A stretch of 64,000 bases of DNA, taken from positions 3,778,868-3,842,867 of the forward strand of contig NZ_KB235914.1 in NCBI RefSeq assembly GCF_000332175.1, in the 5' to 3' direction. Position numbers and translations under genes: made by a program. Under the pieces are notes generated by a model. It did not search any database. It was not told the DNA's origin and saw only the letters and a program-made list of their open reading frames with translations. Positions 1 to 64,000 of the stretch are shown here, piece after piece (the first letter of the stretch is position 1; every line of letters begins with the position of its first letter). Source of the DNA: Pseudanabaena sp. PCC 6802. Lineage in GTDB: Bacteria > Cyanobacteriota > Cyanobacteriia > Pseudanabaenales > Pseudanabaenaceae.

Positions 1-1
1 G

Positions 2-2134
2 ATGATCCATAATGCCGAAGGTCATATCCTGGGGGCAAACCAGCAGTGGCAAATTTATTTGAACCAGTGCATTCACCAGATCCCGCAACACTCTGGCGAT
101 CGCCCGCATACCTATCATTGCCCGATTGATGGTGGCGCGATTCGCACGTGGCAGGTAGTCAGTGTAGAGTTATCGGGTAGACTGAGAGGCTTGTCGCTGG
201 CGATCGCTCAAAACATTACCAACCAGGAGCAACTAGCGACGGAGTTATCGGAGCAAAATGCCAGCCTGGTACGGCTAAATCGCATGAAGGACGAATTTCT
301 GGCTTGTATTACCCACGAGCTTAAAACCCCCCTGACATCGGTAATTGGCATGGCAAGCCTGCTAGAGACCAAGACATTTGGCGAGTTAACCGAGCGGCAA
401 AGCCGCTATGTGAATCTGATCCATCGCAGCGGTCGGCATTTAATGGCGATCGTCGATAATATTGTCGATCTGGCAAAAGCGGAAACAGGACAACTAGAAA
501 TCGATCCAGTCACCATTGCCATCAAACAAATGTGCGAGCAAAGTATTTACCAAACCCAAAAACTCTTGCAGCAGAATGCTTGGACGGAGCAGAGTCCGGT
601 GCCCCATATTCAGCTAGATATTGACCCCGCGCTGACAAATATAGTGGCAGATAGCGTAAAGGTGCAGCAAATGCTGGTCAACCTCCTATCGAATGCGTTT
701 AAATTTAGCGAAGACGACAAGCAACCCGAGGTGGGGTTAACCGTGCGGCGCTGGGAGGGCTGGATTGCCTTTACTGTTTGGGATCGCGGTATCGGCATCC
801 CAGAAGAAAAACAGCATTTGATATTCCAGAAATTTCAGCAGCTAGAAAATACTCTCACCCGCAGGTTTGACGGTACGGGCTTGGGATTGGTCTTGACTCG
901 ACACCTGGCCAGATTGCATGGTGGCGATGTTACGTTTGTGTCGCAGGTGGGAGTCGGCAGTCAGTTCACAATTTTGTTGCCTCCCATTCCACCGCGCTCG
1001 GCTGAAACTGCGAAAGTGCCGATTGTATCCAGTCAGTTTGTCCTGGTTGTAGACAATGCGGCTGTGGATATCGATAGATTGTCAACGATGTTAACGAATA
1101 GGGGCTATAGAGTCGCGATCGCCCGTACGGGTACGGAAGCGCTCGAAAAAGCCAGGCGGCTCCAACCTTCACTGATTTTGCTCAGTCCCGATTTGCCCGT
1201 CTTATCCGGTTGGGACGTGCTGGCATTACTAAAACAAGATGCCGCTACTAAGCACATCCGCGTTGCCATGATGGTTAGTAATGGCGATCGCAATCGCGAT
1301 ACTCAACAAGCAAACGATCTTTTGGTGAAGCCAATTGAACCGGAGCATTTAAACGCCTTTTTATCTCGCAAGCCCGTTCATAGAGATCCATTGACAATTA
1401 TCTGTTTGGGTAAATGTCAACACGAGGATGTGATGACTCATTTGCAAGCGTTGGGGCATCGCCTTTTAGAAGCCGATAGTGTAGAGCAAGGAGAAATATT
1501 GACCCAAATCTGGCACCCCAATTTAGTTTGGCTTGACTGCAAGCCTAAAGACGTGTTTGCCAACCTGGAGCGTATCGATCGGTGCCATTTTTTAAAGTCC
1601 TTACCGATCTTAATTGGTTCTGAGGGCATCGATCGCTGTCGCATGGAATTTCCCAAGCTGGACTTGCATGGATTTTCTAGTACACTACCGCACCAGGTTA
1701 CGGAAACAGAAGTCAGTCGTATTGTCAATCAAGCTGTAGGCTATCTACACTCCCCAACCGTATTGGTAGCGGACTTCAGCAGTTCGGGTATTCTGTCACA
1801 ATCTTTGCAACAGTACATTTTAATGGCAGGATTCCACGTACAGATATCCCATTCCCACGAGCTAATCTTGCAGCAACTCCAATCTGGTAGCGTTGATGCT
1901 TTGCTCGTGACATTGCATAACCAATCTTGCCTCTCTCCTAAAGAACTAGCTGCTATAGACTTCCTGGTTCAAATCGATACGGATATCCCAATCATCGTAG
2001 TTGATGGTAGAGAAAATCCACCAGCAACAGATGAGGCTCGGTCGCTCATTAAGATTGCTACTGCCGTATTGCAACAACCCGACGCGATCGCGCAGTTATT
2101 ACCAACTTTACGTCGATGCTTATCCCTCGGTTAA
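2..2134 (+). CDS. Hybrid sensor histidine kinase with receiver-like modules (5' partial)
   Basis: The reading frame is open from the first bases of the window, so the N-terminus is probably missing. Visible order: a short PAS-like segment (about residues 1-75), a HisKA dimerisation domain with the phospho-acceptor His105 in the motif THELKTP, a HATPase domain with an N-box (NLLSNAFKF), a G1 box (DRGIGIP) and a G2 box (GTGLGL), then a receiver-like domain from about residue 348. Two further weak receiver-like segments follow (about 465-590 and 592-705). The first receiver lacks the usual phospho-acceptor Asp: the position reads Ser in LILLSPDLP, and the acidic pair reads DN. Kinase function is clear from motifs. 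The receivers are probably protein-binding rather than phosphorylated, which is inference. The signal sensed is unknown. Confidence 0.88.
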   Translation: MIHNAEGHILGANQQWQIYLNQCIHQIPQHSGDRPHTYHCPIDGGAIRTWQVVSVELSGRLRGLSLAIAQNITNQEQLATELSEQNASLVRLNRMKDEFLACITHELKTPLTSVIGMASLLETKTFGELTERQSRYVNLIHRSGRHLMAIVDNIVDLAKAETGQLEIDPVTIAIKQMCEQSIYQTQKLLQQNAWTEQSPVPHIQLDIDPALTNIVADSVKVQQMLVNLLSNAFKFSEDDKQPEVGLTVRRWEGWIAFTVWDRGIGIPEEKQHLIFQKFQQLENTLTRRFDGTGLGLVLTRHLARLHGGDVTFVSQVGVGSQFTILLPPIPPRSAETAKVPIVSSQFVLVVDNAAVDIDRLSTMLTNRGYRVAIARTGTEALEKARRLQPSLILLSPDLPVLSGWDVLALLKQDAATKHIRVAMMVSNGDRNRDTQQANDLLVKPIEPEHLNAFLSRKPVHRDPLTIICLGKCQHEDVMTHLQALGHRLLEADSVEQGEILTQIWHPNLVWLDCKPKDVFANLERIDRCHFLKSLPILIGSEGIDRCRMEFPKLDLHGFSSTLPHQVTETEVSRIVNQAVGYLHSPTVLVADFSSSGILSQSLQQYILMAGFHVQISHSHELILQQLQSGSVDALLVTLHNQSCLSPKELAAIDFLVQIDTDIPIIVVDGRENPPATDEARSLIKIATAVLQQPDAIAQLLPTLRRCLSLG

Positions 2135-2260
2135 TCTTTCCGTCCAGGTTAAAAGGGGCGATCGCTAGCAGAACCTTCATAATTTGGGCAAGTCATGATT
2201 TGGGCAAGTACAGATGTAGCATCAGTGGGACGATCTTTAGTTTATACCCTAATTTTCTAA

Positions 2261-3496
2261 GTGATGACAACTCCAGATCAATTTCTCGATCGCTTTAGCA
2301 AGTTCGGCATTCGCTTGGGCTTAGAGCGCATTTACCAACAATTGTCAGATCTGGGTAATCCCCATACGCAGGTGCCCGCGATCCATGTAGCGGGGACGAA
2401 TGGCAAAGGATCGGTATGTGCCTATATCTCGTCAATTCTGCAAGCTGCAGGCTATCGAGTTGGGCGCTATATCTCACCCCACTTAGTCAACTGGCGCGAA
2501 CGCATTAGCATAAATTCGCAATGGATTAGCGATCGCGATCTGATGGCGGCGCTCCAACAAGTAGAACGCACGATCGTCGCAGATCGGATGCCAACTCAGT
2601 TTGAAGTAGTCACGGCGGCAGCGTGGTGGTATTTCGCACAGCAAAAAGTGGATGTGGCAGTAATCGAAACGGGGTTGGGAGGGAGATTGGATGCGACAAA
2701 TGTTTGCGATCGCCCCCTAGCAGCGGTAATTACTTCGATTAGCATGGATCATTGGCAGCGCTTAGGTAATACTTTGGGCGCGATCGCGGGGGAAAAGGCA
2801 GGTATTATTAAATTCCGCTGTCCGGCAATTATTGGAGAGGTGCCAGAGGAAGCGAAAGCGGTAATCGCTGCTAAGATAAATGACTGCGAAGCAGTTGCAG
2901 CCTGGGTGAAGGCAGCAGTTAGAACTGAAAATGGAGCGGAATGGGAAGGATTTAAATATCCATTACCGTTACTGGGCAAGCACCAGTTAATGAACTCGGC
3001 GATCGCTCTGGCAACGATTCGATCCTTACAAAAGCAAGGATGGCAGATATCAGAATCTGCGATCGTACAGGGCATGAGCCAGACGCAATGGGCGGGACGG
3101 TTGCAATGGGTGGAATATCAATCCCATAAATTACTGATTGATGGGGCGCATAATGTGGAAGCAGCATTATGTCTGCGTCAATTTGTAGATGAGGCTTTTC
3201 CTCAGAAGCGCGTTCGTTGGATTGTAGGCATATTAACTACAAAGGATAGCCAGGGAATTTTGCAAGCCATCCTGCACCCAGATGATTTGCTATTTACCGT
3301 CCCAGTTCCTGCGCATCAAACCACCGATCCAGAAAAATTAGCAAATCTAGGCGATGCAATTTTGATCCAACCTCCTACTGTTTGCCAGGATCTGCCATCC
3401 GCCTTAGATGCGGCTTGCAGAGATCGCAATTCCGATCCAGTTATTCTCTGCGGTTCTCTGTACCTTGTAGGAGAGATGCTCAAAATTTGCCAGTGA
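2261..3496 (+). CDS. folC: Folylpolyglutamate synthase / dihydrofolate synthase
   Basis: FolC adds glutamate to folates (and, in bifunctional forms, to dihydropteroate) using ATP in the cytoplasm. The 411-aa length is normal for the family. The P-loop GTNGKGS lies near residue 47, followed by the Mur-ligase-like block RYISPHLVNWRERI and the GGRLDATN motif. The start is GTG at 2261, with ATG immediately after at 2264; either is possible. The TGA stop is shared with the GTG start of the next gene (GTGA overlap), which suggests translational coupling. Confidence 0.94.
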   Translation: MMTTPDQFLDRFSKFGIRLGLERIYQQLSDLGNPHTQVPAIHVAGTNGKGSVCAYISSILQAAGYRVGRYISPHLVNWRERISINSQWISDRDLMAALQQVERTIVADRMPTQFEVVTAAAWWYFAQQKVDVAVIETGLGGRLDATNVCDRPLAAVITSISMDHWQRLGNTLGAIAGEKAGIIKFRCPAIIGEVPEEAKAVIAAKINDCEAVAAWVKAAVRTENGAEWEGFKYPLPLLGKHQLMNSAIALATIRSLQKQGWQISESAIVQGMSQTQWAGRLQWVEYQSHKLLIDGAHNVEAALCLRQFVDEAFPQKRVRWIVGILTTKDSQGILQAILHPDDLLFTVPVPAHQTTDPEKLANLGDAILIQPPTVCQDLPSALDAACRDRNSDPVILCGSLYLVGEMLKICQ

Positions 3497-4293
3497 ATAT
3501 CTTGAGGAACGGTTACTTGATTTCATTAACACGGCTATTGCAAATTCAACTTGCTGAGGCAATCCAAATTGCTTTGGGTATCGATCGCATCTATGCAGAA
3601 ATTCCCGTCAAACCTTATGTCACTAAACAATCGGAATCTTATCAAAGCAATACCTATCACTACACATCGCCGATCGCATTGTCTCTGGCCCATCAAGTGG
3701 GGCGATCGTCTCTGGAAATTGCACGGGATATAGATCGGGGAATGGAGAAATTAAGCTGCGATCGCTTTTCGACTGCGGTAGAAGGTGAAGGGTGGCTCAA
3801 TTTTCGATTATCAGATCGGTTAATCGCAGAAAGTCTTTATGCTTTGTCCCAAACTCTGAAGGAGAATGAGATAGCAACGCCAGACCAACCTCAAAATTTT
3901 CCAGGCTATACCTACGTCCAGTATGCCTATGCCCGCTGTTGTGCCCTGTTGCGCCTGGCGCGACAGTTGGAATTAATGGGAGATTGGCACGACTTTTCCT
4001 GGCAATTATTAGATCCGACAGGTAATTTATATTTGCGAGAGTCGGTGGAGATGAGGTTGGCGTTGTGTTTGGTAGACTTTGAAAAGCGCTCTAAGTTGGA
4101 TGAATTAGAGCGTAAGAGAGCAATTAAGCTCAGTAAGAATTTAGCGGCTAATTTCCTGGATTTTTACGACACCTGTCGAATTGCAAGCGCAGCCCGAGAT
4201 CTGAGCGAAGCTCGCATGGGTCTGGTTGCTACCACCCAAAAAGTAATTGCATACTTAGCCTCGGGACTGATATTTTTACCTGAATTCCTCTAA
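3493..4293 (+). CDS. Core-less ArgRS-like protein with DALR anticodon-binding domain
   Basis: The protein is about 266 aa from the GTG at 3493, which overlaps the folC stop as GTGA. The open frame extends upstream to 3382 but that part lies inside folC. The N-terminal part resembles the additional N-terminal domain of arginyl-tRNA synthetase (YTSPIALSLAHQVG, then GEGWLNFRLS, like the GFINF block). The C-terminal part resembles the DALR anticodon-binding helix bundle, with YVQYAYARCCALLRLA matching the FVQYAHARI signature. The HIGH and KMSKS catalytic region of ArgRS is absent. The protein can therefore be expected to bind tRNA-like RNA but not to aminoacylate. Function unknown. Confidence 0.8.
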   Translation: MNILRNGYLISLTRLLQIQLAEAIQIALGIDRIYAEIPVKPYVTKQSESYQSNTYHYTSPIALSLAHQVGRSSLEIARDIDRGMEKLSCDRFSTAVEGEGWLNFRLSDRLIAESLYALSQTLKENEIATPDQPQNFPGYTYVQYAYARCCALLRLARQLELMGDWHDFSWQLLDPTGNLYLRESVEMRLALCLVDFEKRSKLDELERKRAIKLSKNLAANFLDFYDTCRIASAARDLSEARMGLVATTQKVIAYLASGLIFLPEFL

Positions 4294-4550
4294 GGAGCCG
4301 ATCGCTGATGTTATGCGGAATCCCTATCTCTTTTAGCCTGCAAGCACCTTTACATATAAGGGTCGCAGGGACGCAGACCCCGCCCTGGTTTTCCCTCTCC
4401 CTCAAGGAGGTGGGCAGCCCGAAGCGTTGCCTCGCTAGTAGACAACTGGTTAATCGCAATAAGGATCGTAAAATGGTGCATTTTAACATCTAGATGCTAC
4501 TATTGCGAGAAGTATAAATAAAGTAAAAGTCAAAGTGATTAGGGACAAGA

Positions 4551-6689
4551 ATGACTACTACAGAAAAAGTCATCTCCTTTTATGGTCGGGAGATTAAGTT
4601 AAGGATAGGTTTATTAGCGCCACAGGCTGGTGGATCGGTATTAATACAATGTGGTGAGACGGCGGTTTTAGTGACAGCAACGAGGGGGCCTGCTCGGGAA
4701 GGCATTGATTTTTTACCCCTTTTGGTAGATTACGAAGAAAGGCTCTATGCAGCCGGTAGAATTCCTGGAGGCTTTTTGCGGCGCGAAGGCAGGCCGCCAG
4801 AAAAAGCAATTCTGATTTGCCGATTGATCGATCGCCCCCTCCGCCCGCTGTTTCCTGGTTGGCTGCGCGACGACATTCAAATTGTTGCCACGACTCTGGC
4901 GCTAGACGAAAAAGTGCCCCCCGATATCCTGGCTGTAACGGGGGCGTCGATCGCCACCCAACTAGCAGGTCTACCGTTTAACGGGCCGATGGCAGGCGTG
5001 CGGGTTGGTTTGGTGGGCGATGAATTTATCATTAACCCCACCTATGCCGAAATTGAAGCGGGCGACCTGGATCTAGTCGTTGCAGGTACGCCTGAAGGCA
5101 TCATCATGGTCGAAGCAGGGGCTAACCAACTGCCCGAACATGACACGATCGAGGCGATCGAGTTTGGCTATGAAGCGGTGCAGGAGTTAATTGGCGCTCA
5201 GAAATCGCTCATGCAAGAGCTAGGTATAACGCCACCAGAAGTTGTAGAACCCGAAGTGGACACGACGCTGGAGAAGTATATTGCCCAGCAGTCTGAAGCC
5301 AAAATTCAGCAGGTAATTGCTAGCCTGGAAAAAGATCGCACCGTGCGCGATGCCGCTTTAGATGGGATTAAGGCAGAGTTGGTCGCAGCGATCGAAGCCC
5401 TGCCTGAAGAAGATCCGATTAAGCTATTGGCTGATGCCAAAGCTGTTGGCAATACCTTTAAAGCCTTGACCAAAAAATTGATGCGCCGTCAGGTGCTCGA
5501 TCAAAATCTGCGGATTGATGGGCGCAGTCTGGATGAGGTGCGTCCCATATCGGCAATGACCGGACTCATTCCTCGCGTGCACGGCAGCGCTCTGTTTAAT
5601 CGCGGTCTTACCCAGGTGATGTCTGTTGCTACGCTCGGCACTCCCTCAGATGCCCAGGAACTCGACGATCTGCATCCCGACGAGAAAAAGCGCTACCTGC
5701 ACCACTACAATATGCCGCCCTATTCCGTGGGTGAAGTTAAGCCCATGCGATCGCCGGGTCGCCGTGAAGTTGGTCATGGTGCCCTGGCGGAACGCGCCCT
5801 CGTACCCGTACTGCCTCCGGCGAATCAATTTCCTTATGTTTTGCGGGTGGTGTCGGAGGTACTGTCATCGAATGGGTCTACCTCTATGGGTTCTGTCTGT
5901 GCTTCCACGTTAGCGCTAATGGATGCTGGCGTACCGATTACCAAGCCCGTTAGCGGTGTGGCAATGGGACTAATTCAGGAGGGCGATCGGGTGCGCATTC
6001 TCACTGACATTCAAGGAATCGAAGATTTCTTGGGTGACATGGACTTCAAGGTCGCAGGGACAGAGACTGGGATTACGGCGCTACAAATGGATATGAAAAT
6101 CACTGGCATTGCCATGTCCACGATCCGCACTGCCATCCTGCAGGCAAATGCTGGGCGCAGCCATATTCTCAGTAAAATGCTGGAGGCACTGCCAACACCG
6201 AGACTCGAACTGTCACCATACGCACCGCGTTTGCTGACTCTGAGCATCAACCCCGACCAGATTGGCATGATTATCGGCCCTGGCGGTCGCACTATTAAGG
6301 GCATTACTGAGGAAACGGGAGCTAAGATCGACATCGAAGATGACGGTACCGTAACGATTTCTTCCACCAACGGCGATAGCGCCAAGCGTGCCAAGCAAAT
6401 CATTGAGGGAATGACGCGCCGCGTTGGTTCCGGTGATGTCTATTTGGGTAAGGTGGTGCGGATTATTCCCATTGGTGCTTTTGTGGAGTTTCTGCCGGGT
6501 AAAGAGGGCATGATCCATATCTCTCAATTAGCGGAGGGACGTGTTGGCAAGGTGGAAGACGAAGTCTCAGTTGGTGATGAGGTGATCGTCAAGGTGCGCG
6601 AAATCGATCAGCGCGGTCGATTTAATCTCACCCGTTTGGGCATTCATCCTGACGAAGCTGCTGCTGCTAAGGCTGCGGGTTCGCTCTAG
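4551..6689 (+). CDS. pnp: Polyribonucleotide nucleotidyltransferase (PNPase)
   Basis: PNPase degrades RNA 3' to 5' phosphorolytically and can add heteropolymeric tails, a role it takes in cyanobacteria, which often lack poly(A) polymerase. At 712 aa the protein has the full family layout: two RNase PH-like domains, an all-helical linker, then a KH domain ([14 protein letters not shown], near residue 567) and an S1 domain ([14 protein letters not shown] to the C-terminus). The ATG is preceded by about 250 bp of non-coding sequence (4294-4550), long enough for a promoter and leader; I identify no specific site there. Confidence 0.97.
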
Positions 6690-6703
6690 TGGGATTTGCC
6701 CCC

Positions 6704-7609
6704 CTAGTCCTCCAATTCTCTAGTAGATCGGAATTGATTCAGCTTGTCGAAGGTATCCCACAGGCAAGCTGAGTCGATCCAACCCACATAACCGCTGTAC
6801 GAGCAATTACCCTCTGGATCGCCTACATATACGCGATCGACCTGGAGATAATTTTTCCCAATGCGAATGGTAGAGCCATCTGGATATGTCATGAAGATTT
6901 TTGCCGCAGCAAACCCACGGGGATGCGTATCAGTTATGCCGGGTATTGCTTGTAACGTGCGAACAATCTGTGTAGTTAGATCTAGATATCGGGCTACGGG
7001 TGCGATCGCGGGACGCTCCCAAAAGTTGTGGATTGCTGCCGCGATCGCGGGATGATTTTTCATGTCTGCATGTTTCAAATTGGGAATGCAGATTGAGTTC
7101 GCACGATCGAATTGGGTAGCGAAGATCGGCACCGTGCCGTCGCTACCACTATCGCTATCCCCAGCAATCGAGAGAGTGGGAATGGATGCGGCGATCGCCG
7201 TTGCCATGTTGCGGCGGTTTTTGCCCAGATCTCTGGCTATCCCTATGCCCCATCCCAACGGATCGAACGTGCGTCCTAGATCTGAGCCGCCTACGGGCGA
7301 ACCTACCAGCACGAGGCTATGTACTCGCGTCCACCATTCTCGATGTCGATCCAATATTTCCAGCCAGATCAAACCACCCATTGAGTGACCGATGATGCGG
7401 ATAGGTATGTGGGGATGGGCAGCGATCGCATCGGCTGCAATTTTCTCTACCTTCGCAATTAGAGGTTCAATTCGCAGCCAGGTATTGACCCAACCCAAAT
7501 CTGGAGCAATGACAAGAGTCTCAGGTGTAGCAAGACTATGAGCTAACTGAGAGATTTTTTTGTTTGTATCCGCCCATCCATGCTGAGCAAAGAGAATGAA
7601 ATCTGGCAA
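6704..7609 (-). CDS. Alpha/beta-hydrolase (lipase-like)
   Basis: A 301-aa alpha/beta-hydrolase fold protein. The nucleophile elbow GHSMGG places the catalytic Ser at about residue 76, and FAQHGW near the N-terminus is the oxyanion-hole region. The frame opens with TTG at 7609; no in-frame ATG lies upstream before a stop. The hydrolase fold ends near residue 190. The remaining ~110 residues form a cyanobacterial-type extension of unknown role, including a segment (GSTIRIGKNYLQVD) that looks like a beta-rich module. It is convergent with pnp, 14 bp apart. Substrate unknown. Confidence 0.82.
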   Translation of the reverse strand: MPDFILFAQHGWADTNKKISQLAHSLATPETLVIAPDLGWVNTWLRIEPLIAKVEKIAADAIAAHPHIPIRIIGHSMGGLIWLEILDRHREWWTRVHSLVLVGSPVGGSDLGRTFDPLGWGIGIARDLGKNRRNMATAIAASIPTLSIAGDSDSGSDGTVPIFATQFDRANSICIPNLKHADMKNHPAIAAAIHNFWERPAIAPVARYLDLTTQIVRTLQAIPGITDTHPRGFAAAKIFMTYPDGSTIRIGKNYLQVDRVYVGDPEGNCSYSGYVGWIDSACLWDTFDKLNQFRSTRELED

Positions 7610-7718
7610 AGGTTTTGCAGGTAAATGACTACATAGCTATCATAACCTTTCCTTATCCTCAGACTATCCTCCTATTGTGCTAACGATTCGTTGCATCTTA
7701 TGCAATAAACCTCCAGTT

Positions 7719-9470
7719 TTAGCTAAGCATCTGGGTCAATTTATGAAAGAACTGATGCACATCTTCATGAATTTCAGCGGGAATCATCTGAGAGGCAACT
7801 ATTTCGCGAGTCAATTCTAACGAAGAATCGGGCTGTATTGGAAGTTCATAGGATTTGAGTTGCTGAAAAAGAGAATCTGCGTTCTCAAACAAAAGCTTTT
7901 TCCCATTGACTACTTGGAATATGTTAGCTTTAACATTTCGCCATGACTGATTAGCTGGCAGCGTAAGATTCTCACTAGCAAAAAAATCACTAATTAATTG
8001 CTGGATTGGAGATGAGAAAGTACTATCATCATTATTAGTAATGCCAATTTTTTGAAGAGCTGCTCTGATCCAAGCATCTGGAACGAGTAAATAATTTTCA
8101 ATATTTTTGCGCCGCCACTCATACAGTACTGGGTTATTTGGGTCGGGGTGAAATGTCCCTTCCTCATCATAATCAAATAATATAAGACGTTTGGCATTAG
8201 GAATAATTTGTTTTACTCCATCAAAGTGGCGATCGCTATCTTTCCTCATTTTATCCTTAGAGCCCCCACCCATAACACGAAAACAAACTTGGTTGAGTTC
8301 GTGTTGCTTACCTAGAGAAGTTGCCCAACCTCTTAAAAGACGCTCGTCGGTTTCCCCCTCAACATACAAAAGTATAGGTATGCTAAGCTCTGAAAGTTGA
8401 GTAATCTCCAGATTGGAAACATCTGCCATAGCAGTCAAAATTGCTGGCGTTGACTCTACTCGTTTCGGAATCTTATCAAGCAACGAGACAATTTGGCGAA
8501 CATCAACACCTTGAATAAATTCCTCAGCATGTGTAGCAATCAGAAATTGGGTATTACGTTGTAGAATCTTCTGATTTTTGAAGTAATCTAGGATTTCTCT
8601 TTGCAGATTGACATGTAGGTGTGCATCTGGTTCGTCCAAAAGAATAGTAGTAGGTTTGTAACCATAAAAGAATGATAGAAGAGTTAATGTTTGATGAAAA
8701 CCACTGCCTCCAGAGATGATGTCATAATATTTATCCCCTTGCTTGTATTCACAGACTATTTGTGTATCTACCCCTCGTTCATATTTAGGAGCACTCAGAT
8801 CGACACTAAACCACTGTTTAATCACCCTTTGAATCTCATTCCAGTCTGCTTGATTCTCTTCCCAAACTCGAAACAATAGGTTCCTCAGAACACTTCCTGG
8901 CTGAGCTTTGCCAACTTGTTTTCTGATTGGCCCATCATCTCGCCATTCTTCATTGGGCTCTAAACCTGAAAAGGGTGGTACATAAGCAATTACTGGCAAA
9001 AGAGAGTTTGGCTGTTTAGGATCTCCTTCCAGCTTCCGAAAATATCCCCATCCTTCTGAAGGAATGGCATAGATTGTTTGCGGTGAACTATAGCGCAACT
9101 TGACACCAAAAGAGCATTGTTTAGTCTCGGGTATGTCAGTTATCCAGGTAACATCAATTTCTACTAAAATAAATTCCTGTTTTTTAGAGCCATTAACTTT
9201 AGGATAGCGACGATCGGTTTTCTCTTTCCAAAGTAGATTAAACTCCGGAACTGGCAATGCTGTAAAGTTTGGGAGAACAACCTGTTTCCCCGTCTTGCCT
9301 CCACGCTTAACTCGTCGGAACTCATCAATACAGAACTGCCAAATTGCTAGAGCTTGTAGGATTGTACTTTTACCACTATTATTACGTCCAACTAAAAGAT
9401 CGAACTGAGCAAACTCATATGTTTGCTCGTCAATGCTTTTAAAGTTTCTTAGGTTTAGTTTGGTAATCAC
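7719..9470 (-). CDS. OLD-family ATP-dependent nuclease (AAA ATPase plus TOPRIM)
   Basis: A 583-aa protein with an SMC/RecF-like ABC ATPase head: Walker A GRNNSGKST (Lys34), a signature-like SGGSGF segment, and Walker B LLDEPDAHLH. A TOPRIM domain follows (ILLYVEGETDERLL, then LFDYDEEG). This is the order of OLD (overcoming lysogenization defect) family nucleases. Class 1 OLD proteins work alone; class 2 work with a UvrD-like helicase (GajAB), and no such helicase is adjacent. A role in phage defence or DNA repair is plausible from family knowledge. The gene is flanked by non-defence genes and its local base composition is AT-richer than its neighbours, hinting at transfer. Confidence 0.86.
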   Translation of the reverse strand: MITKLNLRNFKSIDEQTYEFAQFDLLVGRNNSGKSTILQALAIWQFCIDEFRRVKRGGKTGKQVVLPNFTALPVPEFNLLWKEKTDRRYPKVNGSKKQEFILVEIDVTWITDIPETKQCSFGVKLRYSSPQTIYAIPSEGWGYFRKLEGDPKQPNSLLPVIAYVPPFSGLEPNEEWRDDGPIRKQVGKAQPGSVLRNLLFRVWEENQADWNEIQRVIKQWFSVDLSAPKYERGVDTQIVCEYKQGDKYYDIISGGSGFHQTLTLLSFFYGYKPTTILLDEPDAHLHVNLQREILDYFKNQKILQRNTQFLIATHAEEFIQGVDVRQIVSLLDKIPKRVESTPAILTAMADVSNLEITQLSELSIPILLYVEGETDERLLRGWATSLGKQHELNQVCFRVMGGGSKDKMRKDSDRHFDGVKQIIPNAKRLILFDYDEEGTFHPDPNNPVLYEWRRKNIENYLLVPDAWIRAALQKIGITNNDDSTFSSPIQQLISDFFASENLTLPANQSWRNVKANIFQVVNGKKLLFENADSLFQQLKSYELPIQPDSSLELTREIVASQMIPAEIHEDVHQFFHKLTQMLS

Positions 9471-9577
9471 CGATTGATATTGACAAGCATTTAATACTGG
9501 TTGGGATTAACGATCGGAGCTCGAAGATATAACAAATTTTATCGATCGTCATTGTTTGTGCCAGTTGTAGCACGACT

Positions 9578-10348
9578 CTATCTACGATCGCAAGCCGCAA
9601 AGCGATCGCAGATGGCTTCTACTGTAAAAATGCCAAATAGCCAGGGTAAATGTCCAATCGGGGCGTTGAGCGTAAAGTCCAGTTCGTGAAATCGCTTCCA
9701 GCGTAGAGAAGTCCTTAACAAATCGTAGGTGCGCCAGCCTACGCGATCGCCAAATAAACTCCAGGCCGCGCCTTTGTCCCAACGACTATCGTCGCACTTT
9801 TGCCAGATCGGTTGCTGCACGCTGAACCCAAATCGACCGTTACTGTATTTGAGCCAGAGGCGATCGATTATGCCCAAATCTTCACAGGGAAATTCCTTAA
9901 TATGATGGTCTTTCAATTGATACATCAGATGTCGCTGCGGCGTTATACCAGATGCCTTCAGCATGAGATCTTTCGTCATGCGATCGGCACCCCGCCATTG
10001 TTTCTTTTCCAGTAGCTCCTTCAGTGGCGTGTAGTTAACCCTATTGGTGGAGAATAGCTCTAAAGCCAGTTTCACCCTCGGTTCTGGCTGTTCGCGCAAA
10101 ATATCGTAGGCAGCCCATTGCACCTGCTCCGATTCATCCCGTAGAGCACGAATGACTAAATCTAGCCCCCTTTGTCCGTGTTGCAGGGCTTCTCGCAAAG
10201 CCGCTACGCGCAGGTCAATAACATCGGTTTGCAGCCGCCGCTTTACTCCATCTAGTCCGCCCAGGACAAACCCTCCCGCAGGCACCCGATCTTGCCCACC
10301 CAAGACAGCATCATAAGGTTGCGGTTGATTGCGATGACGATCGTTCAT
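9578..10348 (-). CDS. GUN4-domain protein with HEAT-like N-terminus
   Basis: The 256-aa protein has an N-terminal HEAT-repeat-like helical part (about residues 40-95; DLRVAALREAL and EQVQWAAYDIL). The C-terminal GUN4 domain carries the recognisable blocks NYTPLKELLEKKQWRGAD, FPCEDLGIIDRLW, RFGFSVQQPIW, and FGDRVGWR followed by APIGHLPW. GUN4 proteins bind porphyrins and stimulate Mg-chelatase. The paralogues with extra helical domains often have other, unknown roles, so this may not be the chlorophyll-synthesis Gun4 itself. Confidence 0.85.
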   Translation of the reverse strand: MNDRHRNQPQPYDAVLGGQDRVPAGGFVLGGLDGVKRRLQTDVIDLRVAALREALQHGQRGLDLVIRALRDESEQVQWAAYDILREQPEPRVKLALELFSTNRVNYTPLKELLEKKQWRGADRMTKDLMLKASGITPQRHLMYQLKDHHIKEFPCEDLGIIDRLWLKYSNGRFGFSVQQPIWQKCDDSRWDKGAAWSLFGDRVGWRTYDLLRTSLRWKRFHELDFTLNAPIGHLPWLFGIFTVEAICDRFAACDRR

Positions 10349-10466
10349 AGTTCAAATTTAGCATTACTGGAGCAAGCACGCAGTTATCTATCATCGGGGT
10401 GACGCATATTTAGATGTTTCTGTGGCACTATGTCTAGTTGCTGATTGCTGCCCCTCCTGTTGAAAC

Positions 10467-11534
10467 ATGAAGTCTCCCGATCGCCTGCTTATAGTTGATG
10501 ATGTACCAGATAACCTCTTCTTGATTCGGACAATTTTAGAGGAGGAAGGTTACGAGGTCTTGGAGGCAACTAATGGGGAAACTGCATTAGAATTGGTCAG
10601 ATCCCAATTGCCAGATCTAGTATTGCTAGATGTGATGATGCCTGGTATGGATGGGTTCGAGGTAACTCGCTGCATACGTGCCTGGCAGGATTTACCCTTC
10701 ATTCCCATTTTGCTAATTACGGCTTACGATCAAACCAGCGCGGTTAAGGGCTTAGATCTGGGAGCAGATGAATTTATTCGCAAGCCAGTAGAAGCAGATG
10801 AATTGCTAGCCAGGGTGCGATCGCTCTTACGACTAAAACATAGTATCGAAGAGCGCGACAACATCGCCCGCCAACGTCAAGATTTTGTCTCGCGCCTGAC
10901 CCACGACTTGCGCACGCCCCTGGTGGCAGCCGATCGCATGTTAGGGCTACTGCAAGACGGGGCGCTTGGCCCCATATCCCAGCCAGTAAGAGAAGCTTTG
11001 GAAGTGATGGCACGCAGCAACCTTAACCTGCTGGAAATGGTGAATAAGCTGCTTGATGTCTATCGCTATGAGGCGGGCAGCAAAACTCTGGAAACGATCC
11101 CGATCGATGTAGCGGAATTGGTGCAGCAGGTCGTGCAGGAACTCAGGCCTATTGCTCAAACTAAAAACCTGGATCTAATTACTGATATAGCAACGGATTT
11201 GCCACCTGTCAAAGGCGATCGCCTGGAATTGCTGCGCGTGTTTAATAACCTGATTGGCAATGCCTTGAAATTCACCGAAGAAGGCAAGGTGGAGGTAAGC
11301 GTGGCACAAAAGGGGACTGAGATTGCTATCTCGATTAGCGATACGGGACCGGGTATTCCTGAAGCGGAACGCCCGTTTTTATTTCAGCGGTTTCAGCAGG
11401 GGTTTCACCACAAGCAAGGTAGCGGTTTGGGCCTATACCTATCGCACTATATCGTGACGGCGCATGGTGGCAGAATCTCATTGCAATGCGGGAAAGATAA
11501 AGGTTCCTGCTTTTCCGTGTACCTACCGATATAA
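10467..11534 (+). CDS. Response regulator-histidine kinase hybrid
   Basis: A 355-aa cytoplasmic protein with an N-terminal receiver domain (acidic pair DD at residues 11-12, phospho-acceptor Asp55 in LVLLDVMMPGMDG, conserved Lys in FIRKPVEADELL). A HisKA domain follows, with His146 in LTHDLRTPL, and then a HATPase domain (NNLIGNALKFTEEG, DTGPGIP, GSGLGLYLS). There is no input domain other than the receiver, so it probably relays phosphate from another kinase; this is inferred from architecture. The partner response regulator is not in the window. Confidence 0.92.
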   Translation: MKSPDRLLIVDDVPDNLFLIRTILEEEGYEVLEATNGETALELVRSQLPDLVLLDVMMPGMDGFEVTRCIRAWQDLPFIPILLITAYDQTSAVKGLDLGADEFIRKPVEADELLARVRSLLRLKHSIEERDNIARQRQDFVSRLTHDLRTPLVAADRMLGLLQDGALGPISQPVREALEVMARSNLNLLEMVNKLLDVYRYEAGSKTLETIPIDVAELVQQVVQELRPIAQTKNLDLITDIATDLPPVKGDRLELLRVFNNLIGNALKFTEEGKVEVSVAQKGTEIAISISDTGPGIPEAERPFLFQRFQQGFHHKQGSGLGLYLSHYIVTAHGGRISLQCGKDKGSCFSVYLPI

Positions 11535-11566
11535 TTACCCTGTAGACCTATCGCTATATAAACACC

Positions 11567-12430
11567 TTGGATTTATCGCAACTCAAAGAGAGATTGCTTT
11601 TGCATCTTCGCCAAATTGTCAGAGAGCGCAGCCCCTATCTCTCAACAGGCGGTCATTTTTACGTGCAGCAGTACGTGCGGCAGCAGCTCTCTCAATGGGG
11701 AATTGTAGAAATCCATAAGTTTCAAGTGGGAGGAGAAGTATATCAAAATTTAATCTTAAATTTACCAGCGATCGCTTCTCGTAAAAACAGTGCCAAACAA
11801 GCCCCTATACTAATTGGTGCCCACTATGATGCCGTGCCGGGTTCTCCAGGCGCTGATGATAATGCAACTGGAGTGGCAGTCTTGTTGGAATTGGCAAGAG
11901 CGTTTGCCGAGCAGCCGATCTCCCATCCAATCCGTCTTGTTGCTTTCGATCTGGAGGAATATGGATTACTGGGAAGTTCGGCCTACGCTGCCGATCTATG
12001 GCAGCAAAAACAGCAACTGCGCTTGATGCTCTCGTTGGAAATGCTGGGATATAGCGATGACGCGCCAGGCTCGCAGCAATATCCCCTGCCATTACTCAAA
12101 TGGCTGTATCCCGATTGCGGTAATTTTTTAGCGCTAATTGGCAATGCGATCGCAATTCCCGATCTCCTGCGACTGAGTTACAAGATTCGTAAAGATGAGG
12201 TGCCCTGCGAGTGGCTGCCAGTACCCAATCGCGGTTCGATCCTTCCCGATACCCGCCGCAGCGATCACGCACCATTTTGGGATCGAGGCTATCGGGCAGT
12301 ACTGGTTACAGATACAGCAAACCTGCGCAATCCACACTACCATCAACTCAGCGATCGCATCGATACCTTGAATCTAGATTTTCTTACTGGTGTTTGTAAT
12401 GGGTTAATTCATGGCATTTCGTGTCTGTAG
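11567..12430 (+). CDS. M28-family zinc aminopeptidase
   Basis: A 287-aa protein with the M28 metallopeptidase metal ligands: GAHYDAV (first His-Asp), ADDNATGVAVLLELAR (bridging Asp), FDLEEYGLLGS (catalytic and ligand Glu), and a terminal NPHYHQLSD (His). The start is taken as TTG at 11567, 32 bp after the kinase stop; no nearby in-frame ATG preserves the N-terminus. No clear signal peptide is seen, so it is probably cytoplasmic. It would remove amino acids from peptides; the substrate is not predictable. Confidence 0.85.
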   Translation: MDLSQLKERLLLHLRQIVRERSPYLSTGGHFYVQQYVRQQLSQWGIVEIHKFQVGGEVYQNLILNLPAIASRKNSAKQAPILIGAHYDAVPGSPGADDNATGVAVLLELARAFAEQPISHPIRLVAFDLEEYGLLGSSAYAADLWQQKQQLRLMLSLEMLGYSDDAPGSQQYPLPLLKWLYPDCGNFLALIGNAIAIPDLLRLSYKIRKDEVPCEWLPVPNRGSILPDTRRSDHAPFWDRGYRAVLVTDTANLRNPHYHQLSDRIDTLNLDFLTGVCNGLIHGISCL

Positions 12431-12440
12431 AATCGATACT

Positions 12441-13088
12441 CTAGCTATGATTTAATTCCATCAATGAAAGTTTCTCGCCAGAATAAAGCCACTTCTCAAA
12501 ATTTGCCTTGCATCGTTCCCACTCCTTATCTGTCATGGCAAACCAATCTGTATCCCTATTTTTGCCACGGACAAACATGTGCTGACGGAATCGACCTTCA
12601 TAAATAAATCCCATCCTGGCAGCGGTAGTTCGACTGGCATGGTTTAGCGCATCGCATTTCCACTCGACTCGACGATAATTGTGGCGATCGAACAGGTGCT
12701 GAAGTAACAGAAACTGCGATTCAGTATTGACTTTACTTTTATGGACTCCAGGAGTAAACCAGACGTGACCGATTTCGGCGCGACCGTGATTTGGGGTAAT
12801 TGCCAGTAACGCCACGATCCCAACTGGCATATTCGCCAGGTTCTCAAAAACCGTCCAGGTCAGAGGATCGGATTTGCCCACCAGGTTTTGCTCCATCCAG
12901 TTTCTCATTACGGAGGCGTTCTCGAATGGGCCATAGAACAAATATCGCCACACAGCTTCTTTTCCCAGCGTTCCATGCGAAGCGGCGTATAGAGACTCTA
13001 CATCTCTTTCTGGAAGTAGAGGCTTGAGGGTAACAAATTGACCGTCGAGTTGAATTAACTCAGGCGATCGCCAGGTTGGTGGCAGCAT
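12441..13088 (-). CDS. GNAT-family N-acetyltransferase (RimJ/RimL-like)
   Basis: A 215-aa acetyltransferase of the RimJ/RimL group: GQFVTLKPL at the N-terminus, AEIGHVWFTP in the middle, and the typical YRRVEWKCDALNHAS plus AARMGFIYEGRFRQH region at the acetyl-CoA binding end. Family members acetylate protein N-termini or small amines. It is last in a tight minus-strand run with rlmN (3-bp gap) and a histidine kinase, so the three genes are probably co-transcribed. The target is unknown. Confidence 0.88.
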   Translation of the reverse strand: MLPPTWRSPELIQLDGQFVTLKPLLPERDVESLYAASHGTLGKEAVWRYLFYGPFENASVMRNWMEQNLVGKSDPLTWTVFENLANMPVGIVALLAITPNHGRAEIGHVWFTPGVHKSKVNTESQFLLLQHLFDRHNYRRVEWKCDALNHASRTTAARMGFIYEGRFRQHMFVRGKNRDTDWFAMTDKEWERCKANFEKWLYSGEKLSLMELNHS

Positions 13089-13091
13089 ATT

Positions 13092-14135
13092 TTATTTGGT
13101 TGTGTTATGGGTACCGCGCAACTGACCGCAGGCAGCGTCTGCTTCGATGCCTCGCGTGCGACGCACGCTCACGGCAATATTCTGCTCCTTGAGGGTTTGG
13201 GCAAATAGCTCCACCATTTGAGGTGTAGGGCGCTTGTAATCCGCATCGCTAATGGGATTGTAGGGGATCAGATTAACATGGCTTTGAAAGCCCCGCAAGA
13301 TCTGCGCTAGTTGTTTAGCCTGCTGGGGTGAGGCATTCACGCCAGCTAACAGAGTATATTCAAAGCTGACCCGTCGCCCCGTGATATTAATATATTCTCG
13401 GCAGTCATCCAGGATGGCTGTAATGGGGTACTTACGAGCAGAGGGGATTAAAGATTCTCGTAGTTCTCGATCGGGAGCGTGCAGGCTTACTGCTAGGGTA
13501 ACCTGGAGATGATACTGAGCCAGTTGCTTAATTCGATTGGGAACTCCCACAGTTGAAATGGTAATATTGCGCTGGCCGATGCCGATATCCTGATTGAGGA
13601 CGCGCACGGCTCCTACCACATTCTCTAAATTCAGTAATGGTTCGCCCATGCCCATAAAGACCAGATGGCTTACCCGTCGATTCATCTGTTCCTGAACTGT
13701 GAGGACTTGATCGATAATCTCGTGCTTAGCGAGGTTGCGCTCGAAACCGCCTTTACCTGTAGCGCAGAAATCACATGCCATCGGGCAACCAACTTGGGTG
13801 GAGACGCAAACGGTGAGACGCTTGCTGGTGGGAATACCTACAGTTTCCACGATCGCACCGTCAGCTAGACGTAGCAAAAACTTCATCGTGCCATCGCTGG
13901 CTTCGGTTTTGTGGTAAATCTGCGATCGCCCGATCTCCGTACCTGACATCTCCTGTCGCCATGCTTTTGGGAAGACGGTCATCTCCTCCAGGCTATGCGC
14001 TCCTTTTTGATAGAGCCAATCATGTAACTGTTTGCCGCGATAGCGCGGCTGACCAGTTTGTTCTACCCAGGTTGTGAGTTCCTCCTGGGATAATCCCAGC
14101 AGAGGCACTGGTTTGTCAGTAATAGCGCTTGTCAT
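13092..14135 (-). CDS. rlmN: 23S rRNA (adenine-C2)-methyltransferase, radical SAM
   Basis: RlmN methylates A2503 of 23S rRNA and A37 of some tRNAs using a [4Fe-4S] cluster and S-adenosylmethionine. The 347-aa protein has the radical-SAM CxxxCxxC motif at C117, C121 and C124 ([11 protein letters not shown]) and the C-terminal catalytic Cys in [10 protein letters not shown]. The [11 protein letters not shown] block is diagnostic of the RlmN/Cfr family. Housekeeping linkage rather than resistance argues for RlmN over Cfr. It lies 3 bp from genes on either side. Confidence 0.96.
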
Positions 14136-14138
14136 ATC

Positions 14139-15275
14139 TTATCTCTTCCATCGTTTGAGTCGAACCGAAAAAGTACTGCCCTGCCGTTCCTGCGAGCTGA
14201 CCAGAATCTCTCCTTGCATTTTTTGGACGAGGTCGAGGGCGATCGCCAGCCCCAGACCCGTGCCAGGAATTTCTCCCATTGCTTGCCTGCCGCGAAAATT
14301 CCGATCGAATAGATGGGGTAAATCCTCAGTGGGAATTCCCAAGCCCGTATCCTGAAAGATCGCGGTAGCGCAGTCCCGATCTACTTCTACCTTCAAAGTT
14401 ACGCGTCCGCGAGCTAATGTATATTTCATGGCATTATCTAACAAATTGCCCAGAACCTCTCTGAGGGCGGCGGCATTGCCTAAAATTAAGGGTAGCTCGT
14501 CGGGAATATTTACCTCAAATTCTAGATTGCGCTCTTGGGCGATCGCCGTCCCAGAATTAATTAAAGGATCGAGAATTTCCTTTAAGTCAACCGCACTCAG
14601 TTTAAAGCTGGCAGATGGTAAAAGCAAGCGATCGGGATTCGCCTCCAAAATGGCTGCGGGGCGGAAACCATCTACTTCGGCCAGTAGTTCTTGCATGTGT
14701 TTGGCTTCGCTCAGCAGACTCTGCACAAATTTTCGATTGGGATCTTCAGGCAAAATGCGACGCATTAGCAGTTGTGCGAAAGTGCGCATGGCAGTAAGCG
14801 GGTTGCGGAGTTGATGTAACAGGCTTGAGAGAAAGTTGGCATGTTGTTCGTAGACCTGGCGTTGCTGCGTCTCTAACCACTGGCAGCGGCGATCGAGGGC
14901 ACAGGCGATCGCCAGGGTATTAGCAATCTGTTGAATCTGTAAGTGTTCTTGCTCGCTCCATTCGCGATCTTCCCGCCCCGCCATCAAAAAGCCCATAATC
15001 GCGTCCTGGTAAATCAGGGGTAGAACTATGCGCCCTGGTTTGACGAGGGCGCTACCTTCGGACTGTCCCAAGGCGGATGGCAGTAGTAACTGGGGATTGG
15101 CATTTAGCTGCTCGGCGGCATCATCTGGATAGGCGACGACCTCAATCAGATTGGGCGTACGATTGCCCATTTCCTCAGTGATATACATGACACCTGAAAC
15201 TGCACCCAGGGCTTGGGTGAGTAGGACGATCTGCGATCGCGCTAGATTGGTGAGGTCAGGACTAGCTGTCAGCAT
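14139..15275 (-). CDS. GAF-type sensor histidine kinase
   Basis: The 378-aa protein has a GAF-like sensory domain (about residues 1-130), a HisKA domain with His154 in LLHQLRNPLTA, and a HATPase domain (NLLDNAMKYT, DTGLGIP, GTGLGLAIALDLV). No transmembrane segment is visible, so it is soluble. It is first in the kinase-rlmN-acetyltransferase run, 3 bp from rlmN. The phospho-acceptor motif HQLRNP, rather than HELRTP, is common in cyanobacterial kinases of this type. Ligand and partner are unknown. Confidence 0.9.
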   Translation of the reverse strand: MLTASPDLTNLARSQIVLLTQALGAVSGVMYITEEMGNRTPNLIEVVAYPDDAAEQLNANPQLLLPSALGQSEGSALVKPGRIVLPLIYQDAIMGFLMAGREDREWSEQEHLQIQQIANTLAIACALDRRCQWLETQQRQVYEQHANFLSSLLHQLRNPLTAMRTFAQLLMRRILPEDPNRKFVQSLLSEAKHMQELLAEVDGFRPAAILEANPDRLLLPSASFKLSAVDLKEILDPLINSGTAIAQERNLEFEVNIPDELPLILGNAAALREVLGNLLDNAMKYTLARGRVTLKVEVDRDCATAIFQDTGLGIPTEDLPHLFDRNFRGRQAMGEIPGTGLGLAIALDLVQKMQGEILVSSQERQGSTFSVRLKRWKR

Positions 15276-15344
15276 GAATAGCGTTTAGGGAGTGTTATGT
15301 GAGGCAGGAGATATATAGACTTGAATAACTCAAATTTGACAAAT

Positions 15345-16262
15345 TTAATAATTAACGATTAGTAATTCATAAATTCGACCGCGTTTTGTACCTACAGAAT
15401 TGATCGCACGACTAGCTAAAACCCTATGTATAGAATAGCCTGCGTACAGGCGTTCAAAGTAATCATCGTCCGCATTTTCATTTTTAGGGTCGGAGTTGCT
15501 GAGCATCAGTTTTGCTCCCTTCTCCCGATCCAGCCGTCGGAATAGATGGGCTAACTTTTCCTGCTCGCGATCTGTAAATCCCGTACTAGCATAGCCTGTA
15601 AAATTGGCTGTTTTACTAATGGGACGATAGGGCGGATCGAAATATATAAAAGAATGCTCGTCCGCGATCGCGTAACACGACTCAAATTCTGCCAGCCTAA
15701 TTTCTGTTTTATTTAACAATTGAGATATCCTGCGAATATTATCGGCATCCAGGATCTTCGGCTGTTTATACCGACCGTATGGCACGTTAAACTCCCCTTT
15801 GGAGTTCAATCTAAAGAGACCGTTAAAACAGGTTTTATTTAAAAATATAAGCTGCGCCGTACGATTTATCGCAACCTTGGATAATTGACGGCTATCAGTT
15901 CTCTCTCTTTGGGCATTAAATTGAGTTCGCACTTCCGAAAACAACAATTCTCTCTCTATTTGGCTAGATTTGTCATATTGGACTTGCAAAGTTTCGAGGG
16001 CAGCAATCAATTCATCTGGCCACGCCTGGAGCGTTTGGTAAGCCAAAACCAAATCGGGATTAATATCAGAAATAAACGCCAATTCGATCGCATAGGTTTG
16101 GCATATTTCCAGAAAAACCGCACCACTACCAATAAACGGCTCGATATATTTCTTAACCTTACCTCGCTTTAAAGATTCAGGATAATATGCTTCAAATTGT
16201 CTTAAAAGTTGTGTTTTGCCCCCTGCCCACTTCAGGAACGGTTTAGCTTTAATGCTTTCCAT
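15345..16262 (-). CDS. dam: Dam-type DNA adenine methyltransferase
   Basis: Class D12 (alpha) N6-adenine methyltransferase: FLKWAGGK binds SAM near the N-terminus, FIGSGAVFLE follows, and the catalytic FIYFDPPYRP carries DPPY. Family members methylate GATC, the core of HIP1; the specificity is inferred. ATG at 16262 is chosen because its sequence (MESIKAKPF) lines up with a duplicated fragment at 16772-16831 (MVEVKAKPF). An alternative GTG at 16307 overlaps the hicA stop. No restriction enzyme is adjacent, so it is probably an orphan methylase. Its 5' end has clearly been rebuilt (see the direct repeats). Confidence 0.9.
   Translation of the reverse strand: MESIKAKPFLKWAGGKTQLLRQFEAYYPESLKRGKVKKYIEPFIGSGAVFLEICQTYAIELAFISDINPDLVLAYQTLQAWPDELIAALETLQVQYDKSSQIERELLFSEVRTQFNAQRERTDSRQLSKVAINRTAQLIFLNKTCFNGLFRLNSKGEFNVPYGRYKQPKILDADNIRRISQLLNKTEIRLAEFESCYAIADEHSFIYFDPPYRPISKTANFTGYASTGFTDREQEKLAHLFRRLDREKGAKLMLSNSDPKNENADDDYFERLYAGYSIHRVLASRAINSVGTKRGRIYELLIVNY
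16205..16250. repeat. 46-bp direct repeat, copy inside dam
   Basis: This stretch codes for the KAKPFLKWAGGKTQLL part of the methylase. It is repeated at 16774-16819 in the same orientation with a single difference (C at 16220, A at 16789). The two copies are 569 bp apart and bracket hicBA. Confidence 0.95.
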
Positions 16263-16303
16263 ACCATTGACAGTGTAACAATGTTTAGATTTGTTGTTAG
16301 ACC

Positions 16304-16531
16304 TCACAAGCTCTCAATAAACTCCTCAACTGGGATTTGTGCCTGTTTGAGAATGCCATTTAACGTACCAACTTTCAATTCTCGATGTACTGGAATAACA
16401 CAACCAATTTCACCCTCAGCAGTTTTCTTTTTCATGACAATATGGCTACCGGTTTGACGAACTTGCTCAAACCCTAATCGTTCCAGTACTCTAATTGCCT
16501 CCCTACTTGAGATTCGAGGCATTTTAGGCAT
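16304..16531 (-). CDS. hicA: HicA-family mRNA interferase toxin
   Basis: A small (about 75 aa) YcfA/HicA toxin with a dsRBD-like fold. The catalytic His lies in QTGSHIVMKKK, and the C-terminal CVIPVHRELKVGTLNGILKQA is typical. Members cleave mRNA ribosome-independently and are neutralised by HicB. ATG at 16531 overlaps hicB by 8 bp; ATG at 16522, just past the hicB stop, is also possible, and the frame is open to a TTG at 16543. The stop codon at 16304 lies next to the dam start region. Confidence 0.93.
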   Translation of the reverse strand: MPKMPRISSREAIRVLERLGFEQVRQTGSHIVMKKKTAEGEIGCVIPVHRELKVGTLNGILKQAQIPVEEFIESL

Positions 16532-16733
16532 AGCTAACCTCAATGCTAGTCACAAATCTAGGCGATGTTTCCGGTAGAGGAAATTCCTCTAAGTATAATC
16601 GCGTAGCCTCTTGCAAACCTTCGATCGCCTCCTCGATCGTTTCTCCTTGATCTACTGTACCGACTTCTGGACATTCAGCTATGTACATATCTTCTTCTTT
16701 ATAGACAATAGCTGTAAGACTGCGAGTTTTCAT
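16524..16733 (-). CDS. hicB: HicB-family antitoxin
   Basis: A 69-aa protein with the HicB fold: TAIVYKEEDMYIAECPEVG, then DQGETIEEAIEGLQEAT. It lacks a C-terminal DNA-binding domain (longer HicBs carry an HTH or RHH), so autoregulation by HicB alone is uncertain. It is transcribed ahead of hicA, the antitoxin-first order. The pair lies between two copies of the dam 5' end. Confidence 0.92.
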   Translation of the reverse strand: MKTRSLTAIVYKEEDMYIAECPEVGTVDQGETIEEAIEGLQEATRLYLEEFPLPETSPRFVTSIEVSYA

Positions 16734-16771
16734 AACAATGACCTGCCTTATTTACTGTCAAGGTAATAAAT

Positions 16772-16831
16772 TTAAAGTTGTGTTTTGCACCCTGCCCACT
16801 TCAGGAACGGTTTAGCTTTTACTTCTACCAT
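16772..16831 (-). pseudogene. Remnant of the dam 5' end
   Basis: Reading on the minus strand from ATG at 16831 gives 19 codons and a stop: MVEVKAKPFLKWAGCKTQL. This matches the methylase N-terminus, including the SAM-binding motif, but with GGK changed to GCK and a stop created where the similarity ends. It is best read as the original start of dam, separated from the rest of the gene by a 569-bp unit carrying hicBA. Confidence 0.85.
16774..16819. repeat. 46-bp direct repeat, remnant copy upstream of hicB
   Basis: Same-orientation copy of 16205-16250 with one mismatch. It lies 41 bp upstream of the hicB start codon, so it falls in what should be the hicBA promoter region. Confidence 0.95.
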
Positions 16832-16910
16832 GCGATCGCAAATTTCAAGCTAACACTTCCGGTAATCATACAACTGCTCTCCTTACATTATTACTAATTG
16901 AACAATACGA

Positions 16911-17023
16911 TATAGCGGTTTTCAGATCAGAAAGAGTAGGGGGTTTGGGGGCGTTGCCCCCAAGAAGGGGTTTCACCCCTTCACCCCAAAAATAAAACCC
17001 GTTCTCAAGTGAAAACCGCTATA
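16911..17023. mobile_element. MITE family 1, copy A
   Basis: A 113-bp element ending in perfect 14-bp inverted repeats (TATAGCGGTTTTCA and TGAAAACCGCTATA). The outer TA on each side fits a TA target-site duplication. The interior is a GC-rich palindromic stretch (GGGGGCGTTGCCCCC) followed by a second one (AGGGGTTTCACCCCT). It has no coding capacity. Three other copies occur at 26301, 51306 and 61492. TA duplication suggests mobilisation by an IS630/Tc1-type transposase, which is inference. Confidence 0.9.
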
Positions 17024-17101
17024 GAAATTGCATCCCCTTTTTGTTAAGATGCAAATGCTAAAATTCTTACATATTTCTTACTTTTTGACACTGAGGATCT
17101 A

Positions 17102-17377
17102 ATGAAAGTCACCCGATTGTCTAGTAAAGGACAGATTATTATCCCAAAAGCTTTACGTGCTGCTCATAACTGGGAAGCTGGTCAAGAATTTACTGCTGTT
17201 GATGTTGGCGACGGTATTCTTCTAAAGCCCAAAAAACCTTTTCCAGAGAAAACATTAGCGCAGGTTGCAGGGTGCTTGAAATATCGAGGACAGCCAAAGA
17301 GTCTGGATGAGATAGAAGATGCGATTCGCCAGGGAGTAATGGAGCAGTGGCACGATCGTGTTGATACAAGGGAGTAA
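17102..17377 (+). CDS. vapB: VapB/AbrB-type antitoxin
   Basis: A 91-aa protein with an N-terminal SpoVT/AbrB swapped-hairpin DNA-binding domain (VTRLSSKGQIIIPKALR) and a C-terminal toxin-binding tail. It is followed 12 bp later by a PIN toxin, the usual VapBC order. The last residues (VDTRE) come from reading through a 38-bp tandem duplication at the gene junction. In the unduplicated form the gene would stop in TGTTGA and overlap vapC. Family members repress their own operon. Confidence 0.92.
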   Translation: MKVTRLSSKGQIIIPKALRAAHNWEAGQEFTAVDVGDGILLKPKKPFPEKTLAQVAGCLKYRGQPKSLDEIEDAIRQGVMEQWHDRVDTRE

Positions 17378-17408
17378 TGGAGCAGTGCCATGATCGCTGT
17401 TGATACAA
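17332..17408. repeat. Tandem duplication at the vapB/vapC junction
   Basis: Two adjacent copies (17332-17369, 38 bp; 17370-17408, 39 bp) both begin GGGAGTAATGGAGCAGTG and end TTGATACAA. They differ by a few substitutions and one missing C in the first copy. The second copy contains the vapC start codon and a usable Shine-Dalgarno-like GGAG. Confidence 0.93.
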
Positions 17409-17779
17409 ATGTTGTCGTACGTCTCTTAACTCAAGATGATGAAAACCAATACAATAAAAGCCTCGAGCTATTTCGGGAACGAGATGTATTTATTCCTGAG
17501 ACAGTTATCCTTGAAGCTGAGTGGGTATTGCGGTTTGCCTATCGTTTTAGACCCGATGAAATTTGTGAAGCATTTAGAAACCTACTGGGGTTACCCAATG
17601 TCCAGGTTACGAATGGAGGTCTGATAGCACAAGTTCTACAATGGCATCAGAATGGTTTAGATTTTGCAGATGCGTTCCATTTGGCTCAAAGCCACAACTG
17701 TTTAGAGCTATACACATTTGACATTAAGTTTGCAAACAAAGCCAAGGGATTAACCAGGTCTGAAGTTCGACAGCTATAG
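17390..17779 (+). CDS. vapC: VapC PIN-domain ribonuclease toxin
   Basis: A 129-aa PIN-domain protein. The acidic metal ligands are visible: Asp5 (MIAVDTNVVVR), Glu42 (ILEAEWVLR), Asp91/Asp94 (LDFADAFHLA) and Asp111 (YTFDIKF). VapC toxins cleave tRNA or rRNA at specific sites. The ATG at 17390 lies in the second copy of the junction duplication. All catalytic residues are intact, so the toxin is probably active. Confidence 0.93.
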   Translation: MIAVDTNVVVRLLTQDDENQYNKSLELFRERDVFIPETVILEAEWVLRFAYRFRPDEICEAFRNLLGLPNVQVTNGGLIAQVLQWHQNGLDFADAFHLAQSHNCLELYTFDIKFANKAKGLTRSEVRQL

Positions 17780-17808
17780 ACCTGATACTTAAATTGCACA
17801 GAAATACC

Positions 17809-18594
17809 ATGCAAATAGCAACTTGGAATGTTAATTCAGTGCGTACTCGTCTAGAGCATGTGGTTAATTGGCTGCAAAGTCATCCTGCCGTTGACGTACT
17901 TTGCCTCCAGGAAACCAAAGTGGTTGACGCTGACTTTCCGCACCAGCCGTTTACCGATCTGGGTTGGCATACCTACATCTACGGTCAGAAATCTTACAAT
18001 GGCGTGGCCATAGTTTCTCGTCAACCCATGTCAGACATCAAGATGGGGTTTGCCGCCATTTTAGATGATGTTGGCGATCTAGACGAACAGAAACGGGTAA
18101 TTGCCGCGATCGCCAACGACATCCGCATTGTCAATCTTTACGTGCCGAACGGTTCGGCAGTTGGTAGCGACAAGTACGAGTACAAACTGCGCTGGCTCGA
18201 TGCTTTAAGGCAATACCTGCAAGCTTTACTCGCAAACGATCCGCGCCCCACCCTGATCTGCGGTGACTTTAACGTAGCGCTGGAGGATATTGACATTCAT
18301 GATGCCAGCGATCGCGCCAATCAGGTGATGGCAACCGATGCCGAGCGCGAGGCGCTCCAGTCCGTTCTGCACTTAGGGTTTAAGGACGTGTTTCGCAAAT
18401 TTACCGCCGAGGCGGGTCATTATTCCTGGTGGGACTATCGCGGCGGTTCGTTTCAGCGCAATCGCGGTTGGCGGATCGACTACCACTTTGTCACCGAGAA
18501 CCTGTACGAGCGGGCGATCGCCTGCGAGATCGATGTAGAACCGCGCCGCCTCACTCAACCAAGCGACCATACGCCTGTCATCGTTGAATTTTAG
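17809..18594 (+). CDS. xth: Exodeoxyribonuclease III
   Basis: An AP endonuclease and 3'-5' exonuclease of base-excision repair. Of two in-frame starts, ATG at 17809 (MQIATWNVNSVRTR) matches the family N-terminus; TTG at 17794 adds five residues without similarity. Motifs: CLQETKV, YVPNGS, CGDFNVA, WWDYRGGSF, and the terminal RIDYHFVT and PSDHTPVI. The 262-aa length is normal. It is convergent with the next gene, 2 bp between stops. Confidence 0.95.
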   Translation: MQIATWNVNSVRTRLEHVVNWLQSHPAVDVLCLQETKVVDADFPHQPFTDLGWHTYIYGQKSYNGVAIVSRQPMSDIKMGFAAILDDVGDLDEQKRVIAAIANDIRIVNLYVPNGSAVGSDKYEYKLRWLDALRQYLQALLANDPRPTLICGDFNVALEDIDIHDASDRANQVMATDAEREALQSVLHLGFKDVFRKFTAEAGHYSWWDYRGGSFQRNRGWRIDYHFVTENLYERAIACEIDVEPRRLTQPSDHTPVIVEF

Positions 18595-18596
18595 CG

Positions 18597-19748
18597 TCAA
18601 TTATTGCTAACATTTTCGCCAACGTGATGCCCTGGCAGTAGCTCGGCACCAGCCGGAAAATCTCTAGAGCCAAATACGCGATACAAGCGATCGTGGATCG
18701 AGCAACTTGGCTTAATTAGCGGCCAGACAATTCGTCCTAGAAAAATCTGATCTGCTACGCGACTTTCTGTTAAGGTTTTGTAACTAAAGCCTTCCAGTAA
18801 CCTGGCGAGTGGAGGGAGAATCCCACTTACGCCGCCCCACATGCCTGCCAAAACTAAATCCGTATGCGAGGTGCAGTCGCGCATAATGTGGAAGTGGCAA
18901 TGGGAATCCAACCATTCTCCCACGGCCAACCGCTCGCGAATATTGATGACGGAATCGCAGTCGCGAATTAGAAATCTTGTCACATTGGGATCTTCAGCTA
19001 CCAGAAACCGCCAGAACAAACCATCCGTAGATCGTTGATGGCGCTCCATCATTACCACCTCCGCCCCTGCATGAGTCAGAGCCGCGCACGTATCCGAGGG
19101 AACTGTATCATCCACATAAAAGCGACAGCGCCAACCTGGGTAGAGATGGGGCGCAGCGGTAGCATTCGCGATCGCCCCGCGTTGGTACATCTCTACCCGT
19201 CCAAATAGACTGAAAGCAATAATATTAGCTTTCTGCCCGCACATCTCAAACGGTGGGATAGGAATGTTTGCGAAATCTATTGCTGCAAATGGGGTTTGCG
19301 CGAGTCGATCTTTTTGGAGGAGCGATCGCTCGCCATAATGACGCGCCCGTTCCAGATTGCCAAGTTTGCCATATAAATCTGCCAAACCATCCAACAAATT
19401 GAGATCTTCAGCTCTGTCTAATTCTGCTGCTTGTAGCGCTGCTCTTGCTTCTTCTAAGCGATGGGCGCGCAGCAAACTCAATCCCAAATTCAGATCTACG
19501 CCTGGGAAATCCGGTTGATGACGCTTCAGGATACTGAACACCTGTACGGCGGTATTCCAATCCTTAGCCGTAAATAGCATGGTACCGAGCAGTTGATAGT
19601 CATCCGGGGCGATCGCCCCCCGTTTAATGCCATCGTTAACCAATTGCACCTGAAGGGCGATCGCCTCATGCAAGCGCCCAGCCGACCGCAATTCTTCAAC
19701 CCTACTGCGGATCTGGTCTGGGGTCAATTGCGAATTAGAGGAATTCAT
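18597..19748 (-). CDS. TPR protein with glycosyltransferase-like C-terminal domain
   Basis: The 383-aa protein has N-terminal tetratricopeptide repeats (about residues 10-150; LHEAIALQVQL, WNTAVQVFSIL, LEEARAALQAA, LERARHYGERS). A C-terminal domain of about 220 residues follows, beginning near ANIIAFSLFG. It contains YPGWRCRFYVDD, FWRFLVAEDPNV and the DxD-like RDCDSVIN, arranged as in nucleotide-sugar-dependent transferases. The transferase assignment is inferred from this pattern. It is close behind the LptD-like gene on the same strand (53-bp gap). Confidence 0.72.
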   Translation of the reverse strand: MNSSNSQLTPDQIRSRVEELRSAGRLHEAIALQVQLVNDGIKRGAIAPDDYQLLGTMLFTAKDWNTAVQVFSILKRHQPDFPGVDLNLGLSLLRAHRLEEARAALQAAELDRAEDLNLLDGLADLYGKLGNLERARHYGERSLLQKDRLAQTPFAAIDFANIPIPPFEMCGQKANIIAFSLFGRVEMYQRGAIANATAAPHLYPGWRCRFYVDDTVPSDTCAALTHAGAEVVMMERHQRSTDGLFWRFLVAEDPNVTRFLIRDCDSVINIRERLAVGEWLDSHCHFHIMRDCTSHTDLVLAGMWGGVSGILPPLARLLEGFSYKTLTESRVADQIFLGRIVWPLIKPSCSIHDRLYRVFGSRDFPAGAELLPGHHVGENVSNN

Positions 19749-19801
19749 AGGAGAGTCTCTATCTTTACTTTCTCCGGCGCGTTCTTGCAGGGCGATCGCT
19801 G

Positions 19802-21847
19802 CTACTCCCGCCGCTCTATCCCCCCCTGGACGGGCGTGACATCAGAATTAGAGTTATTCCAGTTAAAGTCGCTAATCCGCAGTAAAATCTCGCCAATTTC
19901 GCGGGTGGGATTGTAGCGAATGACAACCGCATAGGTGCGGCGACTGTATTCCAAGCTATAGCTAGAATCTATCACCTTCCCCGTCAAAGGGTTCCAGGTT
20001 TGCTGCACGCCGAGGCGAATTGGACCGTAGATTTGTTGCAGAATCCCAGCGGTGATGGTCTGGCGATCGGCAATGCGATCGAAGAAGAAGGGAGATTCAC
20101 CCGACACTAATCCTTGGGTGTAGCTGAGATTGATTTTGGTGTAGTCCAGAAAGGGACGTGAGAAATTGCCTAAAACCGCCGACACCCCGACGGTACCTGC
20201 CAGATAAGCTTGGGAAGATCCTGCTGTATAAGCTGAGTAGGCTCCGGTCACGCCAACTACTGCATCTACGCCGGGCACAATTGGCTCTGGGGAATACTTT
20301 AAACCCGCTTCCTTCTCTGCTGGTAAAGGTTGACCCCGCCACAGTGGAAATCCCTTGCTCAAAGCTACCGCCGTTTGCAGCCGCCCGAGACCGCTCACGC
20401 CTGTGGGCTGAATGTCGCCGCGTTCGGCGTTAATATATTGCAAACCAGCTTGATAGCTAAAGTTAATCCCCGTGTCGCCCAGTACGCGGTTGGGTGAAAA
20501 TATGTTGAAACCAATAATAGTGCGAACGTCTTGAAACCCTAACGAGCCATTAAATATGCGTTCGCGGTAGGCAAATTGCGTAGCTAGCTGATGATCGCCA
20601 AATATAGGGCGATTGTAGGCAATGCTGGCACGCAAGCTATTGGGAAGATCGTTGGGATTTAAGCTCGATAAAGTAACTCTACCAGCTAGATATTGGTTAT
20701 CTGGCAGAATTGATTCCAGCTTGGCAACCACGCCGAATAGGCCCGAGTCCAAAATATTACCCTGCAAGCCCTTTTGCACGAATATCTGCGGTGATATGCG
20801 GAAGCTCAGATCCGGTTGCGCAATGATGTCAAAATCCTGCTGGTAGAAAAATCCACCTCGATCGGTGCGATCGTAGCCGACTAATAGGGGAAACGATCGC
20901 TGAAATCGATCCAAAGTCAGCTTGTTAATCGGTACTGGCAGTGAAAATACACCGTCGAATACCAGCGTTGGTGCTTCTGTTTCTAAGCGATCCTGGGTGG
21001 GAGAAATCGGTTCTAATTTAGCGCTATCGGTAATTAGTTCGAGTTCTGGTGGGCTAAAGGGGTCGTTAGTTACCCTTAACTTTTCAGCCGACCAGCGATC
21101 GCCATCCAGCCGGATCAGATCGGCTCTGAAACCCATGCGACGTATGCCCTTGTTATTGGGAGACTGATTCGGATCGGGGGTATCCCTGCCAATTGCAAAA
21201 GTCTGAGAGCTGGGTGCTACGTCTGAGGGAAGCTGGCTGGGACGCGGATCGGCGAGCGTGCCGAAATTAATCGAACCAGAAGCATTCGCCAGAGTCCCCT
21301 GTACTTTGGCATAGTTATACTCCAGGCGCGAACCGCGCACGCGCTGATCGCCGCGCTTAAAAAAGACATTGCCATCGGCAACCGCTTGCTGGGTTTTCAG
21401 GTTTAGCTCGACTTTGTCAGCTTTAAGTTCTGAGCCTTTGTAAACAACAACTACATTACCCGTAGCAGTAAATATTTGGGTTTTAACGTTATATTCCTGA
21501 CGATCCGCCTTAACATTCAGCGGCTCGCCTTTAGTCGGTTGTTTGGGCGTTTGTGTTTGGGGCGTTTGTACGCGATCGCCAGGTTTAGGTCGCGGTTGGC
21601 TATCTGGTTTGACCGGGCCAACTTGAGCCAGGATGCTGTCGGGCGTAATTTCTACGGACGACAGCGACTGCATTAGCGATCGCAGATCGCTTTCCACAAT
21701 TTCTGGTAATACTTGTGGCAGTGCTTGGGGTACTGCTGCTAATACGAGATCCTTCGACTCATTCTGAGGCGACTGAAATCTGAGCTGTGCCACCGACTGG
21801 GGAGTCTGGTGGGTTATCTGTGCTGGCGGAGGAAGAAAATGTAACAT
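19802..21847 (-). CDS. LptD/OstA-like outer-membrane protein (DUF3769)
   Basis: The 681-aa protein begins with a low-complexity region rich in Pro and Gln. An OstA/LptA-like beta-jellyroll follows (about residues 110-190; ADRQEYNVKTQIFTATGNVVV and VELNLKTQQAVADGNV), then a long region of alternating beta strands as expected for a barrel, ending in ILLRISDFNW. This is the cyanobacterial DUF3769 form of the LPS-assembly protein, which inserts LPS into the outer membrane. No standard signal peptide is visible at the annotated ATG, so the true start could lie upstream. Confidence 0.83.
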   Translation of the reverse strand: MLHFLPPPAQITHQTPQSVAQLRFQSPQNESKDLVLAAVPQALPQVLPEIVESDLRSLMQSLSSVEITPDSILAQVGPVKPDSQPRPKPGDRVQTPQTQTPKQPTKGEPLNVKADRQEYNVKTQIFTATGNVVVVYKGSELKADKVELNLKTQQAVADGNVFFKRGDQRVRGSRLEYNYAKVQGTLANASGSINFGTLADPRPSQLPSDVAPSSQTFAIGRDTPDPNQSPNNKGIRRMGFRADLIRLDGDRWSAEKLRVTNDPFSPPELELITDSAKLEPISPTQDRLETEAPTLVFDGVFSLPVPINKLTLDRFQRSFPLLVGYDRTDRGGFFYQQDFDIIAQPDLSFRISPQIFVQKGLQGNILDSGLFGVVAKLESILPDNQYLAGRVTLSSLNPNDLPNSLRASIAYNRPIFGDHQLATQFAYRERIFNGSLGFQDVRTIIGFNIFSPNRVLGDTGINFSYQAGLQYINAERGDIQPTGVSGLGRLQTAVALSKGFPLWRGQPLPAEKEAGLKYSPEPIVPGVDAVVGVTGAYSAYTAGSSQAYLAGTVGVSAVLGNFSRPFLDYTKINLSYTQGLVSGESPFFFDRIADRQTITAGILQQIYGPIRLGVQQTWNPLTGKVIDSSYSLEYSRRTYAVVIRYNPTREIGEILLRISDFNWNNSNSDVTPVQGGIERRE

Positions 21848-22102
21848 ACCGCCACTATTGTAGAACTATCTCCTCAAGTAGATCGCGTGAAAAAAACTCA
21901 TAGTTGCCCTGTTAGTAAACAGAACTCAGGATTTTTTCAGTCAAACTAAATATTACCAAATGTTACGAGTAAAACTGACGCTTGCTTAAAAACAGCGCGA
22001 TCGCGGCTGTCCGTCGTAGCCATTGCTCGATCGTGAAGCTGTAAACTGTGGATATATTGAATATGGAATCGATCGAGTTGTTCCCTGTCGATCTCGCACT
22101 CC

Positions 22103-23023
22103 ATGCCAACTGACCGCGATCCACAACAGCAAGTAAAAATGACCCAGAATCTGTCAAATGCCCCGATCGCCAGCGATCGTCTCGATCGCCAATTGGAGAC
22201 TAAACTGACACAGCTACGCCAAATTTTGGCGGAAGCGCAAAAGGTTTTAGTGGCATACTCTGGTGGCATTGACAGTACTCTGGTCGCAAAAGTAGCATTT
22301 GATGTCTTGCAGGACAGGGCTTGTGCGGTTACGGCTAACTCCCCTTCTCTGCTTCCTGCCGATCTCGATGATGCCAAAATGCAGGCGCGGGCGATCGGGA
22401 TCGAGCATCAAATCGTCGCGACTGCAGAAATGGAGAATCCCAACTACACTTCCAATCCCATCAATCGCTGCTATTTTTGTAAAAGCGAACTGCACGATAC
22501 GCTCAAACCCCTGGCGCGATCGCTAGGTTATGAATATGTCGTTGACGGATTAAATGCTGACGATCTTCACGACTACCGACCGGGAATTATGGCAGCCAAA
22601 GAACGAGGTGTGCGATCGCCTCTTGCAGAGGCGGGCATTACGAAACTGGAAGTACGTCAATTATCGCATTATCTGGGATTACCCTGGTGGGATAAACCAT
22701 CTCAACCTTGCCTCAGCTCCAGGTTTCCCTATGGAGAGAATATTACAATAGAGAAACTGCAACGAGTTGGGAGAGCGGAGCAATATTTAAGGAATCTTCT
22801 GCGCGATGCAGGCTGGCTCTGGGATGTTCGAGTGCGCTCTATAGGCGATACTGCGCGCATTGAAATACCATTCGAGCAGATTCCTAAATTTATCAACAAT
22901 ATCAACTTGACTAACCTAATAGCTGCATTCAGAGAATTTGGATTTACTGCTATTACTTTGGACTTAGAAGGATTTCGTAGTGGCAAGTTAAACGATGCGA
23001 TCGTCCAAACCTTCCAAACATAA
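22103..23023 (+). CDS. larE: ATP-dependent sulfur transferase LarE-like
   Basis: A 306-aa PP-loop ATPase (SGGIDST at residues 53-59) with the LarE-specific NRCYFCKSELHD and the PSQPCLSSRFPYG block that carries the sulfur-donating Cys in LarE. LarE adds sulfur to the pyridinium precursor of the nickel-pincer cofactor of lactate racemase. No larA, larB or larC lies nearby, so the substrate here is uncertain. A second in-frame ATG lies at 22139. It is transcribed away from the LptD-like gene across a 255-bp region. Confidence 0.88.
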   Translation: MPTDRDPQQQVKMTQNLSNAPIASDRLDRQLETKLTQLRQILAEAQKVLVAYSGGIDSTLVAKVAFDVLQDRACAVTANSPSLLPADLDDAKMQARAIGIEHQIVATAEMENPNYTSNPINRCYFCKSELHDTLKPLARSLGYEYVVDGLNADDLHDYRPGIMAAKERGVRSPLAEAGITKLEVRQLSHYLGLPWWDKPSQPCLSSRFPYGENITIEKLQRVGRAEQYLRNLLRDAGWLWDVRVRSIGDTARIEIPFEQIPKFINNINLTNLIAAFREFGFTAITLDLEGFRSGKLNDAIVQTFQT

Positions 23024-23182
23024 ACGTGCAGATTATGCGGGCAAAGAAGACAGATAAGTCTATCCTACTACAGTTCACGGAATATTAACAAATTATAAAG
23101 AAAATCTATAGATTACTAGAAGCAAGATGGCTGGGAGACTATGATCTAGTTGTTCCCCCGTTAGTATTGGAAGATCGCAATC

Positions 23183-23659
23183 ATGAGTGAAGAAAATAAA
23201 AACATTGCCCAAGATCTAATGGGCAAGGCAGGCGATATGCTGGGCGACCTCAAAGAGAAGGCTGGTGATGTTGTCGAAGGTCTGGTCGATAAAGTTGAAG
23301 ATGTTGTCGGTGAAGAAAACGTTAAGAAGGTCACTGATGTTCTAAATACCGATGTGATGGATATCGCAGAAGGTGCTAAGGATAAAGCTGGAGATGTCCT
23401 TGAGGGCATGAAGGATATGGCAGGAGATGCTAAGGATAAGGCTGGAGATGTCCTTGGCAACGTGATGGAAATGGCAGGAGATGCTAAGGATAAGGCTGGA
23501 GATGCTCTTGGCGATTTGAAGGAAAAAGCTGGTGATGTTGCTGAAGCTGTAGAAAACAAGGTAGAGCAGGTGGTTGGTGAGGAGAAAGTTCAGAAAGCCA
23601 AGAATATTCTCAACACTGATGTAATGGAGTTGTTGGGCTTTAAAAAACCAAACAGTTAG
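23183..23659 (+). CDS. LEA-like amphipathic-helix repeat protein
   Basis: A 158-aa highly charged protein made of imperfect 11-15-residue repeats of the form AGDAKDKAGDVLG/AGDVxEG, with no Cys and almost no aromatic residues. It would form long amphipathic helices and resembles LEA-type or CsbD-type stress proteins. The N- and C-terminal halves repeat a larger block: VVGEENVKKVTDVLNTDVM and VVGEEKVQKAKNILNTDVM. A clear terminator follows, so it is a single-gene unit. A stress or desiccation role is inference. Confidence 0.8.
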   Translation: MSEENKNIAQDLMGKAGDMLGDLKEKAGDVVEGLVDKVEDVVGEENVKKVTDVLNTDVMDIAEGAKDKAGDVLEGMKDMAGDAKDKAGDVLGNVMEMAGDAKDKAGDALGDLKEKAGDVAEAVENKVEQVVGEEKVQKAKNILNTDVMELLGFKKPNS

Positions 23660-23698
23660 CTTCACTGCTCGTACATTTCAAGTTTGTGTACCTTAGAT

Positions 23699-23728
23699 AA
23701 CCTGCATGTTTGTCATGTAGGTTTTTTG
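23699..23728 (+). terminator. Rho-independent terminator after the LEA-like gene
   Basis: A 10-bp stem (AACCTGCATG with CATGTAGGTT, one G-T pair) and a 5-nt loop, followed by a run of T, 40 bp after the stop codon. Confidence 0.85.
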
Positions 23729-23764
23729 TAGTTATAGCAACGGCCAAAAGGCTTGGGGTAGAGC

Positions 23765-24682
23765 ATGGCTGGTCAAAATATCGAATTAAGGGTATTACAG
23801 AACGAGCAGGAGCGTCTCGATCGCTATCTAGCCGAGCATCTAGATGGGATATCGCGATCGCGAGTTCAAAAACTGATCGAACAGGGCATGGTACGAGTTA
23901 ACCATCAGGTGTGCGACGACAAAAAAGTAACGGTTAAATTGGGAGACTTCCTACTGGTAGCTATTCCCGACGTACAGCCCATTAGCTTGCTACCAGAAGC
24001 AATGGCGTTAGAAATTCTCTACGAAGACGAACATCTCCTGGTAATTAACAAGCCCGTCGGTCTTGTGGTTCATCCTTCCGCAGGGCACGAGTCCGGTACC
24101 CTTGTGAATGCGCTTTTATCCCACTGCACCAATTTATCTGGTATTAATGGGATGCAGCGACCGGGTATCGTGCATCGCCTCGATCGCGATACTAGCGGCG
24201 CTCTTGTCGTTGCCAAGCACGATTTAGCCCATCAACACCTCCAGTGGCAGATCCAGGCGAAAACAGCGCGGCGAGAATACCTGGGCATTGTTAACGGTGC
24301 CCCTAAAACAAGTACGGGTACGGTAGATGCCCCCATTGGTCGCCATCCGGTCGATCGCAAGAAAATGGCGGCGATCGCAACTGGACGGGCGGCAGTTACG
24401 CACTGGAGCGTTCAGGAGCGTTTGGGTAACTACACGCTAGTTAAATTTGACTTAGAAACTGGGCGCACGCATCAAATTCGCGTCCATGCCGCGTATATGG
24501 GGCACGCGATCGCGGGCGATCCGGTCTACGGTAAGCCATTGAAATACATCGATCGGCAGGCATTGCACGCCTGGCGGCTGACTTTTCAGCATCCGGTGAC
24601 AGAACGGGAAATCGTGGCGATCGCGCCATTACCAGCCGACTTCGAGAAATTCCTCACCTATCTGCGCCAGCGCTCCAGGTGA
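23765..24682 (+). CDS. rluD: RluA/RluD-family pseudouridine synthase
   Basis: Converts uridines in 23S rRNA to pseudouridine. An N-terminal S4 RNA-binding domain (ERLDRYLAEHL, then SRSRVQKLIEQGMVRVN) is followed by the catalytic domain with LLVINKPVGLVVHP and HRLDRDTSG, in which Asp140 is the catalytic Asp. The GRTHQIRVH motif lies near residue 240. At 305 aa with an S4 domain it fits RluD better than RluA; the exact target uridines cannot be read from sequence. Confidence 0.93.
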   Translation: MAGQNIELRVLQNEQERLDRYLAEHLDGISRSRVQKLIEQGMVRVNHQVCDDKKVTVKLGDFLLVAIPDVQPISLLPEAMALEILYEDEHLLVINKPVGLVVHPSAGHESGTLVNALLSHCTNLSGINGMQRPGIVHRLDRDTSGALVVAKHDLAHQHLQWQIQAKTARREYLGIVNGAPKTSTGTVDAPIGRHPVDRKKMAAIATGRAAVTHWSVQERLGNYTLVKFDLETGRTHQIRVHAAYMGHAIAGDPVYGKPLKYIDRQALHAWRLTFQHPVTEREIVAIAPLPADFEKFLTYLRQRSR

Positions 24683-24758
24683 GAACGTCGCCGCGCTAGA
24701 ACATTTGTGACAAAATATGAGCAGGTTCTCTAATTAGTAAGCAAACTTTAGTAACACC

Positions 24759-25658
24759 GTGACGGCACAGCAATTAAACATAGCCAATTCACCCGAACGG
24801 CTGGAGTGGGCTTGGCAAGGACATAGAGTTGAATACACCGTAGTTGGCAGTGGCACCCCCATAGTGCTGGTACATGGGTTTGGTGCTTCTATCGGCCATT
24901 GGCGCAAAAATATACCGGCTTTAGCAGCGGGTGGCTACAAAGTATATGCACTGGATTTATTGGGGTTCGGTAACTCAGATAAGCCCGCGATCGACTACTC
25001 GATGGAACTGTGGCAGTCTCTGCTTGTAGATTTCTGGAAAGCGCACGTCCAGAAACCAGCCGTGTTTATCGGTAATTCCATCGGTGCCCTGGTTTGTTTG
25101 ATGCTAGCGACTAACTACCCTGAGATAACTTTGGGTGCGGTGCTGCTAAACTCCGCTGGCGGACTCAGCCATCGCCCCGACGAACTCGACCCGTTTCTGC
25201 GGTTTGTGATGGCTACCTTTACTAAGCTAATTAGCTCCAAAGTTACGGGGAAATTCCTATTTAACCAAATTCGCAAAAAGCATCGCATCCGCCGCACCCT
25301 GCATCAGGTGTACTGCGATCGCGCCAGTATTACCGATGAATTAGTCGAGATGCTCTATCAGCCTGCTTGTCACCCCAATGCCCATCAAGTATTTGCTTCC
25401 GTCGTCACCGCCCCGGCTGGGCCTAAGCCCGACGATCTGCTACCAAACCTCCAATGTCCCTTACTCGTAATCTGGGGTGCCGCCGATCCCTGGACACCAA
25501 TTAATGGTGCTAATATCTATAAGGAATTTAGTGCCACAAAAGATATCGAATTCCAAGCCATTCCCAATACCGGGCACTGTCCCCACGACGAAAGACCTGA
25601 AATCGTGAACGCGCAGGTGTTGGAGTGGTTGGAGAAGATCGACGATCGCGCAACATAA
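24759..25658 (+). CDS. Alpha/beta-hydrolase
   Basis: A 299-aa hydrolase with the oxyanion-hole HGFGAS (residue 39 onward), a nucleophile elbow GNSIGA (Ser107), an acid residue in WGAADPWTP and a catalytic His in NTGHCPHDE. The start is GTG at 24759. It is typical of the hydrolases found in all cyanobacteria and of plant plastids, whose substrates are mostly unassigned. It follows the rluD-family gene by 76 bp and may be independently transcribed. Confidence 0.9.
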   Translation: MTAQQLNIANSPERLEWAWQGHRVEYTVVGSGTPIVLVHGFGASIGHWRKNIPALAAGGYKVYALDLLGFGNSDKPAIDYSMELWQSLLVDFWKAHVQKPAVFIGNSIGALVCLMLATNYPEITLGAVLLNSAGGLSHRPDELDPFLRFVMATFTKLISSKVTGKFLFNQIRKKHRIRRTLHQVYCDRASITDELVEMLYQPACHPNAHQVFASVVTAPAGPKPDDLLPNLQCPLLVIWGAADPWTPINGANIYKEFSATKDIEFQAIPNTGHCPHDERPEIVNAQVLEWLEKIDDRAT

Positions 25659-25709
25659 ACAGCAGATGAGATTCAATTAGTTAATGGTTGGAGTGAAAGG
25701 AACCCGATT

Positions 25710-26252
25710 ATGGCAAAAACTAAGAAAGTACAATTAGGTGGGTTGCCACCTCGCTATAACTTTCTACTCAATCCTTATCCCAACGAACGGCTTTGGCGCT
25801 GTCCTCACTGCGAAAAGAAAAGCGGACAACGAAAGTTGCCGTTACTGATTCATGTCAAACCGTCCAATCTTATTGCGCTCAACTATACATGTCGCTATTG
25901 CAAAGACTGCGATCTACTCATCGGGCATAAAACAGAAATCGAGCACCTGTTAACAGAGATTTTTCGCCAACGAGATCCAGAAGCGATCGGGAATGACTAT
26001 CTGATTGTTGGCACAGTAGAAAAAAGCACTTGGCGCGAAGGTTTAAACCACCACCAAAACATAGCTGACATGTTAAGTCATATGAGCGACTTTGTTGAGT
26101 ACGAGGGAGAGCTAAGGATGACTAGAGGGGGTTATTATCCAATCGATGTAGAACCACCAGTCATGGAACCACCTCCATCAGAGGAATGGGTCAAGTCAAA
26201 CAATATTTCTTCACGCGATCGCCTATCTTGGACGAAAAAAGGCTTTGGGTAA
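25710..26252 (+). CDS. Zinc-ribbon-like protein of unknown function
   Basis: A 180-aa protein with two Cys pairs spaced like a zinc ribbon (RCPHCEKK near residue 31 and CRYCKDCDLLIGH near residue 61). A helical middle part and a Pro-rich acidic tail follow (EPPVMEPPPSEEW). I do not recognise the family. ATG at 25710 is preceded by the Shine-Dalgarno-like GAAAGGAA. A MITE copy lies directly downstream (26301-26413). Confidence 0.75.
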   Translation: MAKTKKVQLGGLPPRYNFLLNPYPNERLWRCPHCEKKSGQRKLPLLIHVKPSNLIALNYTCRYCKDCDLLIGHKTEIEHLLTEIFRQRDPEAIGNDYLIVGTVEKSTWREGLNHHQNIADMLSHMSDFVEYEGELRMTRGGYYPIDVEPPVMEPPPSEEWVKSNNISSRDRLSWTKKGFG

Positions 26253-26300
26253 GAAAGTTCACAGAGTTCGCAATAAAGCAAAAGTACTGCTCTCTTGAAA

Positions 26301-26413
26301 TATAGCGTTTTTCAATTGAGAACGGGTTTTATTTTTGGGGTGAAGGGGTTCCACCCCTTCTTGGGGGCAACGCCCCCAAACCCCCTACTCCTTCCGATCT
26401 GAAAACCGCTATA
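26301..26413. mobile_element. MITE family 1, copy B (inverted)
   Basis: A 113-bp copy in the opposite orientation to copy A. The left end TATAGCGTTTTTCA differs by one base from the consensus; the right end is GAAAACCGCTATA. The outer TATA on both sides fits a TA duplication. It sits between two convergent genes, ending 3 bp before the stop codon of the next one. Confidence 0.9.
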
Positions 26414-26415
26414 TA

Positions 26416-27672
26416 TTATGCAGACTGAAAATGGGCGATGCCCTGCTCGATATCGATCCACATGGCTCGATAGTCTTCCTCGCGCAGCAAATCCCGGATC
26501 TCTAACGCCCGATCGCGATCGCAAATTAAAATTAACGGCTCGGGCTGAGTAATTAGCAGAACCATTTCAATTTCGGGAAGATTAAACTGACGAATCTCTT
26601 TGCGGTTAATTGCAAACCTGAATTTCTGCCGATCGATGTAGACGTGCTTGACCTGGCTAATCTGAGCGCCGCGCCCGATCGCGATCGTAGTGGCGATCGC
26701 TACAGCTATCCAATCGATCCAGGACAAATTTGGCTGGAAGAAAAAGTTAAAAATCCCACTAAAATCCAGATAAACAATTTCGCTGGCGCGGTAGTAGGTA
26801 ATTAAAGTATCCAGCATTTCGCCAAAGCGCGACATAAAGCGCGTCAGTAGCAAAGTAAAGAGCAGAAAACCCGATTCATGAAAGACTTTACCGAAAAACT
26901 GCCATGAATGCCCAAAAGTCCAGCGCGAAAAGATATGCCATCGCTGTGCTGTTTGAGTTAACCCCACAGCGTTATTACGGGTTGGGTTTCGACTTGCCAT
27001 TCTCATAGAACTTGATGTTCGAGCGATCGCTGGATCGGCATACGCCCTTTGTCCCTCGCTGTCTCGAAATACAATCCGTACCTCAAACAGATCGGCAAGC
27101 TCGCGCGCGCGATCGATGGCATCGATCGCCCGTGGTTCCTCATACATCAGCAGGTTGGTTTCATCCGTTAGAATAAGCTCTACTTGCCATGCACGCGCGA
27201 TCGCCGAGTCAAATGCCCCGCCATTAGCGCGAATCGCTCTAATCGCAATATGGCTGAGATGATGGCGATGAAATCGCATTTGTCGGGGTTCTTCAAGCGG
27301 CGATCGCATTGTCCACGCCACCATACCGTCTTTACTCGCGGTCAAAGAGGTAACACTTCTCTCTTTACCATGAAAATATCGTCGCTTAGCCAGCAGGCGA
27401 TCCACATACCAGAGGCAGCTAAATAGGATAATTACGGAAGTTTGGTATTTCTCCAGGCGAAAAGTCAGTAAAGAAAGCAGGCAGAATACAATAAAAAGAA
27501 CCAGGTTTAAAATCTCATTATCTACTTTTTCCCCTTTGACTAGCTCCGTCCAAATCGCGCGATCGATATATCTTCTCACAGAATCCACAGCTTTCTTGAG
27601 CAGTACGATTGGCATCAAGAATTTTGTATAGAATTCTGGACTGCGATTAGGGATGTGACCTTGAAACTTCAT
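26416..27672 (-). CDS. Membrane protein of unknown function
   Basis: The 418-aa protein has two close hydrophobic segments near residues 55-90 (LNLVLFIVFCLLSLLTF, then SVIILFSCLWYV), another pair around 265-285 (FLLFTLLLTRFM) and 318-340 (WIDWIAVAIATTIAIG). Between and after these are soluble regions without recognisable catalytic motifs. Gene order puts it last in a five-gene minus-strand run with envelope-related genes (35 bp after the acyltransferase). Function unknown. Confidence 0.7.
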   Translation of the reverse strand: MKFQGHIPNRSPEFYTKFLMPIVLLKKAVDSVRRYIDRAIWTELVKGEKVDNEILNLVLFIVFCLLSLLTFRLEKYQTSVIILFSCLWYVDRLLAKRRYFHGKERSVTSLTASKDGMVAWTMRSPLEEPRQMRFHRHHLSHIAIRAIRANGGAFDSAIARAWQVELILTDETNLLMYEEPRAIDAIDRARELADLFEVRIVFRDSEGQRAYADPAIARTSSSMRMASRNPTRNNAVGLTQTAQRWHIFSRWTFGHSWQFFGKVFHESGFLLFTLLLTRFMSRFGEMLDTLITYYRASEIVYLDFSGIFNFFFQPNLSWIDWIAVAIATTIAIGRGAQISQVKHVYIDRQKFRFAINRKEIRQFNLPEIEMVLLITQPEPLILICDRDRALEIRDLLREEDYRAMWIDIEQGIAHFQSA

Positions 27673-27707
27673 GGGCTATCCCCCAAAGTAGTGCATTCAT
27701 AACAATC

Positions 27708-29027
27708 CTAAGATCTACCGACAAAACGCCAGCGTGTAGCTGGCAACTCGACTAAATAGAAAGTTACAGTTGCCACTAAGGTGCAGAGAAACATCACAGT
27801 TCCTACCTTGATGAAGAATAACTCCAGGGGAATTTGCGAAGTGACAAGGGGAGTAATTCGACGAATAATTGGCATGTGCCAGACATATATGCCATAGGAG
27901 AGGTAACCGAATACTTCAATTAATCTAATCGGATTGCGAATGCAAGCGTGAATGGAGAATTTTTCGTTGTCTAAATGCCCTTGATAGGCCGATCCCGCTT
28001 CAAAGCAATAAATCAACAAGGCAGCTATTAATGCTGTAATTATTGGCAAAATAAAGAAACTGTTAGCAGTTCTAATCCCAGGTTCGGCACCGGGGATATT
28101 ACGCATCTCATTGTGATATATGTGATATGCCGAATAGAAATGGAAAGCGATCGCGAGGCTTACTGCTGCAAATTTTCCCCACCAGTCCGGTAGCCTGAGC
28201 CTGAGTTTGTACTTCTGCGAGCCATTACTACCATTACTGTCAACCTGCACAGAATCTTGAACGTGTTCCTGAAGATGCGATCGCATTTTGCGCTGTTTTT
28301 GCTCCTTTTGATACTGAATCAGTGGATTTAGGAAAAATCCGCACATAAACATATCCAGATTGCTCACCAATGGTGTATACCAATAGGAAATTACACTCGC
28401 TCCCGATCGCAGATCCATCACCCAAAACAGCAGGCGCAACAAAGTGACAAACAGGATGACTGCCCCAACTGCCATGAAAATTTGCCTGGGTTTGGTGTAG
28501 CGATCCTTCACAAATCCATAGATAAATGGAACTAGCAAATAGAACTGAACTTCGGTGGATAGCGACCAGAGGGGGCCGTTGAAATCCACAGGCAAAGCGT
28601 GGTTGTAGGTGAAAGTGCAAATTCGGACTAGATAGCCCCAATTCTCTTGCTTGAGTAGATCGGTATAAACGAACACCACCAAAATTAGCACTGCAAAAAA
28701 ATAGAGGGGAAATACCCGCAATACGCGATTGCGCCAAAACTTGAGAATGCCATCCCAACTGAGTTGATAGCGCCCTGTATAAAATAGCTTGCCCATCAAA
28801 TAGCCCGATAGGCAGAAGAAAGTGCGCAGATACGCACCGCCAGCCGCAAAAAATAACCAGCTCAGGTCATAGCCTTGATAAACGACCGCACTTCTGGGCG
28901 GCGAGCAATGGGCGACAACAACAAAGAAGCAGGCGATCGCTCGCATGGCTATCAGTACGTCGAGGCGATTGGTTTGAGGCTTAGCTGTCTCTATGGCAGA
29001 GCTAGAGTAGGATATGCTTGGTTTCAT
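27708..29027 (-). CDS. Membrane acyltransferase (acyltransferase 3 / OafA family)
   Basis: A 439-aa multi-pass integral membrane protein. The N-terminal MRAIACFFVVVAHC carries the family's conserved His, with R and GYLMGKLF following. The motifs LWSLSTEVQFYLLVPF and YGIYVWHMPIIR are also typical. These enzymes O-acylate polysaccharides, lipids or peptidoglycan at the cytoplasmic membrane. It lies 18 bp downstream of the large glycosyltransferase and probably modifies the same glycan; that link is inference. Confidence 0.9.
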   Translation of the reverse strand: MKPSISYSSSAIETAKPQTNRLDVLIAMRAIACFFVVVAHCSPPRSAVVYQGYDLSWLFFAAGGAYLRTFFCLSGYLMGKLFYTGRYQLSWDGILKFWRNRVLRVFPLYFFAVLILVVFVYTDLLKQENWGYLVRICTFTYNHALPVDFNGPLWSLSTEVQFYLLVPFIYGFVKDRYTKPRQIFMAVGAVILFVTLLRLLFWVMDLRSGASVISYWYTPLVSNLDMFMCGFFLNPLIQYQKEQKQRKMRSHLQEHVQDSVQVDSNGSNGSQKYKLRLRLPDWWGKFAAVSLAIAFHFYSAYHIYHNEMRNIPGAEPGIRTANSFFILPIITALIAALLIYCFEAGSAYQGHLDNEKFSIHACIRNPIRLIEVFGYLSYGIYVWHMPIIRRITPLVTSQIPLELFFIKVGTVMFLCTLVATVTFYLVELPATRWRFVGRS

Positions 29028-29045
29028 TACCAGTCAGGTTGCAGG

Positions 29046-32000
29046 TTAATTGTTGGTGGATTGCACCAATTCCGTTAGAACAGTATACAAATCCGCCGCA
29101 TACTTTTGGGGATTCCATAAAGGGGACAGGCGATCGCTTTCCTTAGACTGTTGTAGTTTTGCCCGCACGGATTGAAGCAGGTCGGGATCTAAACCAAAGC
29201 GCACGCCCCACGCCACGTAATCCTCCCAGGTACGGGCAATACCCTCGGAAATCCCTAACGTGTTTAAAAAGGATAGTCCCATGCGGGCAAAAGAGCGATC
29301 GCCAACCCGAGTTACCAAGGGCAGGTGGCACCAGAGTGCCTCTACGTTATGAGTACCGCCATTGTAGGGGTATGAATCAAGGGATACATCGGCGATCGCA
29401 TAGGTAGTGCGATGTTCTTCTTCGGTAGCAGAACGCGGCAGAAACATAATGCGATTGAAGTCCACGGATTGAGACTCGCATTCTCCCCGATACAGGGATT
29501 TGATAATTTCCACATCGCCAATGCCTTTATGGATGAGGACGGACTCAGGTACGCGCTGGAGAATCTCGATCTGAGCCTGTAAGCTTTCCATACTGAGTTT
29601 ATGTCCTGGCGCAGAGAACAAATAGACTACTTGTGCGGGCTGAATGCCGTATTGAGCGCGTACTGCGTCTCGATCTACAGAAACACAGTCAAACCCACTC
29701 ACGGCCATGTGGGAATCCGGCATCCGCAGCAACTGTTCCAGGTAATCCACCTCGACCCCAGGTGGATGGGTATGCCAGTCGCAGATTTCGTAGTTGCGAT
29801 CGCAAATAAATGGCGCATCAAATGACGGCCAAGTGAGACAGACTTTGGCAGGTCGATAGTGCATGATTTCAGTATGAACGAGATTCATAATTGAATCGAG
29901 ATCGATCAGGACATCGAGATCGTCAGCGATAATTCTGGTGGTAATTTCGCGGGCGATCGCGGCAGGTTCTGTCTGCTTGGTGCGATAGAATTTGTCAGTA
30001 ATTTGAGCGAATTTCTGAGTGCGATCGTCCTCGGAAAATTGGCGCGTAGTATAGATGTAGATATGGGGAGTTAAATGGCCTAACTCGCGCATGAAATCGC
30101 AAGCACACCAGCCAATGGGATGCCGCTTGAGATGCATTGAGATGAAACCAATTCTCAGATTCTGGTTAATTACACCATTGCTTTTCCGGGCATGCGCTTG
30201 AAGCCCTGGATCGCATGCCCTAGTGGATCGTGCTGCTGCGACTAAATCGCTCTGAGCTACTAGAGCGATATATTTGGCACTAATTAATTTGCTGAAATTG
30301 GCATCGGCAGCGCGATCGTCGCGCATAAACGGGAGGAAATACAAAAGCTTGACATAGAGAGCTTCCAGTTCGATCGCGCTGAGATAATCGCGTTTGCGAT
30401 CGACGCGCTGCTCTAATTCCAGGAATCGCGCCGTTGCCTCCTGGTGCAAGCCAGATTTGAGATAAATCGCGATCGCGCACACAAAAGGGATGACCTGCTC
30501 CCGTTCGCCGCAGGCGCGTACAAAGGAATCTGCTGCTTCTCTCGCTGCGGCTAGATCCTGCTGAGAGAGAATGTTAAATAGCTGATAGTGAGCTTCGGCG
30601 CAATCCGATCGCACTTGCAAAGCACGCTGCAATGGGGCGATCGCTTCAGCTAACCGATTTTGCCTTTGGAAGATGGTAGCAAGATTAATGTAGCACTCAA
30701 CGTAGGCGGGTTCGATTTGTAACACTTGCTGAAAAAGACTGGCAGCCTCAGGCAAGTTTCCTTTTTCCATCAAGATTGTGGCGAGATTGAATTGCGCTTC
30801 GATAAAGTTAGACCTCTGCGCGATCGCTCGTGCATAGGCAGGAATGGCGGCATCGATTTGCTTTAATTCCACTAAGGTATTAGCGAGATTGTAAAATGCT
30901 TCAGGATAATGTGGTTGGCGGGCGATCGCGTCTCTGTAGCTAGCGATTGCAGCATCAAGATCGCCTTGTTTTTTTAAGGCATTGCCCAAACTGTAGTGGG
31001 CTAAGGCGTTGTCTGGCGCAAGTTCGGCACAGATACGATAGCTAGCGATCGCGGCATCGAATTTCCCCTGCTTCATGAAAATGACACCTAGATTAAAGCG
31101 AACTTCCCATCGCTCTGGATGCAAACTTAATAGAGTGCGATAGATATTGGTGGCTTCCTGGAGGCAATTGCGCTGTACGAGGGCATTAGCTAAATTTAAA
31201 TGTATGTCCGCTGAGAATCGCTGCGGTGCGATCGCCAGAGCGTGATATTTACACAACAACGCCTCTGTGGGCTTAGATTGCTGGTGCAAGATATCTCCCA
31301 ACTGCCAATAGGCATTGATGGCACTAGGCTCGATCGCGATCGCTTTTTGATAATAAGCGATCGCTTCGTTAAGTTTATTTTGCTGTTGTAACTGTTGTGC
31401 CTGTTCTATGTATGGATGACTGGAGCCTCCCAGTAGCGCTATAGAATTTAATAGATCTCGATCTGAAGCGGTAGCGCTTTGCTCTCCAGCTTGAAATACT
31501 GCCAGCAATCGATCTACAACCCGCTCCCATGTAAACCCCTCCGCCACAAATGCGGGACCCTTCTCGCGACTCAGAGCGATAAACGATGGACTTTCTATTA
31601 CTTCCGCCATTAAAGTAATGAGATGGTCGATATTAGGTTCTAAATAGATGGGCTTTTCGTCATAGGTTTTGTCAACCTTGAGGGTGCTGTCAATGCGTTT
31701 GGCAAAATCTGGCATAGTGAAATCATCGGTCGAACCGCCTGCGGTGCATATTACGGGCAGTCCGCAGGCGATCGCCTCTAAGACTGGTAAATTAAATCCT
31801 TCAGCAATATAGGGAGAGACATAGACATCAGCGGCTTGATATAGCTTAGCTACTTGCGCAAATGACATCGCCTCGCCAATGTAGGTAAATCGCGATTCAA
31901 TTCGTGCCATCTCGGCAGTAGTAAGCACGTCGCCAATTACCCTCTTTAAATCTCCAGCGAAATCTTTACCTGGAAAGAGCGAATTTACTCCTTTCAAGAT

Positions 32001-32642
32001 TAATCTAGCCGTGGGGTAGCGCTCGGCGATCGCGGCAAAGGCTTTAAATAGATAAGGCAAACCTTTGTTACGGGTGGGATTGCCCACGTTCAGAAATATA
32101 AAGTCACGCTGCCATCCTAATGCCTGACGTAATTGCTGCCGACTCTCAGGATCGAGCGGCTTATAGATATGTGGATCGACACCGTGCGGCACGACTTCTA
32201 AGCGATCACGATCGGCTCCGCTGCGGAGAAAGCCTTCTCGCGACCACTGCGAGGAGGTAAGAATAACCGCGCTGGAATCAGCATGGGCTTGCCCAAAAGA
32301 TGAGATGCCCATTGAGATCAGATCGCTGGTAATTACATGCCCCCATTCGGTTGTGCTGAATACAAAAGTACGAACTGCGGAAGAATCTCTCAAATTAGGG
32401 GGATAGGACATGCGCAACCGCACGTCAATAGGTTGCGAGCCTGAGGGCTGAGGAATATTACGGAGCGACTCCTCGTCTGTGGCATTAAATAGACCGCCGG
32501 ACGGTTGCCAGGGCTTGAGAAACGGCACGTCAATATGAAAGATTTTTAGATTCCGCCGTTTTAACATTTCCAATAGCTGGAATTGATTGATTACCGCATA
32601 GGAATGCGGTACAAATCGCCAGCCCTCAATTAGGATTCGCAT
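29046..32642 (-). CDS. Tripartite GT4 - TPR - OGT/SPINDLY-type glycosyltransferase
   Basis: The 1198-aa protein has three parts. Residues 1 to about 390 form a GT-B family-4 glycosyltransferase (FLNVGNPTRNKGLPYL; then VSPYIAEGFNLPVLEAIACG, the EX7E-like nucleotide-sugar site). Residues about 405-730 are at least nine TPR units (NALAHYSLGNALKKQGDLDA and similar). The C-terminal ~360 residues resemble the catalytic half of O-GlcNAc transferases, family GT41 (IGFISMHLKRHPIG, DVLIDLDSIM, then SLDSYPYNGGTHNVEALWC). Bacterial GT41 enzymes glycosylate proteins. The fusion of two different transferases across a TPR scaffold is unusual. Second and third parts are clear by motif; the acceptor is unknown. 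Confidence 0.88.
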   Translation of the reverse strand: MRILIEGWRFVPHSYAVINQFQLLEMLKRRNLKIFHIDVPFLKPWQPSGGLFNATDEESLRNIPQPSGSQPIDVRLRMSYPPNLRDSSAVRTFVFSTTEWGHVITSDLISMGISSFGQAHADSSAVILTSSQWSREGFLRSGADRDRLEVVPHGVDPHIYKPLDPESRQQLRQALGWQRDFIFLNVGNPTRNKGLPYLFKAFAAIAERYPTARLILKGVNSLFPGKDFAGDLKRVIGDVLTTAEMARIESRFTYIGEAMSFAQVAKLYQAADVYVSPYIAEGFNLPVLEAIACGLPVICTAGGSTDDFTMPDFAKRIDSTLKVDKTYDEKPIYLEPNIDHLITLMAEVIESPSFIALSREKGPAFVAEGFTWERVVDRLLAVFQAGEQSATASDRDLLNSIALLGGSSHPYIEQAQQLQQQNKLNEAIAYYQKAIAIEPSAINAYWQLGDILHQQSKPTEALLCKYHALAIAPQRFSADIHLNLANALVQRNCLQEATNIYRTLLSLHPERWEVRFNLGVIFMKQGKFDAAIASYRICAELAPDNALAHYSLGNALKKQGDLDAAIASYRDAIARQPHYPEAFYNLANTLVELKQIDAAIPAYARAIAQRSNFIEAQFNLATILMEKGNLPEAASLFQQVLQIEPAYVECYINLATIFQRQNRLAEAIAPLQRALQVRSDCAEAHYQLFNILSQQDLAAAREAADSFVRACGEREQVIPFVCAIAIYLKSGLHQEATARFLELEQRVDRKRDYLSAIELEALYVKLLYFLPFMRDDRAADANFSKLISAKYIALVAQSDLVAAARSTRACDPGLQAHARKSNGVINQNLRIGFISMHLKRHPIGWCACDFMRELGHLTPHIYIYTTRQFSEDDRTQKFAQITDKFYRTKQTEPAAIAREITTRIIADDLDVLIDLDSIMNLVHTEIMHYRPAKVCLTWPSFDAPFICDRNYEICDWHTHPPGVEVDYLEQLLRMPDSHMAVSGFDCVSVDRDAVRAQYGIQPAQVVYLFSAPGHKLSMESLQAQIEILQRVPESVLIHKGIGDVEIIKSLYRGECESQSVDFNRIMFLPRSATEEEHRTTYAIADVSLDSYPYNGGTHNVEALWCHLPLVTRVGDRSFARMGLSFLNTLGISEGIARTWEDYVAWGVRFGLDPDLLQSVRAKLQQSKESDRLSPLWNPQKYAADLYTVLTELVQSTNN

Positions 32643-32661
32643 AATCTACGCATAGCAGAAT

Positions 32662-33564
32662 CTATTCGATACTTTGGCTGCGCCAGGGAACCGGATTGAC
32701 AGCAAGACCGTTCACGTAAAATCCCCAGTGCAGATGCGGCCCCGTGGTAGCGCCAGTGGAGCCAACTCCTCCTACGGTTTGACCTGCTTGCACGAAGTCA
32801 CCTTCTCTCACATCAATGCGACTGAGGTGCAGGAATATGCTCTCGACACCTTGCCCGTGATCGAGACCGACCACATTACCGTGAATGCGAAACCCATCTC
32901 TTTCTCTCCCAACTAGGCGCACTTGCCCCGCTGCGGGCGCGACTACAGCAGAACCAACTTCACCAGCATAGTCAACCCCACGGTGGTAATAGTCCTTCGC
33001 AAATACGCCGTTATAGTTGCGGCGCACGCCAAAGCCTGACGTAACTGGCCCTTCGTTCGGTCTGAGCAAAGCTCCCTGCCAAAACTTCTGCGGCGTAACT
33101 AGGCGCTTGAAGGCATCAACGCGATCGAATTCGCGATCGGTTCCTTCAATTGAAGCAGTATTGTCATCCATCCAAATATCCTGGATTGGGAAGCGTCGAT
33201 CGCGCAGTTTCAGGTCGAACTTTTGCGATCGCCCCTCTCCTACCACCTCGATCCGTTGCTTTCCCGGTCGATCTAGGGGCGTGGTGGGAATAAAGGCACG
33301 CCAGCGATTTTGCCCTATCCTAAAAGCGGGATATTGTTGGCGGTTCATCACTACCACAGGCGCATTACTGACGGCATCTGCTGGCTGCTCCATCTGCAAT
33401 GTGACGGAGATGGTATCGCCCAGTTGGGGGTTGCTGGGCGCGATCGCAGCTTGGAACGCTTCTGCGTTGGGGGGACTGATAAACATGGCGATCGCACCGA
33501 TGACAGCAGCGATCGCCACACCAAAAAACATCAAAAATAGATACCTAAAACGACGTAGTTTCAT
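32662..33564 (-). CDS. M23-family peptidoglycan endopeptidase
   Basis: A 300-aa LytM-type metallopeptidase. ATG at 33564 is preferred; an upstream TTG at 33576 adds four residues. A signal-anchor (FLFLMFFGVAIAAVIGAIAMF region) is followed by an Ig-like N-terminal part and the catalytic domain: HRGVDYAG supplies the first zinc ligands and GPHLHWGFYVNG the HxH pair. It is exported and cuts peptidoglycan cross-bridges. It lies 17 bp after the metallo-beta-lactamase gene and 19 bp before the large glycosyltransferase. Confidence 0.93.
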   Translation of the reverse strand: MKLRRFRYLFLMFFGVAIAAVIGAIAMFISPPNAEAFQAAIAPSNPQLGDTISVTLQMEQPADAVSNAPVVVMNRQQYPAFRIGQNRWRAFIPTTPLDRPGKQRIEVVGEGRSQKFDLKLRDRRFPIQDIWMDDNTASIEGTDREFDRVDAFKRLVTPQKFWQGALLRPNEGPVTSGFGVRRNYNGVFAKDYYHRGVDYAGEVGSAVVAPAAGQVRLVGRERDGFRIHGNVVGLDHGQGVESIFLHLSRIDVREGDFVQAGQTVGGVGSTGATTGPHLHWGFYVNGLAVNPVPWRSQSIE

Positions 33565-33581
33565 GTCATTTCCCAAATCTT

Positions 33582-34691
33582 TTAAGGGATCAAAGGAATG
33601 GTAGCACTGCGCGTAAACTGGTCGTAGGCAACCTCTAAGTTGCTACGCATTCCAGCATTATTAGGCGCATAAAGGAGCTGAAACTTGTATTCCTTATAGG
33701 CATCGGGTACCTTGGCATATTTAGCAAATACCTCTTCTTTCGTCAGGTTTTGTGCTTTCCACTCCAGAGCGCGCCTTTCCAGATCGCTGAAATAAGCTTG
33801 CAACTCCTGCATCCCTGCTTTATTCGTTACGTCTCCGTGCCCGGGTACGACTGTAGCATCGGGATAGGTAGCAATTAGCCTGTACAAACTGCCCTGCCAG
33901 TCGCGGATATTCCCATCACCCACATAGGGAATGCGTTTATTAAAAACGATATCACCTGCAAATAGGACATTAGAATCTGGCACAAAGGCAATCAGATCCG
34001 TGCCGCCCGAGTGCCCTTCTACTCTTTGTAATCTTACAAGGCGATCGCCCAGCCAAATATCGCTTTCACTATTGACGATAATGTCAGGCAATTTGAGATT
34101 TGGATCGAGATCGCGGTTGCGACCCGCCATAAATTCTCTGATCGTGCCTCTCCCCATAATGGGAATGCCCTGCGCTGCGGCCACCGAATTGCCACCGGTA
34201 TGATCGAAATGGTAGTGGGTATTAAGCACGTATTTCACGGGCTTGTCAGTCAGGCTCTTGACCGTATCCAGCATTAAGGTAGCCAGGGATGGGTTTTGAA
34301 ACGGATCTATAACCAGGACGCTATTACTGCCAACTACAATGCCACCATTACAAATAGCAATTTTTGCCGGATCGCTAGGGGGGAAATCTGTACTGGAAAT
34401 TAAGCCGTAGACTCCACCACCCAACTCTTTTAGCGTTAAGCCCGCTGCGGTCAGACCCGGGCTTGATGGTTTTACCTCTGGTGCCTTGGGCGGGGCAGGT
34501 TGTTCCGGTTCAGATGGGGTTGGGGTAGACGGCTCGGGCTTCGATGGTGCAGGGGTCGAGGCTGGAATATCATCGAGGGGATTTGCCACTGCGTAATTAT
34601 GCCAACCAGTCCAGCCTGTATGCCAGCCGACGATACTGCCAAAGGTAATGACAGCGGCAAGTAGAGACACCCAAAAGTACCTGATTTTCAT
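33582..34691 (-). CDS. Exported metallo-beta-lactamase-fold hydrolase
   Basis: A 369-aa protein with an N-terminal hydrophobic segment (ISLLAAVITFGSIV-like, residues 8-22) and a Pro/Ser/Glu-rich linker (about residues 40-80). The MBL domain carries the zinc motif HYHFDHTGGN and later ligands in VEGHSGGTDLI and VPGHGDVTN. The periplasmic location is inferred. Substrate specificity cannot be read from sequence; similar proteins are annotated as MBL-fold hydrolases of unknown substrate. First gene of the five-gene run; 212 bp upstream separate it from the next gene. Confidence 0.88.
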   Translation of the reverse strand: MKIRYFWVSLLAAVITFGSIVGWHTGWTGWHNYAVANPLDDIPASTPAPSKPEPSTPTPSEPEQPAPPKAPEVKPSSPGLTAAGLTLKELGGGVYGLISSTDFPPSDPAKIAICNGGIVVGSNSVLVIDPFQNPSLATLMLDTVKSLTDKPVKYVLNTHYHFDHTGGNSVAAAQGIPIMGRGTIREFMAGRNRDLDPNLKLPDIIVNSESDIWLGDRLVRLQRVEGHSGGTDLIAFVPDSNVLFAGDIVFNKRIPYVGDGNIRDWQGSLYRLIATYPDATVVPGHGDVTNKAGMQELQAYFSDLERRALEWKAQNLTKEEVFAKYAKVPDAYKEYKFQLLYAPNNAGMRSNLEVAYDQFTRSATIPLIP

Positions 34692-34903
34692 GATTCTATG
34701 CTTAACTACGCCTATATTGAGAGCTTGAGCTAGTTTAAAACATTAATCATAAATCTGCGATCTATTTACTTGATTAACTCCGAGCCGTTGGGATCCAAGA
34801 GGTTAAATTTTCGGTAATGTCCCAAATCTGTGGGCTGACATTATGAAATTAATGAGGGCAGGACTTGCACAGAAACAGTAACCACAGATTCAGCGCACTA
34901 CCT

Positions 34904-36742
34904 TTATGGCTTAATGAAATGTTGGGATTTACTGTGTTTGCTGCGGTCAATGCGATCGCGACGCACACTGTTAAGAACCAATCTGGTTAAGCCAGTTAAG
35001 CCAAAACTTAAACCCAAACCTAGAATTAGGGCTGCGATAACCAACAATTTGAGCAACCGACCCGATCCCACTAGCATTATGTAGGGGAGAACCCCCATAC
35101 TGAGACCTAAACCTGCGGTCACTACTACTAACAAGATACTTTTGCCGCGATTAATACCGTTTTGGCGCGATCGCTTGAAGGTTCTGCCAACTGCCGCACC
35201 GAACATGGCATAGAGCAAAGGTGCTCCAAATATAATTACTGGTTCGAGTCTACTGTTACCTGATATGAGAATTACGACAACAAAAGCTAGGCTCATGAGT
35301 ACCACCCCAAACACCGTCCAGCCTAATGCTTTAGCGTCAGCACCATACCTGGCATTCGATACAGTGGCAGCACTTGTTATTAGGAAAGAGCCAACAAAAT
35401 AGATGACTGCTAGGAAAAAGTTCTTATAGCTGTAAATAGAACTAATTGCCAACATCAGAGAATAACTAACTGTAGTTCCTGTGAGAGTGGCGATCGCTAG
35501 CAGTACTGGTAGCCAGAGGTAAGGAGGTTGTCGTCTTGCAATTCCGGGGGCTGTTTTAACGGTAATTGGAATGTGGATGGTTTCTGTTTCCAGGTTAGTA
35601 TGCAGAACAAGCGTGCGATCGTAAACTTCACTCGCTATTAATGGTGTTGTATCTACAGATATCCAACATTCGGCATTGCCAGTGAAGGTTGCGGGATCGA
35701 ATGAGATCCAGGCACGATTGTCAGGGGTATGCGGCGGATCGCTAGGATGTGGAGCTACTTCCCATTTGCCCTCTAGTTGAAGAGTTTGAGAGATATCTGC
35801 CTGTGATGTGAATCTAGAGTTGGAACCATTGACTGAGATGGCAGAGCGCATCTGTTCGCCCACAAAAGTCGCTGTTAACTCCAAGCTTTTTCGACTGACC
35901 TGCACGTCGGGAAGGCGAACTATACTTGCCGATTGGAGTGCTGCCAGAGCGGCGGAGGCATTGGCAAAGCGATCGGAGCGCTTGGGTGCTACCATGCGCT
36001 CCAACCAGGTAATGAAGCGCTGACTGAGGTTGGGCAATAGAGGTTGAAAATTAATTCTGCCATCGTCATCGGTGATGGTATCGATCGCAGTGGATTTAGT
36101 ATTCGTCAGCAAGCAAATCAGAGTTGCACCAAGTCCATACAGATCGGTGGCTTCATTCAGTTCGCGGTTGCGTAGTTGTTCGGGAGCCATAAAGCCGAAG
36201 GTGCCTGCTGCCACGCTACTCATCGCAATTTCGCCTGTGCCGATGCGAGCAAAACCAAAATCAATCAGATAGACATTTCTGTTCTCATCAAGCAGAATAT
36301 TCTCGGGCTTGATATCGCGGTGTATAATTGGAGGGATACGATCCTGAAGATATACAAGGATTTCCAAAACAGCGATCGCGATTTGCTTAACAAGATCGCC
36401 ATCGTAGCTACGCGCTTCTGAGAGAGGCTTGGCATCTTTATATTCCTGCACGATGCAGTAACCATCATCAGTCTCAAAGGAACCCAAATAGCGAGGGATT
36501 CCAGGGTGGGATAAGTTTTGTAGAACTTGCATCTCTCGCTCGATCGCTTTAAAACCAGACCAGTCAGCACCTTTAACAAACTGAAACTGCTTGATCGCCA
36601 CCAGACGTTCGATTCCCTCTGCATTATTGCTTGGGATCGACAGATCTTTAGCGAGATAAACAACACGACCACCCGCTGAGTTTTGACCGAGTTGTCTAAT
36701 GACCTCAAAACCGGATTTAGAGAAGTCGGGTAAGTTATGCAT
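34904..36742 (-). CDS. Membrane-anchored serine/threonine protein kinase
   Basis: An N-terminal kinase domain (about residues 8-290) with a glycine-rich loop (LGQNSAGGRVVYLAKD), a VAIKQF lysine, the catalytic loop IIHRDIKPENILL and the DFG motif (YLIDFGFARIG). A central beta-rich part follows, and then several transmembrane helices (about residues 410-600). ATG at 36742 matches the usual cyanobacterial start (LPDFSKSGFEVIRQLG); an earlier in-frame start at 36778 is also open. Its sensing role is inferred from the membrane C-terminus. Confidence 0.9.
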   Translation of the reverse strand: MHNLPDFSKSGFEVIRQLGQNSAGGRVVYLAKDLSIPSNNAEGIERLVAIKQFQFVKGADWSGFKAIEREMQVLQNLSHPGIPRYLGSFETDDGYCIVQEYKDAKPLSEARSYDGDLVKQIAIAVLEILVYLQDRIPPIIHRDIKPENILLDENRNVYLIDFGFARIGTGEIAMSSVAAGTFGFMAPEQLRNRELNEATDLYGLGATLICLLTNTKSTAIDTITDDDGRINFQPLLPNLSQRFITWLERMVAPKRSDRFANASAALAALQSASIVRLPDVQVSRKSLELTATFVGEQMRSAISVNGSNSRFTSQADISQTLQLEGKWEVAPHPSDPPHTPDNRAWISFDPATFTGNAECWISVDTTPLIASEVYDRTLVLHTNLETETIHIPITVKTAPGIARRQPPYLWLPVLLAIATLTGTTVSYSLMLAISSIYSYKNFFLAVIYFVGSFLITSAATVSNARYGADAKALGWTVFGVVLMSLAFVVVILISGNSRLEPVIIFGAPLLYAMFGAAVGRTFKRSRQNGINRGKSILLVVVTAGLGLSMGVLPYIMLVGSGRLLKLLVIAALILGLGLSFGLTGLTRLVLNSVRRDRIDRSKHSKSQHFIKP

Positions 36743-36941
36743 GGTATAGGGGGAGAGACGGCACTTGCCTACCATCATAGGTAGCTTTGGTTGTTATCGC
36801 GCAGCGATCGAGATCGCAGGTAGTATGCGATCTCGATCGCTAGTTTCCTCGACACTGAAGCATTAGGTTTTGCAGATTGCCAACCAGGACGAGGGCAGTA
36901 AAGAATGGAATTAGAGAACGGAAAGGCGATCGCCGCAGTAT

Positions 36942-37505
36942 TCACACCAACAACCAATCAAACAAATCCTTGACCGTAAGCTTTAGCTCGCTTGCAAACG
37001 GTGGCACTGGTAAAAGAGCTTCTGGCTCGTCAAATACCTCAGGTTCCTGTCCGGGACGATAGACAAATATAGTTTTCTCCTCCGGATCGATGAGCCACCC
37101 CATCAAAGTGCCATGCTTCAAACAATGCAAAATATTTTTGGTCACCCTCGTGTGACTCTGGTCGGGTGAAAGAATCTCAATTGTCCAGTCCGGCGGGATG
37201 AGAAATGCATTAGCTACGCCACCATTTTCCTTACGCGGGATGCGTTCCCAAATAAATACAGAGATATCGGGTACAGTTGACCGTCCACCAAAGGTACACC
37301 GCAGTTCTGAGAAAGCTCGTGCAATTCGCTTAGGTCGGAGAATTGCGTTGATTGCCGATGCGAAATCAGTTTGAATGGCGCTATGTTCTCCTTGGGGCAT
37401 TGGTTTCTGAATAATTTGACCATTAATGTACTCGCTGGCAGGTTTCGTTTCTGGTTGTCGCAGAAACTCCTCCAATGTTAAAACTCTAGAAGGTGTCTGT
37501 ACCAT
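36942..37505 (-). CDS. Uma2-family (DUF820) nuclease-fold protein
   Basis: A 187-aa protein of the very expanded cyanobacterial Uma2 family, predicted to have a PD-(D/E)XK restriction-endonuclease-like fold: LTLEEFLRQPE, ASEYINGQII, VPDISVFIW and PPDWTIEILSPDQS, the last carrying the Asp/Glu metal ligands. ATG at 37505 (MVQTPSRV) is chosen; other in-frame starts are ATG 37511 and TTG 37532. No function has been established for most members. Confidence 0.88.
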   Translation of the reverse strand: MVQTPSRVLTLEEFLRQPETKPASEYINGQIIQKPMPQGEHSAIQTDFASAINAILRPKRIARAFSELRCTFGGRSTVPDISVFIWERIPRKENGGVANAFLIPPDWTIEILSPDQSHTRVTKNILHCLKHGTLMGWLIDPEEKTIFVYRPGQEPEVFDEPEALLPVPPFASELKLTVKDLFDWLLV

Positions 37506-37608
37506 AATCATCGCGATCGCTAGTTGCTTCAACTCATTTTACAACTACTACCCGCTTTGCCAAGCGTATAATGGGTTAAACCGCCAGTAACTTGAACTGC
37601 TCGCAACA

Positions 37609-39498
37609 TCAAGCCTTGATTCCCGTTTGTACGCGCCATAGATTGGCGTAGATTCCTTGTCGATCTAGTAAGTCTTCATGCCTTCCCTGCTCGGCGATAC
37701 GCCCCCGATCCATGACATAGATCCGATCGGCATCGCGGACGGTAGAGAGACGGTGGGCGATCGCGATCGTGGTGCGATTTGCCGTGATTTGTTCTAGAGA
37801 TTTTTGGATGGCTGCTTCGGTTTCGTTATCTACAGCGGAGGTGGCTTCGTCTAAAATCAGGACAGCCGGATCGCGCAGGACGGCACGGGCGATCGCTAGG
37901 CGCTGCCGCTGACCGCCGGATAGCTTTTGACCGCGCTCTCCCACAATCGTATCGTAGCCTTCGGGTAATTGCTCGATAAATTCATGGGCTTCTGCTACTT
38001 TAGCTGCCTGTACGATCTCGTCAACAGTAGCATCAAAACTGCCGTAGGCAATATTTTCCAATACCGAACCGTGAAAGAGAAAGACATCCTGACTGACCCA
38101 GCCGATGCAGGAGCGCAACTCTTGTAATTGCAAGTCTCGAATATCGATCCCATCTAAGGTAATTTTGCCCTCAGTCACTTCATATAGGCGCATAATCAGC
38201 TTTACCAGCGTACTTTTGCCAGATCCAGTCGCGCCTACTACCGCGATCGTTTTGCCAGCCGGTACGTGCAGCGACAGATCGCTAACCACTGGGAAACCTT
38301 TTCTATAGGAGAAATTTACATGGTGGAACTCGATTTCACCGCGCACTTTGTATTTGTGTTTATATCCATTCGAGGTGCTTCCGTTAACTTCGGATGTGCG
38401 AGCGTAGGAATTCCGCTCGGAGATATAGCGATCGGATAGTGGAAATGATAGATGTCTGGAGGGAATCTCAATCGGTGTATCCAGGAGATTCATGGCGCGG
38501 TTGGTGGAAGCCATGGCACGCTGGTACTGGTCGAGGGTTTCGCCCAGGCGAGTGAGCGGCCAGAGCAACCGCTGCGTTAGAAATACCATGACGCTATAGG
38601 CACCAACAGCAAGTCTGCCAGCTTCCACTTCCAAACCGCCAAATAGTAACGTAGCGATAAATCCCACGAAGACGATAATGCGAATTAGGGGCACGAATGC
38701 GGCACTTAGAGCGATCGCGCGTCGGTTGCTCTGGCGATATCTTTCGCTTTCGGCGGCAATGCGTTTCTGCTCGTAATCTTCTGTGGTGAAGCTTTTGATC
38801 GTGGTAATGCCACTGAGATTATTGGATAGCTGTGCGTTCAGTAGACCGACTTTTTCGCGCACGTCGGCATAACGGGGGGCTAGAAGTTTTTGGAAAGCGA
38901 TCGAACCCCAGAGAATAAATGGCATGGGTAACATCGCCATCCAGGCGACACCCGGCGCTAGTATAAAGAACGCCACACCAATAATAATTACCGTGGTTGC
39001 TACTTGCAGTACCTCATTCGCGCCGCCATCGAGGAATCTCTCCAGTTGATTGATGTCGTCGCTCAGAATTGCCATCAAGTTACCTGTATTGCGCTCCTCA
39101 AAAAAGGATAGTTCCAATTGTTGCAGGTGTCCGTAGGCATCGAGGCGGAGATTGTGTTGAATATTTTGCGCCAGGTTTCGCCAGAGTCGGGCATAGGCAT
39201 ACTGAAATGCCGATTCCAATCCCCAGACAACTGCACTGGCAAGCGAGATTACTATTAGTTGCCACCATACCTCTTTAATGCCCCAGATGCCCAAGAGGGA
39301 ATTCTGTCTTTGTACGACCGTGTCAACTGCCGTCCCAATTAATGCAGGTGGAGCCAGATCGAATAGTTTATTCAAAATGGAGCAACTACTAGCTAGGGCA
39401 ATTTGACGGTTATAGGCATGACCGTAATTCAGCAGTCGTACTAGGGGATGCGGTAATTTCTGGGATGTATCGGATTTGGTAGAAAGGGGCGATCGCAT
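37609..39498 (-). CDS. ABC-type multidrug/lipid exporter (MsbA-like)
   Basis: A 629-aa half-transporter with an N-terminal six-helix membrane domain (about residues 30-340) and a C-terminal nucleotide-binding domain: Walker [10 protein letters not shown], signature [14 protein letters not shown], Walker [12 protein letters not shown], and H-loop [10 protein letters not shown]. It works as a homodimer or heterodimer to export lipids, drugs or peptides. It lies 15 bp downstream of ribBA on the same strand, so the two may share a transcript, though their functions are unrelated. Confidence 0.94.
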
Positions 39499-39513
39499 GT
39501 CAGCTAATTGTTC

Positions 39514-41226
39514 CTAGGCACGGGGATAAATTTGCTTGTATTGGTAGGTAATACCTGGTTGCCACTCGATCTGAGGATCGAAGTTTTGTTCGTAGCTGCC
39601 ATTATTAGCTGCATTAGTCATATCGGTTGACGATCGCAAAGATGCCAAGACAGACTGGGGACTGGCGACGAAGAACTTAAATTCGATCGCGTCAGGTAGT
39701 TGAGTTAGCGCGTTCAGTACCTGGGCGATCGCCTGGCGATAGGGGTGTTCCAGGTGCGCGTACCAATCACCCACATTTGTATTGGCAACATCGAGTCCAA
39801 GATGCACGATCGTACACTGCGGTGCGGTCAAAGTTGCTAAGGGAGAGCCAGCATGATAGGCGACCCCAAATCGGGCAGCGGCGGCGAGCGATACTTCTTC
39901 TTGCATGAGTAGATCGGCTCCATGGGCGAGCGATCGCAGTTTATCTTGACCTCGATCGCCATAGTCAGTACCTGGGGGCATAGACCAGCGCACAAACAGG
40001 GTAATTAGTCTGGTTTGCAGTAAGAGGTGTCCTAGTTTTTCGGCCTTAGTTTCCAGGTAGCGCAGATTATATTCATTAGTTTCGATCAAGAGGGGCAGGC
40101 GACCGACCACCTCAATCCCAAACCCCTTAAGACCGGCAATTTTACGCGGGTTATTCGTAATCAGGCGCATCCGTCGCACGCCCAGATCGTATAAAATCTG
40201 CCCGCCCACGCCATAGGTGCGCAGATCCGGCGCAAAGCCCAAGCGTTCGTTGGCTTCCACCGTATCTAAGCCCAAATCCTGGAGCGAATAGGCTTTGAGT
40301 TTGTTAATCAGGCCAATGCCTCGACCTTCCTGACGCAGATAAACTACTACGCCCGCGCCCGCATATTCGATCATTTTGAGCGCGCTTTGCAACTGCCCCC
40401 GACAGTCGCAGCGCAGGGAACCCAAGGCATCACCCGTCAGGCACTCTGAATGCACGCGCACGATTACTTCTCGATTGGGGAACTGACTGGGATCGCCCTT
40501 GACAATGGCAACGTGTTCGGTGTTGTCCAAACTGTTGCGGTAAGCATAAATGTCGAAGTCCCCAAACTGCGAGGGTAGCTTGGCAACTGTCTCGCGGTGT
40601 ACAAACCGTTCGTGTTCCAAGCGATAGCTAATCAGATCGGCAATACTGATCAGCTTAAGGTTGTGCTTCTTGGCATATTCGATCAACTCCGGTAGGCGTG
40701 CCATCGAGCCGTTATCATTTTGAATTTCGCAGATTACGCCCGCTGGATATAACCCTGCCAGGCGTGCCAAGTCTACAGCAGCTTCCGTGTGCCCCGCCCG
40801 CTTGAGCACGCCACCATCGCGACTCCGCAGCGGAAAAATATGACCGGGGCGGCGCAGATCGTCGGGCTTGGTACTGGCGTGGATTGCTACCTGGATCGTG
40901 CGCGAGCGATCGTCGGCAGAAATACCAGTAGATGTCCCCACTTTGGCATCGATGCTAACTGTAAAAGCAGTTTGGTGGCTATCAGTGTTTCGATTTACCA
41001 TGAGGGGCAGATCTAGCTCGTCGAGGCGATCGCCTGTCATGGCTAAACAAATTAAACCTCTAGCATGGGTAGCCATGAAATTAATCATTTCTGGCGTGGC
41101 AAACTGGGCAGCACCCACCAGATCGCCTTCATTTTCACGATTTTCATCATCGACTACGACAATCGTGCGCCCTGACTGTAGATCGTGCAGGGCTTCGGGG
41201 ATCGGATCGAACAGAAACTGTTGCAA
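39514..41226 (-). CDS. ribBA: RibBA: DHBP synthase / GTP cyclohydrolase II
   Basis: A bifunctional enzyme at the start of riboflavin synthesis. The N-terminal RibB domain makes 3,4-dihydroxy-2-butanone 4-phosphate ([21 protein letters not shown]). The RibA domain opens GTP ([23 protein letters not shown] with the zinc cysteines, and [10 protein letters not shown]). At 570 aa it has a C-terminal extension of about 150 residues beyond RibA, common in cyanobacteria and of unknown role. The open frame begins with TTG at 41226; there is no upstream in-frame ATG. Confidence 0.95.
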
Positions 41227-41390
41227 GGCTATATTATGTAAGGCTGTTTAAAATTACCTGCTTTCATCATAATCAATATTCGCAGCACCCAAAAAGTAAT
41301 GTCGTGTAGTTACAAATACCCAATATTATCTAGTAGACAATTCACAATAGAAGGTATTATTGCTTAAGTCCAAAAGGAGAACTAACATTT

Positions 41391-42350
41391 ATGATGCGTG
41401 TACTGGCATTGGTTCCAGGCGGGATAGGCGATCAGATTTTGTTTTTCCCCACCCTCGATAGCCTTAAACAGCAATATCCACAGGCAAGTATAGATGTTAT
41501 CGTTGAGCCTCGTTCTGCTGGTGCCTACAGAGTTTGCACGTCAGTCAATAAGATCTGGCAATTTGACTTTAAAGACATGAATAGCTTGGCCGATTGGGGC
41601 AATCTGCTAGGTAATATTCGCGATCGCGAGTACGATGCGGTCATTTCCCTCGGCAAGGGTTTTTCTGTAGATTTCTTTCTATGGTTGACAGGTATTCCCA
41701 AGAGAATATCGTATGCTAGTGCGGGGAACATGTTTCTCTCGCAGCCCGTATCGCTTAATGAAAGGCAGTATGTAGCCGTTACTTACCACGACCTTTTGAA
41801 GGGATTAGACATCAATACTGACTGCCCTCCCATTCAGATCAAGGTTCCCAAGAGCGATCTTGACTGGGCCGCTAAAGAGCAACAGAACCTGGGGATTCAA
41901 GGCAGTGGCTATATTCTGCTCCATCCCGGCGTAAGTGCATTCGCTAAGTCAAGAGGAACAGATATTTATCCGGTAGATAACTGGGTGGCGATCGCGCAAG
42001 CCATCCAAACCAAGCTGCCCGGTATTCCCATCCTTCTGCTCCAGGAACCGGGCAATCGCGACGTAACAACACAGATTGCCGCGAAACTACCTCAAGCCCT
42101 GGCGATCTCTCCACCGGATATCGGTAAGCTCGCTGCGACGATTGCCGCCGCCAATTTACTGCTCTGTACGGATAGTACGCCCATGCACCTCGCAGTAGCA
42201 GTAGGAACTAATCTCGTTGCCTTGTTCAGTACTACAGAGCCGGAACGCTTGCTACCCCAAGACAAACGTTTTATGTCGGTTAAAGCTCCAGCAGGTAACC
42301 CCCTTAGCGCGATCGCGCCTCAAGAAGTGCTAGCTAAAATATTTCCATAG
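41391..42350 (+). CDS. Family-9 glycosyltransferase (heptosyltransferase-like)
   Basis: A 319-aa GT-B enzyme: LALVPGGIGDQILFFPTL is the family N-terminal signature. The C-terminal nucleotide-sugar site appears in YILLHPGVSAF and LLLCTDSTPMHLAVAVG. Such enzymes transfer heptose or other sugars to LPS core. ATG at 41391, with a second ATG at the next codon, follows an AAGGAG Shine-Dalgarno sequence. It is divergent from ribBA over 165 bp. Confidence 0.92.
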   Translation: MMRVLALVPGGIGDQILFFPTLDSLKQQYPQASIDVIVEPRSAGAYRVCTSVNKIWQFDFKDMNSLADWGNLLGNIRDREYDAVISLGKGFSVDFFLWLTGIPKRISYASAGNMFLSQPVSLNERQYVAVTYHDLLKGLDINTDCPPIQIKVPKSDLDWAAKEQQNLGIQGSGYILLHPGVSAFAKSRGTDIYPVDNWVAIAQAIQTKLPGIPILLLQEPGNRDVTTQIAAKLPQALAISPPDIGKLAATIAAANLLLCTDSTPMHLAVAVGTNLVALFSTTEPERLLPQDKRFMSVKAPAGNPLSAIAPQEVLAKIFP

Positions 42351-42386
42351 GGATAGTGCTATCTCTGAACTTTGTCCTAAAACCAT

Positions 42387-43937
42387 TCATCCCCGAATTA
42401 CAGTAATCTCCCGACCATGAGATGTTTCCGCTGTTTCTGTAGTGGTGCGCTCCTCAATCGGTGGGAGGTGAGATCGGCGATCGAAAATTACCAACCACCC
42501 CGATGTTAGCCCCAATCTTCCCAAATAACTATCCAATTGCTCCAGACCTGCTGCTAGAGGATCGGGACGGCGATCGCGCCATACTTTCAGTTCAAGTCCC
42601 AATGTCACGTCCCCATAACGCAAACATAGATCCATGCGGTCGGAGCCAATCGCATATTCGCGTTCTAAGGTGCCACCACCATTCACAACTCGATGGAGAA
42701 ATGCCATTAACACCAAATGGGGGGCAATCTCGTGGTAAGCTGCGCTATTGAGCATAGGTTCGCCATGTTGTCGCCAAAAACGAAGAAAGGATTGAAGTAA
42801 GGCTCCAGGATTTAGTTCGCCGTCTGGTTGCAACCAGGTTGGGCTAATCGTTGGCAGGCTATCCTGCGAGCTTTGGGCTAAGGCACGGGGAATGACTTCT
42901 CGATAAATTGGATTTGCAATTACCAACCCCCCAAATCCATCTCGCTGGATCAATCCTAAATCGATTAAATAGCGGCGGTCATCATCGGGTGTATCGCCTA
43001 AAAGTTGACCTGCAAGAATAGGTTCCACGATCGACTTTACCCTAGGTTCTCGCAGTCGTTCTGCCAGACTATCCAGGTGCGTGTCTTGTCTTTGAATGAG
43101 AATCTCTTTGGCTCGATCGATTACTTCTAATGTAACGGGTATCGTGGGATCTGGCACTATAGTTTGCACGGCTTGACGAGCGATCGCATTGACTAACCAA
43201 GGTTGCCCTTGTGTCAGTTCATAGGCACGGGCAATCGCTTCTGATGTAAATGACTGTCCCGTATCAGAGGTATGCTGCTGATAGAGTTGCGCTACTTCTA
43301 CCTCAGTAAAATTCCGCAAGGTGAGCGATTCTACTTTTATATTGAAGGGACTTGAAGTATTCAGGCGATCGCTCTCACTGGTGGCGATTTTGTAGTCCCG
43401 CACATCACGCAGACCGACCAGTGCTACGCTTTGAGGAAAGCGATCGGGTCTTTTCCCATAACCATCGCGCAGTTGTCTTAGCACCGATAATAGCGTTTGT
43501 CCTTGCAGAGCATCGATTTCGTCAATAAAAACTATTAAAGGGCGAGGACATTTGTTTGACCAGGATCGCAATGCCGATCTAATACCCTGACCTGGTTCTA
43601 CAGGCTCCCATTGAGGTGGGGCTAGCTCAATGGGGAGAGAGTCCTCCGCATTTTCATACCACGAACGCAAAATCGCCCGTTCGGCTGCGCCAATGTCATC
43701 GCCAAAAGGTGCCCCACCTTCAACTGTTACCATCACAGCCGCATACCGTCCTCGTGCCGTTAGCTGTTGCGCCAGAGTAGTTATGGCAGTGGTTTTTCCA
43801 GTTTGACGAGGTGCGTGGATGACGAAGTAGCTCTGCTGGTCAATCAGATCCTGCACCTGTGGCAGGCGATCGAGCGGAGCCAGCATGTAATGGATATCAG
43901 GCTTACAGGGGCCAGCAGTGTTAAACCAGCGGGACAT
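42387..43937 (-). CDS. AAA ATPase with C-terminal PD-(D/E)XK-like domain
   Basis: The 516-aa protein has an AAA ATPase domain (Walker A APRQTGKTTA near residue 45, Walker B LIVFIDEIDAL near residue 136) of the type found in STAND-like and archaeal ATPases, and a helical middle. The C-terminal ~110 residues have the pattern DRMDLCLRYG, then LGLELKVWRD, resembling the Asp-(x)n-Glu-x-Lys of PD-(D/E)XK nucleases. The nuclease-like part is inferred; the conserved lysine is present. Its role is unknown. Similar proteins are common in cyanobacteria and often lie next to no partner, as here. Confidence 0.82.
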   Translation of the reverse strand: MSRWFNTAGPCKPDIHYMLAPLDRLPQVQDLIDQQSYFVIHAPRQTGKTTAITTLAQQLTARGRYAAVMVTVEGGAPFGDDIGAAERAILRSWYENAEDSLPIELAPPQWEPVEPGQGIRSALRSWSNKCPRPLIVFIDEIDALQGQTLLSVLRQLRDGYGKRPDRFPQSVALVGLRDVRDYKIATSESDRLNTSSPFNIKVESLTLRNFTEVEVAQLYQQHTSDTGQSFTSEAIARAYELTQGQPWLVNAIARQAVQTIVPDPTIPVTLEVIDRAKEILIQRQDTHLDSLAERLREPRVKSIVEPILAGQLLGDTPDDDRRYLIDLGLIQRDGFGGLVIANPIYREVIPRALAQSSQDSLPTISPTWLQPDGELNPGALLQSFLRFWRQHGEPMLNSAAYHEIAPHLVLMAFLHRVVNGGGTLEREYAIGSDRMDLCLRYGDVTLGLELKVWRDRRPDPLAAGLEQLDSYLGRLGLTSGWLVIFDRRSHLPPIEERTTTETAETSHGREITVIRG

Positions 43938-44006
43938 GGGTAAAAAGGCAATCTTGATGCTTCTATAGTACCTGGTTTACCTGAGATTGCGTTTTCGACA
44001 TTTTGC

Positions 44007-45803
44007 CTACTTGCCTTTCTCTTTCTCAGTGGATATCACTTTTACGTGCAGTTCCTTCAATTGGGACTCATCAACCGGGGCGGGAGCATCGGTGAGTAAA
44101 TCCCTTGCCTGCTGGGTTTTGGGAAATGCGATGACCTCGCGAATGGAATCCGCTCCAGCGAGAAGCATTACCAGTCGATCTAGTCCGTAGGCAATGCCGC
44201 CATGCGGTGGCGTGCCGTATTCAAACGCTTCTAGTAAAAAGCCAAATTTCTCCTTTGCTTCTTCTGGCGATAAGCCGATCGCAGCGAATACCTGTTCCTG
44301 CACGTCGCGTTGATAAATGCGGAGGGAGCCGCCACCGATTTCGAGACCGTTGTAGACGATATCGTAGGCGATCGCCCTGGTCTCAATTGAGAGCGATTTG
44401 CCAGCTAAGTCTTCAGGATTGGGTGCTGTGAAGGGATGGTGAATCGCTTCTAAGCGTTTCTCATCGGCATTCCATTCAAACATGGGGAAGTCAGTAATCC
44501 AAAGGATATTAATTTTGTCGGGATCGATGAGGTTCAACTCCTGACCTAGAGCTAAGCGCAGGCGATTGAGCGATTCATTGACGATACCTTTATTGCCAGC
44601 CCCGAATAGCAGCAAAGTACCTGGTTCTGCTCCCGTGCGTTGGAATAGTTCAGTTTTTTGTGCGGCAGTGAGATTATCCTTAATCGCGCCGATGGTTTCA
44701 ATCTCGCCGCCGTCGCGCACGCGGATATAGGCAAGACCCTTAGCACCGTACTGCGCTGCCAGATTTGCCAGGTCGCCGCCGGGCTTAATACGGGTATTGG
44801 AAATGGTGCTGTCGCCGCCGGGAATTGGCAGGACTTTGACAATGCCGCCACTGGCGATCGCGCCGGAAAATACCTTAAATCCAGAATTGGCAAATAGATC
44901 GGAGACATCGACCAGTTCCAGCCCAAAGCGGGTATCGGGGCGATCGCAACCGTAGCGATCCATTGCCTCCGCGTAGGTCATGCGCGGAAATGGCGGCAGT
45001 TCGATCCCCTTAATCTCGCGGAAGATATGCTTGACCAGTTCTTCATTGAGAGCCAGAATCTCTTCTTGAGACATGAAACTCATCTCCATGTCTAGCTGCG
45101 TAAATTCCGGCTGGCGATCGGCTCTCAGATCCTCATCGCGGAAGCAGCGGGCAATCTGATAGTAGCGATCGCAACCGCCCACCATCAGCAACTGTTTGAA
45201 TAGCTGTGGCGACTGGGGCAGCGCGTACCACTGGCCGGGGTTGGTACGACTGGGCACGAGGTAGTCGCGCGCCCCTTCCGGCGTAGCGCGGCAGAGCATG
45301 GGGGTTTCGATCTCCATAAAGCCGCACCGATCCTCCAGGTAGCGGCGGATGGTTTTCACGACCCGCGCCCGTAACTGCAAATTGTTTGCCAGCTTTTCGC
45401 TGCGCATGTCCAGGTATCGGTACTTGAGCCGTATTTCTTCCCGCACGCTCTCTGTATCGGACAGGACGAAGGGCAGGGTTTTCTGCACGGGATTGAGCAG
45501 CTCGATCGACTCGGCGTATACCTCAATTTCGCCAGTGGCAATTTTAGGATTGATCGAATCGGCGGGACGCTGCGTGACCTTCCCGGTCACCCGTATGACA
45601 TATTCACTGCGCATGTCATTGGCAGTTTCGTAGGAAGCAGGCGTACGACCGATATCGCTGACAACCTGGATGATGCCGGTGCGATCGCGCAGATCTAGAA
45701 AAATCACGCCACCTTGATCTCGCTTGCGATTTACCCAACCACAGAGGCTAACGGATTTACCAATATGTTCGGCGTGGAGAAGGCCACAGTAATGGGTACG
45801 CAT
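44007..45803 (-). CDS. aspS: Aspartyl-tRNA synthetase
   Basis: A class II synthetase of bacterial type, 598 aa, with an N-terminal OB-fold anticodon domain ([20 protein letters not shown]), motif 2 ([22 protein letters not shown]), a GAD insertion domain and motif 3 ([12 protein letters not shown]). It may be discriminating or non-discriminating; the sequence does not decide. A 459-bp intergenic region lies upstream. Confidence 0.97.
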
Positions 45804-46263
45804 AGGAGTCGGTATCGGGACAGTTAAATATACAGCTTTAAGATTTTAGAATGCCTGGATTGCAATTAGATTATAACTTTCTCGATTTAGTCCCGTCTGT
45901 TAGCAATTAGTAGCGCTAGCCCTTAGATCGGTAATTAGATATTAATAATACGCGATGTGCAACTTTCCCCCATTACCCTCACCCTAAATTCCTCTCCCAG
46001 GGCGGGAACTGCTCCTAAAGTTGCGATCGCGTCGGGTTACGATAAATCTTGTGCCAAAGCCCCCTCAAGGCAAGCAGAACTTATTACAAAATATTTAAAA
46101 TAAAGTGACGTATCCTCCCCTATAATGACAATAATTATTACTTAGTGGTTGTCCTTAGACTGCAAAAGTTTATGTCTCGCTTAGCATTAAGCCTCTCTAG
46201 TTTGAGGTTAGCTCTAAGAATAACTGAAGTAGTTTGTCAATTGTTTATTTTTAGGACGATCGC
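45804..46263. other. Intergenic region between aspS and the iron permease operon
   Basis: This 460-bp region lacks any gene I can support. It contains a stretch around 45968-46013 (CCCTCACCCTAAAT-like, CTCTCCCAGGGCGG) that resembles a widespread non-coding repeat of cyanobacterial intergenic DNA. Further right is the putative promoter and Fur-like site described separately, then an AT-rich leader of about 120 bp before the GTG start. Confidence 0.6.
46121..46143 (+). promoter_or_regulatory. Candidate -10 and Fur-like box upstream of the iron permease operon
   Basis: TATAAT (46121-46126) is a perfect -10. It overlaps AATGACAATAATTATTACTT, a dyad centred on AATAATTATT. This resembles the Fur consensus (GATAATGATAATCATTATC). 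Because a predicted iron permease follows, a Fur repression site is a sensible inference; no binding is shown. Confidence 0.6.
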
Positions 46264-46650
46264 GTGGTAAAACAATCGCAATTTTCTTTTCTCCAACTTT
46301 CAGTGCCAGGACTTTTAGCTTGTTTAACAATCTTAGGTGGGTGCGCGGACAGTACGACAACCCCAACAGCCACTGCTCCCACACCAGCCAAAACTGAAGC
46401 TAGTTCTAAACAGACTGAGAAACCTGCTGCAACTCCCTCTAAGTCGGAGAAGTCAGCCAGGATTAATATCAACAAAGCTCCGATCGCGGAATTGGATAAG
46501 TTGGAACTTCCCGGCACAAAGCCATCTCTGTCAGAACGTATCCAAGGTGGCAGACCCTACAGCAACCCTGAAGATATGGTCAAGAAAAAAGTAATTTCCC
46601 AAGAGGAGTTTGACCTGATTAAGAATCTAGTTACAACTGAAGAGAAGTAA
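46264..46650 (+). CDS. Lipoprotein with helix-hairpin-helix motif
   Basis: A 128-aa protein starting with GTG at 46264. A signal sequence with a lipobox (LTILGGC, Cys27) is followed by a Thr/Pro/Lys-rich linker and a C-terminal helix-hairpin-helix region (ININKAPIAELDKLELPG, then GRPYSNPEDMVKKKVI). HhH motifs of ComEA type bind DNA, but here it is a short anchored protein. It is 12 bp upstream of the Ftr1 permease and almost certainly co-transcribed. Its contribution to iron uptake is unknown. Confidence 0.8.
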   Translation: MVKQSQFSFLQLSVPGLLACLTILGGCADSTTTPTATAPTPAKTEASSKQTEKPAATPSKSEKSARININKAPIAELDKLELPGTKPSLSERIQGGRPYSNPEDMVKKKVISQEEFDLIKNLVTTEEK

Positions 46651-46662
46651 GTAGGAGTAAAG

Positions 46663-47610
46663 ATGGATTTTAGTGCTGCACTTCCAACCTTCTTGATCGT
46701 ACTGAGAGAGGGAACAGAAGCTACTTTGATAGTTGGTATAGTTCTGGCTTATTTGAGTAAGGCGAAGCAGTCTTTCTTAAGTAAGTGGGTATGGCTGGGT
46801 GTAGCTGCTGGACTGTTTGCCAGTAGCGTGATGGGAGCGATCGCTCAAAAACTAATCGGTGGTTTCAGCGGCACCGTTTATTACTTAACCAAGGGCATCT
46901 TCTCCTTAGCTGCGATCTTCATGTTGAGTTGGATGTTGATCTGGATGACCCAACAGGCAAAAACTTTAAGGCAGCAAGTTCAGTCCAACGTCGAACATGC
47001 TCTTAGCGATCGCTCTTCAAATAAAGCGGGTTGGGCACTACTTACGCTAATTTTTGTCGCGGTTCTGAGAGAAGGAGCTGAGGCAGTTTTATTTATTGCC
47101 GGAGCCTTTAACCCAGATCTAAGCCAGTTCGGTTTGTCTCAGTATGCCCCAGCTATAGGCTGCGCCTTGGGAATTATTGGAGCGGCAGCCGTGGGTCTAG
47201 GAGTATTTAAATTTGGATTGAAGCTCAATATTCGTCTATTTTTTCAAGTCTTGGGCGTTATTCTGCTCCTGATCGTATCAGGACTGGTAATAACCTCACT
47301 TGCTGCCTTCGATCTAGCAAATACGATTGATAAAGTGAAAGACCCTATTACTGGAGCATATCAGTTTCTCGATCCACCCCAAAAGGTCTTTGGTTGGTTT
47401 ACCCTGGGACCGCAGATCTTAGATACGTCAGGGTTTCTTCCACAAGATAAAGTCCCTGGCATAATTTTTGCGACGTTGTTTGGCTATTCCGATAAGCTGC
47501 ACTCAGTTCAGCTAATAGCTTATGCGATCTTCCTTGTAACTACTGGTACTTTGTATTTTCGCTCCCTCTCAGGCAAACAAGTAATCCCAGCTATAGTAAG
47601 GTCGAGGTAG
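46663..47610 (+). CDS. Ftr1/EfeU-family iron permease
   Basis: A 315-aa integral membrane protein with the two duplicated REXXE motifs required for iron transport: REGTE at residues 15-19 and REGAE at residues 136-140, each in a transmembrane segment. It probably takes up ferric or ferrous iron with an oxidase partner, but no EfeO or EfeB homologue lies in the window. A terminator follows 22 bp after the stop codon. Confidence 0.93.
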   Translation: MDFSAALPTFLIVLREGTEATLIVGIVLAYLSKAKQSFLSKWVWLGVAAGLFASSVMGAIAQKLIGGFSGTVYYLTKGIFSLAAIFMLSWMLIWMTQQAKTLRQQVQSNVEHALSDRSSNKAGWALLTLIFVAVLREGAEAVLFIAGAFNPDLSQFGLSQYAPAIGCALGIIGAAAVGLGVFKFGLKLNIRLFFQVLGVILLLIVSGLVITSLAAFDLANTIDKVKDPITGAYQFLDPPQKVFGWFTLGPQILDTSGFLPQDKVPGIIFATLFGYSDKLHSVQLIAYAIFLVTTGTLYFRSLSGKQVIPAIVRSR

Positions 47611-47631
47611 ACCAGAATTTTTAATAAAAGT

Positions 47632-47662
47632 AAAAGCTGGGCATGTAAAGTGCCCAGCTTTT
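47632..47662. terminator. Bidirectional rho-independent terminator
   Basis: A perfect 12-bp stem (AAAAGCTGGGCA with TGCCCAGCTTTT) and a 7-nt loop, flanked by A- and T-rich tracts. It sits between two convergent genes and can serve both. Confidence 0.92.
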
Positions 47663-47709
47663 ATATTTTTTTGAACGATAACCCTGAAATTACAAGAAAT
47701 TACAACGAC

Positions 47710-48216
47710 TTAATCCAAAAAGCCCATGAGTGAAACAGGATCGTCAATTTCATTAGAGGCAACTGGGCGCGTGCCCATAGAAGAGTAAATTTCGCCAATC
47801 TTCAACGTACCTGCCATCACGGGGCGCTCGCCTGCAATGTTAAAAACTTCGCTGACCTTGAGCGTAGCTGCCATGACGGGGCGCTCGCCCGCCGAGTGAA
47901 ACATTTCGCTGACTTTTTGCTTGCCAGCCGTAATCGGGCGATCGCTACCAGCAATATGAATGATATCGGTAACCTGTAAACCCGTGGTGCCAATGGGACG
48001 ATTGTTAGGCAGTGGAATACTGGGTTGCAGGAGTTGGATTGCACCTTTCTGCTCTGCAGGCGCTTCAGCTACGGCCACAAGCTCGGTAGCAGAACCGCTG
48101 GTATCAGTGGTAGCTACACTAGCTACATCAACTGTTTTTTCTTCACTTTTAGTACTCGTAGTACCAGGGCGACGGTTTTTGCCGTTATCGCCTTTATCAA
48201 CAGTGCTAGTGCTCAT
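47710..48216 (-). CDS. RPV-repeat protein of unknown function
   Basis: ATG at 48216 gives 168 aa; the open frame extends further to 48264. After a Ser/Thr/Lys-rich N-terminus, five imperfect repeats of about 22 residues occur. Each has the core RP(V/I)xA, then (L/Q)K(V/I)SE(V/M)F, then xxAGE, for example ERPVMAATLKVSEVFNIAG. The repeats are also visible in the DNA. I do not recognise the family. Length and composition suggest a small soluble scaffold, but this is conjecture. Confidence 0.8.
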   Translation of the reverse strand: MSTSTVDKGDNGKNRRPGTTSTKSEEKTVDVASVATTDTSGSATELVAVAEAPAEQKGAIQLLQPSIPLPNNRPIGTTGLQVTDIIHIAGSDRPITAGKQKVSEMFHSAGERPVMAATLKVSEVFNIAGERPVMAGTLKIGEIYSSMGTRPVASNEIDDPVSLMGFLD

Positions 48217-48431
48217 ACCTGAATCCCTATGAATTATTAACTTACTTTTACTAACAGCAAACAAAAGTCATAATTTAGTTGCTAATGACCCTTGCTTCAT
48301 TTTTGCAAAGCTTTAAAAACTATTATAAATGTACAAGCCTATTAATGAGCTATAGATAAAACTAAATAAACCTATAAGTTTTTACATATAGCTTTATGAT
48401 TTTTAGCAATTGCCAATAGTTTTGGCTCATT

Positions 48432-49232
48432 CTAATTCTGGGGATGACTATCTTTGTTCAGGAAATCGTAAACGTAATTGCTTAGCTCGCTGGCTTTTGC
48501 TTTTGAGAATAGAGGCAAGAGACCTAAGGATATATGCTCGCCAGATCGCATCACCAGGTTTACCTTATAACTGGTTGGATCTGACATTTCGGCTACTCCA
48601 ACTCCATGGGACTCCAGCCTCAGGAGGTCTGATAGCGGTGCCGACCAAATGCGATCGCCAAATAATCGATGATTTACGACTGAAATGCGATTCCCGGCCC
48701 GATTTAAGGTAAGGACTATCCTGCCGTTCAGCAGGATCAGCACGATATTAAAAATACCAGCAACGCACAAAAGCGCTCCTAAGCTATAGCTGATGGCTTG
48801 AATGTTTTCCTCTATGTTTAGTTTATTGGTGGCGTTACTCTCCAAAAATCGATCGATCTGCGCCGCTAAAGAGCGCTTTTTTTCAGCATCCGCCATGATT
48901 AGCGTTAAGCGAAATTGCCCAGTTTGAGTTTCTAAAACTAAGGGGTTGCCAAAAAATTCGTCAGTGCTACTGTCGTCGAGTTTGGCTCCTTTGAGATCGG
49001 ATAAAGCCCATTCCTTAGACGAAGAGCCAAATATAAGGTGTTGCTGAAATTGGCATTTTCCCACTCCTGCATCGTTTTTGGTGCATGTAAGCGACATGGA
49101 GCGCCCAAAGATGGCGGCGACCAGAATTCCACTGCCGATAAAAGTTATTCCAGCTAACCAATAAGCAATTCCAATAGGCTTAACCTGCAATACTAGCTTT
49201 TGCAGGCTTGATTCTAGAACCTTAATTTTCAT
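48432..49232 (-). CDS. Membrane protein of unknown function
   Basis: A 266-aa protein with two hydrophobic stretches near residues 20-40 (GIAYWLAGITFIGSGILVAA) and 145-170 (SLGALLCVAGIFNIVLILL). Each is followed by a soluble part with a similar pattern (WALSDLKGAKLDD; WSAPLSDLLRLESHG), which suggests an internal duplication of a TM plus PH-like unit. No catalytic motif is visible. It lies about 350 bp upstream of the gnd 3' end. Confidence 0.7.
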   Translation of the reverse strand: MKIKVLESSLQKLVLQVKPIGIAYWLAGITFIGSGILVAAIFGRSMSLTCTKNDAGVGKCQFQQHLIFGSSSKEWALSDLKGAKLDDSSTDEFFGNPLVLETQTGQFRLTLIMADAEKKRSLAAQIDRFLESNATNKLNIEENIQAISYSLGALLCVAGIFNIVLILLNGRIVLTLNRAGNRISVVNHRLFGDRIWSAPLSDLLRLESHGVGVAEMSDPTSYKVNLVMRSGEHISLGLLPLFSKAKASELSNYVYDFLNKDSHPQN

Positions 49233-49371
49233 TTGCTATGCCCATTTGCCAGACCATATACTAGGCAGCATCAAAATAGCAAAAATTTCTGCTAAAGCAA
49301 ACAATAAGTTAAAACAAGTTACACCAAACCCTGTGCGAACTTGATACGCTGCGATCGCTTCATAATATAGC

Positions 49372-49469
49372 TATAGCCAATAGGCTTAGGACGGGGTGCA
49401 GAGGTGGAATCCCTGCGTGGGGGCGTAGCCCCCACACCCCCTGTCCTAATAGATCTGTCTGCGGCTATA
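49372..49469. mobile_element. MITE family 2, copy E
   Basis: A 98-bp element with short inverted ends (TATAGCC and GGCTATA) and inner TTAGGAC repeats, plus a GC-rich internal dyad (GGGGGCGTAGCCCCC). A second copy at 51226-51483 shares the first ~25 bp and the last ~20 bp. The outer TATA at both ends fits a TA duplication. It has no coding capacity. It lies in the intergenic region 49233-49584, which holds nothing else that I can support. Confidence 0.78.
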
Positions 49470-49584
49470 TTTGAAAGAGATAGAAAAGCAGCTTGGCATG
49501 GCTGCCAAACTGCTCGATTCTTGAGGAGAATTAAGGAAATTGATATAGCCCATCGCAAGTGGCGACAGTATACCGGATTATTTG

Positions 49585-51006
49585 TTACTTATCTGTCCAC
49601 TCGGTATGGAAGGAGCCTTCTCGATCTATGCGCTCGTAGGTGTGGGCACCAAAGTAATCGCGCTGAGCTTGGGTGAGGTTCTGCGGCAGGCGATCGCGTC
49701 GATAGCTATCGAAATAGTCCAGCGAAGCGCTAAATGCCGGAACGGGAATCCCCAGTTTGGCAGCCGATTGCACCACTAACCGCCAGGCATTCTCTTTGCT
49801 GAGGATGGTCTGGGTGAAGTCAGCGTCTACTAGCAGATTCGGAAGTTCGGAGTTGCGTTTAAAGGCTTGCTTAATCTTGTCGAGGAAGACAGCGCGAATA
49901 ATGCAGCCACCCTTCCAAATCCGAGCTACTTCAGCCAGGTTCAGGCCATACTTATATTCCTTGGAAGCCTTTCCTAGGAGCGCCATGCCCTGTGCGTAGG
50001 AACAGATTTTCGAGCAGTAGAGCGCATCCCGCACGGCATTGATAAATTCGGCGCGATCGCCATCATATTTGCCAGTTGTCGTACTGGTCAGGATCTTCGA
50101 TGCTGCCACGCGCTCTTGCTTATAGGAAGACATCACGCGAGCCGTTACCGCTGCAATCATGGTGGGAATTGGTACGCCCAGGTCAAAGGCAGTTTCTACC
50201 GTCCACTTCCCAGTTCCCTTTTGCCCTGCAGCATCGAGGATTTTATCTACCAACGGCTCCCCGGTTTGGTCGTCCATTTTGGTAAAGATGTCAGCCGTAA
50301 TTTCAATCAAGAAAGATTCTAACTCTGTCTGGTTCCATGCCTTAAATGTTTCGTGCAGTTCTTCTGTCCCCATCCCTACGCCTGTTTTAAGCAGATCGTA
50401 GGCTTCAGCGATTAACTGCATATCGCCGTATTCAATGCCGTTGTGCACCATTTTGACGTAGTGACCGGCACTGCCAGGGCCAATATAAGTTACGCAAGGC
50501 CCATCATCTACTTGAGCGGCGATTTTGGTCACGATCGCTTCGATCTCTGCATAGGCGGTTTTTTGTCCGCCAGGCATAAGGCTTGGACCATTAAGCGCTC
50601 CTTCTTCGCCGCCGCTTACGCCCATACCAATAAACTGGAATTGGGCTTTTTCGAGTTCGATCGTGCGGCGATCGGTATCGGGGAAATGGGAATTTCCACC
50701 ATCGATAATAATATCGCCAGGTTCCAAGAGCGGCGTCAGTTCGTCAATTACAGCATCCACAGGCGCACCAGCCTTGACCATAATCATGACCTTGCGCGGA
50801 CGCTCCAGCGATTCCACTAGCTCGGCAATACTATATGCTGGTTTTACGTGTTTCCCAGCGGCACGAGTTGCCATAAACTTGTCGGTCTTATCGCGGCTGC
50901 GGTTGTAGACCGCGATGGGGAAGCCATTGCGCTCGATATTCAGCGCCAAATTTTCTCCCATGACAGCGAGACCAATTAAACCAAAGCTTTGTTTATCATT
51001 TGCCAT
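49585..51006 (-). CDS. gnd: 6-phosphogluconate dehydrogenase (decarboxylating)
   Basis: Gnd oxidises 6-phosphogluconate to ribulose 5-phosphate in the oxidative pentose phosphate pathway. The 473-aa protein begins with a Rossmann fold (IGLAVMGENLALNIERNGFPIAVYNR). It also carries DGGNSHFPDTDRR, MGVSGGEEGALNGPSLMPGG, VKMVHNGIEYGDMQ and the C-terminal LTQAQRDYFGAHTYER. Length and motifs are standard. Confidence 0.97.
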   Translation of the reverse strand: MANDKQSFGLIGLAVMGENLALNIERNGFPIAVYNRSRDKTDKFMATRAAGKHVKPAYSIAELVESLERPRKVMIMVKAGAPVDAVIDELTPLLEPGDIIIDGGNSHFPDTDRRTIELEKAQFQFIGMGVSGGEEGALNGPSLMPGGQKTAYAEIEAIVTKIAAQVDDGPCVTYIGPGSAGHYVKMVHNGIEYGDMQLIAEAYDLLKTGVGMGTEELHETFKAWNQTELESFLIEITADIFTKMDDQTGEPLVDKILDAAGQKGTGKWTVETAFDLGVPIPTMIAAVTARVMSSYKQERVAASKILTSTTTGKYDGDRAEFINAVRDALYCSKICSYAQGMALLGKASKEYKYGLNLAEVARIWKGGCIIRAVFLDKIKQAFKRNSELPNLLVDADFTQTILSKENAWRLVVQSAAKLGIPVPAFSASLDYFDSYRRDRLPQNLTQAQRDYFGAHTYERIDREGSFHTEWTDK

Positions 51007-51225
51007 AAGCGCGGGTTGAGTCGTTTCTTGGGATCTCCACTACCTTAACCCGACCTAATACGATCCCCCCAGCAGCGCAAGTTTTTATTAAGAATCCTCA
51101 ATATATTTCTTTACTAATCGATCGAGCGATCGCATTTGCCTTAATTTCATGTCGGTACTTGTATGCCTGCAATGGTGCTCCCATTGCAACCATTTGCTTT
51201 GAACACCGCTAGATCTTTATGTAGC

Positions 51226-51483
51226 TATAGCCAATAGGCTTAGGATGGGTGCAGGGGGTTCATGCCTGCATGTCGGGTAACAGACCCCACACCCCCTCCC
51301 TGTAATATAGCGGTTTTCAGATCGGAAAGAGCAGGGGGTTTGGGGGCGTTGCCCCCAAGAAGGGGAGGCAGGGCGGTCTTGGGGGTTCCCCGCTAGAGCC
51401 ACTGCCGTGTGGAACCCCTTCACCCCATCAATAAAACCCGTTCTCAAGTGAAAACCGCTATAACCGATCTGTCTAGGGCTATA
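51226..51483. mobile_element. MITE family 2, copy F (interrupted by copy C)
   Basis: The left part (51226-51305) starts TATAGCCAATAGGCTTAGGA, as in copy E. The right part (51463-51483) ends in GATCTGTCTAGGGCTATA. Between them lies MITE family 1 copy C. Without the insert the element is about 100 bp, like copy E. The interruption is at a TA. The rest of the 51007-51501 region holds no supportable gene. Confidence 0.8.
51306..51462. mobile_element. MITE family 1, copy C (long form)
   Basis: A 157-bp copy with inverted ends TATAGCGGTTTTCA and TGAAAACCGCTATA. It is 44 bp longer than the other three copies because of an extra segment (51366-51410 region) between AAGAAGGGG and the ACCCCTTCACCCC block. 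It lies inside MITE family 2 copy F, so it inserted after that element. Confidence 0.88.
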
Positions 51484-51501
51484 TTTCTTTACAAATAGTT
51501 T

Positions 51502-52044
51502 CTAAATGCACCGCTGTAGGACTGGTATGAAGTGTGCCAGGTCAGGAGTATCTAACCCGACTATTTTAGCCCGATCGTCCAACCATCGCAGTCGAACGGC
51601 TTCTCGAGCATAAGGTCGATCGATGAATTGCGAAGCCTCTTCTGAAGAAAGTGCACCGCCTTGCAACTCCAGACTTACTTGAGAAGCGCGCGAAAGCGTG
51701 GACCAATAGTCAGGATCTGCGGTGCAAAGATAGCGTTTCGCATCTACGTGAAGCCGAATGGGTTCTGTTATTGCGGCACCAAATAATTGCTGGAGCAAAG
51801 GCAAGGCTCGGTGTTCGTGGCGATCGTCTATGCCTCGTTTGGCAGCATCGTCTCCGAATTCATGGATGAGGTGCCCTAAATCGTGAAGCAAGCAAGCGGC
51901 GATCGCTTCGGGGTTTTGTCCCTCTGCTTCGGCGAGCGTAGCGCATTGCAAGGCGTGTTCGAGTTGGCTGACGGCTTCTAATCCATACATTTGCGAACCT
52001 CGCTGCGCAAATAGATCGAGTATCGTTTGCAAGGTGGGTTTCAT
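51502..52044 (-). CDS. phnZ: HD-domain phosphonate oxygenase (PhnZ-like)
   Basis: A 180-aa HD/HDIG-domain protein of the family found in phosphonate operons. Visible ligand motifs: QLEHALQCATLAE, CLLHDLGHLIHEFGDD, DDRHEHRAL, RLHVDAKRYLC, and SLELQGG. PhnZ is a mixed-valence di-iron oxygenase that cleaves 2-amino-1-hydroxyethylphosphonate made by PhnY; no PhnY is present here. ATG at 52044 (MKPTLQTI) is chosen; an upstream frame runs to 52104. Last gene of the phosphonate operon, 19 bp after the second phnM. The exact substrate is uncertain. Confidence 0.85.
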   Translation of the reverse strand: MKPTLQTILDLFAQRGSQMYGLEAVSQLEHALQCATLAEAEGQNPEAIAACLLHDLGHLIHEFGDDAAKRGIDDRHEHRALPLLQQLFGAAITEPIRLHVDAKRYLCTADPDYWSTLSRASQVSLELQGGALSSEEASQFIDRPYAREAVRLRWLDDRAKIVGLDTPDLAHFIPVLQRCI

Positions 52045-52063
52045 ATTGGAATTCTCCTTAGCG

Positions 52064-53272
52064 TCAACATAGAGAGGCGTACTGAACGATTGGGCGACCA
52101 GCAACGTACACTGCCGCGATCGCGCTCGGCATAGCGTTACCTGGCTGCACTAACAAGAAATCGGCATCGTATGTAGGTGCGATTTTTCCTTTGCGATCGC
52201 CCAAGCCACTAGCTACAGCAGGACGACCGGAAACCAATTCCCAAGCTTGCTCGAAGGGCATCAAACCCAGTTCCTGCAACTTGAATGGTGCGTGGAACAG
52301 GGATGGGTAATGGTAATCCGAACAAAGGATATCCAGGACACCAGCTCGCAAGGCATCGGCGGCATTCATCCAACCCAGATGAGAGCCGCCGCGCACGAGA
52401 TTAGGCGCTCCCATCAACACCGCAGCACCGTAGGCGCGGGAATTAGCAGCCAATTCGACTGTGGACGGAAACTCTGCGATCGCCACACCTCGGCTTTGAC
52501 TCAAAGCTACTTTTTCTTCGCTATCATCATCGTGGGACGCGACGGGAATTCTCAAGCTATGAGCGAGTTCCACTAGTTCCTTAACCTGCTGGTGCCCAGG
52601 CTCTCTCTGCAACTCGATGCGAGCGAAAAGCTCGTCTATTTCCTCATCCGTTAGTGACAAGCGTCTCCTCAAACCTTTAAGATGGCGCAGCAATTTCTGG
52701 GGATTGCCGGGAGGTGGCAGGTGATCGTTGAGAGATAGCATGTGAACTCTCCCCGATTTCAACCAATCACACAGTTCGTCATAGCAATCGGTATTTGCCA
52801 GTTCGTGACGGATATGAATGTAGCTATTACAACGTAAGGTGGATTTGCCCGTATCCAAAATAAAATCAAGTAAATTGCGAGCCATTTCTCGACTGCGCAA
52901 ACCCGGTTCGTAGGAGTCGGTAATGGAATAGAAAAAGGTAGTGATTCCTGCGGCGATAAGCTGGCGGTCATTTTCCGCGATCGCTAGAGAAATCGGGAAG
53001 TTTACGCCAGGACGCGGGGCGATCGCCCGTTCAAAGGCATCGCCGTGGATATCGACGATACCTGGGAGCATTTGCAATCCCTTGGTATTAATTTGGTGGC
53101 TGCCATTTGGACTAGAACAGGAATCGATACTAGCAAATTTGCCATCTTCCACCAGAACCGTGGCATCCTTGAGCCATCCGTTTGGGGTCAAAACATCTAC
53201 TCCTTGAATGGATAACGAGCGATCGTCGAGCTGTTTCGAGCGAGATTGAGCTTCCAGAATTGTTCTTTCCAT
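52064..53272 (-). CDS. phnM: PhnM-family amidohydrolase, second copy
   Basis: A 402-aa amidohydrolase homologous to PhnM: MLPGIVDIHGDAFERAIAPRPG, HDDDSEEK, GAPNLVRGGSHLGWMNAA, SDYHYPSL. Residues equivalent to the metal ligands are present, but the first motif reads HGDAFER, not HTDNLE as in PhnM of E. coli and the neighbouring copy. PhnM releases pyrophosphate from the ribose-triphosphate phosphonate intermediate. Two copies in one operon suggest a different substrate for this one. Which of the two performs the canonical step is not certain; the other looks more canonical. Confidence 0.85.
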   Translation of the reverse strand: MERTILEAQSRSKQLDDRSLSIQGVDVLTPNGWLKDATVLVEDGKFASIDSCSSPNGSHQINTKGLQMLPGIVDIHGDAFERAIAPRPGVNFPISLAIAENDRQLIAAGITTFFYSITDSYEPGLRSREMARNLLDFILDTGKSTLRCNSYIHIRHELANTDCYDELCDWLKSGRVHMLSLNDHLPPPGNPQKLLRHLKGLRRRLSLTDEEIDELFARIELQREPGHQQVKELVELAHSLRIPVASHDDDSEEKVALSQSRGVAIAEFPSTVELAANSRAYGAAVLMGAPNLVRGGSHLGWMNAADALRAGVLDILCSDYHYPSLFHAPFKLQELGLMPFEQAWELVSGRPAVASGLGDRKGKIAPTYDADFLLVQPGNAMPSAIAAVYVAGRPIVQYASLC

Positions 53273-53365
53273 TAACTTATCTACCTTGCAAATTTAAGGT
53301 GTAGGGTGGACAATGCTCACCTTACAGGTTACAGATTGGAGCGTAGAGAATATCTAGAATTCCTG

Positions 53366-54502
53366 TCAGGCGACGCGATATCCCTGACAGATGGTTACCT
53401 TAATTTTGGGTACTACACCGTCATCGCGCACGATCGCCAGATCGGCTCGTTTACCGATTTCCAGGCTACCGCGATCGCCATCCAGTCGAATCGCTTTGGC
53501 GGGATTGCTAGTAATGAGATGGATGGTTTCGTAAAGCGGCTTGCCGGTTTTATGCGCGATCGTGAAGGCAGACTGCAGCAAGCTCAGAGGTACGTAATCA
53601 GAGGAAACGATATCGGCTAGATCGCTCTCCACTAAGTCCATAGCGGATACGTTCCCAGAATGAGAACCACCTAAAACTAGATTGGGAGCGCCAACCATTA
53701 CTTGCAGACCGTTGGTATGAGCTTCCTTTGCTGCGATGAAGGTGGTGGGAAACTCGGCGATCGCCGCCCCTTCCTCCAAGGCGATGCGAACGTGTTCCAC
53801 CGTTTCGTCGTCGTGACTGGCGAGAGGGATTCCTCTCGCTTGGGTCAGGGCTACTAGAGCGCGACGACTGCTCTCAGCATGGCGCTGCTGGTCGTCGAGG
53901 CGATCTTGAATGAATCGCTCCATCTCCCCAGGTTTGATGCCGTGCTTGCCGGAGTAATATGCTTTAAACTTGTCTAGATTGACAAATTGGCGCTGTCCTG
54001 GCGTGTGATCCATGAGGGAAATTAAAACTAGTAAGGGACTGCTGGCATAGCGTTCGGTAATGTCATAAACGCGGTCGAATCCCAATTCACATCGCAGGTG
54101 TAGGCGGTGATCCACACTGAAACCTCCAGCCTGCTGTCGCTTCTGGATTGCATCGATTGCCTCATCGTATTGGTTAAATCGCAGGGATGTGGGCGTAACA
54201 TCGCCGATTGCGATCGCATCGCAGACGGTCGTGATACCTGCGGCAGCCAACTCGCGATCGTGGTAGATCGCGGCAGCCTCCAGGGGCCAGCGAATGCCGG
54301 GACGGGGCGAAATACAGGTTTCCAGGTTGTCGGTATGCAGTTCGACTAAACCGGGCATGAGATAGTCACCGCCACCATTCTGTCCGATCGCCACAACGTC
54401 TGGCTGGATGTCGGCGATCGTACCGTCGCGGACGACTAGGGTGCCCAAGATCTCGCGATCGGGTAGCAGGAGCCGATAATTAGTATAAATCTGTTCGTTC
54501 AT
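53366..54502 (-). CDS. phnM: Alpha-D-ribose 1-methylphosphonate 5-triphosphate diphosphatase
   Basis: The canonical PhnM: LMPGLVELHTDNLETCISPRPG near residue 50, AAAGITTVCDAIAIGDV, LASHDDETVEHV, and GGSHSGNVSAMDL. It removes pyrophosphate from the triphosphate intermediate of C-P lyase. The 378-aa length is normal. It overlaps the phnL stop by 4 bp, so they are translationally coupled. A 93-bp gap, longer than the others in the operon, separates it from the second phnM. Confidence 0.94.
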   Translation of the reverse strand: MNEQIYTNYRLLLPDREILGTLVVRDGTIADIQPDVVAIGQNGGGDYLMPGLVELHTDNLETCISPRPGIRWPLEAAAIYHDRELAAAGITTVCDAIAIGDVTPTSLRFNQYDEAIDAIQKRQQAGGFSVDHRLHLRCELGFDRVYDITERYASSPLLVLISLMDHTPGQRQFVNLDKFKAYYSGKHGIKPGEMERFIQDRLDDQQRHAESSRRALVALTQARGIPLASHDDETVEHVRIALEEGAAIAEFPTTFIAAKEAHTNGLQVMVGAPNLVLGGSHSGNVSAMDLVESDLADIVSSDYVPLSLLQSAFTIAHKTGKPLYETIHLITSNPAKAIRLDGDRGSLEIGKRADLAIVRDDGVVPKIKVTICQGYRVA

Positions 54503-55260
54503 GATTCCGTATATTCGCGATCGATATTATGGCGGGTGAAGGATAAATCCCGGTTACAAAGTCGCGATCGCACTTCTCGATCGTGAAAGATGCCAATCAG
54601 CGTGCATCCTCTGGCTTTGCGTTCCTCCAGTAACTCCACGACAACTTCGCAGTTGATGGCATCCAGCGCCGATGTCGGTTCGTCCAACAGTAAAATTGGA
54701 TAATCCACCACCAGAGCGCGGGCGATATTGACCCGTTGCTTTTCACCTCCCGAAAAAGTAGTGGGAGAAAGTTGCCACAGGCGTTCGGGCAAATTGAGGC
54801 GACAAAACAGTTCTCCGACCGTTTTCTCTGCCACCTCTGCTTCTATGCCTAGTTCCAATAAAGGTTCGGCAGCTACTTGCAGGGCAGGCACGCGGGGAAT
54901 GACGCGCAAAAATTGACTGACATAGCCAATCGTCTTCCTCCGCAATTCCAATAGTTCGTGAGGTTCCAGTTTTGTCAAATCTACCCACTCGCCGTCGCGT
55001 TCGATCCAAATTTCACCGCGATCGCAGTGATAATTTCCATACAGGCAGCGCATAAAAGTAGACTTGCCACTGCCTGATGGCCCGGTCAAAGCGATACATT
55101 CTCCAGCGTTGGCCGTCAGAGAAACCCCAGATAGGACAAGAAGTTCGGTTCCTCCTTGCTGATGCAGCGTAAAGCTTTTATGCAAGTTGTCAACCTGCAA
55201 TCTCTTTTGGAAGGTAGGTTGGATAGAAGTATGAATGTCTCGAACATCTGCGATTTTCAT
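54499..55260 (-). CDS. phnL: C-P lyase subunit PhnL, ABC-type ATPase
   Basis: A 253-aa ABC ATPase: Walker A GPSGSGKST, signature FSGGEKQRVNIARA, Walker B ILLLDEPTSALD. Known PhnL is needed in vivo for the ribose-triphosphate phosphonate step of the C-P lyase pathway with PhnGHI. It lies 21 bp after phnK and overlaps phnM. Confidence 0.94.
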   Translation of the reverse strand: MKIADVRDIHTSIQPTFQKRLQVDNLHKSFTLHQQGGTELLVLSGVSLTANAGECIALTGPSGSGKSTFMRCLYGNYHCDRGEIWIERDGEWVDLTKLEPHELLELRRKTIGYVSQFLRVIPRVPALQVAAEPLLELGIEAEVAEKTVGELFCRLNLPERLWQLSPTTFSGGEKQRVNIARALVVDYPILLLDEPTSALDAINCEVVVELLEERKARGCTLIGIFHDREVRSRLCNRDLSFTRHNIDREYTES

Positions 55261-55281
55261 GTTTGCGAATTCTCTTCTGGA

Positions 55282-56052
55282 TTAAGGAGTGAGGGTAGCG
55301 CTTGCTAAAAGTTGGGTGTAGGGATGCTGGGGATCGTCCAGCACCCGATCGGTCAGCCCTTCTTCCACGACCTGGCTGTTTTTCATTACCAGCAGGCGAT
55401 GGGCTAAAAGCCTTGCCACTCCAAGATCGTGGGTAACAAGAATGATGCTGAGGTGAAAGGTGCGGACGAGCGATCGCAGTAAATCCAGCAAGCGCGCCTG
55501 TACCGATACATCTAATCCTCCGGTTGGTTCGTCCATCAAAACCAGGCGAGGGCGGGTGACCAGGACGCGAGCCAGTTGCAAGCGCTGCTTCATACCTCCC
55601 GAAAAAGTTGTAGGGACGTCGTCCATGCGAGATGGATCGATTTCCACCTGTTGCAACCAGTAAGCTGCCTCCTGGCGCATGTTGCCATAGTGTCGCGCTC
55701 CCACATCGAGCAGCCGCTCCGCTATATTAGCTCCAGCACTCGCTTTCATCCGCAATCCATCGTGGGGGTTCTGCTGCACAAATCCCCATTCCGTTCTCAT
55801 CAACCGACGGCGCTGTGGTTCTGGTAATTGGATAATATCTAGTGGCTCTCCATTATTGTTGGTGTAGGAGATCGCGCCCATATCGATCGCGAGTTTGCCC
55901 GCGATCGCGTTCAGCAAGGTCGTCTTGCCCGAACCGGACTCGCCGACGATTCCCAACACTTGACCGGGATAAAGGTCGAAAGAGACGCGATCGCACGCCT
56001 GAATTGCGCCGTAGGATTTACTAAGATGTCGTACTTTGAGTAGGGGTTGCAT
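55282..56052 (-). CDS. phnK: C-P lyase subunit PhnK, ABC-type ATPase
   Basis: A 256-aa ABC ATPase from ATG at 56052 (MQPLLKVRHLSKSYG). The longer open frame to 56271 overlaps phnJ and is not used. Walker A GESGSGKTT, signature FSGGMKQRLQLARV, Walker B LVLMDEPTGGLD, and an H-loop in LVTHDLGVAR. PhnK binds the PhnGHIJ core complex. It overlaps the phnJ 3' end by 32 bp. Confidence 0.94.
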   Translation of the reverse strand: MQPLLKVRHLSKSYGAIQACDRVSFDLYPGQVLGIVGESGSGKTTLLNAIAGKLAIDMGAISYTNNNGEPLDIIQLPEPQRRRLMRTEWGFVQQNPHDGLRMKASAGANIAERLLDVGARHYGNMRQEAAYWLQQVEIDPSRMDDVPTTFSGGMKQRLQLARVLVTRPRLVLMDEPTGGLDVSVQARLLDLLRSLVRTFHLSIILVTHDLGVARLLAHRLLVMKNSQVVEEGLTDRVLDDPQHPYTQLLASATLTP

Positions 56053-56947
56053 GTGACTGCCTTTGATTGCAATAGTCTGTATCCGAGCAAATCCAGAGCC
56101 GTCCGCCCCGGTCGTCGATAACCACTTCATCGAGGTAACTTTCCGTTGAACCGCAAAATTCGCAAGCTCGATCCCATCGTTCCACGCTAAAGGGATAGTC
56201 TTCAAAATCCAGGCTTTTGACAGGCGTATAGGGAGGGATGGCATAGATGCGTTTCTCTCGCCCAGCCCCAAATAGTTGCAGTGCCGGACTCATGTGCAGT
56301 TTAGGATTGTCAAAGCGCGGAATCGGGCTGGGACTCATTAAGTAGCGATCGCCGACGATCGCTGGATAGTCGTAGGCGGTGGCGATATGGCCGTATTGCG
56401 TGATGTCTTCGTAAAGCTTGACGTACATCGGCCCGTATTCTTCCAGAGCGTGCATTTTGCGGGTTTCCGCTGCTGACGGTTCCAGCCAGCGCAGTGGTTC
56501 GGGGATCGGCACCTGAAACACGATAATCTGTCCCTCTCGCAAAGGTGTTTCGGGAATGCGATGGCGGGTTTGGATTAAGGTCGCAGCTTCGGTCTGCTGC
56601 GTGGTTTTTACGTGGCAGACTTTCTTGAAAAAGTTGCGAATGCTTGCGGCATTAGTCGTATCGTCCGCGCCTTGATCGATAACCTTCAAGATATCGTCCT
56701 TGCCAATTACGGAAGCCGTCACCTGAATGCCACCCGTGCCCCAGCCATAGGACATGGGCATTTCCCTAGAGGAAAAGGGAATTTGATGGCCGGGGATAGC
56801 AACAGCTTTTAAGATGGCGCGACGAATGGAACGCTTGGTTTGCTCGTCTAAGTAAGCGAAATTGAATCCCGTTGAGTGATTCCAATCTTCGGCAAGATAG
56901 CCATTACCGTTCAGATCTTTGTTATTGCGGTTCGAGTTTGTCATCAT
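56021..56947 (-). CDS. phnJ: C-P lyase catalytic subunit PhnJ
   Basis: PhnJ is the radical SAM enzyme that breaks the carbon-phosphorus bond. The C-terminal cysteine pattern CEFC, then a Cys in LWICSDTDYC, matches the four conserved cysteines (three cluster ligands and a catalytic Cys). The protein begins MMTNSNRN at ATG 56947 and shares its start with the phnI stop (ATGA overlap). The upstream open frame to 57037 lies within phnI. The N-terminal ~20 residues are an Asn-rich extension. Confidence 0.95.
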   Translation of the reverse strand: MMTNSNRNNKDLNGNGYLAEDWNHSTGFNFAYLDEQTKRSIRRAILKAVAIPGHQIPFSSREMPMSYGWGTGGIQVTASVIGKDDILKVIDQGADDTTNAASIRNFFKKVCHVKTTQQTEAATLIQTRHRIPETPLREGQIIVFQVPIPEPLRWLEPSAAETRKMHALEEYGPMYVKLYEDITQYGHIATAYDYPAIVGDRYLMSPSPIPRFDNPKLHMSPALQLFGAGREKRIYAIPPYTPVKSLDFEDYPFSVERWDRACEFCGSTESYLDEVVIDDRGGRLWICSDTDYCNQRQSHATPTQSTTS

Positions 56948-58182
56948 CAATCTTCTCTCTCCCCTCCTGGCAAAATCGGTTCTGCGACTGGAGTACCCGA
57001 TCCTGTAGTTGAACGATCGAGGCGATCGCCTGAGCATCCCAATATTTCTAGCGAATCGGACGATACTGACATTTCTAATTCTTGGTGACCGTTGGCATTA
57101 TAACCGTTCGCACTGCCTTTCTCCTGACGCAGTTTGCGAATGAGGTTGAGTTCGGCTTGGAAGTCAATATAGTGCGGCAGTTTCAGGTGCTGGACGAAAC
57201 CCTGAGCTTCGACATTGTCGGAATGGGACATCACGAACTCAATATTTTGGGCAGGTCCTCGGATCGTTTCGTCAAATTCCTCCGCTCGCAGGGCGCGATC
57301 GACCAGTGCCACAGACATGGCTTTGCGTTCGTTATGTCCGAGAACCAGACCGTAACCCCGCGTAAACTGCGGCGGGTTGTCTTTATTACCTTTAAACTGG
57401 TTCACCATCTGCACTTCCGTAGCGGTAATTTCACCCACTACAACCTCAAATCCCAATTCCTCCGGACAAATGACAACATCCACTTCACCCATGCGAATTT
57501 CACCAGCGAAAGGGTGATTTTTACCATAGCCCCTTTGAGTTGAGTAGGCTAGGGACAGTAGAAATCCCTCGTCGGCGCGGGCGAGATTCTGCAACCGTGC
57601 ATCTCTGCCAACTGGAAAACTGAGGGGTTGGCGGGTCAGATCGAAGATCGGTGCTGCCTCTTCCAGGCTGGATTCGGCCTGAATCGTTCCTTCACGCTCC
57701 AGAATATCTGTGGCATGTGACATGGGCAATAATTCTTCCTCTGCTTCTGGAGCAGACGATGGCGCTTCCTCCTCAGCCATTAATTTGAAGTCCAGCAAGC
57801 GGTGGATGTAGTCGAAGGTCGGCCCCAAGCACTGTCCGCCTGGCACGTCCTTAAAAATCGCGGAAATACGACGGCGGACGTGCATTTCTGCCGTATTCAG
57901 CGGTTGGCTGTAGTAGAAGCGGGGCAACGTAGTGCGGTAAGCGCGCAACAGGAAAATCGCCTCCACCAGATCGCCCCAGGATTGTTGGATTGCTAAAGCT
58001 GCTAGTTCGCGATCGTAGAGACTGCCTTCCGCCATGACGCGATCGACTGCTAGCTTCAGTTGCTGTTCGATCTGCTCTAGAGAAAGTTTTGGAACTGTGG
58101 GATCGCCGCGCCGCAGTTGCTGGAGGAGCATTTCCGCATTCTCGATCGCTTTTTCGCCGCCTTTAACCGCTACATAGGCCAT
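56947..58182 (-). CDS. phnI: C-P lyase subunit PhnI
   Basis: PhnI is the nucleosidase that joins phosphonate to the ribose of ATP, with PhnG, PhnH and PhnL. From ATG 58182 the protein has 411 aa, starting MAYVAVKGGEKAIENAEMLL, the family N-terminus; the longer frame to 58269 overlaps the acetyltransferase gene. GGQCLGPTFDYIHRLLDFKL and VVICPEELGFEVVVGEITATE are recognisable. The C-terminus is longer than in E. coli and Asn/Ser-rich. Confidence 0.94.
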   Translation of the reverse strand: MAYVAVKGGEKAIENAEMLLQQLRRGDPTVPKLSLEQIEQQLKLAVDRVMAEGSLYDRELAALAIQQSWGDLVEAIFLLRAYRTTLPRFYYSQPLNTAEMHVRRRISAIFKDVPGGQCLGPTFDYIHRLLDFKLMAEEEAPSSAPEAEEELLPMSHATDILEREGTIQAESSLEEAAPIFDLTRQPLSFPVGRDARLQNLARADEGFLLSLAYSTQRGYGKNHPFAGEIRMGEVDVVICPEELGFEVVVGEITATEVQMVNQFKGNKDNPPQFTRGYGLVLGHNERKAMSVALVDRALRAEEFDETIRGPAQNIEFVMSHSDNVEAQGFVQHLKLPHYIDFQAELNLIRKLRQEKGSANGYNANGHQELEMSVSSDSLEILGCSGDRLDRSTTGSGTPVAEPILPGGERED

Positions 58183-58186
58183 GCCA

Positions 58187-58669
58187 TCAGACCTCCATTT
58201 TTGTTTTACTGAGAACGCACTTAAAACTCCAACCGTGTTGCTTGAATCCCAGCGATCGGTAGAATTCATGGGCGCGATCGCGTTTCAGATTAGATGAGAG
58301 CGCTACTTTATAACATCCCGCTTCGGCACTGAGTTGGATTGCAGCCCGCATCATCGCCGCGCCGATGCCCTGACCGCGCCGATCCGAACGCACCGTCACG
58401 GCATCGAGGATGGCATACTTGTGATAGCCGCGATGCATCATGGTGGGAACGTAGAGGAGGCTAAACGTACCGACTGGCCCGCTTTCCTGAAATGCTAGAT
58501 AGATAAAATAGTTGGGAACCATCGCGATCGCGTCGAATAGTTCTGCGATCGTTTCAGCGGGTAATGGATTCTCTGCATCCATGTCAGCATAAAGTTCCTG
58601 AAGGAGAGGCAGATCGGCGGAGGTGGCACAACGAATGTCTAAGGGGATTTCTAAGGCGTTTTTTCTCAT
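58187..58669 (-). CDS. GNAT acetyltransferase of the phosphonate operon (PhnO-like)
   Basis: A 160-aa acetyltransferase with the acetyl-CoA motif VRSDRRGQGIGAAMMRAAI and C-terminal FYRSLGFKQHGW. It lies between phnH and phnI, overlaps phnH by 4 bp and is 4 bp from phnI. PhnO of E. coli acetylates aminoalkylphosphonates; a similar task here is inferred from position. It is not close to PhnO in the visible motifs, so I leave the symbol blank. Confidence 0.88.
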   Translation of the reverse strand: MRKNALEIPLDIRCATSADLPLLQELYADMDAENPLPAETIAELFDAIAMVPNYFIYLAFQESGPVGTFSLLYVPTMMHRGYHKYAILDAVTVRSDRRGQGIGAAMMRAAIQLSAEAGCYKVALSSNLKRDRAHEFYRSLGFKQHGWSFKCVLSKTKMEV

Positions 58670-59277
58670 GGCGTTCCCTCCAATCTAACTGCTCTAGTTG
58701 TGCGTGGCAAGCCGATCGCAGCATCTCCTGTAAAGAAGAAGACATCAATCCCTAATGGATAGGCTTGATGATTTGCTTCCCATTGCTCCCAGAACGCAGC
58801 ATTAACTTGCGGTCGGACTGCGCGCCGATCCAAAATTCCATACCCTGTAAGCGTTACAGACCGCCCACCTCCCCAACTGGGAATTTGGATTAGTAATGTT
58901 GTGGAGGCTTCCGGTTGCTCGTGGGTGCCCCAATTGAAGCGATCGAGTTCGGGCATGGCATCGATCTGTGAAATGACAGCAAAATCAGCGCGATTGGGTT
59001 CTGTCGCAAACTGACATCCCGTATGAAACTGCAACCAATTTTTGACTGCTGCCTCAGATGACGGTTGCAGCCAGATCGCTACATCTAAGTCGAACAGCGT
59101 TAAGCAAGCAGATGCGCAGGCAGGGGTTAACCCCACAGGTGGGTGGATTTCAGATGCGATCGCGCTGGGTAAACCAGGATGGGCGCAGGCATCGAGCAGC
59201 GCTCGAAATGTTTGCTGGGCATCATTGACGGGGTTGGCAAAACCAGGAAGCGATGGAGTAATAAAGGACGCAGTCAT
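58666..59277 (-). CDS. phnH: C-P lyase subunit PhnH
   Basis: PhnH is a small subunit of the C-P lyase core complex. The 203-aa protein has PGFANPVNDAQQTFRALLDA near the N-terminus and SVTLTGYGILDRRAVRP plus NHQAYPLGIDVFFFT at the C-terminus, typical of the family. It follows phnG by one base. Confidence 0.93.
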   Translation of the reverse strand: MTASFITPSLPGFANPVNDAQQTFRALLDACAHPGLPSAIASEIHPPVGLTPACASACLTLFDLDVAIWLQPSSEAAVKNWLQFHTGCQFATEPNRADFAVISQIDAMPELDRFNWGTHEQPEASTTLLIQIPSWGGGRSVTLTGYGILDRRAVRPQVNAAFWEQWEANHQAYPLGIDVFFFTGDAAIGLPRTTRAVRLEGTP

Positions 59278-59278
59278 C

Positions 59279-59758
59279 TTAGCTCAACACCTCGCCTCTA
59301 AGCATCGTGAAAAAGTTAACTTTAGTCGCTGCCGTTTGGCGATCCCGGATGCCTTTCTGGCGATCGCGCTGTTCTCGGAGTGGGCGAACAACTTCAGCCT
59401 GCACTCGATCGTGCCAGTCGGGATGCTGCAAGAGGGCATCGCACAGAGCAGCCAGTTCGGCATGGCGGCGCGATCGCCCTGCCACATAACTGAACCCAGT
59501 AATTGCCTCGCGCTCGGGAGAAGGTGCTAACTGGACGGCACAGCGAGCGATTGGCATTTCGCCCAGGTTGAATGCCTGACCGTTCCCGCCTGCTCGACCT
59601 CGCACCATTACCAGACCGATTTCCGGCGATCGCAAAAAGCTGTAGTTGGGTATACCCTCCAATTGGCCGACGTGTTGCTCCAGTGTACCGAGAGCAGCTT
59701 TTGCCAGGGTTGCCATCCATGCTTGTCGTTCTAGTTGCAGGGTCATTGCGGGTTCCAT
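59279..59758 (-). CDS. phnG: C-P lyase subunit PhnG
   Basis: The first gene of the operon; PhnG is part of the core complex. 160 aa from ATG 59758; ATG 59746 and a TTG at 59764 are other in-frame starts. The family pattern LERQAWMATLAKAAL, then VGQLEGIPNYSFLRSPEIGLVMVRGRAGG and LGEMPIARCAVQL, with HPDWHDRVQAEVVRPL, is clear. It starts about 50 bp from the putative PhnF operator. Confidence 0.93.
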   Translation of the reverse strand: MEPAMTLQLERQAWMATLAKAALGTLEQHVGQLEGIPNYSFLRSPEIGLVMVRGRAGGNGQAFNLGEMPIARCAVQLAPSPEREAITGFSYVAGRSRRHAELAALCDALLQHPDWHDRVQAEVVRPLREQRDRQKGIRDRQTAATKVNFFTMLRGEVLS

Positions 59759-59773
59759 ATGCAACCAAGTTAT

Positions 59774-59792
59774 CTTAAACTAGTCTTAACTT
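59774..59792. promoter_or_regulatory. Candidate Pho box (PhoB/SphR-type tandem repeat)
   Basis: Two 8-bp repeats, CTTAAACT and CTTAACTT, separated by 3 bp (11-bp period). The cyanobacterial Pho box is described as repeats of PyTTAAPyPy(T/A) at this spacing. The second repeat matches fully, the first has A at position 6. A third unit is not clear. It lies in the phnG-phnF divergent region, as expected for a phosphate-starvation operon. SphR binding is inference. Confidence 0.55.
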
Positions 59793-59799
59793 ATCTATA

Positions 59800-59809
59800 T
59801 GTCTAGACA
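59800..59809. promoter_or_regulatory. Candidate PhnF operator
   Basis: The perfect 10-bp palindrome TGTCTAGACA contains GTCTAGAC, which fits the GT-N-TA-N-AC consensus of HutC-subfamily GntR regulators, to which PhnF belongs. It lies between the divergent phnG and phnF genes, immediately to the right of the Pho-box-like repeats. Confidence 0.7.
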
Positions 59810-59864
59810 AATTGGAGCTGAAAATACATTAACCGAACGGTTGGCACTTTGCAACCCCTAATTT

Positions 59865-60599
59865 ATGAACTCTGAAATTACACCGCTGTACGTCCAAATT
59901 GCCGCCGAACTGCGGCATAACATTCAGCAAAATGTCTATCGAGTTGGCGAGCAATTACCTACGGAAGCTCAGTTGGCAGAACGGTTTGCCGTCAATCGAC
60001 ATACTCTGAGACAGGCGATCTCCCTGCTGAAAACAGAGGGATTATTGCGGGTAGATCGCGGACGGGGAACTTTTGTAGCTGGCCCCACCATTCGCTATCC
60101 GATCGGGCATCGGGTTCGTTATAATGAAGCCCTTAAAGCCCAGGGGCGGCAAGCTAGCTTCCTACTCCTGCGCGCGCTAGAGACTCCAGCGGATACTGCC
60201 GTAGCAAAGGGGCTAGAAATCGCACCAGGCGAATCTGTAGCGCTCGTTGAAAGGCTGGGTTTTGCCGATGGCGAACCGATTAGCATCACAACGGGTTATT
60301 TTCCCCTCAAGCATTTTCCAAACCTGCTCGATCCATTTAGCCTCGAACAATTGCAAGCTCTTCAATCGCTTTCCAAGTGGTTGCAACAGAATTATGGCTG
60401 CGATCATATTCGTCGCTCCACTACAGTTTCCGCCCGCTCGGTTTTGCCGCAAGATGCGCGCTTGCTGCAATTACCGCTCAACCAGCCCGTGCTTTTAGCC
60501 GAATCAGTCAATGTTGATCGCGCCGGGAAAGTTATCGAATATGGCGTGACGCGACTGAGAGGCGATCGCGTTGAGTTAGCGTTTGAGAACAGAATTTAA
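59865..60599 (+). CDS. phnF: GntR/HutC-family regulator PhnF
   Basis: A 244-aa repressor with an N-terminal winged helix (VGEQLPTEAQLAERFAVNRHTLRQAISLLKTEGLLRVDRGRGTFV region) and a C-terminal UTRA ligand-binding domain (ALVERLGFADGEPISITTGYFP). PhnF proteins repress phosphonate genes and sense a metabolite; the ligand here is unknown. Divergent from phnG. Confidence 0.92.
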   Translation: MNSEITPLYVQIAAELRHNIQQNVYRVGEQLPTEAQLAERFAVNRHTLRQAISLLKTEGLLRVDRGRGTFVAGPTIRYPIGHRVRYNEALKAQGRQASFLLLRALETPADTAVAKGLEIAPGESVALVERLGFADGEPISITTGYFPLKHFPNLLDPFSLEQLQALQSLSKWLQQNYGCDHIRRSTTVSARSVLPQDARLLQLPLNQPVLLAESVNVDRAGKVIEYGVTRLRGDRVELAFENRI

Positions 60600-60638
60600 C
60601 CATAGCTTAAATTTTTGTTTGCCTAAGCCTATCCGTTT

Positions 60639-60646
60639 CTTAACCT
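60639..60646 (+). promoter_or_regulatory. Possible Pho-box half-site upstream of phnC
   Basis: CTTAACCT matches the PyTTAAPyPyT unit. A second, weaker unit (CTTAAATT at 60606) is 33 bp away, three times 11 bp, but the intermediate units are not conserved. Low confidence. Confidence 0.3.
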
Positions 60647-60695
60647 TGAAACTTTAGAGTGAAAGTTATGCAGTTTCTAGGCTAGGAAAATTTCC

Positions 60696-61487
60696 GTGAC
60701 CGCAACGATTGAAGTCAGTAACTTGTCCAAAAGTTTTAAAGGCAAACCTGCACTACAGAATATCTCGTGCTTCATCGCACCGGGAGAAATGGTTGCGCTA
60801 GTTGGAGCTTCCGGCTCTGGCAAATCCACTCTCTTGCGACACCTAAATGGCTTAGCAACTGCGGACGCTGGGACAGTTTTAGTTTTTGGCATCCCTTTGC
60901 AAACGGATGGACGCTATCATTCCAACGTTCGTTCCCTGCGCAGCCAGATTGGGTATATATTTCAGCAGTTCAATCTGGTAAACAGGTTGACGGTTTTGGA
61001 AAACGTCCTGATCGGCACTCTGTCCCGGACGAATTGGTGGCGATCGCCGCTACGCCTGTTTGATAAGGAACAGAAGCTGCACGCCCTCTCAGCACTAGAG
61101 CGAGTGGGAATTCTGGAACAGGCATATAAACGCTCCTCCCATTTATCAGGAGGGCAACAACAACGGGTAGCGATCGCTCGCTGCCTGGTTCAGGGAGCCA
61201 TGATTATTCTGGCGGACGAGCCAATTGCTTCTCTAGACCCAGAATCTGCTCGTAAAGTGATGGAATTGCTAGTCGAACTGAATCAAGAACGCGGGATTAC
61301 CATTGTCAGCGCCCTGCATCAGATTCAATACGTCCGCCATTACTTCAAACGAGCGATCGCGCTCAGAGATGGCGAGATTTCATTTGACGGATTGACCTCC
61401 ATGTTAAACGATGCCAAGTTGCAAACCCTTTATGGGTTGGCAGCTTCAGAACTCGTGATGTCAGGTCATGGAGAACTCCTAGTCTGA
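60696..61487 (+). CDS. phnC: Phosphonate ABC transporter ATP-binding protein
   Basis: A 263-aa ABC ATPase starting with GTG at 60696. Walker A GASGSGKST, Q-loop in FQQFNLVNRL, signature LSGGQQQRVAIARC, Walker B MIILADEPIASLD. The order phnC-phnD-phnE and the linkage to C-P lyase genes identify it. It is separated from phnF by 96 bp and may have its own promoter. Confidence 0.94.
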   Translation: MTATIEVSNLSKSFKGKPALQNISCFIAPGEMVALVGASGSGKSTLLRHLNGLATADAGTVLVFGIPLQTDGRYHSNVRSLRSQIGYIFQQFNLVNRLTVLENVLIGTLSRTNWWRSPLRLFDKEQKLHALSALERVGILEQAYKRSSHLSGGQQQRVAIARCLVQGAMIILADEPIASLDPESARKVMELLVELNQERGITIVSALHQIQYVRHYFKRAIALRDGEISFDGLTSMLNDAKLQTLYGLAASELVMSGHGELLV

Positions 61488-61491
61488 GAAC

Positions 61492-61604
61492 TATAGCGGT
61501 TTTCAGATCGGAACAAGTAGGAGGTTTGGGGGCGTTGCCCCCAAGAAGGGGTGGAACCCCTTCACCCCATCAATAAAACCAGTTCTCAATTGAAAAGTGC
61601 TATA
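61492..61604. mobile_element. MITE family 1, copy D
   Basis: A 113-bp copy 5 bp after the phnC stop codon and 113 bp before phnD. The left end is TATAGCGGTTTTCA; the right end TTGAAAAGTGCTATA is slightly diverged. It lies inside the phnCDE transport operon and could form a strong RNA hairpin there. Confidence 0.88.
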
Positions 61605-61717
61605 TTCTGAACCTGAAATAAAGATCGGACAATCCGAACTGACGATCGGAATCCAGTTTTTCTCCTCCTACGCGCTTATATTTCTACTGTTTAAGGAATC
61701 AATTTAAGGATTTAATC

Positions 61718-62725
61718 ATGAAAAGACGTTCTTTTGTACAGCCAGCTTCTTTATTTGCGCTCTCCCTAGCTGGTACTAAGCTCATCTCGGACTTTTCAAC
61801 TGGCACTGAAGCAGCAAGCGCGCTGGATATTAAGCAGATCAATTTTGGCATTCTCTCTACAGAATCGCAGGCTAATCTCAGACCTCTGTGGGAGCCATTT
61901 ATTGCGCAAATGTCAAAATCAATCGGGGTTCCCATCAAGCCTTTCTACGTCACTCAATATGCCGGTGTTATTGAAGCAATGCGTTTTGGTAAAGTACAGG
62001 TTGCTTGGTATGGGGGTAAATCCTATATTGAGGCGGCGAGAATTGCCAACGCCGAGGTTTTTGCCCAGGTTGTCAATACCGATGGCACAAAGGGCTACTA
62101 TTCCCACCTGATTATGAATAAAGCGAATCCCTTAACCACGCAAGCAAAAGCGATGGGTGGGGATAAATTCGTCATCAAAAATGCCTCAAAACTGACATTT
62201 GCCTTTAACGATCCTAACTCCACTTCGGGTTTTTTGGTGCCAAGTTATTACATTTTTGCTAAGAATGATGTCGACCCTAAGAAAGCATTTAAGCGACTGG
62301 TTTTCGCTGGAAACCACGAGGCAACGGCTTTAGCAGTAGCAAACAACCAGGTTGATGTTTCTACAAACAGTAATGAAATTCTAGAGCGCCTGAAAAAAAC
62401 TAACTCAAGCGCTCGCCAAAAACTTGAAGTTGTTTGGACTTCTCCCGTTATTCCCAGCGATCCGATCGCCTATCGCAAGGATTTACCAGAGGATCTAAAG
62501 AAGAAATTTCGCAACTTCTTCTTCAACTATAAAGACTCCAAGATTCTCACCCCTATGGGTTGGGGAGGCTTTGCTGCTGCTCAGGACAAGACCTGGAACG
62601 CAATTCGCGAACTGGACATTGCCAAGCAGGTTCTGGAGATCAAAAACAAAGATAGTTTGAACGAAGCAGACAAGAAAAAGCTTAACGAGTTGAATCGCCA
62701 GCTTCAGGCTCTGCAAAGAGGTTAA
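61718..62725 (+). CDS. phnD: Phosphonate ABC transporter substrate-binding protein
   Basis: A 335-aa periplasmic binding protein. The N-terminus MKRRSFVQPASLFALSLAG has an RR pair and a hydrophobic core, so export through Tat is possible (RRSFVQ resembles the twin-arginine motif). The mature part contains KQINFGILSTESQANLR, YAGVIEAMRFGKVQVAWYGG and DPNSTSGFLVPSYYIF, as in PhnD. It is downstream of phnC with a MITE in between. Confidence 0.94.
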   Translation: MKRRSFVQPASLFALSLAGTKLISDFSTGTEAASALDIKQINFGILSTESQANLRPLWEPFIAQMSKSIGVPIKPFYVTQYAGVIEAMRFGKVQVAWYGGKSYIEAARIANAEVFAQVVNTDGTKGYYSHLIMNKANPLTTQAKAMGGDKFVIKNASKLTFAFNDPNSTSGFLVPSYYIFAKNDVDPKKAFKRLVFAGNHEATALAVANNQVDVSTNSNEILERLKKTNSSARQKLEVVWTSPVIPSDPIAYRKDLPEDLKKKFRNFFFNYKDSKILTPMGWGGFAAAQDKTWNAIRELDIAKQVLEIKNKDSLNEADKKKLNELNRQLQALQRG

Positions 62726-62744
62726 ACCTTTATCTCGATCGCGA

Positions 62745-63593
62745 ATGAAAGCTCCAAAACAGGACAATCTTATCAACAGCCCAAATAATGGGTCTGGGTT
62801 TTCTCCAGAAGCGATCGCCATGCTGGAACGGGAAGCAAAACTTGTCACAATAAAGCGGGTGATATTCTCGATTGCCGCAATTGCGATTTTGATAGCTTCA
62901 TTTATGCAGAGCGAGATCGATTTACCCCAATTGCTTTCACGTGGGGATAACATGTCTGAATACATCCGGGGATATTTCCCACCCGATTTTTCGGATTGGT
63001 CGTATTACCTGGAAGAAACGCTCGATACTATATCGATGGGAATTTGGGGAACCTTGCTCGCAGCGATCGCAGCGGTACCTCTTTCAGTTCTTGCATCCAA
63101 TAATATCTGTCCGTTTTGGATCGTACAGCCCGTGCGGCGCATACTGGATATCCTCCGAGCCATTAACGAATTAGTTTTTGCACTCATCTTTGTAGTTGCT
63201 GTGGGGTTGGGGCCATTTGCTGGAGTACTGGCACTGTTTGTCTACACTACTGGTATCCTAGGGAAACTCTTCTCAGAGGCGGTGGAAGCGATCGACATGG
63301 GGCCAGTGGAAGGCATCCGCGCTACAGGGGCTTCAAAGGTGCAAGAAGTTATTTACGGAGTGATCCCTCAAGTTATGCCCCTGTGGACTTCATTTACTCT
63401 ATATCGCTTTGAATCGAACGTTCGTTCTGCTTCTGTCCTGGGAATTGTTGGTGCTGGTGGAATTGGCGTTTCGCTATATCAAAGCTTTGGCTCGTTTCAA
63501 TATCAGAAAGTCTGCGCTATTTTGATTATTTTGGTAGCTGCTACAGCTATCATTGACGCTTTATCAGCTAGAATTCGCGCCTGGTTAGTTTGA
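62745..63593 (+). CDS. phnE: Phosphonate ABC transporter permease
   Basis: A 282-aa permease with the binding-protein-dependent transport signature: ETLDTISMGIWGTLLAAIAAVPLSVLA, then EAVEAIDMGPVEGIRATGASKVQEVIYGVIP (the EAA loop). Five or six transmembrane segments are visible. Ends the phnCDE operon, 91 bp before the tRNA cluster. Confidence 0.94.
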   Translation: MKAPKQDNLINSPNNGSGFSPEAIAMLEREAKLVTIKRVIFSIAAIAILIASFMQSEIDLPQLLSRGDNMSEYIRGYFPPDFSDWSYYLEETLDTISMGIWGTLLAAIAAVPLSVLASNNICPFWIVQPVRRILDILRAINELVFALIFVVAVGLGPFAGVLALFVYTTGILGKLFSEAVEAIDMGPVEGIRATGASKVQEVIYGVIPQVMPLWTSFTLYRFESNVRSASVLGIVGAGGIGVSLYQSFGSFQYQKVCAILIILVAATAIIDALSARIRAWLV

Positions 63594-63684
63594 GAATGCT
63601 AGTGCGCTCCATTGCTTAGAGAGTGAAACTGGCTCGACGAACTTGGGGGGCGATCTGTAGTGTTGCCAACAAGCAAATGTATAG

Positions 63685-63757
63685 CCCCTTACCCAAGAAT
63701 CGAACTTGGTACGCCGTCCTTCGGAAAGACAGCTCTGCAAAATCCAGCAGGCAAGGG
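63685..63757 (-). tRNA. tRNA-Arg (CCG)
   Basis: Minus-strand cloverleaf of 73 nt. Acceptor stem CCCTTGC with GTAAGGG (one G-T pair), anticodon stem TGTCT with GGACG and loop TTCCGAA (anticodon CCG), T-stem CCAAG/CTTGG with canonical loop TTCGATT. The discriminator is G. The D-arm is irregular. CCA is not encoded. Last gene of the visible cluster, 4 nt after tRNA-Arg(ACG). Confidence 0.78.
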
Positions 63758-63761
63758 AGAA

Positions 63762-63831
63762 CCCCTCTGGGTGGAATCGAACCACCGCATCCGACGTTCG
63801 TAGCATCAGCGCTAGCTCCACTAGCAGAGGG
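63762..63831 (-). tRNA. tRNA-Arg (ACG), short D-arm
   Basis: A 70-nt cloverleaf. Acceptor CCCTCTG/CAGAGGG (7 of 7), T-stem GGTGG/CCACC with loop TTCGATT, anticodon loop CTACGAA (ACG). The region between acceptor and anticodon stems is only about 15-16 nt, so the D-loop is unusually short. 3 nt separate it from the Ile-like gene. Confidence 0.8.
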
Positions 63832-63834
63832 AAA

Positions 63835-63908
63835 TCCACCGAGGAGGTACTGCCCCTCCTGACAACACAGTTATCGGCTGTGCGCGTCGCTATTTCCGCC
63901 TTCGGTGG
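63835..63908 (-). tRNA. tRNA-Ile (GAT)-like, aberrant loops
   Basis: A 74-nt cloverleaf with perfect stems: acceptor CCACCGA/TCGGTGG, anticodon stem CACAG/CTGTG, T-stem GGAGG/CCTCC. The anticodon loop CCGATAA gives anticodon GAT but has C in place of the universal U33. The T-loop reads GGCAGTA rather than TTCGANT, and the D-loop lacks the conserved GG. The stems are intact, so it may be a specialised or degenerating tRNA. Confidence 0.62.
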
Positions 63909-63911
63909 GAA

Positions 63912-63995
63912 AGGAGAGTAGAGGAATCGAACCCCTAGAGCGTTACCCTACCCTAGTTTTCAAGACTAGTTGCCAACCATTTAGCGGTACTCTCC
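63912..63995 (-). tRNA. tRNA-Ser (TGA)
   Basis: A class II tRNA with a long variable arm. Acceptor GGAGAGT/ACTCTCC, anticodon stem CTAGT/ACTAG with loop CTTGAAA (TGA), T-stem AGGGG/CCTCT with canonical loop TTCGATT. The discriminator appears to be T rather than the usual G, and the D-stem is weak. First of the visible tRNA genes; more may lie beyond the window end. Confidence 0.78.
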
Positions 63996-64000
63996 ATTTG

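Follow-up and report, generated by a model that had tools for sequence, protein, structure and literature searches.

Genes of the C-P lyase pathway serve as markers for phosphonate use and for aerobic methane formation. In this pathway PhnI, together with PhnG, PhnH and PhnL, makes ribose-1-phosphonate 5-triphosphate (RPnTP), and PhnJ breaks the C-P bond after the PhnM step. In the PhnM step diphosphate is removed from RPnTP, as stated in the available excerpts of two papers (PMC10574752; PMC3840354). Second phnM genes are already in print, and an NCBI family for this kind of protein exists (NF011987). Such genes, among them 'phnM1' of B3_TF_MPn_2, were reported in or near marine C-P lyase clusters (Martinez 2013, PMC3840354; Sosa 2017, PMC5649143; Lockwood 2022, PMC9381506); the excerpts of all three papers leave the role of the second gene open, and a test of a second PhnM activity was not recognised in the open-licence literature. 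In Nodularia spumigena CCY9414 phosphate depletion induces most of the C-P lyase operon and also an operon with phnC1D1E1 and a truncated phnH, which is coupled to a separate phnM (excerpts of PMC9846622).

The window, i.e., the whole stretch of 64,000 nucleotides that was analysed (G000:C5:3778868-3842867), contains a phn cluster whose genes are closest to cyanobacterial ones, as judged from BLASTP labels and from the tree described below. On the minus strand the gene order is phnG-phnH-GNAT-phnI-phnJ-phnK-phnL-M1-M2-HD, and beyond phnG the genes phnF, phnC, phnD and phnE follow on the plus strand. Near the end of the cluster two intact genes for PhnM-type amidohydrolases, M1 and then M2, were found (52064-54502, minus strand). 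The features are as follows:

51502-52044, minus strand: phosphonate HD-domain oxygenase, PhnZ/TmpB-like (TIGR03276, 233.7 bits, cut-off 214.6)
52064-53272, minus strand: M2, second PhnM (clade II, NF011987), 402 aa, HGDAFER, intact ORF
53273-53365, minus strand: gap between M1 and M2, 93 bp
53366-54502, minus strand: M1, canonical phnM, 378 aa, HTDNLE, intact ORF (TIGR02318, 468 bits, cut-off 390.55)
54499-55260, minus strand: phnL (TIGR02324, 339.7 bits)
55282-56052, minus strand: phnK (TIGR02323, 376.5 bits, matching from residue 75 of a long ORF)
56021-57037, minus strand: phnJ, C-P lyase (PF06007, 491 bits, genome-wide search, G000:C5:3834921-3835736)
56947-58269, minus strand: phnI (PF05861, 532 bits, G000:C5:3835988-3837046)
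58187-58669, minus strand: GNAT acetyltransferase, weakly PhnO-like (NF007530, 33.7 bits, below the cut-off of 142)
58666-59277, minus strand: phnH (TIGR03292, 196 bits)
59279-59764, minus strand: phnG (TIGR03293, 169.5 bits)
59865-60599, plus strand: phnF-type GntR regulator, divergent (ORF; label from translation and annotated Nostoc layout)
60696-61487, plus strand: phnC (ORF; label from translation and annotated Nostoc phnCDE layout)
61718-62725, plus strand: phnD (ORF; label as for phnC)
62745-63593, plus strand: phnE (ORF; label as for phnC)

The sequence-only reading had described M1 as a canonical phnM and the next gene as a clear paralogue with a divergent middle, and this description was borne out. 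The ORF of M1 is intact, its motif is present, and it passed the cut-off of TIGR02318, the PhnM equivalog model. For M2 the ORF, the motif, the gap and an identity of 30% with M1 over 349 residues (BLASTP, E 2e-45) agree; by this comparison the homology of the two proteins is far beyond chance. The divergent middle was recognised in the alignment, because the G-Q-R-Q that follows the DH motif in M1 is missing from M2. M2 reached 539 bits with NF011987 (PRK15446.2-3, PhnM subfamily), more than twofold over the cut-off of 253, and 341 bits with TIGR02318, which is below the cut-off of 390.55. The name of NF011987 asserts PhnM activity, and M2 was assigned to this family by its score. Promoter- or terminator-like matches were looked for and none was found in the gap between M1 and M2, and a search with a Pho-box-like pattern yielded zero matches. 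Unlike the marine second phnM genes, which according to the excerpts are Rhodobacterales genes and are likened to M2 by description rather than by a placement in the tree, M2 is cyanobacterial and adjoins an HD oxygenase gene.

Within the cluster, phnK likely starts with the ATG at 56052, though the ORF opens to a TTG at 56271, and the HD gene probably starts with the ATG at 52044 and not with the TTG at 52104, which opens the ORF and overlaps M2. The HD protein exceeded the cut-off of TIGR03276 (Phn-HD oxygenase) and matched TmpB (6npa, E 1.8e-40) as well as PhnZ (4mlm, E 5e-22); it stayed below the cut-offs of 300 bits of the TmpB equivalog NF049941 (173.6 bits) and of the hydroxymethylphosphonate dioxygenase model (155.6 bits). 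The presumed functional residues Y24, E27 and H34 of PhnZ align with its residues Y40, E43 and H50. PhnZ/TmpB-type enzymes cleave 1-hydroxyphosphonates, and the matches of the HD neighbour are best explained by a PhnZ/TmpB-like oxygenase that would cleave C-P bonds in an accessory role. A gene for a PhnY/TmpA-type partner was not seen within the cluster, and neither phnN nor phnP was seen there. The HD protein as a substitute for the missing PhnP is not favoured, because the matches to TIGR03276, TmpB and PhnZ indicate an oxygenase, and because the Nodularia C-P lyase locus, which has no labelled phnP, has no HD gene. Like the window, many cyanobacterial relatives have a GNAT gene between phnH and phnI.

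The relationship of the two PhnM types was analysed with a tree of 145 rows (144 different, as the E. coli PhnM was entered twice), which was calculated with a quick LG+G4 search and in which the program flagged long branches. ORFs of at most 340 aa, matches of at most 300 residues, identical proteins, the giant ORF L118 and the small loci L001-L032 and L132-L172 were left out. M1 fell into a clade of 45 rows (SH-aLRT 100) that also holds the PhnM of E. coli and further PhnMs of C-P lyase systems. M2 fell into a second clade of 90 rows (SH-aLRT 100), called clade II. Besides genes of gammaproteobacteria and a large group that is mostly alphaproteobacterial, this clade holds the cyanobacterial M2s, which form a group of 35 rows together with M2 of the window (SH-aLRT 99). 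The split is therefore older than the pairing in the window operon. A recent duplication of M1 into M2, which the sequence-only reading had named as an observation that would speak against it, was ruled out by the separate clades and the low identity. With the E. coli PhnM (b4095), an RPnTP hydrolase, M2 has in common the amidohydrolase superfamily, the predicted metal ligands and the PhnGHIJKL neighbours; it differs in the score below the TIGR02318 cut-off, in the separate clade and in lacking the GQRQ block.

A loss of metal ligands from M2 had been named as a second such observation, and it was ruled out as well. All seven predicted ligands align with those of M1 (M2/M1: H76/H56, D78/D58, H153/H135, E157/E139, H184/H166, H247/H230, D319/D302). 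In total 35 alignment columns share one residue between the two clades with a conservation of at least 95% in each. All predicted ligands are among these columns, which in M2 numbering include H76, D78, H153, R155, E157, H184, H247, D248, N291, H298 and D319. In addition, T118, E122, R126, R204, R294, Y322, P323 and W344 are fixed in clade II and missing from M1, and clade II lacks the fixed G-Q-R-Q of M1. As far as alignment and tree can tell, M2 is thus a member of a distinct, ancient PhnM lineage with conserved residues of its own. The AlphaFold2 model of M2 (pLDDT 91.9) shows an amidohydrolase fold with the predicted ligands HxD, E, H, H and D, the roles of which were assigned by analogy; according to the secondary-structure listing these ligands lie at strand ends. 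The model resembled dihydroorotase and N-acetylglucosamine-6-phosphate deacetylase (NagA) with Z of about 29 over 311-317 residues, and a structure search with the M1 model (pLDDT 93.5) found the same kinds of fold. A role of M2 as N-acyl phosphonate deacetylase was considered in view of the GNAT gene, but the NagA-like fold is common to M1 and is thus uninformative. The search of solved structures with the M2 sequence gave no match at 0.001, and the M1 sequence and an M2 profile gave weak matches to other amidohydrolases and none to a PhnM.

M2 is kept under purifying selection beside M1. In the 17 genomes that hold both genes (136 pairs) the mean pairwise identity was 74.4% for M1 and 69.7% for M2, and dN/dS, obtained from 38 of the 136 pairs, was 0.040-0.170 for M1 and 0.054-0.167 for M2. 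These values near 0.1, and the fact that reading frames are open and predicted ligands intact throughout clade II, argue against M2 being a decaying or neutral remnant of a second C-P lyase cluster. Such decay would be in accord with the separate phnCDE-M2 stretch of Nodularia, in which 26 residues matching the start of HD come after M2 and phnH is truncated (excerpts of PMC3610870), and with Marinobacter goseongensis, where the clade-II copy is shortened and PhnJ is absent. However, the coupled Nodularia operon 2314 is up under phosphate depletion (excerpts of PMC9846622), and it is extremely unlikely that M2 is such a remnant. The gene layout of one sampled cyanobacterium (G284) matches that of Nodularia spumigena CCY9414.

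The sequence-only reading had also proposed that M2 might be linked to the HD oxygenase gene that follows. Two genome samples of larger groups, 292 cyanobacteria and 369 genomes, were available. PhnJ was present in 9 of the 292 cyanobacteria. With NF011987 scoring of the best 6 candidates per genome, M2 (at least 524.9 bits) was found in 7 of the 292, and all seven were among the nine PhnJ genomes, including G284 and G143, where M2 and phnJ are separated by about 2.8 Mb and about 65 kb, respectively. A Phn-HD match of at least 179 bits was found in 11 cyanobacteria, four of which have M2. Inside the nine PhnJ genomes this overlap of four is at chance level (hypergeometric P = 0.72, shared ancestry ignored). 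M2 thus tracks PhnJ, and the proposed link to HD was not upheld.

In a locus survey, no clade-II gene from outside the cyanobacteria had HD as a neighbour. The survey covered 80 loci from named genomes, a neighbour being a gene at most 1.6 kb from the clade-II gene; a locus was called cyanobacterial-type when its best match was a cyanobacterial M2 (29 of these 33 are truly cyanobacterial), and genes beyond the window were labelled by BLASTP against a small reference set, so that only genes in this set could receive a label. HD adjoins the clade-II gene in 19/33 cyanobacterial-type, 0/11 gamma-type and 0/36 alpha-type loci. A phnC, phnD or phnE gene is near in 3/33, 10/11 and 22/36 loci, respectively, and in 10 of the 36 alpha-type loci no phn gene was labelled near clade II within the stretch examined. 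A route of M2 and HD apart from C-P lyase, in which M2 would for example ready the substrate of HD, could draw on the adjacency in the window and the 19 loci as well as on the HD-start match behind the Nodularia M2. Yet HD is missing from three of the seven M2 genomes, M2 is missing from seven of the eleven HD genomes, and in one genome (G170) HD adjoins M1 and M2 is absent; such a route is therefore very unlikely.

To find out how clade II relates to the pathway, 19 genomes or records with a clade-II gene were searched genome-wide for PhnM with TIGR02318, all candidates being scored, and for PhnJ. PhnJ was present in 17 of them; the two without were a 1.5-Mb MAG and a record with an N-terminally shortened copy. 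A second intact PhnM was found in 12 of the 19, and in four the clade-II gene was the only intact PhnM found beside PhnJ. In Anabaena lutea (G292) the operon reads phnGHI-M2-JKL, and in Marinobacter confluentis (G294) phnDCE-M2-GHIJKL-MFS-N-P. In the cyanobacterium G143 GHI, JKL and CDE-M2 lie at three places of one contig (L175, L049, L035). In the cyanobacterium G278, known from one draft assembly, M2 is intact, and M1 is frame-shifted and lacks about residues 182-301, including the predicted ligand H230. In a fifth genome (G568) an alpha-type clade-II gene belongs to a full operon that also has N, G, H, I, J, K and L; M1 was missing from the best 4 candidates listed, which makes its absence less sure. 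The five cases represent five separate changes on the tree. The layout DCE-M2-GHIJKL-MFS-N-P was also found in Marinobacter nauticus VT8, the one of the 19 for which the search covered the plasmid only. As separate observations, the PhnI of G143 is 66% identical to that of Marinobacter, and in a gammaproteobacterium (G597) an alpha-type clade-II PhnM, an M1-like one and an Mp-like one occur at three places (L177, L178, L179).

Some PhnJ genomes thus seem to manage with clade II alone, and M2 most likely does the same job as M1. Based on homology, the retained predicted ligands, the old divergence, purifying selection, the co-occurrence with PhnJ and the four genomes with M2 alone, M2 probably represents a second PhnM lineage that hydrolyses RPnTP and is isofunctional, or nearly so, with the first. 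M1 and M2 would both remove diphosphate from RPnTP ahead of PhnJ, in the case of M2 in a metal-dependent reaction as for M1, and the HD gene behind M2 would encode a separate accessory enzyme of the PhnZ/TmpB type. The present analysis contributes the division into clades, the finding that M2 goes with PhnJ and not with HD, and the genomes in which the second type is the only intact PhnM found. If two old PhnM lineages are interchangeable, the number of phnM genes would not give the number of pathways; according to the excerpts of Lockwood 2022 (PMC9381506), a lower co-occurrence of phnM was put down to two-copy genomes. The genomes with only clade II offer a direct genetic handle on the role of the second PhnM, which has been in papers since 2013 as far as their excerpts show.

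Plain redundancy is opposed by the distribution, because 51 of the classified clade-II rows are dual (with M1 or the Mp type) and only 5 are sole; strict redundancy would leave this pairing unexplained. It is tempting to speculate that M2 differs in its preference for phosphonate side chains or in the growth condition under which it is used, and that both genes are kept for this reason. The earlier proposal that M2 acts on another intermediate is affected in two ways: a separate intermediate is weakened by the four PhnJ genomes, whereas a different substrate preference is possible for a distinct old lineage with its own residues. Tentatively, M2 could be specialised within this pathway and act alongside M1 instead of taking its place, although this is rather unlikely; its substrates would be ribosyl 5-triphosphates of particular phosphonates imported by the linked PhnDCE, or by-products such as ribose 5-triphosphate. 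The retention beside M1 under purifying selection and the phnDCE neighbours of the gamma-type and alpha-type loci are in favour of specialisation. Furthermore, many clade-II-specific fixed residues are at strand ends close to the predicted active site. In strand-end windows, set by hand from the predicted secondary structure of M2, with position lists from the alignment, 22 of 43 class-specific positions were found versus 9.1 expected (hypergeometric, shared ancestry ignored). However, shared positions were enriched too (18/35 versus 7.4 expected, same test), which shows a clustering of conserved sites only, and therefore the test cannot separate same from different substrates. In addition, clade II must cover the main reaction in the four PhnJ genomes, if their pathways work, and E122, R126 and R294 are also frequent in the Mp type, a member of which is the sole PhnM of the annotated Methylibium RPME01 operon. 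It is likewise doubtful, and on the whole unlikely, that all of clade II is a functionally distinct, transporter-linked hydrolase tuned to the ribosyl triphosphates of particular phosphonates, with dual genomes splitting the phosphonates between the two enzymes; if true, C-P lyase genomes with both enzymes would run two parallel routes of phosphonate activation.

Several further gene neighbourhoods were observed. In several Nostoc-type C-P lyase operons a gene for a FosA-type glutathione transferase lies directly before M2 (L044 9540-9962, NF000496 189 bits; L051, L053, L057, L059, L060, L063, L078), and in Nodularia a VOC-family gene lies between phnI and phnJ (excerpts of PMC9846622). A gene for a TIGR03223 phosphonate-operon protein is divergent from an alpha-type clade-II PhnM at three loci (L094 9152-9895, L106 9096-9911, L109 9152-9898), where no C-P lyase core gene was labelled within the stretch examined. 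In G193 (L173 1290-8808), which belongs to the same family as the genome of the window and has no PhnJ, a Phn-HD gene lies behind genes for PhnS2, an ABC ATPase, PhnU2, a PhnX-like hydrolase and a TIGR03364 FAD oxidoreductase.

Follow-up and report, generated by a model that had tools for sequence, protein, structure and literature searches.

The window analyzed in this study is a stretch of 64,000 nucleotides from the genome of Pseudanabaena sp. PCC 6802, and its last 316 bases (63684..64000, minus strand) form the 3', promoter-distal end of a tRNA gene array. The array continues for 5459 bases past window position 64000, as far as L031:9459 (an L031 position is the window position minus 60000), resulting in a total length of 5.8 kb. 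ARAGORN predicted 32 tRNA genes at L031:3684-9459, all on the minus strand. The Rfam search of the array region gave 30 matches, 29 to RF00005 and one to the tRNA-Sec model, and 29 array genes exceeded the Rfam threshold with a top score of 74.6 bits. Weak Rfam matches to Plastid-ycf2, sX4, cyano_tmRNA and YrlA (L031:4286) look like chance matches or antisense tRNA matches. When an Ile-like gene and a second His-GTG-like gene are added to those of ARAGORN, the array amounts to about 34 tRNA genes, plus one Leu gene broken by an insertion sequence, and thus exceeds the 20 tandem one-strand genes expected of an L-array or trn operon. In a genome-wide tRNA family search (5.62 Mb, 6 contigs), in which 150 of 298 candidates were scored, at least 71 matches were obtained, and at least 28 tRNA family matches lie at C5:3842779-3848326, between the window end and a point 5.46 kb further on. 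The first-pass annotation had placed the window end at the border of a tightly packed array of redundant cyanobacterial tRNA genes that probably continues rightwards, and the additional tRNA genes beyond position 64000 bear this out.

Read 5' to 3' (right to left), the array starts with Asp-GTC, followed by Glu-CTC, Cys, Met, Trp, Glu-TTC, Tyr, Ser-GCT, Phe, Asn, Gln-CTG, Gln-TTG, Leu-CAA, the Leu gene broken by an IS5-family element, and Leu-CAG. Pro, Leu-TAG, Leu-GAG, a second Pro, Lys-TTT, Met and Thr-TGT come next, and then an ORF of PHROG 1491, an undetermined tRNA, Gly-TCC, Gly-GCC, Val and the ORF of a protein hereafter called protein 1. The array ends with Arg-TCT, Ala, His, Lys-CTT, the second His-like gene, Ser-TGA, the Ile-like gene, Arg-ACG and Arg-CCG. 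Both Met genes encode ACCA. In the broken Leu gene an anticodon arm is found in each of the halves flanking the insertion sequence, TAG in the 5' half and TAA in the 3' half. This fact suggests that two Leu genes were fused through sequence loss.

The four genes at the window end, all on one strand, had been listed in the first-pass annotation as Ser-TGA, Ile-GAT-like, Arg-ACG and Arg-CCG, with spacers of about 3 nt and no encoded CCA. All four proved to be real, and the spacing and the missing CCA are right for these genes. The last (3') gene of the array, a divergent tRNA-Arg(CCG)-like gene found by ARAGORN at 63684..63757 (minus strand), shares 75% identity with an Arg(CCT) of other cyanobacteria over a length of 73 nt. 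The neighboring tRNA-Arg(ACG), likewise an ARAGORN gene (63761..63832, minus strand), shows 81% identity to the Arg-ACG of the Oscillatoria princeps array. Neither of these two Arg genes was scored by the Rfam tRNA models. tRNA-Ser(TGA) at 63912..63995 (minus strand) was found by both ARAGORN and Rfam, its best Rfam match being the tRNA-Sec model (43 bits, compared with 33 bits to RF00005), and it is 86-88% identical to the array Ser(TGA) of other cyanobacteria. Since the Arg pair is left unscored by Rfam and Ser-TGA fits the tRNA-Sec model best, the window-end genes are considered to be divergent.

The fourth gene, a non-canonical tRNA-Ile(GAU)-like gene at about 63835-63908 (minus strand), was missed by both ARAGORN and Rfam RF00005 and was recognized by eye, by alignments and by covariation. 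It has neither of the two marks of a canonical tRNA-Ile(GAU): the T-loop reads GGCAGTA in place of TTCNANY (GACAGTA once among the aligned copies), and the D-loop is without GG. The Pseudanabaena sp. PCC 6802 copy also has C33. The counterparts in Stenomitos and Kovacikia retain the canonical T-loop. Ten and then nineteen sequences, the Pseudanabaena sp. PCC 6802 copy included, were aligned. In the cloverleaf, 97.4% of the alignment cells pair, compared with 37-59% in slid controls. Changes on both sides were observed in 8 of 20 pairs, and there were 27 such cells versus 6.6 in shuffles (none of 500 shuffles reached 27), in an alignment that was built without structure and in which the anticodon arm of the Pseudanabaena sp. 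PCC 6802 copy is offset by one column. A pattern search of 386 sampled cyanobacterial genomes found 22 copies of the element in 20 genomes, while the reversed pattern gave no match in the same sample; the pattern was also absent from viral contigs. The copies sit in arrays. Ser-TGA immediately precedes most of them according to ARAGORN, and the remaining copies follow Ala, His or a gap that may hide a divergent Ser. Eight more genomes have the Ile-like array gene at a distance of 3.8 to 8.4 kb from trcR, a gene described below. Judged from its sequence, the Ile-like gene is a conserved tRNA that is invisible to the tools, and represents neither noise nor decay. The loss of both partners of the elbow contact between the D-loop and the T-loop suggests an altered use of this tRNA.

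The array was then compared with the other tRNA genes of the genome. There are 42 solitary tRNAs outside the array, including Ser-TGA, Arg-ACG and Arg-CCG, so that the array is redundant with the solitary housekeeping set, and the possibility that the window-end genes are the only copies of these three isoacceptors falls away. This comparison covers the isoacceptors other than Ile-GAT and Ala-TGC, the rRNA spacer tRNAs, as no rRNA was found in the genome sequence searched. For 28 array genes, the genome has a matching solitary tRNA and other cyanobacterial arrays have a counterpart as well, and 26 of these are nearer to array tRNAs of other species (80% on average) than to their own solitary isoacceptor (65%). 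Taking the maximum over many sequences favors the 17 other loci in this comparison, a bias that is lessened, with some remaining, by the control in which the solitary tRNAs of Pseudanabaena sp. PCC 6802 reached only 69% against the same arrays. The gene order is also conserved. The series Asp, Glu(ctc), Cys, Met, Trp, Glu(ttc) ... Arg(tct), Ala, His, Ser(tga), followed by the Ile-like gene, is common to arrays of Stenomitos, the uncultured PMM_0008, Nodosilinea, Oscillatoria, Kovacikia and Nostoc plasmids. In both gene order and sequence lineage, the array belongs with the L-arrays or trn operons.

A promoter, TTGACAAATTTGTAATACATATACTACAGTATATTAC, was found near L031:9914, about 430 nt upstream of Asp. 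It combines a TTGACA box with the TrcR half-site ATACTACA, which has no mismatch. When the 800 nt upstream were shuffled as mononucleotides, a TTGACA-type box together with an intact half-site arose in 8 of 1000 shuffles. Of the 19 arrays tested, 15 have this arrangement in front of them, among them that of Pseudanabaena sp. PCC 6802. The half-site near the -10 region, TTGACAAATTTGTAATACATATACTACAGTAT, is a predicted site that matches at the level of the motif. The distance from the promoter to the first tRNA is longer than the approximately 110 nt of most Pseudanabaena arrays tested, and repeat sequence lies in between.

Upstream of the array promoter, genes of the alr0857 family (NCBIfam match, 1.4e-42), HNH and trcR occupy L031:10175-12408. 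The last of these, a gene for an RHH protein at L031:12046-12408, is divergent from the HNH and alr0857-family genes and lies 2.6 kb upstream of the array. The targets of TrcR repression in Anabaena are trn, asr0855-alr0857 and the TrcR gene itself, all0854, and the published operator is ATACTACACTTGTATTAC (PMC10272220). Between the divergent trcR and HNH sides we found ATACTACACTTGTAGTAT, which differs from the published operator at 2 of 18 positions. A search of the 5.62-Mb genome with the degenerate operator pattern gave no other exact match. The RHH protein is the sole TrcR relative in the genome; of 386 cyanobacterial genomes sampled, 103 encode a relative of it, in almost every case as a single copy. 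Most of the relatives fetched, including those of Nostocaceae, have the exact published operator together with divergent HNH and alr0857 genes. On the basis of the operator match, the exact operator of the relatives and the divergent HNH and alr0857 genes, the RHH protein was taken as the TrcR (All0854 family) of this organism.

Within the array, the ORF of protein 1 (L031:4304-5119, about 271 aa) overlaps the next tRNA, Arg-TCT, with its 3' end. Protein 1 had no Pfam, PHROG or NCBIfam family, no PDB sequence match and no relative in viral contigs. An AlphaFold model of a relative (pLDDT 69.7, pTM 0.42) gave no significant fold match. The protein is encoded in the array both in Pseudanabaena sp. 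PCC 6802 and in other Pseudanabaena. In Nostocaceae its gene is located between encased tRNA-like genes and the gene of a vWA protein, in Y-RNA-like operons. From the basic N-terminus and these neighbors, an RNA-binding role may be guessed. The ORF of PHROG 1491 (annotated as tail fiber protein, 1.3e-48) encodes 209 aa at L031:5695-6324, between Thr-TGT and the next tRNA, and was not found in the other arrays examined. The array spacers carry MITE-like repeats and one IS5-family element; one spacer repeat of about 125 bp (G000:C5:3847930-3848056, L031:9063-9189) has at least 40 copies in the genome.

The poor tRNA scores of the two Arg genes and the Ile-like gene, and the Leu gene broken by IS5, indicate that part of the array may be decaying. 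It could be argued from the broken Leu, the two poorly scoring Arg genes and the MITE-like repeats and insertion sequence in the spacers that the array as a whole is a decaying remnant that no longer serves any function. This is very unlikely in view of the 29 genes above the Rfam threshold, the compensatory changes in the Ile-like gene far in excess of shuffles, and the intact promoter and operator motifs.

The array is located on a 4.58-Mb contig, where it is flanked by phn genes and ordinary chromosomal genes that are syntenic in relatives, and it lies directly behind the trcR-HNH-alr0857 locus, which is a new detail. The layout of trcR / HNH, alr0857, array and protein 1 recurs in 11 Pseudanabaena genomes, with at most seven tRNAs in each, and in Oscillatoria princeps RMCB-10, there with Y-RNA-like genes after it. 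Another possible interpretation is that the array is a recently acquired mobile island, a cargo of a plasmid, ICE or phage inserted by chance, as with mycobacterial tRNA array units. Some related Nostoc arrays are indeed on plasmids beside partition genes or an integrase (with an HNH gene directly upstream), and the array contains the phage-family ORF (phrog_1491) and the IS5 element. The array itself, however, does not lie on a mobile element, its surroundings showed no gene for an integrase or for conjugation, its layout is shared by the 11 Pseudanabaena genomes and Oscillatoria princeps, and neither the Ile-like element nor protein 1 occurs on any viral contig. The island is thus an unlikely explanation, and the shared layout and the lack of such genes nearby give no support to a recent horizontal gain. 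The first-pass annotation had described such arrays as thought to be horizontally acquired. Arrays of other lineages may be mobile, since some Nostoc arrays are plasmid-borne. The array of Pseudanabaena sp. PCC 6802 is a resident chromosomal locus that shows no evident sign of having been acquired recently. The presence of a long array next to the gene of the repressor known for such arrays, in a layout shared with 11 other Pseudanabaena genomes and one Oscillatoria, speaks for a resident stress module and against a transient mobile element.

The closest known system is the trn operon (L-array) of Anabaena sp. PCC 7120, which has 26 tRNAs, lies on the delta plasmid and is silenced by TrcR and derepressed on translation stress, the known inducer being inhibition of the ribosome (PMC10272220). 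Both are long one-strand tRNA operons redundant with solitary tRNAs, and both have a TrcR-type promoter and an adjoining HNH endonuclease gene. The array of Pseudanabaena sp. PCC 6802 differs in being chromosomal, directly behind trcR-HNH-alr0857, and in having about 34 genes, an in-array protein gene and interruptions by an insertion sequence and a phage-like ORF. It resembles the trcR-linked mini-arrays of Pseudanabaena (L089-L095, L174-L180) in locus, promoter type and the in-array protein followed by Arg-TCT, while in the mini-arrays the protein is 160 aa long and the tRNA genes number no more than seven. The mycobacterial tRNA array units (PMC12803027) share the dense redundant set covering nearly all amino acids. 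They are on plasmids or phages, and the accessible part of that report mentions no TrcR linkage. Gene order, sequence and promoter identify the array as belonging to the known L-array family of cyanobacteria, in a form that is chromosomal and linked to trcR.

We consider it highly probable that the window end is the promoter-distal part of a long, TrcR-controlled L-array or trn operon of Pseudanabaenales that provides spare tRNAs for stress. Transcription would run leftward from the one TrcR-type promoter, and the operon encodes a nearly complete second tRNA set and one small protein. By orthology with Anabaena, TrcR would keep the array silent. When ribosomes are blocked, the level of TrcR would fall and a long precursor would be made, which would then be processed and CCA-tailed, so that the spare tRNAs could support protein synthesis. 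The silence, induction, processing and benefit of the array are all predicted from this orthology.

It is worth considering that the main role might instead be to replace tRNAs cut by anticodon nucleases carried by phages or toxin systems, with induction by antibiotics as a by-product. This idea, which overlaps with the stress-operon explanation, is possible but rather doubtful. The near-complete isoacceptor set and altered sequences agree with it, as do the presence of the RNA ligase RtcB in the Anabaena TrcR regulon (PMC10272220), the Ro60 (TROVE) gene and Y-RNA-like genes with a similar promoter motif in the same genome, and an antidefence role proposed for mycobacterial arrays (PMC12803027). 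The known inducer, however, is ribosome inhibition.

Several observations were made on the Y-RNA-like genes. The Ro60/TROVE gene of Pseudanabaena sp. PCC 6802 lies at G000:C1:199894-202300 (L099:1080-3024), with two tRNA-like RNAs before it. These Ro60-linked RNAs have long inserts and scores of 39.8 bits to RF00005 and 25.8 bits for a YrlA-like match. The promoter motif TGTAGTAT also precedes the Ro60/TROVE gene. A total of 172 distinct encased RNAs, which are tRNA-like, permuted tRNA-like or 23S-rRNA-fragment-like, were found in 66 loci (L079-L088, L097 and most of L101-L173; for example, L081:8250-10005 and L084:8650-10830). They have a conserved casing, CACTTCGTGCCCTAAC....AAGCTTACATAC ... 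AGCTTTTTCAACTTGCACGAAGTG, the outer stem of which forms 6.6 of 8 pairs, compared with 5.7 with shuffled partners. One permuted element matched YrlA at 33.8 bits. In their operons, the encased RNAs are accompanied by protein 1, a small ORF and a vWA protein, and TrcR-type promoters occur in some cases. In Nostocaceae loci such as L051, L104 and L106, the anticodon found at the same operon place varies, and many of the encased tRNA-like genes have CTA (Pyl in ARAGORN) or another triplet there. The encased RNAs are candidate cyanobacterial Y RNAs. The encased-tRNA pattern of Nostocaceae is absent from the Pseudanabaena sp. PCC 6802 genome.

The protein 1 family ties tRNA arrays to Y-RNA-like operons, and the present analysis exposes a conserved tRNA that both standard finders used, ARAGORN and Rfam, overlook. 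We tentatively suggest, as a conjecture with less than even chances, that the Ile-like gene is a specialized tRNA with a fixed place in TrcR-type arrays. Having lost the elbow contact, it may do something other than ordinary decoding, for instance as a decoy, as a stress signal or in decoding under stress only. Together with the in-array protein it might then be part of a TrcR-controlled RNA-stress module, which elsewhere would include Y-RNA-like genes.
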